From Deltaproteobacteria bacterium SM23_61 (GTDB lineage: Bacteria; Desulfobacterota; SM23-61), in the NCBI GenBank assembly GCA_001304105.1, contig LJUR01000007.1, positions 1-48,380 on the forward strand: a DNA stretch of 48,380 bases, read 5' to 3'. Numbering within the stretch: position 1 is the first letter of the stretch; each line of letters opens with the position of its first letter. This document shows, piece by piece, positions 1 to 48,380 of the stretch. Below the pieces are notes generated by a model, which was given only the letters and a program-made list of their open reading frames with translations, had not been told where the DNA came from and searched no databases. A program made the translations under genes and the position numbers.

Positions 1-904
1 GGAGGTGGCCCCGTTGACGATGGCCGTGATTCCCGGAGTGTTCAACACCCAGGCCAGGGCGAACCGGGACAGGCTTCTGCCATGGTCCGCCGCGATTCTT
101 CCCAATTGTTCCACGGCGGCAAAATTCAGCTCATCCCAGTATTTCTGGTTATAGGTGTATCCCCATTTCGCCAGGCTGAACCGGGCCCCCTCCAGGGGGG
201 CTTTGCCCTTTTCGTATTTTCCCGTGAGGAGGCCGGCGGCCATGGGGCTGAAGGGACAGACGCCGATGCCCTCCTCGCGGCAGAGGGGCAGCAATTCATA
301 CTCGATGTCGCGGGTCAGCAGGTTGAAGGGAGGCTGGATGACGTCCCACCGGGCCAGGTTGGAAGTTGGAGCAGCCCAGGTAGCGGACCTTTCCCTGCCG
401 CACCAGGTCGTCCATGGCCCGGAGGGTCTCCTCCAGGGGCGTGTCGTAATCCGGCATGTGGGCATAGTAAATGTCCAGGTAATCCGTCCCCAACCTTTTC
501 AGGCTTCCCTCCACGGCCTGCAGGATATGCTTACGGGAAAGGCCCATGTCATTGGGCCCGGTCCCCTCGCCGCCGGGCCAGGGGGTGAAAGGCTTCGGTC
601 GGGCGAGATCGAGGGGTCCGGAGATCTTCTGCTCCCCGTATTTCGGCGCGAGTTTTCTCAAATGGCCGGCCTTGGAAGCCAGCACCAGCGAATCGCGTTT
701 CCCCTTGATGGCCTTGCCCACGATCTGCTCGGTCACCCCGTTCACGTACATGTCGGCGGTGTCGACGAAGTTCACCCCCGCTTCCAAGGCCCGATCGATG
801 ATCCGGAGCGACTCCTTCTCCTCCACCTGGCGGCCGAAAGTCATGGTGCCCAGGCAGAAAGCGGAAACTTTCAACCCCGTCCTTCCCATTTTTCGGTATT
901 CCAT
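1..904 (-). pseudogene. Aldo/keto reductase, frame broken by an internal deletion and cut by the window edge
   Basis: NAD(P)H-dependent oxidoreductase of the aldo/keto reductase superfamily (COG0667 type), a cytosolic TIM barrel acting on small carbonyls; substrate unknown. The start at 904 has a strong AGGAGG site. The first frame shows [23 protein letters not shown] (catalytic Asp and Tyr), LVLASKAG and LGCSNF, then leaves the family sequence at about 361. The family resumes in another frame at [15 protein letters not shown] (about 358 down to 314) and continues open to base 1 (CREEGIGVCPFSPMAAGLLTG region, then FALAWVLNTPGI). Relatives have about 15 extra residues between SNF and LAR, so this looks like a deletion of about 44 bp rather than a one-base shift. 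The 3' end lies outside the window. It could be an assembly error. Confidence 0.8.
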
Positions 905-1446
905 TCGATAACCTCCTCAGGGGTCACAAGATAAAATCGATACCTGTTTTCTTTTATAACACCAAATGATCTAATTTTCACCTGGCAACTCCGCTCAAAC
1001 GGGCGGAATAGACCCTCCCCTGCGGCTCTGGATCGTTACAGACTCTCGGCGAGCCCCTCCCAAGGGCTAAGGGGCAACTGTGCCTTCCTGGTCTACTTTT
1101 CATAAAATCACCGCAAAAAACTACCACGAAAATCCTCCCCCTTGCCCTCTTCTCTTTTTCTGAACGAATATCCCTGTAATATCTGTCCCTCAGACCTGTT
1201 CTTACCCGCCTCCAGAGGATTGTTTGCAGAATTCCTGGAAGGCAATAAAAAAAACTTGACAAGATACCCCCTTTTTTGTTAATCATTCTTGGATTCCCAT
1301 CCCTTGATGTTTCGGTTGCCTCCATCCAAGCATCCAAGCTATATTATATTAGGCCATGCTTGAAGGGAGGAATTTTGTTTTCATCCGAAGTATCCGAGCG
1401 TTTTCTATTCCCGGGGAAATGAAAGCCTTCGGAGGAGCATAAATCC
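905..1446. other. 542-bp intergenic region between divergent AKR and nuo genes
   Basis: No convincing gene. A 119-codon open frame on the minus strand (978-1337) has no recognisable motif or ribosome binding site and is rejected. The right-hand 200 bases are AT-rich and hold the candidate nuo promoter. A small GC-rich inverted repeat (GCCCCT at about 1053 and AGGGGC at about 1070) lies in the left half. A second promoter-like TTGACA occurs at 1256-1261, but without a good -10 box. Confidence 0.6.
1316..1345 (+). promoter_or_regulatory. Candidate sigma70-type promoter of the nuo operon
   Basis: TTGCCT (1316-1321) and TATATT (1340-1345) are separated by 18 bp, in the AT-rich stretch about 100 bases before nuoA. 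This is the best -35/-10 pair upstream of the operon. An alternative is TTGACA at 1256-1261 followed by GTTAAT at 1278-1283 (16 bp). Confidence 0.4.
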
Positions 1447-1803
1447 ATGTTGATCGATTACCTTCCCATTTTTCTATTCTTCGCCATCGCCTTGGGATTT
1501 GTCCTGATGACCCTCTTTCTATCGGCCGTCATCGGGAAAAGAAAGGTGACCCACCCGAAGATGCTTCCCTATGAATGTGGGATGGATCCCATCGGCGAGG
1601 CCCGAAACCCCTTTTCGGTCAAGTTTTATATCGTCGCCATGCTTTTCATCATCTTCGATATTGAAGCGGTCTTTCTCTACCCTTGGGCCGTAAGCTTCCG
1701 GGATCTCAAAATTTTCGGCTTGGTGGAAATGGCCGTGTTTATCGCCATCCTCTTGGTGGGCTTCATCTATGTCTGGAAAAAAGGAGCCTTGGAATGGGAA
1801 TAG
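1447..1803 (+). CDS. nuoA: NADH-quinone oxidoreductase subunit A
   Basis: Small membrane subunit of complex I, part of the hinge between the quinone site and the proton-pumping arm. It has 118 residues, the usual length, with three hydrophobic segments (about 7-30, 62-84, 88-110). The family signatures PYECGMDP (after TM1) and [11 protein letters not shown] with its conserved acidic pair are intact. The gene opens the nuo operon, with GGAGG about 8 bases before ATG. Its last 10 bases overlap nuoB, so the two are probably translationally coupled. Confidence 0.96.
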
Positions 1804-2270
1804 AGACCCAGCTGGGTAATAACGTCCTGACGACCTCTCTAGAAAAGCTGGTGAACTGGGCCCGTCGCTCCTCTCTCTGGCCGGCCGGGTTCGGATTGGC
1901 CTGCTGTGCCTTGGAAATGATCGTCGCCGCAGCGGCCCGTTATGACCTGGCCCGCTTCGGCATGGAAGTCTTCCGCCCCTCCCCTCGCCAGGCCGACTTG
2001 ATGATTGTGGCCGGAACGGTGACCAAAAAGATGCTCCCCGCGGTGGTCCGGATTTATGAGCAGATGCCCGAGCCCAAATGGGTGATTGCCATGGGAGCCT
2101 GCGCCTCCACGGGCGGGATCTTCGATACCTATGCCACCGTCCAGGGAATCGACCAATACCTGCCGGTAGATGTATACATTCCCGGGTGTCCTCCCCGGCC
2201 GGAGGCTTTGATTTACGGCATTCTCAAGCTCCACGAAAAGATCGGCAAAGAGAAGTTGGTGGAAAGGTAA
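1794..2270 (+). CDS. nuoB: NADH-quinone oxidoreductase subunit B
   Basis: Carries cluster N2, the last [4Fe-4S] cluster of complex I, which reduces quinone. The four ligands are visible: the Cys pair C37-C38 in LACCALEM, C103 in GACASTGG and C132 in PGCPPRPE. Length is 158 residues, normal for the family. The ATG at 1794 is chosen because it follows AAGGAG at 1781-1786 and gives the usual N-terminus; the open frame extends further upstream inside nuoA, but that part is not family sequence. It overlaps nuoA by 10 bases. Confidence 0.96.
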
Positions 2271-2276
2271 AAGGCT

Positions 2277-2732
2277 ATGGATCTGGACAGCATCGTTAAC
2301 CGAGTGAAAGGATCATTTCCTGGATCCCTTCTCCAGGCTTCCGTTTCCCGGGGGGAAATCATGCTCCATCTGCGATCCGAGGATATCCTCCCGGTCTGCC
2401 GGTTTTTACACAACGATTCTCAGCTGGCCTTTGATTATCTGGTCGACCTCTTCGGGGTTGATTTCCATCCGCGGGATCCCCGTTTCCAGGTTGTCTATCA
2501 TTTACGCTCACTAAAAACCAAGGAACGGTTGTGGTTAAAAGTCTCCCTGCCGGCCCAGGCTCCCCGGGTGGCATCGCTGACCCCGGTTTGGAAGGCAGCC
2601 GACTGGCTGGAGCGCGAAGCTTTCGATATGTTCGGAATCACCTTCGAGGGGCACCCCGATCTCCGGCGCATTCTGCTGCCCCCGGATTGGCAGGGGTATC
2701 CGCTGCGCAAAGACTACCCGCTTCGGGGCTGA
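2277..2732 (+). CDS. nuoC: NADH-quinone oxidoreductase subunit C (30 kDa)
   Basis: Peripheral-arm subunit that packs against NuoD near the quinone site and holds no cofactor. It has 151 residues and is separate from NuoD, not fused as in E. coli. The conserved 30-kDa signature ERE-x-FDMFGI-x-FEGHPDLRRILLP is seen at about residues 110-133, followed by the expected end GYPLRKDYPLRG. It starts 6 bases after nuoB, behind an AAAAGG site. Confidence 0.95.
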   Translation: MDLDSIVNRVKGSFPGSLLQASVSRGEIMLHLRSEDILPVCRFLHNDSQLAFDYLVDLFGVDFHPRDPRFQVVYHLRSLKTKERLWLKVSLPAQAPRVASLTPVWKAADWLEREAFDMFGITFEGHPDLRRILLPPDWQGYPLRKDYPLRG

Positions 2733-2763
2733 AGGACGTCCCGGGCGATGGAAAAGGATGACG

Positions 2764-3936
2764 ATGGGCGACATTAGCACCATGACCCTGAACATGGGCC
2801 CCCAGCATCCCAGCACCCACGGCGTGCTGCGGGTGATCCTGGAGCTGGACGGAGAGGTGGTGGTCAAAGCCACTCCAGACATCGGTTACCTGCACCGCGG
2901 GCTGGAGAAGCTGGCCGAAAGTAAGACCTATCATCAATGCATTCCCCTAACGGACCGTCTGGATTATGTGGCCGGGATGTCCAACAACCTGGCCTATGTG
3001 TTGGCCGTGGAAAAGCTTCTGGGGCTGGAGGTTCCCCCGAGAGCTCAGGCCATACGGGTTTTGCTCTGCGAGCTGCAGCGGATCGCCAGCCACCTATTCT
3101 GGCTGGGAACCCATGCCCATGACATCGGGGCCATGACCCCCCTCTTCTATGCACTCCGGGAACGGGATGAGATCCTTTTCCTTTTCGAAAGGGTCTGTGG
3201 ATCCCGCCTCACGCCTTCTTTTTTCCGCGTCGGGGGATTGGCCCAGGATCTGCCGGAGGGCTTTGAAGAGAAATGCCGGGAGTTCACCCTGTCTTTTCCC
3301 GCCCATGTCGACGAATACGAGACGCTTTTGACCCAGAATGAGATCTGGATGCGCCGGACCCGGGGAGTGGGTTCCATCTCGGCCGAAGAGGCGATCAACC
3401 AGGGGCTGAGCGGACCGATCCTGCGGGCTTCCAACGTAAACTGGGACCTCCGCAAGGCCTTCCCTTACAGCGGATATGAAAAATATGAGTTCTTCGTCCC
3501 CACCGGGAAAAAGGGGGACGTGTACGACCGATATCTGGTTCGGCTGATGGAAATGCGCCAGTCCAATGAAATCGTCCGCCAGGCCCTGGACAGGATACCC
3601 GGCGGACCGGTGATCGTCCAGGACCCGAAATTCGTCTATCCGCCCAAGGATCGCGTGCAGCAGAGTATTGAGGCCCTGATCCACCAGTTCCATCTGGCCA
3701 GCAGCGGATTCCCCGTTCCTTCGGGAGAAGTATACGCCGGCATCGAGTCTCCCAAGGGAGAACTCGGGTTTTATCTGGTCAGCGATGGAAGCAACAAACC
3801 ATGGCGCTTTCGGGTGCGCCCGCCATCCTTCTTCAACCTGAGCAGCCTTTCCACCCTGGTTCAAGGGCGGCTGGTGGCGGACGTGGTGGCCATCATCGGG
3901 TCCATTGACATCGTCCTGGCGGAAATCGACCGGTAA
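2764..3936 (+). CDS. nuoD: NADH-quinone oxidoreductase subunit D (49 kDa)
   Basis: Forms the quinone-binding pocket of complex I and is homologous to [NiFe]-hydrogenase large subunits without the metal ligands. It has 390 residues. The signature MNMGPQHPSTHG-like motif (TLNMGPQHPSTHG), the HRGLEK segment and the C-terminal DVVAIIGSIDIVLAEIDR are intact. Two in-frame ATGs exist; 2764 is chosen because GGAAAAGG ends 6 bases before it, while 2758 would leave no spacing. Confidence 0.95.
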   Translation: MGDISTMTLNMGPQHPSTHGVLRVILELDGEVVVKATPDIGYLHRGLEKLAESKTYHQCIPLTDRLDYVAGMSNNLAYVLAVEKLLGLEVPPRAQAIRVLLCELQRIASHLFWLGTHAHDIGAMTPLFYALRERDEILFLFERVCGSRLTPSFFRVGGLAQDLPEGFEEKCREFTLSFPAHVDEYETLLTQNEIWMRRTRGVGSISAEEAINQGLSGPILRASNVNWDLRKAFPYSGYEKYEFFVPTGKKGDVYDRYLVRLMEMRQSNEIVRQALDRIPGGPVIVQDPKFVYPPKDRVQQSIEALIHQFHLASSGFPVPSGEVYAGIESPKGELGFYLVSDGSNKPWRFRVRPPSFFNLSSLSTLVQGRLVADVVAIIGSIDIVLAEIDR

Positions 3937-3957
3937 CCTGGAAGAGGAGCTTTTCCC

Positions 3958-4302
3958 ATGACCCTGAAGGAAGCAGCGGACCGATTGGGAATGAGGCCGG
4001 TTTCGGCCGCATCCCAGTTATCCCGGGAATTTTTCACCGGCTATGTCAGCGACCTTCTCAGTGATGTAATGGCCAATGCCAAGGCGGGGGACGTTTGGGT
4101 CACCCTCCAGGTGCACCAGAATATCGTAGCCGTGGCCACGCTGAAGGAACTCGCGGCCATCATCATCATTGGAGGAAGAGAGCCCCAAAGGCAGACCTTG
4201 GCCAAGGCGGAGGAAGAAAATGTCCCCATCCTTGTGACCTCCCTTTCGGCTTTTGAAGTGGTCGGGCAGCTTTCCCGCATGGGGATCTCCGGAAGAGGAT
4301 GA
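3958..4302 (+). CDS. DRTGG-domain protein
   Basis: 114-residue soluble protein resembling stand-alone DRTGG domains. The recognisable parts are the N-terminal LKEAADRLGM helix, DLLSDVMANAKAGDVWVT, and the hydrophobic strand IVAVATLKELAAIIIIGG, with VPILVTSLSAFEVVGQL near the end. Such domains occur beside the HydABC/Bfu-type electron-bifurcating enzymes of Clostridia and Thermotogae, usually with the ATPase that follows here; their function is unproven (possibly nucleotide sensing). It sits 21 bases after nuoD behind AGAGGAG and is co-oriented with the whole operon, which suggests a regulatory or assembly role for the input module. Confidence 0.8.
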   Translation: MTLKEAADRLGMRPVSAASQLSREFFTGYVSDLLSDVMANAKAGDVWVTLQVHQNIVAVATLKELAAIIIIGGREPQRQTLAKAEEENVPILVTSLSAFEVVGQLSRMGISGRG

Positions 4303-4315
4303 TCGGGTTGGGCCG

Positions 4316-4858
4316 GTGGAAGATCTGTCCTTACATATCCTGGATATTATAGAAAACTCTCTATCCGCAGGGGCGCGGAGGATCGAAATTCAAATTGAGG
4401 AGGATACCCAGGCGGACCGAATGAGAATCGAGATCGTCGATGATGGCTCGGGTATGGACGAGGAGATTGTTCAACAGGCCCTGGACCCGTTTTTCACTAC
4501 GAAGACCGTCCGGCGAGTGGGCCTGGGGTTGCCGCTTTTCGCCGAAGCCTGCCGGATGAGTGATGGCGAGCTTCGCTTGGAATCCCGCCCGGGAAAAGGC
4601 ACCACGGTGAAGGCCATCTTTCAACACAGTCACCTGGATCGAAAACCTCTGGGAAATATCGGCGATACCCTGATGGCTTTGATCGTGGGACACCCTGAAG
4701 TGGATTTTTTTTACGGACACCGGAGGGACGAAAAATTTTTTTCTCTGGATACCCGGGAGATCAAGTCCGACCTGGAAGGTGTACCCCTAAATGCCCCCCC
4801 GGTGGTCTTGGCCCTGCGGAGACTCATTTTTTCGGGTCTGGAGGATTTGGAGCACTGA
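4316..4858 (+). CDS. Histidine-kinase-type ATPase (HATPase_c) protein without kinase domain
   Basis: About 180 residues. It has a GHKL ATP-binding fold: N box in DIIENSLSAGARRIEI (residues about 9-24), G1 box in DDGSGMDEE and G2-like GLGLPLF. There is no H-box dimerisation domain, so it resembles anti-sigma-type or MutL-type GHKL proteins rather than sensor kinases. The GTG at 4316 is chosen because relatives start with (M)EDLSLHILDI; an in-frame ATG at 4253 would overlap the DRTGG gene. No strong ribosome site is seen. The DRTGG + ATPase + NuoE + ferredoxin + NuoF order is the accessory set of bifurcating hydrogenase operons; the role is not established. Confidence 0.8.
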   Translation: MEDLSLHILDIIENSLSAGARRIEIQIEEDTQADRMRIEIVDDGSGMDEEIVQQALDPFFTTKTVRRVGLGLPLFAEACRMSDGELRLESRPGKGTTVKAIFQHSHLDRKPLGNIGDTLMALIVGHPEVDFFYGHRRDEKFFSLDTREIKSDLEGVPLNAPPVVLALRRLIFSGLEDLEH

Positions 4859-5032
4859 AAGAGACAGATCCGTGGGCCGGTCCTTATGAAGAAGGGAGTA
4901 ACGAAGAATTCCAAGACCGGTGAAATTCCCACGCCCTTCCCCTGCCGGCCAGGGCTTCCGGTTGGCCATGGCAGAGAAGCAGGACGAATGAATTGGCGTT
5001 GCAAGAACGTATCTTTTTGAAGGAAGGCATAC

Positions 5033-5539
5033 ATGATGAACGAAGAAAAAGGCCCGACTCAAACCCTAGCCGGCCAAATCCCTCCCGAGCAATGGAGGAA
5101 GATCGATGAGATCATCGATCGGTACAAGCACAAGGAAGGGACCCTCATTCCCGTATTGAAAGAGACCCAGGAAGTCGTCGGTTACCTTCCCCGGGAAGTC
5201 CAGCACTACATCGCTCGGCACATGAAGCTCGACCCCAGCCAGGTATTCGGCGTGGTAACTTTTTATTCTCTATTCACCATGACCCCCCGGGGTCGCCACA
5301 CCGTGCGCGTCTGTATGGGCACCGCCTGTTACGTCCGCGGCGGGCAGGCCATCCTCGACCTGTTGAAGAAAGAGCTGAATATCGGCGTGAACCAAACGAC
5401 CCCGGACTTTCGCTACACTCTGGAAGTAATCAACTGTCCCGGGACCTGTGGATTGGCGCCGATCATTTGCGTGGATGAAGACGTATTCGGAATCCCGGAG
5501 CCGCCGAAGGCCCTGGAGATCCTGAAGGAATATGCCTGA
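5033..5539 (+). CDS. nuoE: NADH dehydrogenase 24-kDa subunit (NuoE/HydC-like)
   Basis: Thioredoxin-like [2Fe-2S] subunit (cluster N1a) of the NADH-input module. It has 168 residues: a helical N-terminal part (to about residue 85), then the ligands C94 and C99 (CMGTAC) and C135 and C139 (CPGTC). The second motif ends in GLAP, as in the family. ATG 5033 follows GGAAGG at 5 bases. A 174-bp spacer without a gene separates it from the ATPase gene. Confidence 0.95.
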   Translation: MMNEEKGPTQTLAGQIPPEQWRKIDEIIDRYKHKEGTLIPVLKETQEVVGYLPREVQHYIARHMKLDPSQVFGVVTFYSLFTMTPRGRHTVRVCMGTACYVRGGQAILDLLKKELNIGVNQTTPDFRYTLEVINCPGTCGLAPIICVDEDVFGIPEPPKALEILKEYA

Positions 5540-5563
5540 GTCGCTGAAGGGGGGAGGAAGGCC

Positions 5564-5947
5564 ATGGCCAAGCTAAGCATCGAAGACCTGAAAAAAATAA
5601 AGGAATCGGTCCAGGCAGGGGTCACCCTCCGCGAGGGGGGCTACCGGGCCAAAGTCAACATCCACATGGGGACCTGCGGGATCGCTGCCGGGGCCAGGGA
5701 GCTCATGACCGCGGTCCTGGATGAAATCCAGAAACGGGACCTGAAAGACGTGATCGTAACCACCTCCGGGTGCGCCGGCCTTTGCAGCCGGGAGCCTATG
5801 ATCACCGTGGAACTCCTCGGCGAGGCTCCGGTGAAATACGTGGAATTGGATGCCGATAAGATGCGGGAGATCTTCGTTGAACACATCCTGGGGGGCAAGA
5901 TCGTGGAAAAATTCGCCCTGGCTATGGGAAGTGAAACCACCTTTTAG
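5564..5947 (+). CDS. Thioredoxin-like [2Fe-2S] ferredoxin
   Basis: 127-residue stand-alone relative of the NuoE cluster domain. It shows MGTCGIAAGARE (C38) and SGCAGLC (C70, C74); these are the only cysteines in the typical ligand positions, a three-Cys pattern also seen in the homologues that accompany bifurcating hydrogenase operons. It probably passes electrons between the input module and a soluble partner, or acts in assembly. It has GGAGGAAGG before its ATG and sits 24 bases after nuoE. It is followed by a 335-bp hairpin-rich spacer before nuoF. Confidence 0.85.
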   Translation: MAKLSIEDLKKIKESVQAGVTLREGGYRAKVNIHMGTCGIAAGARELMTAVLDEIQKRDLKDVIVTTSGCAGLCSREPMITVELLGEAPVKYVELDADKMREIFVEHILGGKIVEKFALAMGSETTF

Positions 5948-6282
5948 AATTGCGGATTGCGCCTTGAACCACGTAGGATTCAGGGCAGCCCTGCACTCCA
6001 CGTAGTGCAGGGCGGATTGCGGAATAAAAGGCTGGACTATTCTCCGAAAAGATGATGGCCCATTCCAATCGAGGCACTTAAGGAACTGTTCTTAGGTTCT
6101 TACACTTTCAATCTGAGAATTTTCTTCTCAGACTTTAGAAATATCCCCTCCCCCCGCGGGAGGGGATAAAGGGGAGGGGGATGTATTCCGGATTCACCCC
6201 CACCCCGCCCTCCCCCATCAAAGGGGAAGGGATCAAGGGGGAAATTTCAAATATCTTTGGCTAGGTTTTAGGGAGGTTCAGG
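5948..6282. other. 335-bp spacer inside the nuo operon with three perfect hairpins
   Basis: No gene seen. Three perfect stems occur: GCCCTGCACT/AGTGCAGGGC with a 6-base loop (5988-6013), TCTGAGAA/TTCTCAGA with a 5-base loop (6112-6132) and ATCCCCTCCC/GGGAGGGGAT with a 5-base loop (6143-6167). The rest (6168-6245) is a purine/pyrimidine-biased GGGG- and CCCC-rich tract similar to 20230-20270. None of the stems is followed by a U run, so they are not standard terminators. Confidence 0.75.
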
Positions 6283-8076
6283 ATGGCAGCCAAAGCTTTT
6301 CGTTCCCATATATTGATCTGCGCCGGCACGGCCTGTGTTTCCTGTGGGGGTCTTAAGGTCCGGGAGCGGCTGGAGAAGGAGCTGAAGGAGCGGGGCTTGG
6401 ATGAGGAAGTGAAGGTGGTGATCACCGGATGCAACGGATTCTGCGCCGAAGGCCCGATCGCGGTGGTTTACCCCGAGGGGATTTTCTACGGGAAGTTGAA
6501 GCCCGAACATATCCCCGAGATTGTCCAGGAACACATTCTCAAGGGCCGGCCGGTTCCCAAATATTTCTACAAAGAGCCGATCAAGAAGGAAGTCATCCCC
6601 CGGCTGAAAGACATCCCCTTTTTCGGCCTGCAGGTCCTGCGGGTCCTCCGCAACCGGGGGTTGATCGACCCCGAATCCATCGACGAGTACATTGCCAAGG
6701 ACGGGTACACGGCCTTACACAAAGTCCTGACCCAGATGACCCCCGAGCAGATTGTCACAGAAATGAAGGAATCGGGGCTCCGGGGCCGCGGGGGTGCCGG
6801 TTTTCCCACCGGGACCAAATGGGATGAAGCCCGCAAGTACAGCCGTTTTCCCAAATACGTAATCTGCAACGGGGATGAAGGGGACCCGGGGGCTTTCATG
6901 GACCGCTCCATCCTGGAAGCGGACCCCCACGCCGTCCTGGAAGGGATGGCCATCTGCGCCCGGGCCATCGATGCCCAAGAAGGTTACCTTTACATCCGGG
7001 CGGAATACCCCCTGGCCATCAAGCGGGTGAGCATGGCCATCGAGCAGTGCCGTAACTACGGCCTCATGGGAAAAGATATCTTCGGCACGGGTTTCGAATT
7101 CGAAGCCTATGTCTACCCGGGCGCCGGAGCCTTTGTCTGCGGGGAGTCCACGGCCCTCATGTTCTCCCTGGAGGGCAAGAGGGGAATGCCCCGGGTCAAG
7201 CCACCCCGGTCTGCAGAGGCCGGAATGTGGGGCATGCCTACGGTCCTGAACAACGTGGAGACCTTCGCCAACGTCCCCCAGATCATCCTCAACGGGGCCA
7301 AATGGTTCAACCGCCTGGGCACGGAGACGAGTAAAGGCACCAAGGTCTTCTCCCTCGCCGGAACGGTGAACAATATCGGGCTGGTGGAGGTTCCCATGGG
7401 GATTTCCCTGCGCTCCATCGTTTACGACATCGGGGAAGGAATCAAGGGGGGAAAAAAATTCAAGGCTGCCCAGCTGGGCGGCCCCTCGGGAGGTTTTGTC
7501 CCCGAGAGTTTGCTGGATACTCCGGTCGACTACGAATCCCTGGAGGCCACGGGAGCCATCATGGGATCGGGCGGGATCGTCATCTGCGATGAATCGACCT
7601 GCATGGTGGACTCCGCCCGTTTCTTCACCAATTTTTGCGTGGACGAGTCCTGCGGAAAATGTGTCCCTTGCCGCGTTGGTCTTACCGTTATGCTCCGTAA
7701 ACTCGATGCGATCGTAGCCGGCAAAGGGGAGGAAGGGGACGTGGAGTTCCTGGAGGACCTGGGGCAGCACATCGTTCGCATGTCCCACTGCGGCCTGGGG
7801 CAGTCGGCCCCCAACCCCGTCCTTTCCACCCTGCGCCATTTCCGTCACGAATACGATGAACATATCCGGGACAAGCATTGCCGGTCCCTGGTTTGTACCC
7901 CCCTGATCCGGTTTCAAGTGAACGAGGAAAAGTGCAAGATGTGCGGGCTCTGCCTGAAGGCCTGCCCTGCGGGGGCGATCACCTGGGAAGAGAAAAAGCC
8001 CGCCAGGATCAACCCGGACCTGTGCACGAAGTGCAAGTCCTGCATCCGGGCATGCAAATTCTGGGCGATAGAATAA
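6283..8076 (+). CDS. nuoF: NADH dehydrogenase 51-kDa subunit with extra Fe-S domains (NuoF/HydB type)
   Basis: Oxidises NADH through FMN. It has 597 residues against about 430 for a classical NuoF. Domain order: an N-terminal thioredoxin-like [2Fe-2S] domain (C13, C18 in CAGTAC; C50, C54 in CNGFC); the Rossmann-like FMN/NADH core with GLRGRGGAGFPTGTKW and CNGDEGDPGAFMDR; the N3 cluster ligands C457, C460, C463 and C503; and a C-terminal two-[4Fe-4S] ferredoxin domain (C551/554/557/561 and C581/584/587/591). This architecture is that of HydB/Bfu-type subunits of electron-bifurcating enzymes. GGGAGG lies 6 bases before ATG. Confidence 0.95.
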   Translation: MAAKAFRSHILICAGTACVSCGGLKVRERLEKELKERGLDEEVKVVITGCNGFCAEGPIAVVYPEGIFYGKLKPEHIPEIVQEHILKGRPVPKYFYKEPIKKEVIPRLKDIPFFGLQVLRVLRNRGLIDPESIDEYIAKDGYTALHKVLTQMTPEQIVTEMKESGLRGRGGAGFPTGTKWDEARKYSRFPKYVICNGDEGDPGAFMDRSILEADPHAVLEGMAICARAIDAQEGYLYIRAEYPLAIKRVSMAIEQCRNYGLMGKDIFGTGFEFEAYVYPGAGAFVCGESTALMFSLEGKRGMPRVKPPRSAEAGMWGMPTVLNNVETFANVPQIILNGAKWFNRLGTETSKGTKVFSLAGTVNNIGLVEVPMGISLRSIVYDIGEGIKGGKKFKAAQLGGPSGGFVPESLLDTPVDYESLEATGAIMGSGGIVICDESTCMVDSARFFTNFCVDESCGKCVPCRVGLTVMLRKLDAIVAGKGEEGDVEFLEDLGQHIVRMSHCGLGQSAPNPVLSTLRHFRHEYDEHIRDKHCRSLVCTPLIRFQVNEEKCKMCGLCLKACPAGAITWEEKKPARINPDLCTKCKSCIRACKFWAIE

Positions 8077-8161
8077 GCGGTCAGCAATCAGCGGTCAGCG
8101 ATCAGGAAAGGAAAAAGAGGTTTTGGCTGACAGCTGAAAGCTGACCGCTGATAGCGAATAG
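8077..8161. repeat. GCTGA-word inverted repeat between nuoF and nuoG
   Basis: The left arm (8077-8105) iterates variants of GCGGTCAGC and AATCAGC. The right arm (8127-8161) is its approximate reverse complement (CTGACAGCTGAAAGCTGACC, then GCTGATAGC). The loop is purine-rich. The same word family recurs at 15216-15302, 19128-19193, 20282-20315 and 21439-21538. It lies within the nuo operon, so it would be in the mRNA as a long imperfect hairpin just before the nuoG ribosome site (GAGG at 8161-8164). Confidence 0.8.
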
Positions 8162-8171
8162 AGGTTATGGG

Positions 8172-10832
8172 ATGGGCAAAGAAGAAAAGATGGTAACGCT
8201 GACCATTGACGGGGTTCAGGTTTCTGTTCCCCCGGGAACCATGATCCTGGATGCCGCGGCCAAAGCGGGGATCAAGATCCCCACCCTCTGCAATAATAAG
8301 CGGCTCCTTCCCTTCGGGGCCTGCCGCATGTGCGTCGTCCAGCAGAAAGGGCGCCGGGGTTTCCTCATGGCCTGTTTCAACCCCGTCCGCAACGGGATGG
8401 AGATCCTCGCCAATACCCCGGAGATCATCAAAGCCCGCCGGATCCAGCTCCAGCTCATCCTTATTTCCCACCCCCTGGACTGCCCGGTGTGCGATGCGGG
8501 GGGCCATTGCGATCTGCAGAACCTGGTCTACGAGTACGGGGTGGCGGACAATCCCTTCGAGGGACCCAAGGCCGACCTTCCCGTGGATTACCTCTCGCCC
8601 TTCATCGAACGGAACTTGAACCGCTGCATCCTCTGCGGCATGTGCGTTCGGATTTGCAACGAAGTGGTGGGAGCCAACGAGCTTTCTTTCGTCGGCCGCG
8701 GCTGCACAACCAAGGTCACCACGGATTTTGACCGTCCTCTGAACTGCGAATTCTGCGGCCAATGCATCTCCGTTTGCCCGGTGGGCGCGCTGAACGACCG
8801 GATTTTCCTGCACAAGGCCCGGGTCTGGGACCTCAAGGAAACCCGCACGGTATGCGCCTACTGCGGAGTCGGTTGCACCCTGCTCCTGGGGACGAAAGAC
8901 GACCGGGTGATGCGTGTCCGGGCCGATGAGGACCTGGGATTGAACCAAGGAAATCTTTGTGTGAAAGGGCGCTTCGGCTGGGAGTACATCCATAGCCCGA
9001 AACGTCTCCTCTCCCCTCTCATCCGCAAAAACGGAGAGCTGGTCCGGGCCTCCTGGGAGGAAGCGTTGTCTTTCGCGGCCCGCCGGTTGATGGAGATCGG
9101 GCAAGAAAGGGGAGGACCCGCCCTCGCCGCGCTGGCCTCCCCGAGGCTCACCAATGAAGAGCTCTACCTCTTCCAGAAACTCTGCCGGGGGGTCCTGGGA
9201 ACGAACCACATCGACCATGCCGGGGGCTATAGTTATGGGGCCCACCTGGCCTTGCGGGAATCCCTGGGGTACGCGGCCTCCACCAATTCCATCAACGAGA
9301 TCCGCAAGGCCGATGTCATCCTCGCCCTGCGCTCCGACCTCTCGGAGACCCACCCGGTGATCAAATCCGAAGTGGTTCTGGCGGTGAAGCGCTGGAAGGC
9401 CAAGCTGATCACCGTGAACCCGCGCAACATCCCCCTCAATAAATTTTCCGCCCTGAGCCTTCAGGTCAGACCGGGAAGCGAAGGTTCCCTGGTCAACGGC
9501 CTGCTGGCTGAAATTCTGAGACAAGGGCTCGTCCAGGAAGAGTTCATTCAGGCCCGCACCGAAGGGATGGAGGCCCTGAAGAAGGCTCTGGAACCGATCA
9601 CCCCCCAGACCACAGAGGAGAAGACCGGGATCCCTGCGGAGAAACTGGCCGAAGCGGCCCGTGTGTTTGCCAAGGCCCCCCGCGGGGTCATCCTGATCTC
9701 CACCGGACAGAATTCGGGGCCGGTAGACCCGGTGCTGGCCCGGGCGGCAGCCAACCTGGCGCTTCTCACCGGGAAGATCGGAAAGGAAAGCTGCGGAATC
9801 TTCGTGCTGGGAGAAAAGAGCAATTCCCAGGGCGCGCTGGACATGGGCGTGGCCCCGGGCCTTCTCCCGGGCTATTCCGATATGGCGGATGCCGCCGCGC
9901 GGTCCCGCTTCGCAAAAGCCTGGGAGCTGACACTGCCCGATCACCAGGGCATGGGGGCCCTGGCCATTCTTCAGGAAATCGAAGAGGGGAAGATCCAGGG
10001 GCTCTACCTGGCCGGCGAAAACCCCGCGGGTACCTATCCGGATTTGGAGCGGACCCAGAAAGCCCTGGCATCCCTGGATTGCCTGGTGGTTCAGGACTGC
10101 TTTCTGACCGAAACCGCCTCCCTGGCCCACGTGGTGCTCCCGGCGGTGACCTTCGCCGAAAAAGAAGGAACTTTCACCAACGCGGACCGAAGGGTTCAGC
10201 GAGTCCGGGCCGCTCTGCGTCCCCCGGGAGAAGCTCGGCCCGACCTGGACATTTTCCAGAGTCTGGCGCGGGAGATGGGGGCCCCCTGGGGGCCCGCCAC
10301 GGCTCGGGAGGTGAACGACGAAATGCGAACGCTGGTTCCCCTTTACGGAGGAATCGATTATGCCCGTCTGGATTCAGAGGAATTTCCGGCGGGAATTCAA
10401 TGGCCCTGCCCGACCCCCGATCATGCCGGAACGCCCTTGCTGTACGCGGACGAATTCCCTCGGGGGAAGGCCCGGTTGATTTTCGCGGATCATCAAGAGG
10501 AGCCCGGTAGAATGGATTCTTCCTTTGTCCTGGCCACCGGACCCACCCTGTTTCACTCCGGCTCTCTTTCTCTCCACAGTCCGGGGCTGGCCCGCCTGCA
10601 GGGAGAAGGGTTCGCCCTGATTCATCCTGACGATGCCAGCCGGCTCGGCTTGCTCGAAGGACAGAGAGTGGTTCTGGAATCGGCGCGGGGAAAGGTGGCA
10701 GTGAGAGTCTCCATCTCCCCCCGAACCGCCCCCGGGGTCTTCTTCATTCCCTCCCATTTCCCAGAAAACGGCGGAAACCGGCTCACCGGATGGGATCTGA
10801 AAACGACCCGGGTCAAATTGGAGAAAGGATAG
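8172..10832 (+). CDS. nuoG: NADH-quinone oxidoreductase subunit G
   Basis: 75-kDa-type subunit, 886 residues. Order: an N-terminal [2Fe-2S] domain (LCNNKRLLPFGACRMC and following Cys), a His-ligated [4Fe-4S] (HPLDCPVCDAGGHC), two ferredoxin clusters (CILCGMCVRIC and CEFCGQCISVCP), the N7-type cluster CAYCGVGC with a distal Cys in NLCVKG, then a molybdopterin-oxidoreductase-like region and a C-terminal MoCo-binding-like beta domain. At the position of the formate dehydrogenase Sec/Cys there is Ser354 (HAGGYSYG), so formate oxidation is unlikely; it acts as the electron wire. It starts 95 bases after nuoF behind GAGG. Confidence 0.93.
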   Translation: MGKEEKMVTLTIDGVQVSVPPGTMILDAAAKAGIKIPTLCNNKRLLPFGACRMCVVQQKGRRGFLMACFNPVRNGMEILANTPEIIKARRIQLQLILISHPLDCPVCDAGGHCDLQNLVYEYGVADNPFEGPKADLPVDYLSPFIERNLNRCILCGMCVRICNEVVGANELSFVGRGCTTKVTTDFDRPLNCEFCGQCISVCPVGALNDRIFLHKARVWDLKETRTVCAYCGVGCTLLLGTKDDRVMRVRADEDLGLNQGNLCVKGRFGWEYIHSPKRLLSPLIRKNGELVRASWEEALSFAARRLMEIGQERGGPALAALASPRLTNEELYLFQKLCRGVLGTNHIDHAGGYSYGAHLALRESLGYAASTNSINEIRKADVILALRSDLSETHPVIKSEVVLAVKRWKAKLITVNPRNIPLNKFSALSLQVRPGSEGSLVNGLLAEILRQGLVQEEFIQARTEGMEALKKALEPITPQTTEEKTGIPAEKLAEAARVFAKAPRGVILISTGQNSGPVDPVLARAAANLALLTGKIGKESCGIFVLGEKSNSQGALDMGVAPGLLPGYSDMADAAARSRFAKAWELTLPDHQGMGALAILQEIEEGKIQGLYLAGENPAGTYPDLERTQKALASLDCLVVQDCFLTETASLAHVVLPAVTFAEKEGTFTNADRRVQRVRAALRPPGEARPDLDIFQSLAREMGAPWGPATAREVNDEMRTLVPLYGGIDYARLDSEEFPAGIQWPCPTPDHAGTPLLYADEFPRGKARLIFADHQEEPGRMDSSFVLATGPTLFHSGSLSLHSPGLARLQGEGFALIHPDDASRLGLLEGQRVVLESARGKVAVRVSISPRTAPGVFFIPSHFPENGGNRLTGWDLKTTRVKLEKG

Positions 10833-10858
10833 TCTCCCCTGAGGAAAGAGGAAGAGGT

Positions 10859-11845
10859 ATGCTTATTTATTTTTTGATTTCACTGGTGAAGGTTTTGATC
10901 GTCTTTACCGTCATGCTTCTCATCGTGGCCTATATGACCCTCATGGAAAGAAAGGTCCTGGGTCACATGCAGGTCCGTTTCGGCCCCAACCGGGTCGGGC
11001 CTTTCGGCCTGCTCCAGCCCGTGGCCGACGGGATCAAGCTCTTCTTCAAAGAGGATATCATCGTCCCCCATGCCAACCGGATCATCTACACCCTGGCCCC
11101 CGCGGTCATCGTGGTCACCGCCCTGGTCAGTTACGCAGTCATCCCCTTCGGGGACACCATCCGGATCATGGGTCAGAGCATCGATTTGGTGGTGGCCGAT
11201 GTGAACGTGGGGCTTCTCTACCTCTTCGCGATCTCCTCCCTCGGGGTGTACGGGGTGGTCATGGGGGGTTGGGCCTCGAACAACAAATACTCCCTCCTCG
11301 GGGCCATCCGTTCTTCGGCCCAGATGATCAGCTACGAAATCTCCCTCGGCCTTTCCATCGTAGGAGTCCTGATGATCGCCGGGTCTCTCTCCCTCACCAG
11401 GATCGTGGAGGCCCAGTCTCCGGTCTGGTTCATCCTCTACCAGCCCCTGGGGTTCATCATCTACCTGATCTCCGCCGTGGCCGAGTGCAGCCGGACCCCC
11501 TTCGACCTGACCGAATGCGAGAACGAGCTTGTGGCCGGTTACCAGACCGAGTACAGCTCCATGAAGTTCGGCCTGTACTACCTGGCCGAATACGCCCATA
11601 TTCTGGTGGTGAGCTCCCTGGCCGTATCTCTCTTCTTCGGGGGATGGCAGGGACCTTTTCTGCCCCCGGTGGTCTGGTTCTTGATCAAGGTCTTCGTCTT
11701 CATCTTTTTCTTCATCTGGGTCCGGGCCACTTTCCCCCGCTTCCGGTATGACCAGCTCATGAAATTCGGATGGAAGGTCCTCTTTCCCCTGTCCCTGGTG
11801 AATATCCTGCTCACCGCCGTGGGCGTGATTTTCTTCTCCAAATAG
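10859..11845 (+). CDS. nuoH: NADH-quinone oxidoreductase subunit H
   Basis: Membrane subunit linking the quinone chamber to the pump arm; 328 residues with about eight hydrophobic helices. The conserved cytoplasmic-side segment [20 protein letters not shown] and the loops rich in acidic residues ([18 protein letters not shown]) are intact. The ATG at 10859 follows AGGAAGAGG and gives the normal N-terminus; the frame runs 23 codons further upstream, overlapping nuoG, but that part is not conserved. Confidence 0.95.
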
Positions 11846-11875
11846 AGGGGGGAGGAATCTTTTGCGAGGAGCCCT

Positions 11876-12286
11876 ATGATACTTCCGCTGCTGAAAGGAT
11901 TGCAATTAACCTTCCGGACCTTCTTCACCCGGCCCATCACCATCCAGTACCCCGAGGAGAAGATGGTCATGCACCCCCGGTTCCGGGGGCTGCACCAGTT
12001 GGCCCGGGACCCGGAGGGAAAGATTCTGTGCGTGGCCTGTGAACTGTGCGCCGCCGTGTGCCCGGCCAATTGCATCCGGGTGGAGCCGGGGGAAGGTCCC
12101 ACCCACCGGCGGTTCCCCAAGGTCTACGAAATCGACCTGGGGCGGTGTATTTTCTGCGGTTTCTGCCAGGAAGCCTGCCCGTATGGCGCAATCCTCCTGC
12201 AGGGCAACTTTGAGATCGCCAACTACACCCGGAAAGACCTGATTTACAACCGGGACCAACTCATCCATGCATACGACCCGAAATAG
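11876..12286 (+). CDS. nuoI: NADH-quinone oxidoreductase subunit I
   Basis: Carries clusters N6a and N6b, which pass electrons from NuoG to NuoB. It has 136 residues with two full C-x2-C-x2-C-x3-CP motifs: CVACELCAAVCP and CIFCGFCQEACP. The N-terminal amphipathic part (LKGLQLTFRTFF) is the membrane-surface helix of the family. GCGAGGAG lies before ATG 11876, 30 bases after nuoH. Confidence 0.95.
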   Translation: MILPLLKGLQLTFRTFFTRPITIQYPEEKMVMHPRFRGLHQLARDPEGKILCVACELCAAVCPANCIRVEPGEGPTHRRFPKVYEIDLGRCIFCGFCQEACPYGAILLQGNFEIANYTRKDLIYNRDQLIHAYDPK

Positions 12287-12300
12287 GGAGGCCCGACCTC

Positions 12301-12813
12301 ATGCTTGAGACTGTCCTCTTCGTCATCCTGGCGGTATTCGCCGTGGGGACCGCTGTCCTGGTCATCATCCAACGCAATCCCGTCGCCAGTGCCATTTTTC
12401 TCATCCTGACTTTTTTCTCCCTGGCCGGAATCTACCTCCTGCTTCAAGCGGAGTTCATCGCCGTCGTCCAGGTCATCGTTTACGCCGGGGCCATCATGGT
12501 CCTCTTCCTCTTCGTGATCATGCTTCTGAACCTGGAAAAGGAAAAGCGGCTCGTGGCCCGCAGCTGGCTGATGAAGACGGTGGGAGCCTTTCTGGGCGTG
12601 GCCCTCCTGATCCAGATCGGAATGGTCTTCCGGCAGGCCCTTCTGGAGGGAACTCCGGGGCAGTTCCCCCCGGAAAAGGTGGCCGCCCTGGGAAATACCC
12701 AGGTGGTGGCCCGGCTTCTCTTTACCGATTTTCTACTTCCCTTCGAGATCACCTCGGTGCTGCTCCTGGTGGCCATCATCGGGGCGATCCTTCTGGCCAA
12801 ACGCCAAATCTAG
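12301..12813 (+). CDS. nuoJ: NADH-quinone oxidoreductase subunit J
   Basis: Membrane subunit of 170 residues with five hydrophobic segments. The conserved TM3 region ([20 protein letters not shown]) holds the pi-bulge helix that gates the E channel in complex I structures. It has AGGGAGG nine bases before ATG and a 14-base spacer after nuoI. The C-terminus ([10 protein letters not shown]) is family-like. Confidence 0.94.
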
Positions 12814-12826
12814 CGAAGGAGCAGAA

Positions 12827-13129
12827 ATGGTCTCTCTTTCCAGCTACCTGATCCTCAGCGCGATTCTCTTCAGCATCGGCGTGGTGGGTTTCCTGCTGCG
12901 GCGCAACACCATCGTGATCTTCATGTCCGTCGAGCTCATGCTCAACGCGGCCAACCTGGCCTTCGTGGCCTTCTCCCGTTTCCTGAACTCCATGGACGGC
13001 CAGGTCATCGTGGTCTTCGTCATGTCGGTCGCCGCGGCGGAGGCGGCGGTGGGCCTGGCCATCATCATGGCCATGTACCGCACCCAAAAGACGGTCAACG
13101 CGGACGAGATGAATTTGATGAAATGGTAA
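12827..13129 (+). CDS. nuoK: NADH-quinone oxidoreductase subunit K
   Basis: Mrp-like small membrane subunit, exactly 100 residues, with three helices. The two intramembrane glutamates needed for proton transfer are present in [14 protein letters not shown] and in [12 protein letters not shown]. It has GAAGGAG before ATG 12827, 13 bases after nuoJ. It is followed by a 169-bp repeat-filled spacer before nuoL. Confidence 0.95.
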
Positions 13130-13136
13130 CGCACGT

Positions 13137-13266
13137 GAATCGTTAATCGTTATACGGTATACGTTATTCGTTACTCGTTACTCTTTACTCTTTACTCGTT
13201 GCTGGTTCTTGGTTCCTGGTTTCCTGTTTTGCCGAATAACGTATAACGAATAACCAGTAACGAATC
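13137..13266. repeat. CGTTA-word inverted repeat between nuoK and nuoL
   Basis: The left arm (13137-13200) iterates degenerate words of the type CGTTATTCGTTACTCGTTAC, becoming CTTTACTCTTTACTC. A middle block (13203-13227) iterates GGTTCTT/GGTTCCT. The right arm (13232-13266) is CGAATAACGTATAACGAATA followed by ACCAGTAACGAATC, the complement of the left words. A fragment of the same family is at 21100-21132. Confidence 0.8.
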
Positions 13267-13298
13267 AAAAAAGATTCTTACTCCAAGGAGATTGGATA

Positions 13299-15215
13299 AT
13301 GTTGGACTATGTGGGTTTGATCCCTTTGTTCCCGGCTATCGGGTTCGCCGTGAATCTCCTCTTCGGGAGGCGGATGTCCAAGAGCGCGGTGGGTTTCATC
13401 GCCTGCGCGGCCATCGGGCTCTCTTTCCTCGTTTCCCTCCTGGTCTTCGCCGCTCTCCTGAAGCTTCCTGCGGGCGCCCGCTCGGTGGAAATAATCATTT
13501 ACCCCTGGATCCTTTCCGGTGAATTCCAGGCCCACATCGCCTTCCTGGTCGACCCCCTGTCCTTGGTCATGATGCTGGCGGTTTCCGGGGTCTCCTTCAT
13601 TATCCATATTTATTCCGTGGGTTACATGCATGACGATCGCGACTTCGCCCGGTATTTCACCTACCTCAACCTCTTCGTCTTCTTCATGCTCACCCTGGTG
13701 GCGGCCAACAACTTCCTCCTCCTGTTCGTGGGATGGGAAGGCGTGGGACTCTGCTCCTATTTCCTCATCGGGTTCTGGTATGAGAAGAAATCAGCCTCGG
13801 ACGCCGGCAAGAAGGCCTTTATCGTCAACCGGATCGGGGATTTCGGTTTTCTCGTGGCGATTTTCCTGATCTTCGTGACCTTCGGGACCGTGGATTTCAC
13901 CCAGGTCTTCGCTGCGGCTCCCGGAAAGCTGGAAGCGGGGAGCACCCTGGTTACCCTGATTACCCTCCTTCTCTTCATGGGGGCTACCGGGAAATCGGCC
14001 CAGATCCCCCTCTACACCTGGCTTCCCGACGCCATGGAAGGGCCCACTCCGGTCAGCGCGCTGATCCACGCCGCCACCATGGTGACCGCCGGCGTGTACA
14101 TGGTGGCCCGGTGCAATGTTCTTTTCCTGCTGGCCCCCACCTCGATCCTGATCGTGGCCATCATCGGGGCGGCCACGGCCATCTTTGCCGCCTCCATCGG
14201 GCTGGCCCAGAATGACATCAAGCGGGTCCTGGCCTATTCCACCATCAGCCAGCTGGGGTACATGTTCCTGGCCTGCGGGGTGGGGGCCTTCACCGCCGGG
14301 ATTTTTCACCTCGTGACCCACGCCTTTTTCAAGGCCCTCCTCTTTCTGGGGGCGGGCAGCGTGATGCATTCCTTGGCCGGAGAGCTGGACATGCGCAAGA
14401 TGGGCGCCCTCAAGCCCCACATGCCCCGCACCTACTGGACCTTCCTCATCGGCACCCTGGCCATCGCCGGGATCTTTCCCTTTGCCGGCTTCTTCTCCAA
14501 GGATGAGATCCTCTGGAAGGCCCTGACCCAGGGCGGCCTGGTCTTCTGGCTCATCGGTGCGGTCGCCGCCTTCATGACCGCCACCTATATGTTCCGAGCT
14601 GTCTTCATGACCTTTCACGGAAGCTCCCGGGTGGATTCCCATGTGGCCCATCACCTCCATGAGTCCCCCGGGATGATGACCGTTCCCCTGCTCGTCTTGG
14701 CTTTCCTCTCCTTGGTGGGGGGCTTCGTCGGCTTCCCCATCGTGGAAGGCTGGAACAAGTTCGGCGAATTCCTGGCCCCGGTCTTCTCCCAGCGCGCTCC
14801 TGCCGAAGCGGTCCACCACGCGGTCAGCTTCGAGGTGGCCATGATGCTGGTCTCCATGGCCATCGCTGGCCTGGGGATTCTTCTGGCCTACAGGATGTAC
14901 ATTCAGAATCCCCGGCTCCCGGATCAGATGGCCGAGCGTTACCCTGCGCCTTATTCCCTGATTGCCAACAAATACTGGGTGGACGAGATTTACGACTGGG
15001 TCTTTGTCGGGCCCCTGATCCGGTTTTCCGTCTTTCTCTGGAGAATCATTGACGATGTCCTGGTGGACGGCACGGTCAATGGCGTGGCCGCCGTGGCCCG
15101 GGGCGGCAGCGAGGTTTTCAAGCGGCTGCAGACGGGTAACATCCAGGGTTACGCCCTTTCCATCCTGGTGGGAGTGGTAATCCTGGTCGGGTATCTTCTA
15201 GTAAACAGCAAATAA
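13299..15215 (+). CDS. nuoL: NADH-quinone oxidoreductase subunit L
   Basis: Antiporter-like proton-pumping subunit at the distal end of the membrane arm; 638 residues, about 16 helices. It shows the key Glu in FVGWEGVGLCSYFLIGFW and the key Lys in GKSAQIPLYTWLPDAMEGP, followed by SALIHAATMVTAGVYM. The C-terminal lateral helix and last TM (from about residue 530) are present, as expected for NuoL and not for Mrp antiporter subunits. It has AAGGAG eight bases before ATG. Confidence 0.95.
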   Translation: MLDYVGLIPLFPAIGFAVNLLFGRRMSKSAVGFIACAAIGLSFLVSLLVFAALLKLPAGARSVEIIIYPWILSGEFQAHIAFLVDPLSLVMMLAVSGVSFIIHIYSVGYMHDDRDFARYFTYLNLFVFFMLTLVAANNFLLLFVGWEGVGLCSYFLIGFWYEKKSASDAGKKAFIVNRIGDFGFLVAIFLIFVTFGTVDFTQVFAAAPGKLEAGSTLVTLITLLLFMGATGKSAQIPLYTWLPDAMEGPTPVSALIHAATMVTAGVYMVARCNVLFLLAPTSILIVAIIGAATAIFAASIGLAQNDIKRVLAYSTISQLGYMFLACGVGAFTAGIFHLVTHAFFKALLFLGAGSVMHSLAGELDMRKMGALKPHMPRTYWTFLIGTLAIAGIFPFAGFFSKDEILWKALTQGGLVFWLIGAVAAFMTATYMFRAVFMTFHGSSRVDSHVAHHLHESPGMMTVPLLVLAFLSLVGGFVGFPIVEGWNKFGEFLAPVFSQRAPAEAVHHAVSFEVAMMLVSMAIAGLGILLAYRMYIQNPRLPDQMAERYPAPYSLIANKYWVDEIYDWVFVGPLIRFSVFLWRIIDDVLVDGTVNGVAAVARGGSEVFKRLQTGNIQGYALSILVGVVILVGYLLVNSK

Positions 15216-15302
15216 GCTTTCAGCTATCAGCGTAGGGGCGATTCATGAATCGCCCCTACTGAAAGACCGCTGAAAGCTGAATGCTGACAGCTGATCGCTC
15301 TT
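15216..15302. repeat. GCTGA-word repeat interrupted by a palindrome, between nuoL and nuoM
   Basis: The left piece GCTTTCAGCTATCAGC (15216-15231) and the right piece (15260-15302: GAAAGACCGCTGAAAGCTGA, then ATGCTGACAGCTGATCGC) belong to the same word family as 8077-8161. The 28-bp palindrome at 15232-15259 sits between them. Confidence 0.8.
15232..15259. repeat. 28-bp perfect palindrome, copy 1
   Basis: Half-site GTAGGGGCGATTCA followed directly by its exact reverse complement. A second copy at 47109-47136 has the half-site GTAGGGGCAATTCA, so the single difference is matched on both arms. The behaviour is that of a REP/MITE-like mobile palindrome. Confidence 0.9.
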
Positions 15303-15320
15303 TTGGAAGGAGTCGTTTTC

Positions 15321-16895
15321 ATGAGCAGCCTGGCAGGCATTCCCCTTCTGACTCTCATTACCTTCTTCCCCATGGCGGGAGTCGTGGTCCTCCTCTTTCT
15401 GGACAAGGAGAAGAAGGAAACGATCCGCCGGGTCACCCTCGGGGTGGCCCTGCTGGAGTTTCTCTTCTCCCTTCCCCTCTTCTTCCACTTCCGGCTGGAC
15501 ACGGCGGCCATGCAGTTCGTGGAGAAGGTGCCCTGGATTCCGGAATACGGGATCACCTACTACGTGGGGATCGACGGGATCAGCCTGTTTCTGGTCCTGC
15601 TCACCACCTTTCTTACCTTCATCTCGGTCATGGCCTGCTGGAACGACATTCAGGACAAGGTGAAAGAGTTCATGATCTGTCTCCTTTTCCTGGAGACGGG
15701 GATGATCGGAGTCTTCGTTTCCCTGGATCTTTTCCTCTTCTACGTTTTCTGGGAAGTCATGCTCATCCCCATGTACCTTCTCATCGGGGTCTGGGGCAAT
15801 CCCAAGCGCCGCATCTATGCTGCGGTCAAGTTCTTCATCTATACCATGGTGGGAAGCGTCCTCATGCTGGTGGCCATCCTGGTTCTCTACTTCCACAACG
15901 GGGCGGTCACCGGCAACTACACCTTTGACCTGTTGCAGCTCTACAACCTTCAGGTGGCCCGGGACATTCAGGTCTGGCTCTTCCTCGCTTTCGGCCTGGC
16001 CTTCGCCATCAAGGTTCCCATGTTCCCCTTCCACACCTGGCTGCCCGACGCCCACACCGAGGCTCCCACCGTGGGATCCGTGCTCCTGGCCGCGGTCCTT
16101 CTGAAGATGGGAACCTATGGATTCCTGCGCTTCAGCATTCCCCTCTTCCCCCAGGCCTCCATTCAGCTGGTTCCCCTGATCTCGGTCCTGGCCCTCATCG
16201 GAATCGTTTACGGGGCCCTGGTCTGCCTGGTTCAAAAGGACCTGAAGCGCCTGATTGCCTTTTCCTCCGTCTCCCACCTGGGTTTTGTCATGCTGGGCAT
16301 CTTTGCCCTGAACGCTCAAGGCGTCGAGGGAGGGATTCTGCAGATGATCAACCACGGCTTTTCCACCGGGGCCCTCTTCCTGCTGGTAGGGATGATCTAT
16401 GAACGCCGGCACACCCGGATGATCGAGGATTTCGGCGGGCTGTGGAAACAGATGCCCGTCTTCGCCGCTTTCTTCATGGTGGTGACCCTGTCTTCCATCG
16501 GCCTGCCCGGGCTGAACGGGTTCGTGGGCGAGTTTCTGATCCTGGTGGGGACCTTCAAAGCCAACGGACTTTACGCGGTGATCGGCGCCACGGGGGTCAT
16601 CCTGGCCGCGGCCTACATGCTCTGGATGTTCCAGCGGGTCATGTTCGGAGAATTGACCAAGGCGGAGAACCGGGTTCTTAAGGATCTCTCCAAACGGGAA
16701 ATTCTCGTCCTTTCCTGCGCGACCCTTTTCATCTTCTGGATCGGGGTCTATCCCCAGACCTTCCTTAGCCGGATGGAACCCACGGTCAAGGCCTACCTGG
16801 TCCAGGTTCAGCACAAATACCAGGCGGGTATCCAGCTCCAGGAAGGGGAAAAGATCCGGGTGGCCCAGGCGGATTCATGGCCGGACAAAAAATAA
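15321..16895 (+). CDS. nuoM: NADH-quinone oxidoreductase subunit M
   Basis: Second antiporter-like pump subunit, 524 residues and about 14 helices. The key Glu is in [17 protein letters not shown] and the channel Lys in [27 protein letters not shown] and [14 protein letters not shown] follow as in the family. ATG 15321 has GGAAGGAG eight bases upstream; a TTG six codons earlier is also in frame but overlaps that site. Confidence 0.95.
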
Positions 16896-16912
16896 TGATT
16901 GGATCGAAAAAT

Positions 16913-16985
16913 AAAGAGAAATTTCTCTTTTCTGGGGGTTTTCGTTTTTAACCCTATGCTCTATGCCTTTTGCTCTTTGCTCATT
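16913..16985. repeat. Palindrome plus CTATG-word repeat between nuoM and nuoN
   Basis: An 18-bp perfect palindrome (half AAAGAGAAA) lies at 16913-16930. It is followed at 16952-16985 by iterated words CCTATGCTCTATGCC and TTTTGCTCTTTGCTC. Related words are seen at 21022-21047, 46396-46420 and 47136-47180. Confidence 0.7.
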
Positions 16986-17006
16986 TTTACCCGGAGGAAA
17001 TAGAGA

Positions 17007-18464
17007 ATGAAGGTGGTCATCCCCATCATCAACTGGAACGTCATCGGGCCGGAGCTGATTCTCACCCTGACGGCCATTGTTCTCCTGCTGCTGACCGGAT
17101 TTTCCAGGAAGAGCGGCCCGGGGGCCATTCCCCTCCTGAGCCTGATCGGCGTGGGGCTTTCCCTGGTCTTCTGCTTCAGCCTCTGGGGGGAATCCCAGTA
17201 TGCCTTCAACCGCATGGTGGTCCTGGACAACTATTCCCTTTTCCTCAAAGCCATCTTCCTGGTCACCGCCGGTCTGACCATCCTCATGTCCATCCGCTTT
17301 TTGAAAATAGAAGAACATGCTTTTGGCGAATATTACATCCTCATCCTTTTCGCCACCGTGGGGATGATGTTCATGGCCTCGGCCGCCGACCTGATCATCG
17401 TCTTCCTGGGCTTGGAAACCTTCTCCCTCGCGGTTTACGTCCTGGCCGGCTTCTTCCGCACGAACCCCAAGTCCAACGAGTCCTCATTGAAGTATTTTCT
17501 CCTGGGAGCCTTCTCCACCGGTTTTCTGCTTTACGGGATCGCCCTGCTCTACGGGGCCACGGGAACCACCAACCTGAAGGGGATCTATGATTTCCTCCGC
17601 CGGGCGGATCTCTTCACCGACCCCATCCTGCTGATCGGCATGGGGCTCCTCATCGTGGGTTTCGGGTTCAAGGTGGCCTCGGTCCCCTTCCACATGTGGA
17701 CCCCTGATGTGTATGAAGGGGCTCCTGCCTCGGTCACCGCGTTCATGTCCGTGGGGCCCAAGGCGGCGGGATTTGCCGCCTTCTTGCGCGTCTTTCTGTA
17801 TTCCCTCTCCTCCCTGCAGGGCGACTGGGTCTGGGTCCTTTGGGTCCTCGCCGTCCTGACCATGACCCTGGGCAACGTGGTGGCCATCGCCCAGAAGAAC
17901 ATCAAGCGCATGCTGGCCTATTCCAGCATCGCCCATGCCGGCTACATCCTGGTGGCCATGGTGGCGGCCAGCGAGCTCAGTACGGCGAGCATCCTGTATT
18001 ACCTCCTGGCCTACGCCTTCATGAACCTGGGGGCTTTCGGCGTGGTGATCCTCTACGGACGAAAGGGCGAGGAGAACATCCAGATTGCCGATTACAGCGG
18101 GATGGCCTCCCGGTATCCCCTCCTGGCGGCGGCCATGGCCGTTTTCATGTTTTCCCTTGCGGGCATTCCCCCCACGGCCGGCTTCGTGGGCAAGTTCTAC
18201 ATCTTCAGCGCAGCGGTCAAGGCCGGCTACGTGGGCCTGGCCGTGATCGGGGTTCTGAACAGCGCCCTGTCGGTTTATTTTTACCTCCGCGTAACGGTGA
18301 TGATGTACATGCGCAGCCCCGATAAGGAGCCGGCCGGAGGCCTGGACTTCTCTCCCGGAATGGTCATCGCTCTTCTGATCGCCGTCTTCTTTACCCTTCA
18401 GATGGGCATCTTCCCGGCGGATTACCTGAATCTGGCCAGGCAATCGGTCCTTCCCCTTATGTGA
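17007..18464 (+). CDS. nuoN: NADH-quinone oxidoreductase subunit N
   Basis: Third antiporter-like subunit and last gene of the operon; 485 residues, about 14 helices. It carries the Glu in IVFLGLETFSLAVYVLAGF and the Lys in GFKVASVPFHMWTPDVYEGAP, then AYSSIAHAGYILVAM, and the GIPPTAGFVGKFYIF signature of NuoN. GGAGGA lies at 16993-16998 before ATG. With it all 14 complex I subunits are encoded in one transcription unit. Confidence 0.95.
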   Translation: MKVVIPIINWNVIGPELILTLTAIVLLLLTGFSRKSGPGAIPLLSLIGVGLSLVFCFSLWGESQYAFNRMVVLDNYSLFLKAIFLVTAGLTILMSIRFLKIEEHAFGEYYILILFATVGMMFMASAADLIIVFLGLETFSLAVYVLAGFFRTNPKSNESSLKYFLLGAFSTGFLLYGIALLYGATGTTNLKGIYDFLRRADLFTDPILLIGMGLLIVGFGFKVASVPFHMWTPDVYEGAPASVTAFMSVGPKAAGFAAFLRVFLYSLSSLQGDWVWVLWVLAVLTMTLGNVVAIAQKNIKRMLAYSSIAHAGYILVAMVAASELSTASILYYLLAYAFMNLGAFGVVILYGRKGEENIQIADYSGMASRYPLLAAAMAVFMFSLAGIPPTAGFVGKFYIFSAAVKAGYVGLAVIGVLNSALSVYFYLRVTVMMYMRSPDKEPAGGLDFSPGMVIALLIAVFFTLQMGIFPADYLNLARQSVLPLM

Positions 18465-18757
18465 ATCATTCCCGGATCCGCTCTTTCCGCCCAAAATTAG
18501 AAAAAAGCCGGTAAGATCCGGGGAAGGGATCCTTCATGAGAAGCCGCCGGAATTTGAGCCGGGCCGGAAGGATGAGGAAAGAAGGCTCCATGATGGGCTG
18601 GCCACTGACGCCGCAGGGGGAGCAAACTCCCGCGTGCTTTCGAAAATGGCCACCCTCCCGGAGCGAAACAAGGAAAACCCTTTCAGGCATCGACCTGATA
18701 CGATTGATATTCACTTTTTGGGGAGCGGCAGGAATATACAAAAAACGACATTGAGCA
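18465..18757. other. Spacer between convergent nuoN and zinc-ribbon genes
   Basis: 293 bases without a supported gene; short frames on both strands lack motifs and ribosome sites. The inverted repeat CCCGGATC (18471-18478) and GATCCGGG (18515-18522), just after nuoN, could form a weak stem-loop. No U-tract terminator is visible. Confidence 0.5.
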
Positions 18758-19087
18758 TCAAGAAAATTTCCAGTTGTTGAAGTCTCCCCTTTTCAGGCTC
18801 TGCCCGCAGTGGGGGCAGACTTTGGGGCTCCCCTGGTAGGGCCGGCCGCAATAGAAGCAGGGAGTAGAGGAGGCGGGAGCGGGAGCGCGGCCCGGGATGA
18901 TAACCAGTTGTTTTCTCTTACTCCGGTAAAAAAAATAGAGGGGCAGAAAAACGATCAGGAGGAAGAAGACACCGATGGCCCAGAGGAGTCCCTGCATGAA
19001 AGTGTAGCCGTGCTTCTGGGAGTCGAAGAAAACCCAGAGGGCCACGATCAGCGGAACCATATAAAAAAGGATAAAAAAGAAACCCAT
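18758..19087 (-). CDS. Membrane protein with C-terminal zinc ribbon
   Basis: 109 residues. There are two hydrophobic helices (about 3-19 and 33-52) with the short turn FDSQKHGYTFMQGLLW, a basic stretch (RSKRKQ), a Pro/Ala linker and a C-terminal double CxxC zinc ribbon (CFYCGRPY, then CPHCGQSL). The layout is that of small phospholipase-D-nuclease-N-like or DUF-type membrane sensors; function unknown. It has GGGAGGG 8 bases before ATG. It is the last gene of the minus-strand group that starts with the mutase. Confidence 0.75.
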   Translation of the reverse strand: MGFFFILFYMVPLIVALWVFFDSQKHGYTFMQGLLWAIGVFFLLIVFLPLYFFYRSKRKQLVIIPGRAPAPASSTPCFYCGRPYQGSPKVCPHCGQSLKRGDFNNWKFS

Positions 19088-19127
19088 TCAGAGCCCTCCC
19101 CCAAAAGCACCTATTCGCGTTCGGCTT

Positions 19128-19193
19128 CCAGCTGTCAGCATAAAAAATTGAAAAAATATGCTGAACGCTAACCGCTGAATGCTGATCGCTATT
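19128..19193. repeat. GCTGA-word repeat
   Basis: CCAGCTGTCAGCATA at 19128 and, after an A-rich gap, TATGCTGAACGCTAACCGCT followed by GAATGCTGATCGC (19158-19191). CAGCATA/TATGCTG form inverted arms. It lies just upstream of the zinc-ribbon gene and touches the 3' end of the Fe-S aldo/keto reductase gene. Confidence 0.7.
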
Positions 19194-20202
19194 TTTTAAG
19201 GCTGTCATACCATTCCAGATTTTTCTTGATCAGTTCCGGAATGGGCAGCCGGTAAGGACAGCGGGGGAGGCAATCCTCGCACTCGGTGCATTCCCGGGCC
19301 TTTTCCGCGACCGCTTTGACCCAGGCAATCTCATCGGGACCCCCGAACCTCCGGATGACGGACTTGATCCCCATCATCAGCTGGATGTTGATTCCCTGCG
19401 AGCAGGGTTGGCAGTAATCGCAACGTCGGCAGAATTGCTGGTCGAATTGTTGTCTGACTTGTTGAATGCAAGCCTGATCCGCCTCACTGAGGGGTTGACC
19501 TTCGTCGTAGATCTTCCAGTTCTCCCGCGCTTTTTCCACCGTCTCCGAGCCCGGGATGGGTACGACATCCGGGGTGGACAGAACATATTTCAGAGCCGGG
19601 CCGGCATCCTCGATGACCCCCCCGGAGAAGGGCTTCATGGCCAGAACTCCTATGTCCTTGGCCCGCGCCACGGGGAAGATCCTCCGGGCGGCGTCCGGCT
19701 CTAGAAAACTGTAGCAGGCCATGATCACCTCAAAGCGATCTTCCTGAAGCGCCTTCTCCAGGATATCCAGGCTGTGGCTGGTGAGGCCGATATGATCGAT
19801 GAGCCCCTCCGCTCTGGCTTTCTTTAATCCCTCATAGGCTCCGCCCGGTCCCATGACCCTTTCATAATCTTCGGCCTTGGAAACATTGTGCAGGTGGTAG
19901 ATCTGGATCTTCTTCACCCGCAGCTGACGCAGGCTCTCTTGAACGTCATCATAAATTTTTTCCGTCCGGTTGGCGGACTTGGTGGAAAGGATGACCGGGC
20001 GGCAGATCCTGGAAAGAGCCAGTCCGATCCGCCGTTCGCTGGTCGTATAGGCCCGGGCCGTGTCGATGAGGTCCACCCCCATTTCCACCGCGGCCTGCAC
20101 CACGGACACGGCCTGTTCCTCGCTCACCCGCTGAATGGGGATTGACCCCCAGCCGAGTTTTTTCACCGTAAGATTTGTGCGTCCGAGTCTTTCTTTCTGC
20201 AA
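19189..20202 (-). CDS. Aldo/keto reductase with C-terminal 4Fe-4S ferredoxin domain
   Basis: 337 residues. The N-terminal aldo/keto reductase barrel has RLGRTNLTVKKLGWG, DLIDTARAYTTSE (catalytic Asp, Tyr), the Lys in ILSTKSANR and the His in YHLHNV. The C-terminal part has two Cys groups, CRRCDYCQPC and CTECEDCLPRCP, typical of the ferredoxin-containing AKR subfamily of anaerobes, which likely couples the carbonyl reductase to an Fe-S electron donor. The start is TTG at 20202 with GGAAGGAGG five bases upstream; there is no ATG giving the family N-terminus. The upstream membrane-protein frame overlaps it by 254 bases. Confidence 0.88.
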   Translation of the reverse strand: MQKERLGRTNLTVKKLGWGSIPIQRVSEEQAVSVVQAAVEMGVDLIDTARAYTTSERRIGLALSRICRPVILSTKSANRTEKIYDDVQESLRQLRVKKIQIYHLHNVSKAEDYERVMGPGGAYEGLKKARAEGLIDHIGLTSHSLDILEKALQEDRFEVIMACYSFLEPDAARRIFPVARAKDIGVLAMKPFSGGVIEDAGPALKYVLSTPDVVPIPGSETVEKARENWKIYDEGQPLSEADQACIQQVRQQFDQQFCRRCDYCQPCSQGINIQLMMGIKSVIRRFGGPDEIAWVKAVAEKARECTECEDCLPRCPYRLPIPELIKKNLEWYDSLKK

Positions 20203-20827
20203 AAAGCCTCCTTCCAGGCTCTGAGCGGCCAGAATCCCCCTCACCCTTCTCCCCCGACGGGAGCGGGGGAACAAAATAACAGAGCTGATCGCTGACCGCT
20301 GACGGTTGAATGCTGGTTCTTTTTTTTCTCGGGTCCCACTTTCTCGGGTCCCATTTTTTCGTATCCAGCTTTCCCTGGGAGAACAACAGGGCAAGGAGGA
20401 TCAGAAGGCCGATCAGGATATAAAGGATCGAGCGCCCCCATCCCGAAGAGGGAGAGATCGGCTCAGGCGAGTAGGGCGAGGGCTCCCCGGTGTCGTACCG
20501 AACCGTGTCTGCCCCGGCCGGGATGACCGGCTGGGGCGGAGCTTCTGGAGCCTCCATCAGCACGGTTCCCTGAACGATCTGATCTTTTCGGGCCCCCTCG
20601 AGCAGGAGGCTGGCTTCCTGTCCTGCCTGAGCCGTTTCCACCAGGCGGCGGGAGACCTCGATGGCGGCTACAACTGCGCTGGCCATTTGCCCGTTCGTGC
20701 CGATGAACCCGATTTCATCGCCAACGGATACGGATCCTTTGTCCACCCGGCCGCTGACCACCACCCCTCTTCCGGGGATGGTGTAAACTCTGTTGGCAAC
20801 GAAACGGAATTCCCGCCCCCTCTCCAT
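19949..20827 (-). CDS. Membrane-anchored EF-Tu domain II-like protein with overrunning reading frame
   Basis: Residues about 5-95 resemble domain II (beta barrel) of EF-Tu: FRFVANRVYTIPGRGVVVSG, VSVGDEIGFIG and ASLLLEG. There is no GTPase domain. A Pro-rich linker (95-130) leads to one transmembrane helix (ILYILIGLLILLALLFS, about 132-150) and the duplicated KKWDPRKWDPRKK tail. After that the frame runs without stop through repeat sequence and 254 bases into the next gene, ending at 19949; the natural protein probably ended near 20340 and lost its stop to repeat insertion. GGAGGAAAGG precedes ATG. Function unknown. Confidence 0.65.
   Translation of the reverse strand: MERGREFRFVANRVYTIPGRGVVVSGRVDKGSVSVGDEIGFIGTNGQMASAVVAAIEVSRRLVETAQAGQEASLLLEGARKDQIVQGTVLMEAPEAPPQPVIPAGADTVRYDTGEPSPYSPEPISPSSGWGRSILYILIGLLILLALLFSQGKLDTKKWDPRKWDPRKKRTSIQPSAVSDQLCYFVPPLPSGEKGEGDSGRSEPGRRLFAERKTRTHKSYGEKTRLGVNPHSAGERGTGRVRGAGRGGNGGGPHRHGPGLYDQRTADRTGSFQDLPPGHPFHQVRQPDGKNL
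20226..20362. repeat. Composite repeat block downstream of the EF-Tu-like gene
   Basis: Three kinds of repeat lie together: a CCCCCTCACCC...CTCCCCC/GGGAGCGGGGG tract (20236-20272) like that at 6143-6245; GCTGA words (20282-20315, AGCTGATCGCTGACCGCTGA); and a direct duplication of TTTCTCGGGTCCCA (from 20325). The block is read through by the EF-Tu-like frame. Confidence 0.7.
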
Positions 20828-21168
20828 TTCCTTTCCTCCGCCGACGATTTGACCCAGCTACAATATTTAATGGGACACAGATAAACACAACGCGGCAGAG
20901 CCGCAATAAAAAATTTTATATTGGACACAGATGAACACAGATAAACACAGATAAAAACCCCAAAATTCGAAATGCCTAAAATGCCTAAAATCAAATGAAG
21001 GGCTTTATCGCCATTGACTAAACGCTATGAGCTATGACCTATGAGCTATTATTGGACGCAGATAAACACGGATCAACACGGATAAAGGGTTAAGGACAAA
21101 CGAGTAACCCGTAACCAGTAACGAGTAACGGTTTTTTCCCGCAGCGTCTCGGGCCCCGATTTTCCGCC
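20828..21168. repeat. 341-bp spacer made of three word-repeat families
   Basis: No gene seen. It holds ACACAGATAAACACA-type words at 20874-20890, 20933-20956 and 21056-21085 (with the CACGGATCAACACGGATAAA variant); CTATGAGCTATGACCTATGA at 21026-21045 and on; and CGAGTAACCCGTAACCAGTA with ACGAGTAACGG at 21101-21132. A short direct duplication ATGCCTAAA(A) is at about 20971-20989. The families that are alone elsewhere are joined here. Confidence 0.75.
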
Positions 21169-21408
21169 CTAGCCTTTTTCCACAGTTACACAAGTCATCG
21201 TCCGAGATACTCCCTCTGTCCCCCGGATCTTGGAGAGAATGACTTCTCCCAGTTCGTGGAGATTCTTGCCCTCGACCAGCAGGATGATGTCAAAAGGTCC
21301 GGTTACGGTGTGAGCCGATTTGACTTCCTTGAGTTTGGTCAGCCCCTCGAATGCGCTCTTGGTCTTGTCCGCCTCCACTCGAATCAAGACGTACGCCGAG
21401 ACAGCCAT
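21169..21408 (-). CDS. Stand-alone Lrp/AsnC ligand-binding (RAM) domain protein
   Basis: 79 residues corresponding to the C-terminal alpha-beta domain of Lrp/AsnC regulators, without a helix-turn-helix. It shows SAYVLIRVEADKTKSAFE, VKSAHTVTGPFDIILLVEG (the GxxDxxL core of the family) and the final strand VSRTMTCVTVE. Such stand-alone domains bind amino acids or small metabolites and can oligomerise with full Lrp proteins. ATG 21408 follows AAGGAGG at five bases. It lies between the racemase and the EF-Tu-like gene on the same strand. Confidence 0.85.
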   Translation of the reverse strand: MAVSAYVLIRVEADKTKSAFEGLTKLKEVKSAHTVTGPFDIILLVEGKNLHELGEVILSKIRGTEGVSRTMTCVTVEKG

Positions 21409-21438
21409 GGGAACCTCCTTTCGAATGAGAGCCATCAG

Positions 21439-21538
21439 CACTTCGCCCTCAGCCCTCAGCGTTCAGCTGAAAAAGGAACAACCTTTCCACGGAACAGATC
21501 GCCTGAAGGCTGAAAGCTGACCGCTGATAGCCGATCGC
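21439..21538. repeat. GCTGA-word inverted repeat
   Basis: CAGCACTTCGCCCTCAGCCC with TCAGCGTTCAGCTGAAAA on the left (21436-21473) and AAGGCTGAAAGCTGACCGCT with GATAGCCGATCGC on the right (21505-21538). It separates the RAM-domain gene from the racemase gene within the minus-strand operon. Confidence 0.75.
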
Positions 21539-22722
21539 TATCTTATTACTCCCTCTTTGCGCAGTCGTTCGATTCTCTCTTTATTATATCCCAATCCTTC
21601 CAGGATTGCTTCGGTGTGTTCTCCGAAATCCGGAGCGGGCGTACGAGCTTCGCCGGGGGTTTCGGAAAATTTAATGGGGACTCCGATTTGCTTGATCCTT
21701 CCAGCCTTGGGGTGAGAGACCTCCACCAGCATATTCCGGTGAAGCACCTGGGGGTTGGAGAATGTCTCTTCCAGGGAATGGACGGCGGTCACACAGGTGT
21801 CCTGCTTCATCAGGATCTCCAGCCATTCCTCCCGGCTCCTGGTGAGAAAGATGCGGGTCATTTCCTCTTTGATCTCCTGCGTCCGGGGCTCCCTTTCCTT
21901 GGGAACCTGGTGGGCCCATTCCGGTTTGCCCAAAGCCCGGGAGAGGTTGGCCCAGAACTTGTCCTCCAGAGCCCCCACGGCCAGATACTTCCCGTCTTGA
22001 GTCCGGTAGGTCTGATATTGGGGCAGGCCGCCAGTGAGCCTCCGCTCCCCCATCCGGGGAGATTCACCTTCGGCAAAAAAGAGCGCGGCGGCATCCGGAA
22101 TCAGGGAGACGACCCCGTCCAGCATGGAAACATCCACGAATTGACCCCGGCCGGTTTTCTGCCGGGCCATGAGAGCGGTTAGAATCCCGATCACCGAGTA
22201 AAGCCCTCCGGCCACCAGGTCGGCAATCTGGATCCCGGGGATGGCGGGAGGTCCGCCCTTCGGCCCGGTCAGGCCCAAAATTCCGCCAATTCCGATATAG
22301 TTGATGTCGTGCCCGGCCAGGTCTCGGTAGGGTCCGTCCTGCCCGAATCCGGTAAGGGAACAGTAGACCAACCGGGGATTCACCTTTTCCAGGTCGTTAT
22401 ACCCTACCCCCAGACGGTCCATCACTCCCGGGCGAAACTGTTCGATCAGGACGTCGGCCCCTTTCTCAACCATCTTCAAAAGGATGGATCGCCCCTCAGA
22501 CTTTTTCAGGTTGAGCGTGATGCTCTTCTTGCTCCGGTTCAGGAGAAGATGCCGCGCCCCGATTTGCTGGATGTGGGGCGTATACCAGCGGGCATAATCA
22601 CCCTGCTCGGGTTCCTCGATCTTGATGACTTCGGCCCCCAAGTCTCCCAGGAGCATGGTCCCGTAGGGCCCCGGCAGAAGCCGGGTCAGGTCCAGGATGG
22701 TAATTCCCTCCAAAGGCCTCAT
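21538..22722 (-). CDS. CaiB/BaiF family protein, probable alpha-methylacyl-CoA racemase
   Basis: 394 residues of the family III CoA-transferase fold (MRPLEGITILDLTRLLPGPY at the N-terminus). It carries AGHDINY with H138, then Asp168 thirty residues later (IQIADLVAGG) and Glu253 in VGALEDKFW. These match the catalytic His126/Asp156/Glu241 of mycobacterial MCR/AMACR at a constant offset of 12, so racemisation of 2-methylacyl-CoA is more likely than CoA transfer. It lies after the mutase genes, where it could epimerise methylmalonyl-CoA or a larger 2-methyl branched CoA ester. Only a weak ribosome site (GGTGG) is seen before ATG 22722. Confidence 0.8.
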   Translation of the reverse strand: MRPLEGITILDLTRLLPGPYGTMLLGDLGAEVIKIEEPEQGDYARWYTPHIQQIGARHLLLNRSKKSITLNLKKSEGRSILLKMVEKGADVLIEQFRPGVMDRLGVGYNDLEKVNPRLVYCSLTGFGQDGPYRDLAGHDINYIGIGGILGLTGPKGGPPAIPGIQIADLVAGGLYSVIGILTALMARQKTGRGQFVDVSMLDGVVSLIPDAAALFFAEGESPRMGERRLTGGLPQYQTYRTQDGKYLAVGALEDKFWANLSRALGKPEWAHQVPKEREPRTQEIKEEMTRIFLTRSREEWLEILMKQDTCVTAVHSLEETFSNPQVLHRNMLVEVSHPKAGRIKQIGVPIKFSETPGEARTPAPDFGEHTEAILEGLGYNKERIERLRKEGVIR

Positions 22723-22737
22723 CAGTTTCCACCCATT

Positions 22738-22845
22738 CCGTAAGTCGCAAGTCGTAAGGCGCGAGAGCGCAAAATTTCTTTTCCCACCGGCGTCTTGCGC
22801 TTTTTCCCCCTTGCGCCTTACGCCTCGCGACTTGCGGTCTTTAAA
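22738..22845. repeat. GTCGCAAG-word inverted repeat
   Basis: The left arm CGTAAGTCGCAAGTCGTAAG with GCGCGAGAGCGCAAAA (22739-22775) faces the right arm TTGCGCCTTACGCCTCGCGA with CTTGCGG (22811-22838). It lies between the racemase and B12-subunit genes. A close relative is at 23264-23357. Confidence 0.75.
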
Positions 22846-23239
22846 GCTTTACGTTTTCCTGGACGTACTTGACGATGTTCTCGGTGGAAGTCCCCGGGCC
22901 GAAGACGTCCCTGACGCCCACCGCTTTCAGCGCCGGGATATCCTCTTCGGGGATGACCCCCCCTCCCAGGACGAGAAGGTCCTTGACCCCCTTTTCTTTG
23001 AGGAGCTCCATCACCCGGGGGAACAAATAATCGTGCGCTCCTGAAAGGATGCTCATCAGCAGCGCATCCACGTCTTCCTGGATGACGGCCGCGGCGATCT
23101 TCTCCGGCGTCTGGCGCAGGCCGGTATAAATGACTTCCATGCCGGCGTCGCGCAACGCCCGGGCAATGACCTTGGCCCCGCGGTCATGCCCGTCCAGCCC
23201 CGGCTTGGCCACCAAGACCCGAATCTTCCTTTCCGCCAT
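22841..23239 (-). CDS. Acyl-CoA mutase B12-binding (small) subunit
   Basis: 132-residue cobalamin-binding domain, homologous to the C-terminal domain of methylmalonyl-CoA mutase. The DxHxxG motif is D16-G-H18-D-R-G21, with H18 as the lower axial ligand to cobalt. The [10 protein letters not shown] and [13 protein letters not shown] segments are also intact. ATG 23239 (MAERKIRVL) is preceded by TTGGAG; an ATG six codons upstream has no site. It forms the mutase with the separate large subunit encoded just upstream (archaeal/deltaproteobacterial-type split mutase). Confidence 0.92.
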
Positions 23240-23263
23240 ATCTCCAACCCCTTTCATTTTTCG

Positions 23264-23357
23264 TGAGAGCGCGAGTCGCGAGGGCGCAAGTCGTAAAGAA
23301 AAAGGACTTCTTTGATCCTCTCGCCCCTTACGCCTTGCGACTTACGCCTTGCGGTAT
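23264..23357. repeat. GTCGCAAG-word inverted repeat, second copy
   Basis: GAGAGCGCGAGTCGCGAGGG with CGCAAGTCGTAAAG (23264-23297) faces CTTACGCCTTGCGACTTACG with CCTTGCGG (23328-23354). It lies between the large and small mutase subunit genes and so is inside their transcript. Confidence 0.75.
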
Positions 23358-25004
23358 TTACACGGACGCGATCGGTTCGTATTCGCCGAAGACCCCCCGC
23401 AGGACGTCGCACATCTCTCCCAGGGTGCAGTAGGCCCGGACGCAGGCCAGGATGGGAACCATCAAGTTCCCGTCCCCTTGGGCCACTTTCCTCAACTCTG
23501 CCAGCGTGGCCTGAACTTTTTTCGAGTCCCGGGAAGACTTCAGCTCGGCGATCCGCTTGACTTGCAATTCCCGGACCCGGGGATCCACTTTTACCAGCCC
23601 CTTCACCGGGAGCTCTTTGATCTGGAATTTATTGACCCCCACCAGGATTCGGTCCCCTGCTTCGATCTCCCGCTGGTACCGGTACGAACTCTCCTGGACC
23701 TCCTGCTGGATGTATCCCTTCTCGATGGCCCTCACCGCTCCTCCGAGCTGATCGATCTTGGCGATGTATTCCGCCGCCCCTTTCTCGATCTCATCGGTCA
23801 GTTTCTCCAGGTAAAAAGAACCGCCCAGGGGATCCACGGTATCGATCAGCCCCGATTCATGGGCGATGATCTGCTGCGTCCGGAGAGAGAGACGCACCGA
23901 CTCTTCCGTGGGAAGCGCCAGGGCCTCATCGTAGGAACAGACCGCCAGGGACTGGCATCCCCCCAGGACCGCGGCCATGGCCTGGAAGGTGGTCCGGACG
24001 AGGTTATTGAGGGGCTGCTGGGCAGTGAGGGTGCAGCCCCCGGTCTGGGTGTGAAAACGCAGCATCCAAGACCGCGGGTCTTTCGCTTTGAAGCGTTCCT
24101 TCATGATCCTGGCCCAGAGCCGGCGGGCGGCCCGGAACTTGGCCACCTCCTCCAGAAAGTTTATGTGGGTGTTGAAGATCCAGGAGATCCGGGGAGCGAA
24201 ATCGTCGATCTTCAACCCCGCCTTCACACCCGCTTCCAGATAAGCGATGGCGAAGGCGAAAGCGAAAGCTACCTCCTGAATTGCGGTCGAACCCGCCTCC
24301 CGGATGTGGTAGGCACCCACGCTGATCGTGTTCCACTGGGGTACCTCCCGGGAGCAGTACTCGAAGATGTTGGTGATCAGACGCATGGATGGCTGGGGGG
24401 GAAAGATATACGTTCCCCGGGCCACGTATTCTTTGAGCACGTCATTCTGGATGGTCCCCCGAAGATCGCCCGGTTTCACCCCCTGCTTCTCGCCCACGAC
24501 GACGTACATGGCCAGGAGGATGGCGGCGGTGGCGTTGATGGTCATGGAAGTGCTGACCTTGTCCAGGGGGATACCGTTGCAAAGGACTTCCATGTCCGCC
24601 AGGGAGTTGATGGCCACTCCCACCTTGCCCACCTCTCCCGCGGAAAGGGGGTGGTCCGAGTCATACCCAATCTGGGTGGGAAGGTCGAAAGCCACCGAGA
24701 GTCCTGTCTGCCCCTGCTCCAGGAGGTATTTATAGCGTTTGTTGGACTCCTCCGCGGTGGCAAACCCCGAATACTGGCGCATGGACCAGACCCGACCGCG
24801 GTGCATGGTCGGCTGAATCCCGCGGGTAAAGGGGTATTCGCCCGGAAACCCCAGATCGTGGCAATAATCGAATTCGGGAATATCTCCCGGCGTGTAGAGG
24901 ATATCAATCTCCATTCCCGAGGTGCTTTGAATCTTATTCGGTGGCTTTTTCAGACATCGTCGCTCCCAACTTTTTCTCTCTTCCAGTAACTTATTATTGC
25001 TCAT
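23358..25004 (-). CDS. Acyl-CoA mutase large subunit, probable methylmalonyl-CoA mutase
   Basis: B12-dependent carbon-skeleton mutase catalytic subunit, 548 residues. A TIM barrel occupies almost the whole chain; the B12 domain is separate. Substrate-site residues fit methylmalonyl-CoA: Tyr78 in MRQYSGF and Arg196 in VARGTY (equivalents of Y89 and R207 of the Propionibacterium enzyme), and SVAFDLPT rather than the STDFDMPT of 2-hydroxyisobutyryl-CoA mutase. ATG 25004 ([16 protein letters not shown]) is preferred to an in-frame ATG 11 codons upstream. It likely serves propionate/succinyl-CoA interconversion or branched acyl-CoA metabolism. No MeaB or VOC epimerase gene is in the window. Confidence 0.9.
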
Positions 25005-25084
25005 TTCCACGAACCTCTCTCTCGGCCCAAAGGCCAAAATTAATCCCTACCTTCTTGAATTTATTATCATCGATGCTTGGCCAT

Positions 25085-25113
25085 ATATTAATCTACAGGA
25101 GGAAAAATTACAA
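25085..25113 (-). promoter_or_regulatory. Candidate promoter of the mutase operon
   Basis: On the minus strand TTGTAA (25113-25108) is followed after 17 bp by TAATAT (25090-25085). This is the best sigma70-like pair before the mutase gene and would give a leader of about 75 bases. The insertion sequence ends about 20 bp upstream of the -35 box. Confidence 0.5.
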
Positions 25114-25132
25114 GGGGCGTTGACAGAAGCGA

Positions 25133-26437
25133 ATTGACTCACAATAAATGTTACCGAGAAAGGAGGTAAAAAGGGATCGTTGACTCATAATAGGGGTTAC
25201 CGAAGGAATCCCCTATAAGAAAGGTCCATGATGAGCCCACGATCAAAAAAAGAATACATCGAATCCATCTATCTCCGTTACCGCGAGGCCTCCCGTAGCA
25301 AAAAAGTCCTCATCCTTAACGAATTTTGCGCCACCTTAGGCTACCACCGTAAACACGCCATCCGGGTACTCAAAAAATTCAAAAGATTCCGTAAAAACAA
25401 AACCAAGCGGCCAGGCCACACTCCTTTCTACTCCCAACCCCAAATCCTCAAACCCCTCAAAAAAATCTGGCTGGCCGCCAACTTGCCTTGCTCCAAACGC
25501 CTCAAAATCATCCTTCCCCTCTGGATCGCGGGCTATATCCAATCCTTCGGCCCTCTGCCACCACAGACCCAACAAGCCTTATCCCGCATCTCCCCGGCCA
25601 CCATCGACCGCATCCTTTCCCCCACCCGCATCCATTATAAAAAACGGGGCCGCTCCACCACCAAACCCGGTACCCTCCTGCGCAACCAAATCCCCATCAA
25701 AACCAACCAGGGGGATGAATCCCGCCCCGGCTTCCTCGAAGCCGATACCGTCGCCCACTGCGGCGATTCTCTTGCGGGCATGTTCGCCTACACCCTCCAC
25801 ATCGTCGATATCGCCACCGGCTGGACCGAACAAAGACCCGTCTGGGAAAAAGGCCAAACCGATATCCTCAAACAAATCCAGAATATCCAATCCTCCCTCC
25901 CCTTCCCCCTCCTCGGCTTCGACTGCGACAACGGCTCCGAATTCCTTAACCACCACCTCTACCGCCACTTCTCCCAAGGCCCCAAACTCATCCAGTTCAC
26001 TCGCTCCCGCGCCTACCACAAAAAAGAAGACAACGCCCATATCGAAAAAAAAACTGGACCCCTGTCCGCCAATGGCTCGGCTACCAACGCTTCGATAACC
26101 CCCTAATCGTCCCCCTCCTAAATAACCTCTATCCCCACGAATGGAGACTCTTCCACAACTTCTTCTGCCCCTCCGCTAAACTCCTCAGCAAAAAAAGAAT
26201 CGGCTCTAAAACCCTCAAACACTATGACTCCCCCAAAACCCCTTACCAACGAATTATCGACTCTCCCCTCATCTCCCCGCAGACCAAACTTTCTCTCGCC
26301 AAACAACTTGATTCCCTCAACCCCTTCGTGCTAAGAAAGGCCATGGAAGAAAAAATCAAAAAAATCTTCCTCGCCGCTTCCAAACCCCTACCTGCTACCA
26401 ACGATCCCTCTCGGTAACATTTTTCAATGAGTGAACG
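25133..26437 (+). mobile_element. Insertion sequence with DDE integrase-type transposase
   Basis: Ends defined by inverted repeats: on the left TTGACTCACAATAAATGTTA then CCGAGA (25134-25159); on the right TCGGTAACATTTTTCAATGA then GTGAAC (26411-26436), sharing ACTCA and AAATGTTACCGA. A further direct copy of the left motif (GTTGACTCATAATAGGGGTT then ACCGA) is at 25179-25203, and a TTGACA remnant is at 25120. No clear target duplication is seen. The element is A/C-rich on the coding strand, unlike the neighbours, which fits recent arrival. Confidence 0.85.
25228..26417 (+). CDS. Transposase split by a -1 frameshift at a run of nine A
   Basis: The first frame (25228-26106) gives 292 residues: a helical DNA-binding N-terminus, then an rve-type catalytic core with Asp in GFLEADTVAHCG, Asp in GFDCDNGSEF and the third acidic residue in AHIEKK. 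After GAAAAAAAAA (26044-26053) the family sequence continues in the -1 frame as NWTPVRQWLGYQRFDNPLIV and runs to the stop at 26417. Nine A are present where ten would keep one frame. This may be translational or transcriptional slippage, as in other IS elements, a true mutation or a homopolymer error. The final TAA lies inside the right terminal repeat. Confidence 0.85.
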
Positions 26438-26519
26438 GGCCTTGACCCCCGTTTTCATTTTGCTTTTAGCGTGGGATTGAACGGATGGCGGAAAAAGAAT
26501 CGGCGGGCCGGAATCCTCC

Positions 26520-27572
26520 TCAACTCCATCTCCACCCTTCGGACTTCTTCTGGACCTTCTGCCGATCGACCCACAAAACCTCGGCGCCGGGAATCGCCCG
26601 GATGAAGGCCTGCGTTTCTTCCCTACGGGGGATGAAGGTGGCCGTGGCCAACCCATCCGCCAGGGTCAAGGAGGGGGCTAGGACGCTCACGCTGGTCCAG
26701 CGGCGGGGGGAGAGCCCGGTTTGGGGATCGATGATGTGATGGTATTTTTTTTCCGCGTCGAAGAAATTCTCGTAATCCCCCGAGGTGGCCACCGCCCCGT
26801 CCCGCAGGGGGATGACCTGGAGGGTCTGACTGCGCTCGAAGGGATCCTGAAGGGCGATTCTCCAGGGTTGACCATTTCCCTTGTCGCCCAGGGCCTGGAT
26901 GTCTCCACCGGCGTTGATCAGGGCATGCTGAATTCCCAGGGCTTTCAGCCTGGCCACGGCCCTTTCCACGATGTATCCCTTGGCGATCCCGTCGAGGGAA
27001 ATTTCCATCCCTTCCCGGAGGAACCGGATTTCTTTCTCCCCGCGATGGACGTGCTGCGCTCCCACCCTTTTCAGGACGAGGCGGATTTCTTCCGGCGGGG
27101 GAATCCGCCCTCTGCGGGAGAAGAATTCCTCAAATAAATCCAGAACGGGCTTGACCGAAATGTCGAAAACCCCCCGGGTCAGGCGGAAGAGGCGTTCCGC
27201 ATGACCCATCACCTCATGAACTTCCGGAGGCACACCCTTCAGGAAACCCTGCCGGTTCAGTCGGGAAACGGGGGTTTCCGGCGCGTGGCGGTCCAGGAGA
27301 GGAATGAGATGTTCCATCTCGCCAAAGGCCCCCTCCATGGCTTCGGTGGCCTTCTCCCCGGAGGGATGCAGGACGATCACCGTGACCAGGGTCCCCATGA
27401 GCGGCCGGGTCCGGGTGACCGAGACCAACCCCCTCCCCCTTTCCCCGTCCCTCCCGGAAACGACCCAAACCAGGGGAGCCAGGCCCAAACCCAATGCTCC
27501 CGTCCATTTAAGGAACGTTCTTCGATCCATAGTTTTCTTTCCTTCTTCCCGCAAGGGATCTGAAATCTTCAT
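26520..27572 (-). CDS. apbE: FAD:protein FMN transferase
   Basis: Transfers FMN from FAD to a Thr of RnfG/RnfD-type proteins outside the cytoplasmic membrane. It has 350 residues. The N-terminal Tat-like signal DRRTFLKWTGALGLGLAPLVW precedes the ApbE domain, with RPLMGTLVTVIV, SLDGIAKGYIVERAV, INAGGDIQALG and the metal/flavin segment HHIIDPQTGLSP. ATG 27572 overlaps the rnfD stop (ATGA) and has GAGG six bases upstream; a second ATG at 27530 would place the twin Arg at residues 3-4 and is a good alternative. As the last gene of the rnf operon it is the maturation factor of the complex. Confidence 0.9.
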   Translation of the reverse strand: MKISDPLREEGKKTMDRRTFLKWTGALGLGLAPLVWVVSGRDGERGRGLVSVTRTRPLMGTLVTVIVLHPSGEKATEAMEGAFGEMEHLIPLLDRHAPETPVSRLNRQGFLKGVPPEVHEVMGHAERLFRLTRGVFDISVKPVLDLFEEFFSRRGRIPPPEEIRLVLKRVGAQHVHRGEKEIRFLREGMEISLDGIAKGYIVERAVARLKALGIQHALINAGGDIQALGDKGNGQPWRIALQDPFERSQTLQVIPLRDGAVATSGDYENFFDAEKKYHHIIDPQTGLSPRRWTSVSVLAPSLTLADGLATATFIPRREETQAFIRAIPGAEVLWVDRQKVQKKSEGWRWS

Positions 27573-28612
27573 GGGGTCCTCAAATTCCCGACGACTTGAA
27601 GTCGCAACCTGGCCCCTCCCGTATACCGGTCGATCAACGGAGTGCAGGCATTCATGATCAGGATCGAGTAACTGACCCCCTCCGGGAAGGACCCAAAGAG
27701 GCGGATCAAAACCGTTATCACCCCGCAGCCGACGCCGAACCAGATCCTTCCCCATTTGGTGACCGGGCTGGTGACCACATCCGTGGCCATGAAAAAAGCC
27801 CCCAGCATGAGCCCGCCGGAGAAAAGGTGAAAGACGGGGTCCTTGCCGAAGAGGCCCGTGAGAATCGCCACCGTTGTCAGGTAGGTAAAGGGAATGTGCC
27901 AGGTGATGGTGCCCTTGTAAAGCATGTAGGCGCCCCCCAGTAGAACGGCCAGGGCGCAAGTTTCCCCGATACACCCCCCGGTGTTTCCCAAGAAGAGGTT
28001 CAGGTAAGGGGTCAGGACTCCCTCATTCTTCATCAGGGTCAAGGGAGTGGCCGAACTGACCGCATCGACCGCCTGGATCTTCCAGGTGGAAGGAAACCAG
28101 GAGAGGCGGCCCAAGTAGGAACCCCAGTCAAAAGGTGCCACCCAGGAAGTCATGTGGGCAGGCCAGGCCGCCAGGAGGAAGGTCCGGGCAAACAAAGCGG
28201 GGTTGAAAATATTGTGCCCCAGTCCCCCGAAGATCTGTTTTCCAAGGGAAATGGCCACCGCGGAACCCACCACCGGAAGCCAGAAGGGAACCTGGGGAGG
28301 AACGTTGAAAGCCACCAGAATACCCGTCACCAGGGCGCTTCCGTCCAGGATGGTGATACGATCGCTGGTCAAGATATTGTAGACCACCGGCCGGAAGCGG
28401 TACCCCGGGGTCTTGATCATTTGAATGATTGCCTCGGTGGCCATGGCCGAAAGGATGGAAAGGGCGATCACCACGATGGCGTAGGGGCCGGCAAAGAAGA
28501 CTGCGGCCAACATGACCGGAACGGCCGCAATATAGACGTCGAACATGAGGCAATGGTTGGTCTCCCCGTTCTTGATGTAGGGCGGGCCGGAAACAATCAA
28601 AGGGTTCGGCAT
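27569..28612 (-). CDS. rnfD: Rnf complex subunit D
   Basis: Integral membrane subunit carrying covalent FMN; 347 residues, about nine helices. The flavin site is D183-A-V-S-S-A-T189, where the usual motif is D-x-x-(S/T)-G-A-T, so the Gly is replaced by Ser. GHNIFNPALFARTFLL and the C-terminal FSILIMNACTPLIDRYT-like end (YSILIMNACTPLIDRYTGG) are family features. ATG 28612 (MPNPLIVSGPPYI) is chosen on family length. It starts 20 bases after rnfC and overlaps apbE by 4 bases. Confidence 0.92.
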   Translation of the reverse strand: MPNPLIVSGPPYIKNGETNHCLMFDVYIAAVPVMLAAVFFAGPYAIVVIALSILSAMATEAIIQMIKTPGYRFRPVVYNILTSDRITILDGSALVTGILVAFNVPPQVPFWLPVVGSAVAISLGKQIFGGLGHNIFNPALFARTFLLAAWPAHMTSWVAPFDWGSYLGRLSWFPSTWKIQAVDAVSSATPLTLMKNEGVLTPYLNLFLGNTGGCIGETCALAVLLGGAYMLYKGTITWHIPFTYLTTVAILTGLFGKDPVFHLFSGGLMLGAFFMATDVVTSPVTKWGRIWFGVGCGVITVLIRLFGSFPEGVSYSILIMNACTPLIDRYTGGARLRLQVVGNLRTP

Positions 28613-28632
28613 TCTCTCATCCTTCTCTATCC

Positions 28633-29928
28633 CTAAGACCCAACTTCCTCGGGATGCCTTTCCTTGCGGGACTTGGCTTCCCGCAGGATCTCCGCCAGGG
28701 GAATTCTCGCCGGGCACACATAGGTGCAAAGCCCGCAATCGATGCACAGAAAAAGGCCTTTTTCCTCGGCCTCGGCGAACATCTTTTTCCGGCAGTAGCC
28801 CGCGATCAGGTTGGGCAGGATGGATACCGGGCACCGGTCCACGCATTTGGCGCAACGGATGCAGGGCCCTTCCTGGTACATCTTGGACTGGTGCCCCTTC
28901 CCCATGGCAAAGGAGACCAAGGCCAGAATCCCGGGGGTCTGCTGGGTAACCGGGACCTGGGCGTCAGGCTGGGAGATCCCGGTCAGCGCTCCCCCCATGA
29001 CGATCTGGGTCAGTCTCTCCAGGTCTCCCCCGCACCGGCGGATCACCGCTTCGAAGGGCGTTCCCACCCTGACCTTTACGTTCAGCGGACGGGGGATTCC
29101 GGAACCGGATACGGTGATGACCCTTTCGATAAAGGGGAGGCGCTCTTCCACCGCGGCCCGCACGGCCGGCAGGAAAGCCATGTCCACGAAGGTCGCCCGG
29201 GGGGGCGACGACCCGTTTCTCCTTTTCAGGACTTCCCGGGCCAGTTCGGCTTCTCCGGCCGGGGGGATCGCCTGGCGGACCCGGCAGGGGACGATCCTTT
29301 TTTCTTTCCCCAGCGCTTCCTCTAGGGCCCAGAGAAGGCCGGGCTGACTCCGGTCCACGTAGACGCAGGAGCGGGAAATCGAAAAGATGTCCATCAGCGT
29401 CGCTAATCCGCCCACCACCCGGGAAGCCTCCTGGCGGAGGAGGTACGGGTGGACCGCAAGGTTCGGCTCGAACTCCGTCCCGTTGACCATCAGGATATCT
29501 GTGTTCCCACCGGAGAGGCGGGGGTAATTCAGGGGGATCCCGGCCTGGAGGAGCAGGTCCGGTCCCACTTCTGTTTCCGCAGGAATCTTCAATGGGGGCT
29601 CTTCCTTCCCCTGGGATTCAATGACCACGCTGGCCACATGGACGCCTTGCGGAGCCGGGTGCGTTTCCACCTCTTTCACTTTCCCGGAGATGGTGGCGTG
29701 AACCGCCAGGCGAAAGGATCCCTCGCCCCTTTCCCCGATCTTCTGGCCGGCGGCCACCTCTTCCCGCGGTTTGACCAGGCATTGATAAGGGTCCCGGGGA
29801 TTTTCCTGGAGAGGAATGATCACCGCCCCGGGGTCTAAAAAGGATTGGGCGGGTTGGTCGTACGCCGCGCCGCTGGACCGGGGGGGAGTCTGCTTGCGCC
29901 GGATGAAGGTGGGCAGGAAACCATCCAT
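28633..29928 (-). CDS. rnfC: Rnf complex subunit C
   Basis: Peripheral NADH-side subunit of Rnf, 431 residues. It starts MDGFLPTFIRRKQTPP as in the family, has the NuoF-like Rossmann core (LMVNGTEFEPNLAV) and a SLBB-like part, then two [4Fe-4S] motifs CIRCAKCVDRCP and CIDCGLCTYVCP near the C-terminus. ATG 29928 follows GGGAGG at six bases and lies 2 bases after the flavodoxin stop. Confidence 0.93.
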   Translation of the reverse strand: MDGFLPTFIRRKQTPPRSSGAAYDQPAQSFLDPGAVIIPLQENPRDPYQCLVKPREEVAAGQKIGERGEGSFRLAVHATISGKVKEVETHPAPQGVHVASVVIESQGKEEPPLKIPAETEVGPDLLLQAGIPLNYPRLSGGNTDILMVNGTEFEPNLAVHPYLLRQEASRVVGGLATLMDIFSISRSCVYVDRSQPGLLWALEEALGKEKRIVPCRVRQAIPPAGEAELAREVLKRRNGSSPPRATFVDMAFLPAVRAAVEERLPFIERVITVSGSGIPRPLNVKVRVGTPFEAVIRRCGGDLERLTQIVMGGALTGISQPDAQVPVTQQTPGILALVSFAMGKGHQSKMYQEGPCIRCAKCVDRCPVSILPNLIAGYCRKKMFAEAEEKGLFLCIDCGLCTYVCPARIPLAEILREAKSRKERHPEEVGS

Positions 29929-29930
29929 CT

Positions 29931-30407
29931 TCAGCCTCCCTGCTCCACCAGGCGGCGTATCTCCTGGCCGAATTGTTCCGCCTTTTCCAGTTTTTTTCGG
30001 GTAAGGGTCAACCCCAGGAGGGTCGTGGTGTAGGAAAACCCGATGAGCTTCACTTTTTTCTCCTCCAAAATATGGAGCAGATCCTCGTAGGCATGGTTGC
30101 GGGACAGGCCGGCTCCGCCGGTGAGGCAGACAGCCACTTTCTTGCCTTCCAGGTTCCGGCATTCCCGGATGTAGGACGCCAACGCCAGAAAGGGGTGAAC
30201 CTTCATGACCATGACCCAGGCAGCGAGGCAAAAAAGGTCATAAGGACCGGCATCCAGGGTAAATTTGGGCTGGAATTCCTTCAGGACTCCTTCGGGAGAA
30301 AGGTCCAGCTTGACTACGTCGATCTCTCCCCCCAATCCCCGGGCAAAACTCCGGGCCACCTTTTCCGTGTTTCCAGTCTTGGAAACGTATACCAGCAGGA
30401 TCTTCAA
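29931..30407 (-). CDS. Flavodoxin-like protein inside the rnf operon
   Basis: 158 residues with a flavodoxin fold: N-terminal strand [20 protein letters not shown] holding the FMN-phosphate loop [15 protein letters not shown], and [13 protein letters not shown] near the second flavin loop. It is not a known Rnf subunit. It starts at TTG 30407, which overlaps the rnfB stop (TTGA); no ATG gives the N-terminal strand. It sits exactly between rnfB and rnfC, the two soluble electron-entry/exit subunits, which suggests that it exchanges electrons with the complex or serves as its diffusible carrier. This role is an inference. Confidence 0.8.
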
Positions 30408-31219
30408 GCGGTCGCCGCTCCTCTCTGCACAATGCTTCCCGTCGGGCAGGCTTCCACGCAGAGGCCGCAATTGGTGCATTTCTCCACGTCGATCCGGGCC
30501 AGGTTGTCTTCCACCCGGATGGCTTCTACCGGGCAGGTCTTCTCGCATTTCTTGCAGGCGATACACCCTTTTTTGCAGGCCTGCATGACCTTCTTGCCCT
30601 TCTCCCTGGACAGGCAGGCAACGTACACCCGGGAGGAAGAAGGGATCAGAAGAAGCATTCCCTTGGGACACTCTTCGATGCACTTTCCGCATCCCACGCA
30701 TTTTTCCGGGTCGACGACGACGAGCCCCTTCTCCCCTTTGCGGATGGCCTGAAACGCACAAACCTCCACGCAATCGCCGAATCCCAGGCAGCCGTAGGAG
30801 CAATCTTTATCCCCTCCGAAGGAAAGGGCGGCTGCCCGGCAGCTCTTCAAGCCCGCGTATTCAGCGCCCTTCCGGGCTACCCCGTCCTCTCCCTGGCAGC
30901 GCAGAACAGCCACAAATTTTTCGACCGCCTGATTCTCTACCCCCAGGATGGAAGCAATCGCCGCCGAGCCCTTTTCATCCACCACCCGGCAGGCCCCGGG
31001 CGTCGTCTTTCCGCTCACCAGCTCCCTGGCATACTGGGCGCAGCCGGCGAACCCGCAGGCCCCGCAGTTGGCGCCCGGCAATATCTTGATGAGATCCCCC
31101 ACCCGGGGGTCCAGGGTGACGGAAAAAAACCTGGAGGCCACCAGGAGCAGGCTGCCGCAGAGGAGGCCGATTCCCCCCAGAATCAAGACCGAATAAAGGA
31201 TGACCGAATCCACTCCCAT
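30404..31219 (-). CDS. rnfB: Rnf complex subunit B
   Basis: Ferredoxin-facing subunit, 271 residues. One N-terminal transmembrane helix (about 7-29) is followed by an Fe4S4 domain ([11 protein letters not shown] plus a later Cys) and a Cys-rich tail with four more cluster motifs: [39 protein letters not shown] and [12 protein letters not shown]. That gives about five or more [4Fe-4S] clusters, like Clostridium/Acetobacterium-type RnfB. It is 9 bases after rnfA and overlaps the flavodoxin gene by 4 bases. Confidence 0.94.
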
Positions 31220-31228
31220 GTCTGCTTC

Positions 31229-31810
31229 CTATTTGGAGAAGAACCCCTGAAATCCGAAGAAGGCGAAGGCCATCATGCTGGTGATGACGAAGGCGATGGG
31301 AAACCCTCTCATGCACTGCGGTACGTCGCAGAGCTCCAGCCGCTCCCGGATGCTGGCCATGATCAGGATGGCCATGGTGAACCCCACCCCGCCGCCGAAA
31401 CCATTGACCAATGTTTCCAGCAGATTGTACCCCTCCTTGACGTTCAGCAGGGAAACCCCTAAAACGGCGCAGTTGGTGGTGATCAGGGGGAGGTAGATGC
31501 CCAGCGCCTCCTGGAGCAGGGGAGAGGTCTTGGCAATGACCATTTCCACGAACTGAACGAAGGTGGCAATGACCAGGATGAAGACGATGGTCTGTAAAAA
31601 TTCCAGCTGGTAGGGAACCAGGAAGAAATGAAAGAAAAACCAGGTCACCAGCGAGGCCATGGTCATGACAAAGGTGACCGCGATCCCCATGCTGAGAGCC
31701 GCCTTGGACTCCTTGGAGACCCCCAGGAAGGGGCACAGCCCCAGGAACCGGCTCAGGATGAAGTTGTTGATCAGGACCACGCTAAAAAAGATGACGATGA
31801 CTTTTTCCAT
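31229..31810 (-). CDS. rnfA: Rnf complex subunit A
   Basis: Membrane subunit, 193 residues, six helices. With RnfE it forms the intramembrane [2Fe-2S] site; the candidate ligand Cys residues are in LGLCPFLGV and TTNCAVLGV. The ILSRFLGLCPFLGVS and FGGGVGFTMAILIMASIRERL signatures are intact. Its ATG shares a base with the rnfE stop (TAATG). Confidence 0.94.
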   Translation of the reverse strand: MEKVIVIFFSVVLINNFILSRFLGLCPFLGVSKESKAALSMGIAVTFVMTMASLVTWFFFHFFLVPYQLEFLQTIVFILVIATFVQFVEMVIAKTSPLLQEALGIYLPLITTNCAVLGVSLLNVKEGYNLLETLVNGFGGGVGFTMAILIMASIRERLELCDVPQCMRGFPIAFVITSMMAFAFFGFQGFFSK

Positions 31811-32412
31811 TATGGTTTCCTGCCGAGATGATTCATCAGGCCGATGAGCAGGCCGATGGTCAGGAAAGCGCCGGGGGCCAGGATCATGATCACCGCCGGA
31901 TCAAAGTGTGCTCCAAAGACCGGGTATCCCAGGACCGTTCCGTTTCCCAGGGCTTCGCGGATGGAGGCGATGAGGGTAAGGGCCAGGGTGAACCCAGCGC
32001 CCATTCCCAGGGCATCGGCGATGCTGTAAAAAACGGGCTCCCGGGAGGCGAAGGCTTCGGCCCGGGCCAGGATGATGCAGTTGACCACGATGAGGGGGAT
32101 AAAAATTCCCAGGGCCTTGTGCAGGTCCGGGGTGAAGGCCTCGAGGGAGAGGTCGGCGATGGTCACGAAGGTGGAGATGATGATGATGAAGACGGGGATC
32201 CGGACTTTCGCGGGGGTGAAGTTCCGGATCAGAGAGACCATGATGTTCGACCCCAGGAGGACAAAGGTCGCCGCCACCCCCATGCCCAGCGCGTTGATCA
32301 CCGAGGTGGAGATGGCCAGGGAAGGGCACATCCCCAGGACCAGGCGGAAGGTGGGGTTTTCCCGCGAGATCCCCTTGAAAATTTCATCGCCGAAGCGGAA
32401 TCGGGTTGCCAT
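31810..32412 (-). CDS. rnfE: Rnf complex subunit E
   Basis: Membrane subunit homologous to RnfA, 200 residues, six helices. The Cys residues of the shared [2Fe-2S] site are in LGMCPSLAIS and VVNCIILARAEAF. The start is uncertain: ATG 32412 (MATRFRFGDE) is listed, but TTG 32424 overlaps the rnfG stop as TTGA and would add four residues; neither has an ideally spaced ribosome site. Confidence 0.92.
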   Translation of the reverse strand: MATRFRFGDEIFKGISRENPTFRLVLGMCPSLAISTSVINALGMGVAATFVLLGSNIMVSLIRNFTPAKVRIPVFIIIISTFVTIADLSLEAFTPDLHKALGIFIPLIVVNCIILARAEAFASREPVFYSIADALGMGAGFTLALTLIASIREALGNGTVLGYPVFGAHFDPAVIMILAPGAFLTIGLLIGLMNHLGRKP

Positions 32413-32420
32413 TTGGTTTT

Positions 32421-32996
32421 TCAATTCCCCTTCAAAATCTTTTCCGCGTGGGCCTGGTACAGGGTCAGGCCTTCCCGGATCCCCTTGGTGATGGCCCGGG
32501 AGGAAATGGTCGCCGCGGTGACCTGGTCGAAATCCCCCCCCCTCTTCTTCACTTCCCAGCGGGAAGAAGTCAAATCCTTGCTCAGGAACTGATGGAGATA
32601 GGCATCCTTGGTGGCCTTGTTTCCCAATCCCGGGGTTTCATTCTGTTCCAGAACCCGCAGGCCGTACACTTTTCCCTCCGGAGTCACCCCGATCATCAGG
32701 GAAATCTTTCCCCCGTACCCGACGGGAGTGCTCCGGAAAGCCACACCGGTTGGGGTACCGTTCTTTTTGCCCACGTAAAACTCCACCGCTTCCCCCTGTT
32801 TACCGGGAATTTTCACCGCTTCCTTGTCCGGCTGATTGTTGAAAGGAGGCAGGACCTCGGCGATGGCGGCTACTTTTTTCTCGTAGCGTTTGACCTCGAT
32901 GATGGGTTTGGTTATGGTGTAGGTGTAGGATAGAGCCCAGCCAGAGAGAACCGATACCAGGGTCAGAATCCCAGCCAGCTGTAAGAATTCACGCAT
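32421..32996 (-). CDS. rnfG: Rnf complex subunit G
   Basis: Single-span subunit with an external FMN-binding domain, 191 residues. One N-terminal helix (about 7-25) is followed by an FMN_bind domain. The flavin site is D157-Q-V-T-A-A-T163; the usual motif is D-x-x-(S/T)-G-A-T, so Gly is replaced by Ala. ETPGLGNKA is the usual conserved stretch. It is the first gene of the rnf operon; CDREXH-type assembly genes are not next to it. Confidence 0.92.
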   Translation of the reverse strand: MREFLQLAGILTLVSVLSGWALSYTYTITKPIIEVKRYEKKVAAIAEVLPPFNNQPDKEAVKIPGKQGEAVEFYVGKKNGTPTGVAFRSTPVGYGGKISLMIGVTPEGKVYGLRVLEQNETPGLGNKATKDAYLHQFLSKDLTSSRWEVKKRGGDFDQVTAATISSRAITKGIREGLTLYQAHAEKILKGN

Positions 32997-33123
32997 CTCT
33001 TGATGTCTTTCATAAGACTCGGCCGCGTATTCGTCGATTCCCGCGCAGCTATATCTTGAACCGCGACTTCAATTCCCCCACCCAGAATTTCTCCAGAGGG
33101 GATCCTTTAGTCCTCTACCACGG

Positions 33124-33167
33124 GGGTAAAAAGCTTGTCAAGAAAATTTAACCGATAATTTTTACCC
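33124..33167. promoter_or_regulatory. 9-bp perfect inverted repeat between the rnf and trk operons
   Basis: GGGTAAAAA (33124-33132) and TTTTTACCC (33159-33167) flank 26 bp. The repeat lies between the candidate trkA promoter and the rnfG side, and abuts the -35 box of trkA. A minus-strand TTGACA (33141-33136) lies inside it. It may be an operator for one or both divergent operons. Confidence 0.4.
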
Positions 33168-33196
33168 TTGACAGCCCTCATCGGTCAAAATAATAT
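33168..33196 (+). promoter_or_regulatory. Promoter of trkA-trkH
   Basis: A consensus -35 box TTGACA (33168-33173), exactly 17 bp, then TAATAT (33191-33196). It lies about 50 bases before the trkA ATG and is the strongest promoter-like site in the window. Confidence 0.65.
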
Positions 33197-33244
33197 TGGA
33201 TTTTAAATTGTAGAATTTTTGGGCTTATCGCCCAGGCCGTTTCC

Positions 33245-34417
33245 ATGAGTATGAGCATTATCATCATCGGAGCGGGCGAAGTCGGTTACCATCTCGCCCA
33301 GCGCCTCTCCCAGGAAAAGAAAGACGTCGTGGTCATCGACCGCGACTGGGAGAAAATCAAACGGGTCCAGAACACCCTCGACGTGCGGGCCATCCATGGA
33401 AGCGGCGGCTCCATCAGCCTTCTCCGCGAAGCGGGGATCTCCGAAGCCTCCATGGTGATCGCGGTCACCAACAGCGACGAAGTCAACATGATCTCCTGCC
33501 TGGTGGCCGGGGTTCAGGACAAGGTCCCCAAGAAGATTGCCCGCGTCCGGGACCCGGAATATTCCGCTCTCTTCCCCCTCTTCGACAAGGAACACCTGGA
33601 CATCGACCTGGTCATCAACCCGGACCACGAAGTGGTGGACCTGATCCTGAAACTCATGGAGGTCCCGGGTGCGGTGGATGTGGCCGACTTTGCCGGCGGA
33701 AAGGTCCGCATGGCCGGCCTCCCCCTGCTTTCCGACAGCCCTCTGGCCGGCAAGACGCTGGCGGATATTTCCTCCCTGTACCCCAATTCGGGGATTCTCA
33801 TCGTAGCCGTCCAGAAAGGAGACCGGGTCTTCATCCCCAAGGGACCCGACGTCATCCGGCCCAATGACCTCCTTTTCATGGTCATGGCCCGGGACAAGAT
33901 GCAGGAGGCGCTGGAAAGCTCCGGTCATAAACGGCCGTCGATCAAGCGAGTCATGATCCTCGGGGGGAGTCTGATCGGCATGGAACTGGCCGAGCACCTG
34001 GAAAAGCGGGACATTCAGGTCAAGATCATAGAGCAGAATGAGGACCGTTGCCGGCAGATTGCCGAAAAATGCGACCGCGCCCTGGTCCTCCGGGGAGATG
34101 CCACCTACCAGGACCTGCTCATCGAGGAGAACGTGGCCCAGATGGATACTTTCATTGCCGTCACCGAGGATGAGGAGACCAACGTGATGATCTCTCTCCT
34201 GGCCAAGAAGATGGGGGTCCGGCGGGTCATTACCCTGGTGAACAAAGTCGGCTATTCTCCCCTGGTCCATTCCATCGGCGTGGACGTGGTGGTCAGTCCC
34301 CGGCTGGCGGCGGTGAATAAAATCATGCAATTTCTCCGGCGGGGAAAGATTCTCTCCATCTCCTCCCTCCCGGAGGAGAATGCGGAAGCCTTTGAAGCCG
34401 TGGCCATGACCGGGTGA
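33245..34417 (+). CDS. trkA: Trk potassium uptake regulatory protein, C-terminally truncated
   Basis: Cytoplasmic NAD(H)-binding gating ring of the Trk K+ transporter. It has a first Rossmann domain (IIIIGAGEVGYHLAQRL), a TrkA_C domain (about 140-225) and a second Rossmann domain (VMILGGSLIGMELAEHL, from about 235). The frame stops at residue 390 (EAVAMTG), about 55-60 residues before the usual end, so the second TrkA_C domain is missing. The normal last residues are found just downstream in another frame (34414-34488), so this is an internal deletion. The ribosome site is weak; two ATGs (33245, 33251) are possible. Confidence 0.85.
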   Translation: MSMSIIIIGAGEVGYHLAQRLSQEKKDVVVIDRDWEKIKRVQNTLDVRAIHGSGGSISLLREAGISEASMVIAVTNSDEVNMISCLVAGVQDKVPKKIARVRDPEYSALFPLFDKEHLDIDLVINPDHEVVDLILKLMEVPGAVDVADFAGGKVRMAGLPLLSDSPLAGKTLADISSLYPNSGILIVAVQKGDRVFIPKGPDVIRPNDLLFMVMARDKMQEALESSGHKRPSIKRVMILGGSLIGMELAEHLEKRDIQVKIIEQNEDRCRQIAEKCDRALVLRGDATYQDLLIEENVAQMDTFIAVTEDEETNVMISLLAKKMGVRRVITLVNKVGYSPLVHSIGVDVVVSPRLAAVNKIMQFLRRGKILSISSLPEENAEAFEAVAMTG

Positions 34418-34488
34418 TGATCTTCGCCCTGACCTCGGCCCTCAAGGAAGTGGAAAAGGCCCTCATGGTCAAACTGGAGTACTGGTAA
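34414..34488 (+). pseudogene. trkA: Detached 3' end of trkA
   Basis: In the +1 frame relative to trkA, GTG at 34414 opens VMIFALTSALKEVEKALMVK followed by LEYW and a stop at 34488. This is the normal end of the second TrkA_C domain. About 50 codons between the stop-proximal GACCGGG and this piece are missing. The junction sequence ACCGGGTG fits both sides, as expected for deletion between short direct repeats. Confidence 0.75.
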
Positions 34489-34490
34489 CC

Positions 34491-35936
34491 TTGTCTCCCT
34501 CCACCCTCCTAAATCTCCTGGGATTTCTGAACCTCCTGCTGGCCGGCGCCATGGTCTTTCCCCTCCTGGTGAATTGGATCTACGGGGAACCCCACGGCCG
34601 GGCGTTTCTCTTTTCCATCGCCCTAACCGCCCTGAGCGGCCTCGTCATGTTCCTGCTTTTCAAGCGATCTCCCCGGGACTTGACCTTTCGCGACGGGATT
34701 GCCATCGTGAGTTTCGGATGGATCAGCGCTATTTTTTTCGGGGCTCTCCCCTACCTGTTCACCGGGACCTTTGGTTCCCTGGTGGACGTCTTTTTTGAAG
34801 CCGCCTCGGGCTTCACCACCACCGGCTCCACGGTCATGACCGACATCCAGAAGAATTCCCACGGGGTGCTGTTCTGGCGCGCGCTCACCCAGTGGCTGGG
34901 GGGAATGGGGATCATCCTGCTTTCTCTGGCGATCCTCCCTTTCCTCGGAGTCGGAGGAATGCAGCTCTACAAGGCGGAGGTCCCCGGGCCCGCGGCAGAC
35001 AGACTACGCCCCAAAATCTCCCAGACCGCGAGGATTCTGTGGGAGGTGTACCTCCTCATTTCCGGGATTGAGGTGCTGGTTCTTCTCGCGGGGGGGATGA
35101 ATCTTTTTGACGCCATCTGCCACACTTTCACCACCATGGCCACGGGCGGTTTTTCCCCCAAGAATGAAAGCATCGAGTTCTACCGGAGCCCGTTCATCGA
35201 ATACGCGGTTACCATCTTCATGTTCGTGGCCGGGGCCAATTTTTCCCTTCACTACCTCGCTCTCAGGGGAAACCCGAAAGTCCTCTGGCAAGACCCGGAA
35301 TTCCGATTCTACGCCGGCGTGACTTTCGTATCCACGGGGCTGATTACCTTCAATCTGTGGTCCCATCTGCCCGGAAACCTCCTGGAATCCTTCCGCCTGG
35401 CTCTCTTCCAGGTCGTTTCCATCCAGACCACGACCGGCTACACCACGACCGATTTTGAAAAATGGCCCGTTTTTTCCCAGTATCTCCTCCTGGCCCTCAT
35501 GTTTATCGGGGGTTGCGCCGGGTCCACCGGCGGGTCCATTAAGTGCGTGCGGATCTACGTTTTGATCAAACAGGGCGCCCGGGAGCTCTACCGGCTTGTC
35601 CACCCCCACGCCGTAGCCCCGGTGAAGCTGGGGAGAAAAGCTGTCTCCCAGGAGACCCTGAACGGAATCATGAGTCTCTTCTTCCTTTACATCGGGATCT
35701 TCCTGGGGTGCTCCCTGGCCTTTTCCCTGCTGGGAGCCGATTTCCTCACCTCCGTCTCGGCCGTGGCGACAGCCCTGGGTAACGTGGGTCCCGGCCTGGG
35801 CGCCGTGGGCCCGGCGGGACACTTTGCTTACCTTCCCGTGGCTTCCAAATGGATCCTCATCGCCTGCATGCTTTTCGGCCGTCTGGAAATCTACACCCTT
35901 CTCATCCTTCTCTTCCCCGAGTTCTGGCGGAAGTAA
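34491..35936 (+). CDS. trkH: Trk potassium transporter membrane subunit
   Basis: K+-conducting subunit, 481 residues with the four-repeat (SKT) pore fold. The four filter segments are visible: SGFTTTGST, TTMATGGFS, IQTTTGYTTTD and ALGNVGPGLG. Each has the selectivity Gly. The start is TTG at 34491, 2 bases after the trkA remnant; no ATG gives the N-terminal helix. Together with TrkA it takes up K+. Confidence 0.92.
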   Translation: MSPSTLLNLLGFLNLLLAGAMVFPLLVNWIYGEPHGRAFLFSIALTALSGLVMFLLFKRSPRDLTFRDGIAIVSFGWISAIFFGALPYLFTGTFGSLVDVFFEAASGFTTTGSTVMTDIQKNSHGVLFWRALTQWLGGMGIILLSLAILPFLGVGGMQLYKAEVPGPAADRLRPKISQTARILWEVYLLISGIEVLVLLAGGMNLFDAICHTFTTMATGGFSPKNESIEFYRSPFIEYAVTIFMFVAGANFSLHYLALRGNPKVLWQDPEFRFYAGVTFVSTGLITFNLWSHLPGNLLESFRLALFQVVSIQTTTGYTTTDFEKWPVFSQYLLLALMFIGGCAGSTGGSIKCVRIYVLIKQGARELYRLVHPHAVAPVKLGRKAVSQETLNGIMSLFFLYIGIFLGCSLAFSLLGADFLTSVSAVATALGNVGPGLGAVGPAGHFAYLPVASKWILIACMLFGRLEIYTLLILLFPEFWRK

Positions 35937-36035
35937 CCTTGCCCACCTTGCAATGCCCTCGCAAGGCCCTTGCTTCCGGGCCACAGGCTTGCTATTTTGG
36001 ACAAAAGGCTATCGCCAAAATCCAGGTGGGCAAGG
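35937..36035. ncRNA. Candidate multibranched structured element after trkH
   Basis: A perfect 12-bp outer stem, CCTTGCCCACCT (35937-35948) with AGGTGGGCAAGG (36024-36035), encloses a GGCCC/GGGCC stem (about 35968-35985) and a 7-bp stem ATTTTGG/CCAAAAT (about 35994-36021), plus a short TTGC/GCAA pair. It starts at the trkH stop. It could be a structured RNA, a terminator/processing signal or a mobile palindrome; no T run follows. I do not recognise it as a known class. Confidence 0.4.
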
Positions 36036-36118
36036 AACTCGTTGTTTTCCCCTGCGGATCGGTGTATTATGGGTGTTGGTAAGGGGAAAAGTGCAAAGGC
36101 ACCTTCCCTTTCTTAGCC

Positions 36119-37039
36119 ATGCCTAAGGAAGAAATCCTCCGGAACATTGCCCTTTTGCGAAGAGAAGTTCGGGAACTGCAGGAAGAATTTCTTTCCTTCA
36201 GGGAGGAGAAGTTGGGATTCTCCGAACTCCGGGGCATATTGCGTCGTCGGGGACTGGATCTTTTCCGGCAAAACCCGACTCAGCATCTATTCTTTCCGCC
36301 GGCCTTTCGGCAACAACAAAAACAACGGTTCTACGAACTCTTCAAGAAATATTCCTTCCGTCTCTTCCTCCGGGAGATCTTGATCCGCCGGGGGAGATTC
36401 CGGGTCTCCGAGGTGGTTCGTTTCTCCACTCCGGAAACCGGGAAAAAGTACCTTCAATTGCTGATGGAAATGGGCGTGGCCGAGCCCGCGGGGGGATTCC
36501 AGTACCGCCTGAGTCATGATGCTCCGGCCAGCCTCGGGCCCACCCTGGAATGGTTCATGGCCGAGGTCCTGCGCCGGGAATTCGCCTGCCCGGCCCTCTA
36601 CGGGCTGCGCTGCCGCGGGGGCCGCTGCGGGGGAGACTACGATGTGGTGGCCCTAGTGGAAGGAAGACTCCTGTACATGGAGGTCAAGTCCTCTCCCCCG
36701 AAAAACATCGAGGCTGTTGAAATCCAGTCTTTTCTGGACCGGGTGAGGGATTTTCTTCCCCACCTGGCCCTCTTTTTTGTCGACACGGAGCTCCGGTTGA
36801 AGGACAAGATCGTTCCCTTCTTCGAGACGGAACTCTTTGCCCTGGGCCTTCGGGATAACGGCAATCCGCCCCTGGTTCAAAAAATCGGCGACGAGGTCTT
36901 TTTCGCTCCCCCGCGCATTTACATCCTGGGAAGCAAGCGATCCATCTCCCAAAACATGGCCATCTGTTTTCGTCATTATTTTTCCGATCCCCGGTCTTAT
37001 CCGGAAGGGAATGCTTTTGCTGAACTTCTGCGAGGCTGA
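36119..37039 (+). CDS. Uncharacterised protein with PD-(D/E)XK-like nuclease core
   Basis: 306 residues, soluble. A helical N-terminal coiled-coil-like part (1-60) leads to a region (75-135) that may be a winged helix (RGRFRVSEVVRFSTPETGKKY). The C-terminal core has E149, D173/D175 in GGDYDVVAL, E188-V-K190 in LLYMEVKSS and Q203, the spacing of PD-(D/E)XK nucleases. Family not recognised. It is 3 bases before mreD, so it is probably co-transcribed with the cell-shape genes, but a link to them is unproven. No clear ribosome site precedes ATG 36119. Confidence 0.65.
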   Translation: MPKEEILRNIALLRREVRELQEEFLSFREEKLGFSELRGILRRRGLDLFRQNPTQHLFFPPAFRQQQKQRFYELFKKYSFRLFLREILIRRGRFRVSEVVRFSTPETGKKYLQLLMEMGVAEPAGGFQYRLSHDAPASLGPTLEWFMAEVLRREFACPALYGLRCRGGRCGGDYDVVALVEGRLLYMEVKSSPPKNIEAVEIQSFLDRVRDFLPHLALFFVDTELRLKDKIVPFFETELFALGLRDNGNPPLVQKIGDEVFFAPPRIYILGSKRSISQNMAICFRHYFSDPRSYPEGNAFAELLRG

Positions 37040-37042
37040 TTC

Positions 37043-37555
37043 ATGTCCCGTTTTTTCATCTTTCTCCTCTGCGCTTTCCTCCTGACCATCTTCCAGTCCA
37101 CGCTTATCAGCCTCATCTTCCCTTCCTTCCTGAAACCGGACCTCATGATCGTGCTGGTCATATTCCTGGGGATTTACTTCCCCCTCCTTCCCGGGGCCTT
37201 TTTGGTCCTGTTCTGCGGCCTCCTCTACGACACCTTCTCCGGGGGGACCCTGGGCCTTTTCACCTTTGTCTATCTCTGCATCTATTTCGGACTGAAACTG
37301 CTGGCCAAATTTTTGATCTTGGGCGAGACGATTTCCTTCCGAACCATCCTGGTGGGGAGCCTGATGGGAGTGCAGACCCTGCTTCTCGTTCTTTTGCCGC
37401 CGGCCCTGGGGATGATCGGCCGGCTCTCCTGGCCCCGGGCAGGCTGGGTCCTGCCACAGATTCTTCTGACCTGCCTGTTCAGCTGGCCTCTTTTCAGCCT
37501 TTTCCGCAGGGTGGATATCCCCCCGGCGGAAGAAACGTTACCCCCGGTCTCCTAG
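37043..37555 (+). CDS. mreD: Rod shape-determining protein MreD
   Basis: 170-residue membrane protein with five to six helices, part of the elongasome. It has the LKPDLMIVLVIFLGIYF and GLLYDTFSGGTLGLFTF segments typical of MreD. mreB and mreC, usually just upstream, are not here; the PD-(D/E)XK-like gene takes that place. It is followed 2 bases later by mrdA. Confidence 0.85.
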   Translation: MSRFFIFLLCAFLLTIFQSTLISLIFPSFLKPDLMIVLVIFLGIYFPLLPGAFLVLFCGLLYDTFSGGTLGLFTFVYLCIYFGLKLLAKFLILGETISFRTILVGSLMGVQTLLLVLLPPALGMIGRLSWPRAGWVLPQILLTCLFSWPLFSLFRRVDIPPAEETLPPVS

Positions 37556-37557
37556 CA

Positions 37558-39435
37558 ATGCGGCTCAAACTGGACAAAAGGGAAACTCCGGAAATCCAAA
37601 AGGCCTTCTTGGCGGCCAACATCTTGATCGTCGTGGCCTTTTCCCTGATTTTCTCCCGCCTCTGGTATCTCCAGATCCTGAATGGGGAGTACTTCAAGGG
37701 CCTCTCGGAGAACAACCGGATCCGCATCCAGGAGATCGCCGCTCCCCGGGGGACCCTTTTTGACCGCAACGGGGTTCCTCTGGTGAACAGTTTTCCCTCC
37801 TTTGATGTCTCCATCTACCGGCAGGATGTTCCCGACATGAAAGCCCTGATTCCGGTCCTTACCCGGGTCCTTTCCCTGGACCCGCTAAGGCTGAGGGCCA
37901 GACTCGAAGGGGCCCGGGGAATTCCTCCCCACCAGCCCCTGAAGATCAAGACCGATATCCCCCGGAGGGAGCTGGCCGCGGTGGAGACCCGGCGTATGGA
38001 TCTTCCCGGGGTGGTCGTTAACGTGGTCATCCGGCGGAACTATCCCTACAAGAACCTGGCTTCCCACCTCATCGGTTACCTGGGAGAGGTCAGCGAACAT
38101 GAGCTGGGCATGGAAGAATTCGTCAATCACAAGCTGGGATACCTGGTGGGAAAATACGGGATCGAGCAGAAGTTCGAGCTGGAGCTGATGGGTGAAAGCG
38201 GCGGCCGCCAGATCGAAGTCAACGCCCTGGGGCAGAAGATCAGAGTCCTGGGACAGGTCGAGCCCAGCCCGGGAAACAGCGTCCACCTGACCCTGGACCT
38301 GGAGCTTCAGAAGGCGGCTGAAAAGGCCATGGCCGGGAAACAGGGGGCGGTGGTGGTCATGAACCCTCAGAACGGGGACATCCTGGCCATGGCCAGCAAA
38401 CCCGATTTCGACCCCAACCTCTTCGCCCGGGGGATCTCTCCCGACAATTGGAAGAGCATCTTGGACAACCCGGCACGTCCCCTTCAGAACCGGGCCATTC
38501 AGGGGCAATATCCCCCCGGGTCGATCTTCAAGATCCTGGTGGCCATGGCCGGGCTGGAAGAAAAATTGATCACCCCGGAGACCACCTTTCAATGCACCGG
38601 GTCCTATCCCTTCGGAAACCGCGAGTACCAGTGCTGGAAAAAGGAAGGGCACGGCCAGGTCAATCTGCGCAAAGCCCTCGTTGAATCCTGCGACATCTAT
38701 TTTTATCAGCTGGGAATGCGCCTGGGCGTAAACCGCATCGCCAAATACGCTTCGGCCGCCGGCCTGGGCACCCCCACGGGGTTTCCCCTGGGCCTGGAGA
38801 AGACCGGCTTGGTGCCTACTTCTTCCTGGAAAATGAAACGGTTCGGCGTGCCATGGCAGGGGGGCGAAAACCTTTCCATCGCCATCGGTCAGGGATATTA
38901 TCTGGCCACCCCGCTGCAGATTGCCTGTACCCTTTCGGCCCTTTTCAACGGGGGAAAATACTACCAGCCGCGCATTGTCCAGGGCGTCCGGGCTCCCGAT
39001 GGGGAGGTACGCAGGGAATACCCACCCCTAGTCCTGAGAAACATCCTGATCTCCCCGGAGACCATCGAGTTCGTACGGGAGGCGCTCTGGGAAGCGGTTC
39101 ATTCTCCCGCAGGGACAGGAGGGAGGGCCAAGGTGGAAGGTTTCAACATAGCGGGGAAAACCGGCACTTCCCAGGTCATCCAGAGGAAAGAAGGAAAGCC
39201 CGAGCCCATCCCGGCAGAACTGCAGGACCATGCCTGGTTTGCCTGCTTTGCGCCGGCTTTCAGCCCGGAGATTGTGGTGGTGGTACTGGTGGAGCACGGG
39301 GGGGGAGGAGGGTCAGCCGCAGCGCCCCTGGCCAAAAAGATACTGGAAACCTACCACCGGAGGGGTAAAAAAGATCACCCCTCTCCGGCCCGGGTGGCCG
39401 TTCAGCGATCCGTGCGACGGCCAGACGAGGGATGA
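37558..39435 (+). CDS. mrdA: Penicillin-binding protein 2
   Basis: Peptidoglycan transpeptidase of the elongasome, 625 residues. One N-terminal transmembrane helix (about 19-36), then the dimerisation/pedestal region (APRGTLFDRNG at 62-72) and the transpeptidase domain with the SxxK motif S322-I-F-K325, the SxD motif S377-C-D379 and the KTG motif K534-T-G536. The C-terminal tail (from about 595) is basic. It lies in the standard mreD-mrdA-rodA order. Confidence 0.94.
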   Translation: MRLKLDKRETPEIQKAFLAANILIVVAFSLIFSRLWYLQILNGEYFKGLSENNRIRIQEIAAPRGTLFDRNGVPLVNSFPSFDVSIYRQDVPDMKALIPVLTRVLSLDPLRLRARLEGARGIPPHQPLKIKTDIPRRELAAVETRRMDLPGVVVNVVIRRNYPYKNLASHLIGYLGEVSEHELGMEEFVNHKLGYLVGKYGIEQKFELELMGESGGRQIEVNALGQKIRVLGQVEPSPGNSVHLTLDLELQKAAEKAMAGKQGAVVVMNPQNGDILAMASKPDFDPNLFARGISPDNWKSILDNPARPLQNRAIQGQYPPGSIFKILVAMAGLEEKLITPETTFQCTGSYPFGNREYQCWKKEGHGQVNLRKALVESCDIYFYQLGMRLGVNRIAKYASAAGLGTPTGFPLGLEKTGLVPTSSWKMKRFGVPWQGGENLSIAIGQGYYLATPLQIACTLSALFNGGKYYQPRIVQGVRAPDGEVRREYPPLVLRNILISPETIEFVREALWEAVHSPAGTGGRAKVEGFNIAGKTGTSQVIQRKEGKPEPIPAELQDHAWFACFAPAFSPEIVVVVLVEHGGGGGSAAAPLAKKILETYHRRGKKDHPSPARVAVQRSVRRPDEG

Positions 39436-39438
39436 TCC

Positions 39439-40542
39439 ATGCTGGACCGTCGATTGATCTTCAACTTTGACTGGCCCACCCTGGTGACTGCCTTTTTGAT
39501 TTCGGCCATCGGGGTCGTGAATATTTACAGCTCCACCCATCCCCATTCCGGCGCCGCCACCCCCCTTTACCTGAAGCAGGTCTATTGGACGGTCCTGAGC
39601 TTCGGGCTGGCTTTTCTGGTCCTTGCTTTTGACTACCGGACCTTCGTCCGCCTTTCCTATCCTTTTTATCTTTTCTGCCTTCTGCTGCTCATTCTGGTCA
39701 TATTCTTCGGACGGTCCTCGTCGGGCTCACAGCGATGGCTCCAGCTGGGGGTTTTTTCTTTCCAGCCTTCGGAATTGACCAAGATCGCTCTGATCCTGGC
39801 AATGACCCGCTTCTTCACCGAAAGGGAAATGCCCCGGGGCCATGGAATGCGCGACCTGGCCGTGCCTTTTCTCATGGTCGGCCTGCCCTCCCTGCTCATC
39901 TTCCGGCAGCCTGACCTGGGGACGGTGGTCCTGCTTATGGCCATTTTTCTCTCCGTCCTGGTCTTTGTCGAGGTCCGTTTCAAGACCTGGGCCGTCCTGG
40001 GGGCGGGGGTGGCGGTCATCCTCCCAACCCTTTGGCATTTTCTCAAGGACTACCAGAAGAATCGCCTCCTCACCTTCATCAACCCCGATCTGGACCCCTT
40101 GAGAACCGGCTATCATATCACTCAATCCAAGATCGCCGTGGGTTCCGGGACGATTTTCGGCAAGGGATTTCTCCACGGAACCCAGAGCCAGCTCCATTTC
40201 CTTCCCGAGCAGCACACCGACTTTATCTTCTCCGTCCTGGCTGAAGAATGGGGATTCCTGGGATGCTTCATTCTCCTCTTCCTCCTTCTCTTCCTCATCT
40301 CCCGGGGTCTGAAAATCGCCAAAACCTCCAAGGACCGCGCCGGGGCGACCCTGGCCATCGGTATAACGGCCATGCTTTTCTGGCAGACCTTCATCAATGT
40401 GGGAATGGTGGTGGGAATTCTCCCGGTGGTGGGAATCCCCTTGCCCCTGGTGAGCTACGGGGGAACGGCGATGGTGACCAACCTGATGGGTATCGGCATG
40501 TTGATGAACATCAGTATGCGCCGTTTCATGCTAAGTCCCTGA
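39439..40542 (+). CDS. rodA: Rod shape-determining protein RodA (SEDS glycosyltransferase)
   Basis: Peptidoglycan polymerase partner of PBP2, 367 residues, ten helices. SEDS signatures are present: RWLQLGVFSFQPSELTKIA, the extracellular-loop acidic region near LPEQHTDFIFSVLAEEWG with the catalytic-type Asp, and VVGIPLPLVSYGGTAMVTN. It starts 3 bases after mrdA. Confidence 0.94.
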   Translation: MLDRRLIFNFDWPTLVTAFLISAIGVVNIYSSTHPHSGAATPLYLKQVYWTVLSFGLAFLVLAFDYRTFVRLSYPFYLFCLLLLILVIFFGRSSSGSQRWLQLGVFSFQPSELTKIALILAMTRFFTEREMPRGHGMRDLAVPFLMVGLPSLLIFRQPDLGTVVLLMAIFLSVLVFVEVRFKTWAVLGAGVAVILPTLWHFLKDYQKNRLLTFINPDLDPLRTGYHITQSKIAVGSGTIFGKGFLHGTQSQLHFLPEQHTDFIFSVLAEEWGFLGCFILLFLLLFLISRGLKIAKTSKDRAGATLAIGITAMLFWQTFINVGMVVGILPVVGIPLPLVSYGGTAMVTNLMGIGMLMNISMRRFMLSP

Positions 40543-40647
40543 AAAAGGCGCGCAGAATAGGGGATGGAGCATGGCGCGGAAAAAAGGTAAGGGTCGGTAT
40601 CGCCGCGCACGGAAGAGGGCATATTCCGGGAGGAAAATGGGGACCCC

Positions 40648-41118
40648 GTGAAAAAGATCCAAATCGCCGGCCTCCGGCAGGCCCTCCATCTTTCCCAAAT
40701 CGAAATTCTTTCCCTCCCCGGGGGAACCCGGGCCCTGGCCCGGGTTCTCGATCCTCTGGCGGAAAGCGGAATTAATCTGGAGTTCGTCGCCTTCCACGGA
40801 GGGCCAAAGGTTTCTCCCGACCTCATCCTGGGCGTCCACAGAAACCAGGTTGTTGCGACCTTGGGACTGTTAAAAGGAAAAACGGAAGAGGGGCGGGCCC
40901 TGGAGATCCGCTGCCGGGAGCCGGCCGGCATGATCTCCCTCTTCCCCCATGGAAACCGGCCAGCGGTGGTCGGTGACTTCCTGGCTGCCTTCCGGGAGGC
41001 GGAAGTGGACATATGGGCCCTTGGTTTCTCCTTATCGGCCCTGTCGGCCCTCGGGGAAGAAAGCCGGATTCCACGGGTGCTCGTCGCCCTGAAGGATTTT
41101 TTTGAACTCGCCGGCTGA
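40648..41118 (+). CDS. ACT-domain-like protein 1
   Basis: 156 residues in two alpha-beta halves resembling paired ACT domains. The first has IEILSLPGGTRALARVLDPL then INLEFVAFHG, the second AGMISLFPHGNRPAVVGDFL then VDIWALGFS: the strand-helix-strand pattern of amino-acid-sensing domains, with the loop Gly at the ligand site. There is no catalytic domain. The start is GTG 40648 without a clear ribosome site. It pairs with the next gene; both may be detached regulatory parts or a small-molecule sensor. Confidence 0.6.
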   Translation: MKKIQIAGLRQALHLSQIEILSLPGGTRALARVLDPLAESGINLEFVAFHGGPKVSPDLILGVHRNQVVATLGLLKGKTEEGRALEIRCREPAGMISLFPHGNRPAVVGDFLAAFREAEVDIWALGFSLSALSALGEESRIPRVLVALKDFFELAG

Positions 41119-41128
41119 TTCGCCTTCC

Positions 41129-41608
41129 ATGGCCAAAATCCAGCTCCATAACATCCTCTGCGCCGGGGAACAAGCCCTGATCACCCTTCGCCTCGACGGG
41201 CACCGCGCGGGATTTCTTCCCTCCATTTTCTATGCCTTCCGGGAGGAAGGGATTCCCCTTTCTTTTATCCTCCTTTCCCTCGACCAAAAGGGAGGCCTGA
41301 TCCTGAACCTGATCCTTCGTTCCGAAGACCTGGGGTGGGCCCGGGCCGCCTTGCGGGAGGGGCTCGACCTATCCTCCATCGGGATGATGGAAATCCGTGA
41401 ACAGGCCGCCTTGATCACCCTATACGGTCCCCACCTGGGGGAGAAGCCCGGGGTGGCCGCGCGGATGACTTCCTCCCTGGCAAAGGACGAGGTCGAAGTC
41501 CTAGCCCTGAGCGCTTCGATCAACTCCTGCCTTATCCTGGTCCCCGGTGAATCTTCCTCCCGGGCTCTCCAGTCCCTGCGGCGGGTCTTCGAAATTCCCC
41601 CCGGCTGA
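41129..41608 (+). CDS. ACT-domain protein 2, similar to the aspartokinase regulatory region
   Basis: 159 residues. The second half (ALITLYGPHLGEKPGVAARM, then VEVLALSASINSCLILVP) resembles the second ACT repeat of aspartokinases (the xGxxMxxxPGxAxxxF-type loop and the SxxxISxxV core). The first half is a divergent ACT copy. No kinase domain is present. ATG 41129 is chosen since it lies after the preceding stop; a TTG at 41102 is also in frame. It may form a complex with ACT protein 1. Confidence 0.65.
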   Translation: MAKIQLHNILCAGEQALITLRLDGHRAGFLPSIFYAFREEGIPLSFILLSLDQKGGLILNLILRSEDLGWARAALREGLDLSSIGMMEIREQAALITLYGPHLGEKPGVAARMTSSLAKDEVEVLALSASINSCLILVPGESSSRALQSLRRVFEIPPG

Positions 41609-41963
41609 AAGAACTTAACCGCAGAGATCGCAGAGCACCCAGAGAATTAAAAAAGGGAATAATGGAAGAATGGAATATTGGAATGATGGGCCAAAAAAAA
41701 TAGAGTTCTTAAACCCTTTATTCCATTATTCCAATGTGTTGCCTCTGCGCTCTCTGCTTCCTCTTCGTTCATCCTCTTGTCTCAAGTCCCGGAGGATGGA
41801 AAGGCAAAGAGGGTCCGGATCCATAAAATGATTTGTATTTTTCGTCTTTCCAAAGAAAAAGCTCTGCGGTCTCTGTGTACTCTGCGGTTCAATTCTTTTC
41901 TTCATCTCCGGAGGGCGCAGAGACTTTAACTTCCTGGGCAAGGACCAATGAGGAGAAAACCGA
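41609..41963. repeat. 355-bp composite word-repeat region between convergent genes
   Basis: No gene seen. CCGCAGAGATCGCAGAGCAC at 41619 is mirrored by CTCTGCGCTCTCTGC (41743-41758) and CTCTGCGGTCTCTGTGTACT with CTGCGGTTCAA (41862-41893). Inside are GGAATAATGGAAGAATGGAA words (41656-41690) and their complement (41714-41736), with a 12-bp perfect stem GGAATAATGGAA (41656-41667)/TTCCATTATTCC (41721-41732). Confidence 0.8.
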
Positions 41964-42440
41964 TCAACGCAGGTTTTCCGCCAGGAAGGTCCGGGTCCGG
42001 TGGAGGCGGGTGGCAATGAGGGCGGATAATTTCCTGAGAAACAGCAATCCGCAGGAGGGATGGCGGCGGAAAAATCTTTCCAGGTCTTTCCCCAAAATGG
42101 ATAGAACCCGGCTGTCTTCCAGAGCCTTGGCCGTTGCCGTGTATTCCTTGGGAGGAACGAGGGCCGACCAACCGAAGAGATCCCCCCGCTTCCGATGGAT
42201 TTCGACGATCAATTCCTTTTCTCCCCGGCGAAAAGAGACCGCTACGCTTCCCCGCAGGAGAATAAAGAGGCGCACGGCGCGCCTCTTTTCTTCCAGGAGG
42301 AGCGATCCCTGGGGATATAACTCCTCTTGAAAGAAGCGGGACACCTCCTTCAATCTCTCCGGAGGCATTCCCCGGAAATAGGGAGAACTACGAAGGGCTC
42401 CCAAAATTCCCGGAGTCGGGCGCGGAATGCTTCCCTTCAT
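41964..42440 (-). CDS. Cyclic-nucleotide-binding-domain protein (Crp-like, no HTH)
   Basis: 158 residues, a single cNMP-binding beta roll: LRSSPYFRGMPPERLKEVSR start, the glycine-rich turn in LRGSVAVSFRRGEKELIVEI, GDLFGWSALVPPKEYTATAKA in place of the canonical GE-x-A...RxAT phosphate-binding cassette (the Arg is replaced by Tyr/Thr), then a C-terminal helix. There is no DNA-binding domain, so it may be a sensor or adaptor. ATG 42440 has GGGAGGAG six bases upstream and overlaps the kinase gene by 53 bases. Confidence 0.8.
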   Translation of the reverse strand: MKGSIPRPTPGILGALRSSPYFRGMPPERLKEVSRFFQEELYPQGSLLLEEKRRAVRLFILLRGSVAVSFRRGEKELIVEIHRKRGDLFGWSALVPPKEYTATAKALEDSRVLSILGKDLERFFRRHPSCGLLFLRKLSALIATRLHRTRTFLAENLR

Positions 42441-43917
42441 GTCTCTCCTCCCAAAAGGGGTCCAGCGGAAGATAGACCCGGAATTTGGAACCCGACCCGG
42501 GCTGGCTCTCCACTTCCACCATTCCCAGGTGCGCTTCCACGATGCGCTTTACGATAGGAAGACCCAATCCCGTTCCGACGATTTTCCGGGTCTGGGCATT
42601 TTTTACCCGGTAGAACTTGTCGAAGATATGGGGCAGATCCTCGGGAGAGATCCCGATGCCATTGTCCTCCACCTGCACGCAAAGATAGCTTCCTTCGGGA
42701 CGGGCCTCCACCCTTACCCATCCTCCCTCCCCGGTGTACTTGATCGCATTGCTCAAAAGATTTAGGAAGACCTCCTCCATATTCCTCTGGTCCCCCATCA
42801 CCGGGGGGAGAGAGGGAGCCGCGGAGAGATGGAGAGTCAGGTTCTTGGCTTCCGCCTCTCCCTTGAGGATTTCAACGGCCTTCTCCAGGACTCCGGCGAT
42901 CGATAACCTTTCCCGGTACTGGATGACCACCCCAGCCTCGATCTTGGCCAGGTCCAGCAGGTCATTGATCAGGCAGATCAGGCCGCGGGTCCTCTCCTTG
43001 GCCCTGGCCATCATATCCCTCTGCCGTTCGTTGATATCTCCCAGAATCCCGGCCAGGATCACCGAAAGCTGCTGCTCCACCGAAGCAAGAGGAGCCCGAA
43101 GCTCATGGGAAACCATGGCCACGAAATCGGATTTCATCCGGTCCATGGCCTTCAGCAGGCCGATATCCCGCAGGACGGTCACCGCTCCCAGAATTTCCCC
43201 GTCTTCGCCGAGGACCGGAGCGGTGTGGGCCATGAGGGTGGTCTCCCCGATGGGGATCTCCTGGGATACGGCCGGGCTCTTTCCCCCGCAGACCTGGCCG
43301 ATCTTTTCGGCCCAGGCCTCCAGCCCATCCCGGCCCAGAGCCTCCCGGAGCGGCAGGCCCAAGTCGCCGGGCGCGGTCATCTTCAGCATCCGCATCGCCG
43401 CCGGGTTGTTCAAGACCACCTGGCCTTCGTGGTCCGTGACCAGCACTCCGTCCACCATGCAGTGGATGATGGTCTTGATCCTGCTCTTCTCCCCGGCGAT
43501 CTCCCGCAACCCCCTCTCCCTCTCCTTCCGCAGTCCCGCCGCCTCCATTTCCAGGGCCCTCTTCTCCAGGGCCCGGTGAACGACCAGACGCAGCTGGTCG
43601 GGGGTGAAGGGTTTGGGGATAAAATCGTAGGCTCCCGCTTTCATGGCTTCCACCGCCGATTCCACGGTGGCATATCCGGTGATCACCACCACCATGAGCC
43701 CCGGATGATTCTCGCGTACCCGTTGCAGGACCTCCATTCCGCTCAGCCCGGGCATCTTCAAATCCAGAAGGAGAAGGTCGCAGGGCCCGTCCTGAAGCAG
43801 GTTCAGCCCTTCTTCTCCGCTTCCCGCCTCCCGGACCTCATACCCCAGCTTGCCCAGGATCCGCAAGCAGCCGTCGCGGATGATCCTTTCGTCGTCCACC
43901 ACCAGGATGCTGGCCAT
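42388..43917 (-). CDS. Hybrid sensor histidine kinase with N-terminal receiver
   Basis: 509 residues. Order: receiver domain (ILVVDDE; phospho-acceptor D52 in LLDLKMPG), a coiled linker (about 118-145), a PAS domain (VDGVLVTDHEGQVVLNNPAA, about 153-250), HisKA with H271 in MVSHELRAPLAS, and HATPase (NLLSNAIKYT, VEDNGIGI, GTGLGLPIV). There is no membrane segment, so it is a cytosolic sensor. It lies 31 bases after the response regulator gene. ATG 43917 is preferred to an ATG nine codons upstream. Confidence 0.9.
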   Translation of the reverse strand: MASILVVDDERIIRDGCLRILGKLGYEVREAGSGEEGLNLLQDGPCDLLLLDLKMPGLSGMEVLQRVRENHPGLMVVVITGYATVESAVEAMKAGAYDFIPKPFTPDQLRLVVHRALEKRALEMEAAGLRKERERGLREIAGEKSRIKTIIHCMVDGVLVTDHEGQVVLNNPAAMRMLKMTAPGDLGLPLREALGRDGLEAWAEKIGQVCGGKSPAVSQEIPIGETTLMAHTAPVLGEDGEILGAVTVLRDIGLLKAMDRMKSDFVAMVSHELRAPLASVEQQLSVILAGILGDINERQRDMMARAKERTRGLICLINDLLDLAKIEAGVVIQYRERLSIAGVLEKAVEILKGEAEAKNLTLHLSAAPSLPPVMGDQRNMEEVFLNLLSNAIKYTGEGGWVRVEARPEGSYLCVQVEDNGIGISPEDLPHIFDKFYRVKNAQTRKIVGTGLGLPIVKRIVEAHLGMVEVESQPGSGSKFRVYLPLDPFWEERHEGKHSAPDSGNFGSPS

Positions 43918-43948
43918 GGCCGCACGCTCCCTGGGAAACGCCATTGCT

Positions 43949-44338
43949 TCAGCCCGAAATCAGCGCTTCCACCCGGCGCACCAGTTCGGAAGGTTCCACC
44001 GGCTTGTCGATGTAGTCATCCGCCTCGGTCCTCAGGCCCATATCGATGGTGTACAGGGTGTGGGGAACCGCCTGCATGACCGCGGTCAGAAGAAGGATGG
44101 GAATCTTGCACAAATTCGGGTCACGCTTTAATTCGCTGCAAACCGCGTACCCGTCGGGCGGGGGCATCATGACATCCAGGATGATAACCCGGGGACTCTC
44201 CTTCCGGGCCTTCTCCAGCCCCTCCTTTCCATCATAGGCAACAATCACCTCGTAGGGCTTGGTCTCCAGGATGGCCTTGGTCGCCTCGACGAAGTCGGGG
44301 TCATCATCCACAAGGAGTACCCTCGGTTGAAGAGCCAT
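43949..44338 (-). CDS. Single-domain response regulator
   Basis: 129 residues: a receiver domain only, with the acidic pair in LLVDDDPDF, D55 as phospho-acceptor (VIILDVMMP) and the Lys in YIDKPVEP. No output domain. AAGGAGG lies seven bases before ATG. It probably acts with the kinase encoded next, as a CheY/Spo0F-like relay. Confidence 0.9.
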   Translation of the reverse strand: MALQPRVLLVDDDPDFVEATKAILETKPYEVIVAYDGKEGLEKARKESPRVIILDVMMPPPDGYAVCSELKRDPNLCKIPILLLTAVMQAVPHTLYTIDMGLRTEADDYIDKPVEPSELVRRVEALISG

Positions 44339-44396
44339 AGCTCTGCCTCCTTTCTATCCTCATTCCCTAGATTCGGACCCGCTTGGCGATTACTCC

Positions 44397-45317
44397 TCAA
44401 AGCCGGGCAGCGTCCAGAATGGCGGGAATCCTTTTTCCCCACCCGGCGGGGATCAGGTGGGCCCCCGGGCATAGATTTCTGACCTGCCGGAGGGTCCGCC
44501 CGCAAAGACTCACCGCGACCTGGACCCGGTCCGCGGCCTGGCTGAGCTCGTCGATCATGTCTTCCGGAACGGCCATTTCGGGCATATTCTTATTGATAAA
44601 ACGGGCCATGGACACGGACTTCAGGGGCATAACCCCGGCCAGCAGGGGAACCCCCAGCCCGGAAGCCCGTTTGAGGAAACGTTCGAACCTCGCCAGGTCG
44701 AAGACCGGCTGGGTCTGGAAGAACCTAGCCCCGGCGGCGATTTTTTTCTCCATCTTCATCAGCTGCAAATCCAGGGCCGCTTCCGACCCGGGCACGGGGC
44801 TCACCGTGCCCCCGACGAAAAAATCCGGAGATCCATGAAGGGGGTTGCCCATCATATCCTTTCCCTCCCTCATCCCCCGGACGGCTCGCAGGAGCTGCAC
44901 CGAATCCAGGTCGAACACCGGTTTGGTCTGGGGATGATCGCCCAGGGAAGCGTAATCGCCGGTGACCACCACCAGGTTGCGGATTCCCAGGGCGGCCGCC
45001 CCCAAAAGCTCTGCCTGCAAGGCCATCCGGCTGCGGTCGCGGCAGCTGAGATAGAGAAGGGTCTCCCAACCGTGATCCTGAAGGAGATGGGCCAGGGCCA
45101 GCGCGCTCATGACCATGACCGAACCTTTTCCATCGGTAACCGCCACCGCGTCCACCCGCCCCTTCAGGGTTTGCGCTTCCGCGATCCGTTCGGCGGCGTC
45201 CGTTCCTTTGGGGGGGGAGATCTCACAGGTCAGGGTGAATTTCCCCTGCGCCAGCCTCTGCTGAAACCTCATTCCCCCATCCGGCTTTTGGGCTTCCACC
45301 GTCTGGGCCGGGTTCAT
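44397..45317 (-). CDS. metF: Methylenetetrahydrofolate reductase paralogue 1
   Basis: 306-residue TIM-barrel flavoprotein of the MetF family. It carries the catalytic-type Glu in LTCEISPPKG, VVTGDYASLGDHP (flavin contact) and FFQTQPVFD. Reduces methylene-THF to methyl-THF, or the reverse, in the methyl branch of the Wood-Ljungdahl pathway. ATG 45317 follows AAGGTAAGG; the frame is open for 77 more codons without family sequence. A related but clearly different MetF is encoded 145 bases upstream, so the two may have separate or joint functions. Confidence 0.85.
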   Translation of the reverse strand: MNPAQTVEAQKPDGGMRFQQRLAQGKFTLTCEISPPKGTDAAERIAEAQTLKGRVDAVAVTDGKGSVMVMSALALAHLLQDHGWETLLYLSCRDRSRMALQAELLGAAALGIRNLVVVTGDYASLGDHPQTKPVFDLDSVQLLRAVRGMREGKDMMGNPLHGSPDFFVGGTVSPVPGSEAALDLQLMKMEKKIAAGARFFQTQPVFDLARFERFLKRASGLGVPLLAGVMPLKSVSMARFINKNMPEMAVPEDMIDELSQAADRVQVAVSLCGRTLRQVRNLCPGAHLIPAGWGKRIPAILDAARL

Positions 45318-45462
45318 CCTTACCTTTCTCTCCGCTGTCACTTTGGAGCCCCTCCGGAATGGAGGCAGCATCTTGCCCGCGTCCGTCGGTTCGGCAAATT
45401 TCTTTAAGGCCCCGAGTCCTGCCCGGGGCTGATCCTCCTTCCCGCGATCCTGCCTCAGCGCC

Positions 45463-46359
45463 TCAGGCCGGGGCCCCAAGGCCTCCCTCCTGGAGGATTT
45501 GGGGAACCACTTCCTCCCGACCGATGGCCATGATGTGTACCCCGTCACATATCTTTTCCTCTCGGAGGGTCCGGATCATGCGCCCGGCGATCTCGATTCC
45601 TTTGGCCAGGGCCTGCCCTTTGGGTGCGCCGGCCAGCTCTTCGATGAGGGAGGGGGGAACGAAGATGCCGGGGACGTTCTCCGCCATGTATTTGGCCATC
45701 CGAGCCGACGTGAGAAGGACAATCCCGGCCAGGATCTTTGCCGGAAAGCGGCGGGCGTAGTCCATGAAGCGCCGGAAGTTTTCCAGGTCGTAGATGGCCT
45801 GGGTTTGGAAAAACTCTGCCCCGCATTCGACTTTCTTTTCGAATTTCATCAACTGGGGTTCCAGGGGCCGGGCCTCGGGAGTGACGATGGCCCCCGCGCA
45901 GAATTCCACCCCTCCATCCAGGGCGTTTCCTCCCATGTCCTTCCCGGATTCCAGGAGGCGGATGGCTTTCAGGAGCTGGGCGGAATCCAGGTCGAAGACC
46001 GATTTGGCCGTCTTATGGTCTCCCACCGTGATGGCATCCCCGGTCAGGCAGAGGACGTTACGGATTCCCCGGGTGGAGGCGAAGAGCAGGTCGCTCTGCA
46101 GGGCCATCCGGTTTCGATCCCGGCAGGTCATCTGGAGGATGGGCTCCCCGCCATTCTCCTTCACCAGGATCGCCCCCCCCAGGGAGGGGAATCGCATGAC
46201 CGAGCTCTGATTGTCGGTCACGTTCAGGGCATGAACCCGGTCCTTGAGGAGTCCGATGTGGTGGATCATCTTGGACAGCTCGCACCCTTTGGGCGGGCCG
46301 ATCTCGCTGGTGACCACGAAGGCACCGGACTTCAGCACTTCCCTGAAACGCTGGGCCAT
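45463..46359 (-). CDS. metF: Methylenetetrahydrofolate reductase paralogue 2
   Basis: 298 residues, MetF family: VVTSEIGPPKG with the catalytic-type Glu, LCLTGDAITVGDHK, FFQTQAIYDLENF and the C-terminal ICDGVHIMAIG. ATG 46359 has GGGGAGGAAG upstream. It follows metV by 61 bases; MetV plus MetF is the acetogen-type methylene-THF reductase, which uses ferredoxin or NADH-linked partners rather than free NADPH. Confidence 0.88.
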   Translation of the reverse strand: MAQRFREVLKSGAFVVTSEIGPPKGCELSKMIHHIGLLKDRVHALNVTDNQSSVMRFPSLGGAILVKENGGEPILQMTCRDRNRMALQSDLLFASTRGIRNVLCLTGDAITVGDHKTAKSVFDLDSAQLLKAIRLLESGKDMGGNALDGGVEFCAGAIVTPEARPLEPQLMKFEKKVECGAEFFQTQAIYDLENFRRFMDYARRFPAKILAGIVLLTSARMAKYMAENVPGIFVPPSLIEELAGAPKGQALAKGIEIAGRMIRTLREEKICDGVHIMAIGREEVVPQILQEGGLGAPA

Positions 46360-46395
46360 CCGCTTCCTCCCCTTTGGGCGAAGAGCGAGGAGCTC

Positions 46396-46420
46396 TCTGC
46401 TCCATGCGCTATGCGTTTTC
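46396..46420. repeat. CTATGC-word fragment between metV and metF
   Basis: CTCTGCTCCATGCGCTATGC followed by GTTTTC, a short member of the family seen at 16952-16985 and 47136-47180. Confidence 0.5.
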
Positions 46421-47074
46421 TTATGGAATCTCCAATAAGATTTTCCCCGGCTTGGGCTCCACCTGATAGTTTTTGGCCGGCTGAAAGCGACGCATGGCGG
46501 AAAGCCGGCCTTCTTTCTTGAGCTTCTCGTAGATGAGCGTCCAGGCACAGTCCTTGTTCGGGTCCACTTCGCATTTCCCGTTGTTGGTCCCGCCGCAGGG
46601 GCCGTTGACCAGTCCCTTGTGGCAGGCGGTCACCGGACAGATTCCCCCCGTCTCTCCCAAGATGCATTCTCCGCACTGCGTGCAGACTTCCTGGAAGTGG
46701 CCGGTTCCCAATTCCTTTCCGATAAAGAGCGTGTCCAGGGCAGGAATCACCGGCAGGTCCGTGAAGCGGGAAAGGGTCTGCACTCCGAAGGCACAGGTTA
46801 GGATGAGCAGGGCCTGGGATTCCTTCATGGCCGGAAGGAAACGGCAAACCATCTCCTCGGTCAGGTTGTCGCAGGCCACGGGGATGACCTCGCTTCCGGT
46901 CACCACCTTCTGGGCTGCCTGCATCTTTTCCTTCATGGCCTCGACCTCGGCCACGCCCCCCGTGTGGGCCATGGTGGTACAGGTCCCGCAGCCCACGATA
47001 AAGACCCGCTCCATGCCTTCCAACAGCCTCAGGATCTCTTCGATGGACTTCTGTCTGGTGATCGATCGAATCAT
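46421..47074 (-). CDS. metV: Methylenetetrahydrofolate reductase Fe-S/zinc subunit
   Basis: 217 residues of the MetV family (methylene-THF reductase C-terminal-domain protein). A Cys-rich core holds CGTCTTMAHTGG, VACDN, LILTCAFG and the terminal cluster CTQCGECILGETGGICPVTA then C-x-KGLVNGPCGG, C and C, expected to bind Fe-S and/or zinc and to carry electrons to MetF. ATG 47074 follows GGAGG at eight bases. It sits between the GltD-like flavoprotein and metF genes. Confidence 0.88.
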   Translation of the reverse strand: MIRSITRQKSIEEILRLLEGMERVFIVGCGTCTTMAHTGGVAEVEAMKEKMQAAQKVVTGSEVIPVACDNLTEEMVCRFLPAMKESQALLILTCAFGVQTLSRFTDLPVIPALDTLFIGKELGTGHFQEVCTQCGECILGETGGICPVTACHKGLVNGPCGGTNNGKCEVDPNKDCAWTLIYEKLKKEGRLSAMRRFQPAKNYQVEPKPGKILLEIP

Positions 47075-47081
47075 ATCTCGT

Positions 47082-47181
47082 TCCTCCAAGCCAAGAGCAA
47101 GGAGCGGCGTAGGGGCAATTCATGAATTGCCCCTACTATTTGCTCTCCGCCCTATGCTCCATGCTCCCTGCTCCTTGCTAT
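47082..47181. repeat. AGCAAGGAGC-word repeat enclosing a 28-bp palindrome
   Basis: CCAAGAGCAAGGAGCGGC on the left (47089-47107) and TTGCTCTCCGCCCTATGCTC, CATGCTCCCTGCTCCTTGCT on the right (47140-47180) are inverted to each other. The palindrome at 47109-47136 lies between, the same arrangement as at 15216-15302 but with another word family. Confidence 0.75.
47109..47136. repeat. 28-bp perfect palindrome, copy 2
   Basis: Half-site GTAGGGGCAATTCA followed by its exact reverse complement. It differs from the copy at 15232-15259 by one base per arm (G to A and the matching C to T), so symmetry is preserved. Confidence 0.9.
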
Positions 47182-48380
47182 TTACCGGCTGAGGTCGCAC
47201 CGCAGGCAGCGCTTGGCCTCTTCCCGGGCCTTCTCTTCGGCAAACCCGCACTCGATCTCCTTGAAGGAAAGCCGGCGTTCCTCCGGGGGGAGAATGGTCA
47301 TCCGTTCCCGGCCCTTTTCCACCGGCGATTCCTCCAGGTCCAAAGGCCGGGTCTCGGCCATCAATTCCGCCCGGGCGTCGATGATTTCCACCGGCGTCCG
47401 GTCCCCCCGCAGGTATTTATCGATGGCCATGGCCCCTCGCCGGCCGGCGGCGATGGCCTGGATCACGTAGGTGGGCCCGGTTACAAAATCTCCGCCGGCA
47501 AAAATCCCCGGTACGTTGGTCGCCAGATTATTGGGGTTGACCACCAGGGTTTCCCAGCGGGTCCGTTCCAGCTTGCTGTCCGCTGGCAAAAAGGAGAGGT
47601 CTGGAGCCTGACCCACGGCCGGAATCACCGTGTCGGCATCGACAAAGACCTCTGTCCCGGGAAGCGGCATGGGTTTTCTCCTGCCGGTCTCGTCCATTTC
47701 GCCCAGCTCCATGCGGATGCACTCCAGTCCCCTGACTCGCCCGGCGTCGCGGATGATCCGGGTGGGACTGATCAAAAAATGCACTCGGACCCCTTCTTCC
47801 AGCGCTTCGTTGTACTCCACCTCGGTGACCTGCATCTCTTCCCGGGACCTGCGGTAGTAGACATCCACCTCCTCCGCCCCCAGCCGGAGGGCCGTCCGGG
47901 ATGAATCCAGCGCCGTGTTTCCCCCGCCGATCACCGCCACTCTTCTCCCCAGTCGGAATTTTCTCTCCATCTTCACGTCCCGCAGGAAGGACAAGCCGTA
48001 AAGCAACCCTTCGACTCCTTCTTCTTCTCCGGGAATCCCCACCCGCTGGCTCTTCTGGGTTCCGGCGGCGATGAAGACCGCCTCATATCCTTCCTTGAAT
48101 ATATCGTTGATGGAAAACTGGGTTCCGATGGGATGGTTGTAGCGGATCTCCACCCCCCGGCGGACGATGTATTCGATCTCCTTCTGGAGCATTTCCCTGG
48201 GCAGCCGGAAATCGGGGATGGCCACAGAAAGCATCCCCCCTCCTGCTCCCAGCGCTTCGAAGACCGTTACCGGGTAACCGAGGCGGGCCAGAAAAAAAGC
48301 GCAGGTCAGGCCTGCCGGCCCCGCCCCGATGACCGCTGCTTTTTGCGACCGGGTCCGGGGAAAGGGCTCCGGGGGAACGG
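47182..48380 (-). CDS. GltD-like FAD/NAD(P) oxidoreductase (5' end outside the window)
   Basis: About 399 residues in the window, open to the right edge. An FAD Rossmann motif AAVIGAGPAGLTCAFFLARL (48320-48260 region), GAGGGMLSVAIPDFRLP, an NAD(P)H Rossmann motif VAVIGGGNTALDSSRTALR and the terminal FAD motif GIFAGGDFVTGP are seen; the end CLRCDL is typical of glutamate-synthase small-subunit-like electron-transfer flavoproteins. An internal ATG at 48234 is not the true start. The upstream part, probably with ferredoxin-like clusters, is not visible. With MetV/MetF it likely delivers NAD(P)H electrons. Confidence 0.88.
   Translation of the reverse strand, partial: VPPEPFPRTRSQKAAVIGAGPAGLTCAFFLARLGYPVTVFEALGAGGGMLSVAIPDFRLPREMLQKEIEYIVRRGVEIRYNHPIGTQFSINDIFKEGYEAVFIAAGTQKSQRVGIPGEEEGVEGLLYGLSFLRDVKMERKFRLGRRVAVIGGGNTALDSSRTALRLGAEEVDVYYRRSREEMQVTEVEYNEALEEGVRVHFLISPTRIIRDAGRVRGLECIRMELGEMDETGRRKPMPLPGTEVFVDADTVIPAVGQAPDLSFLPADSKLERTRWETLVVNPNNLATNVPGIFAGGDFVTGPTYVIQAIAAGRRGAMAIDKYLRGDRTPVEIIDARAELMAETRPLDLEESPVEKGRERMTILPPEERRLSFKEIECGFAEEKAREEAKRCLRCDLSR

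Follow-up and report, generated by a model that had tools for sequence, protein, structure and literature searches.

What preserves the symmetry of a palindrome when its sequence changes? The question is raised by a stretch of 48,380 nucleotides from Deltaproteobacteria bacterium SM23_61 (contig LJUR01000007.1, positions 1 to 48,380; this whole stretch is referred to as the window), in which an earlier note had described two perfect 28-nt palindromes that differ at one position per arm. Analysis of the window bore this description out. Both palindromes are present (Table 1), they are the only such sites at up to three mismatches, and they differ by one compensated pair at positions 9/20, which is G.C in copy 1 and A.T in copy 2. 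No such palindrome site was found in 100 dinucleotide shuffles of the window. Folded as single-stranded DNA, the copies form hairpins of -12.9 kcal/mol (z -7.4, copy 1) and -11.9 kcal/mol (z -6.4, copy 2). A GT[AG]G foot with its reverse complement at the other end is present in both copies.

Table 1. Palindromes, neighbouring genes and word arrays in the window.
Feature	Position	Strand	Evidence
Copy 1, double-foot REP GTAGGGGC-GATTCATGAATC-GCCCCTAC	15232..15259	.	Palindrome check and single-strand DNA fold
Copy 2, double-foot REP, A.T allele, GTAGGGGC-AATTCATGAATT-GCCCCTAC	47109..47136	.	Palindrome check and single-strand DNA fold
nuoL 3' part (NADH-quinone oxidoreductase subunit L), precedes copy 1	14607..15215	+	NCBIfam TIGR01974, E 2e-36 (partial sequence, score under whole-protein cut-off)
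nuoM 5' part (subunit M), follows copy 1	15321..15971	+	NCBIfam TIGR01972, E 9e-69 (partial sequence, score under whole-protein cut-off)
Methylene-tetrahydrofolate reductase C-terminal-domain protein	46421..47074 (start codon picked by eye)	-	Pfam PF12225, E 1.7e-35
Glutamate-synthase small-subunit-like oxidoreductase	47182..48234	-	Family search
Left arm of inverted word array at copy 1, TCAGC-type words	15215..15231	-	Sequence
Right arm of word array at copy 1, GCTGANN words	15260..15303	+	Sequence
Left arm of inverted word array at copy 2	47093..47108	-	Sequence
Right arm of word array at copy 2, GCTCCNT words	47137..47182	+	Sequence

Each copy sits between co-oriented genes, the copy 1 pair on the forward strand and the copy 2 pair on the reverse strand. 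Copy 2 lies upstream of the start of the PF12225 gene and directly past the stop of the glutamate-synthase-like gene. At both copies the left-hand words are reverse complements of the right-hand words, with 89% complementarity between the arms at copy 1 (15215-15232/15268-15285) and 92% at copy 2 (47093-47105/47170-47182). Several genera of the family also have inverted arrays of 7-base words (GCTGANN, GCTCCNT) at nuoL-nuoM (L299-L305), with varying length and filling.

The genome of the window (G000; 4.24 Mb in 286 contigs, 88% complete) was searched for the ends of the palindrome. The pattern GTAGGGGC-N4..30-GCCCCTAC occurred exactly in 48 places, 43 of which are perfectly symmetric by hand count, and its reversed-pattern control gave none; with the empty shuffles of the window, these counts rule out chance palindromes. 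A generic REP pattern allowing three mismatches was discarded as noise (112 matches against 165 in the reversed control). Apart from the core of the window copies, the cores GGTTCGCGAACC, ACGATGCATCGT and ACGCTGCAGCGT were found in this genome, and a GTGG...CCAC form of the foot occurs at C116. One half-degenerate REP, GCGATTCGCGAATCGCCCCTAC (L043:2084-2107, C281), lies within an ORF whose translation resembles an ABC-transporter ATP-binding protein.

Copies within three mismatches of copy 1 also number 48 in this genome: 33 are identical to it, 10 carry one change, three carry one compensated pair and two carry a compensated pair with one more change. Among them 36 are symmetric and 12 asymmetric. 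All five copies with at least two changes contain a compensated pair, with an extra unpaired change in two of the five. Across the phylum, the R...Y form of the inner 22 bases was found in 23 of 395 genomes, and 61 of the 64 places among the matches listed were symmetric (G.C or A.T), as tallied by hand with at most five places per genome. The earlier note had proposed a genome-wide count of symmetric against asymmetric variants as the check on chance; asymmetric copies do exist (12 of 48 here, 3 of 64 among the phylum matches listed), yet the symmetry is still not chance, since every multi-change copy in G000 contains a compensated pair. The symmetric G.C and A.T forms co-occur in eight phylum genomes among the matches listed, and by their distribution they look like two co-circulating alleles. 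The same-genus relative G001 holds 44 copies of the 22-nt inner form. Elsewhere in the phylum, G192 holds 79 copies of the GGTTCGCGAACC core and G073 holds 36 copies of the ATTCATGAAT core; no transposase of the subclass 2.4 type was found in G073 at E<=1e-12. G164 holds 24 copies of a GGTT core, and the one gene examined there (of two matches) is of the GACC type.

Comparison with relatives revealed sites with and without the REP. At nuoL-nuoM the REP is present in G000 and, decayed, in G001, and it is absent from G002 to G007. In G002, G006 and G007 the same place holds an inverted word array whose axis is filled by DNA other than the REP, and in G003, G004 and G005 it holds shorter word stretches. 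The array without a REP in three relatives indicates that at copy 1 the array probably predates the REP. At the copy 2 site, G001 has a short spacer with neither array nor REP. The loci matching copy 2 in G004, G006 and G007 (L307, L308, L310) gave no REP at up to four mismatches, and those in G001 and G005 (L306, L309) gave just poor REP matches away from the gene start; in all of these the surrounding DNA was too diverged to place the junction. In G002 and G003 the closest relatives of the copy 2 gene are distant (40-41% identity). The suggestion that word arrays serve as insertion targets is borne out in part, probably for copy 1 and not as a general rule. For 36 solo copies in G000, five of which belong to the TIR element described below, mean flank complementarity was 7.0 against 6.0 for swapped flanks, which is barely above the swapped pairs. 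Seven of the 36 beat 95% of the swapped pairs, both window copies among them. From these comparisons, word arrays would be at most one insertion target among several.

The orthologous REP also bears on how the symmetry arises. Template switching in a hairpin transfers a change on one arm to its partner, a process known as quasi-palindrome correction, and by itself it could yield symmetric variants by mutation instead of selection. One-arm forms exist in G000 for all three two-sided changes, at position 9 (C259), as GTGGGGG (C27) and as GTAAGGG (C69, C76, C10), and one compensated pair is among the five changes of the nuoL-nuoM REP in G001. The same ortholog has three uncompensated pairs, so that change in place is mostly asymmetric there, and the coexistence of A.T and G.C forms in eight genomes points to old alleles copied many times. 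Gene conversion between the arms, which the earlier note had offered, finds little in its favour in this sole orthologous pair. We consider a purely mutational origin of the symmetry unlikely; such a process is compatible with recognition of the hairpin by a transposase, the explanation that we favour.

That explanation starts from genes in which the palindromes are nested. In G000 a palindrome with the ACGATGCATCGT core lies in frame within a RAYT-like gene, and the same arrangement was found in G001 (with the core of the window), G002, G010 (in a stretch with stops), G013, G018 and G045. In G143 an FKMN-type gene contains the window core (G.C form, flanked by A.T copies), and the A.T form occurs inside or beside such genes in G306, G266, G318 and G208. 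In two of these genes, of G143 (L285, G.C) and G318 (L253, A.T), the REP with the window core is in frame between the HuH and Y motifs. A tnpA gene bordered by window-core REPs occurs in G001, G143, G306 and G266; the G001 gene, likewise FKMN-type, itself carries the window core in the G.C form with a GTGG foot, is frameshifted in the assembly and has a perfect copy directly behind it. No gene so bordered, and no transposase with the window core, was seen in the 88%-complete assembly of G000, where the sole gene of the type carries ACGATGCATCGT. The lead towards a TnpA-REP transposase was right for same-genus and same-phylum genomes, which have the window cores inside or beside such genes. The proposed recognition of the fold by a protein is borne out to the extent that sequence can indicate it.

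Family assignment of these genes rests on several matches. The motifs NH[IFV]H, WQ and YIxNNP are present in a six-gene alignment (A1), and Pfam Y1_Tnp matches the L285 and L253 proteins. The L043 gene scored 70.6 bits against NCBIfam REP_Tyr_transpos, under the 80-bit cut-off. Pfam Y1_Tnp has 13 matches in G000; among the 11 stretches examined, double-foot REPs were found just in L089 and L091, at a distance of over 2 kb from the gene in both. The AlphaFold model of L285 (mean pLDDT 81.7) matches the REP-bound E. coli TnpA_REP structure 4er8 with E 1.6e-6 and TM 0.50, and in this model the REP-coded stretch is a low-confidence loop preceding helix 104-124.

Public genome contigs scanned with alignment A1 gave relatives from many phyla, of which the best 80 of 516 were used. 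A total of 85 genes were usable, comprising 79 of the best 80 public loci (L199, with no motif pair, was left out) and six phylum loci. A hairpin score of at least 11 between the HUH and WQ motifs was found in 58 of the 85 genes. The mean hairpin score was 12.0 in this interval, against 6.5 upstream, 8.0 downstream (a value that may include flanking REPs) and 6.1 in codon shuffles. Translation passes through the internal REP in either of two frames (50 and 47 cases, with four cores seen in both), which argues that the DNA and not the peptide is conserved. Analysis of 83 distinct internal 28-mers, selected by their ends with up to four mismatches, revealed Watson-Crick pairing at core pairs 9-13 in 79% of cells; the share was 22-32% when the partners were slid and 33% when the halves were swapped. 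The position that varies in the window is G.C in 37, A.T in 24, A.C in eight and G.T in five of these 28-mers. Four-base agreement between internal and flanking cores was seen in 39 of 55 genes; shuffles reached 4.7 on average and 11 at most. In L178, L190, L155 and L233 the REP-coded insert seems to be tandem-multiplied (RAGVERAGVERVGLERAGLE in L178 is one case), an appearance that would fit duplication of the REP in the gene.

A gene that contains its own REP supplies a protein together with its DNA partner, and comparison of these pairs showed covariation between the REP core and the alphaC helix next to it. For prediction of the core, 59 reference genes (of the 85) and 52 test genes (of 77 phylum genes) were usable in their core, their helix and their ends. 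The nearest reference gene by a 22-residue alphaC window supplied the prediction for the first four core bases, with ties sharing credit. All four bases were exact in 25.4 of the 52 genes when the helix was the predictor, in 10.5 for the N-terminus, in 3.5 for the C-terminus and in 2.4 for shuffled labels (maximum 9.2 in 1000); the N-terminus, too, outpredicts the shuffles. Prediction by the helix was exact in 23.2 of 28 genes at an identity of at least 0.7 and in 2.0 of 10 at 0.55 to 0.7, and it fails below 0.55 (0.2 of 14). Among pairs of genes with N-terminal identity below 0.5, same and different cores were separated with an AUC of 0.84 by the helix, 0.55 by the N-terminus and 0.48 by the C-terminus.

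Covariation was scanned over 103 protein positions and six core positions in 107 genes, relatedness being handled by an 80% identity filter only. Pairs with Z>6 made up 51 of 132 in the helix, 15 of 288 in the N-terminus and none of 198 in the C-terminus. The best helix positions (-9/-8, -5, -2/-1 and +2/+3) are on one face, and the N-terminal maxima of Z fall at positions -25 to -17, close to where alphaB ends. The alphaB end (positions -25 to -15, counted back from the residue after MPNHxH) covaries chiefly with core base 6, the neighbour of the hairpin apex, which suggests that this end of alphaB may form a second contact surface. GATT and AATT cores share one helix type, and core position 1 alone is tied weakly to the helix; this weak tie is read as tolerance.

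Two sources of a spurious signal were considered. The REP overlaps the helix window in just three of 113 genes, so translation of the REP does not account for the covariation. Because helix and REP lie side by side in the gene, joint inheritance could create part of the covariation. In 16 genes without an anchored internal core and with a flanking REP, the nearest helix matched four bases in five and at least three bases in 11; permuted predictions gave 1.2 (maximum 5) and 4.0 (maximum 10), respectively. This flanking comparison is somewhat cleaner; several of the 16 genes still hold internal REP remnants, so it is not fully independent. Copies away from the gene were found in 5 of 8 genomes of the ATTC type against 16 of 387 others (Fisher p 1e-5) and in 4 of 9 of the GGTT type against 16 of 386 others (Fisher p 5e-4); these counts were entered by hand, with the transposase type known just for genomes with examined loci.

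Many copies in G000 belong to a larger repeat, and the palindrome might be a passive internal part of it that multiplies with the element and owes its symmetry to inheritance from one copy. Alignment of flanks placed about 20 copies within an element of about 340 bp with terminal inverted repeats (TIRs) CTAGTGTCGTGTCCC/GGGACACGACACTAG, whose left half has 41 genome matches, one of just 24 bases. Of the 41 matches, 30 loci were counted by eye as distinct elements; 12 contain the REP, 14 have a different segment of about 19 bp in its place and four end or diverge earlier. Examples of the element, in REP-bearing and REP-less versions, are at L034:1364-1700 and L316-L345. The window copies have flanks that do not match the element, and together with 29 others they lie outside it, of 49 copies with full flanks (after by-eye removal of five misfiled ones). 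Other cores are symmetric too, and other phyla have such REPs in and around transposase genes. A passenger origin is accordingly rated as decidedly improbable. Most improbable of all is that the palindromes act as RNA, as mRNA hairpins that stabilise or attenuate transcripts and keep their pairing for the RNA fold: the co-oriented neighbours of both copies, the good folding of array plus REP (z -6.8 and -6.0, with DNA parameters) and the view, in the available part of PMC3733652, that REPs are transcribed and act as RNA in many species are in keeping with it, but the window has no Rfam match at gathering thresholds, the nuoL-nuoM REP is absent in six of seven relatives (three with another array filling), the same palindromes are nested in transposase genes with a core that tracks a protein helix, and among the unpaired cells at core position 1 A.C is no rarer than G.T (8 against 5), which gives no sign of G.U tolerance.

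The reading that we prefer, and hold to be very probable, is that the window palindromes are non-autonomous double-foot REPs of the TnpA_REP/RAYT subclass 2.4, with a core read by alphaC, that arrived by insertion and gained more copies in G000 via the TIR element. On this reading, REPs folded in a single strand with a GTAG foot at either end would be recognised by Y1 (HUH) transposases, in which a region common to these enzymes would bind the conserved GTAGGGGC ends and the alphaC helix would bind the variable core. One core would belong to each helix type, the FKMN-like helix going with the core of the window. Core position 1 could be G.C or A.T provided that it is paired, which would give the compensated difference between the copies. 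Insertion would have brought the REPs to their sites, which in the case of copy 1 was the axis of an inverted word array already in place, and in G000 many further copies would have spread by riding within the TIR element. Binding, cleavage and transposition are the expected activities, and the symmetry would be kept because the hairpin is the thing recognised.

For the recognition code itself our leaning is positive by a little. In subclass 2.4, a face of alphaC (-9/-8, -5, -2/-1 and +2/+3 around the FK pair) would read the stem bases, the alphaB end would relate to the apex base, and REP and helix could be inherited as one re-targeting cassette. The hairpin pair belongs to a known mobile kind, and the part worth a bench test is the helix-core rule. 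Genes with their own REP provide 111 usable enzyme-substrate pairs, in which helix residues can be swapped against cores directly. If true, the rule would explain symmetric hairpins with different cores dispersed across many environmental genomes. Among the matches listed in a search of the open TnpA_REP/RAYT literature, and in passages of PMC6006769, PMC8266576, PMC3733652 and PMC2817692, no report of a helix-core link was found; searches with the literal letters of REP, peptide and words gave unrelated titles only, among the matches listed.

Several features of the window REPs are already known from other systems. According to the available part of Quentin et al. 2018 (PMC6006769), subclass 2.4 TnpA_REP (group 4 of Bertels) has double-foot REPs of the form GT[AG]G...C[TC]AC, and its genes often carry a REP in frame between the HuH and Y motifs. 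The window palindromes fit this known pattern, with GT[AG]G at one end, its reverse complement at the other and a long stem, and the genes of the relatives have the motifs NH[IFV]H, WQ and YIxNNP. In contrast to the systems described there, no cognate gene was found in the G000 assembly, and G000 has many copies in a TIR element. That part of the paper treats the insert as a peripheral extension of possibly little impact, with no core-helix link, whereas the core covaries with alphaC in the present analysis. The 24 families of GTAG-tagged REPs of Di Nocera et al. 2013 (PMC3733652), compared by the description in the available part, share with the window REPs the GTAG tag, a short palindrome and complementary stem variants; they likewise are intergenic, sometimes intragenic, and lie near RAYT genes, but they are tagged at one end and the window REPs at both. 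The REPtrons of E. coli, S. maltophilia and Marinomonas (PMC8266576, available part) likewise combine a Y1 transposase with a single-stranded GTAG REP. They belong to groups 2 and 3, and the E. coli REPs need a bulge, whereas the window REPs are perfect palindromes. In the E. coli enzyme K82 of alpha3 contacts the REP. How perfect-palindrome REPs of group 3 are recognised is posed as a question in that text, which later only speculates on helix contacts, including a reading of these REPs by alpha3.
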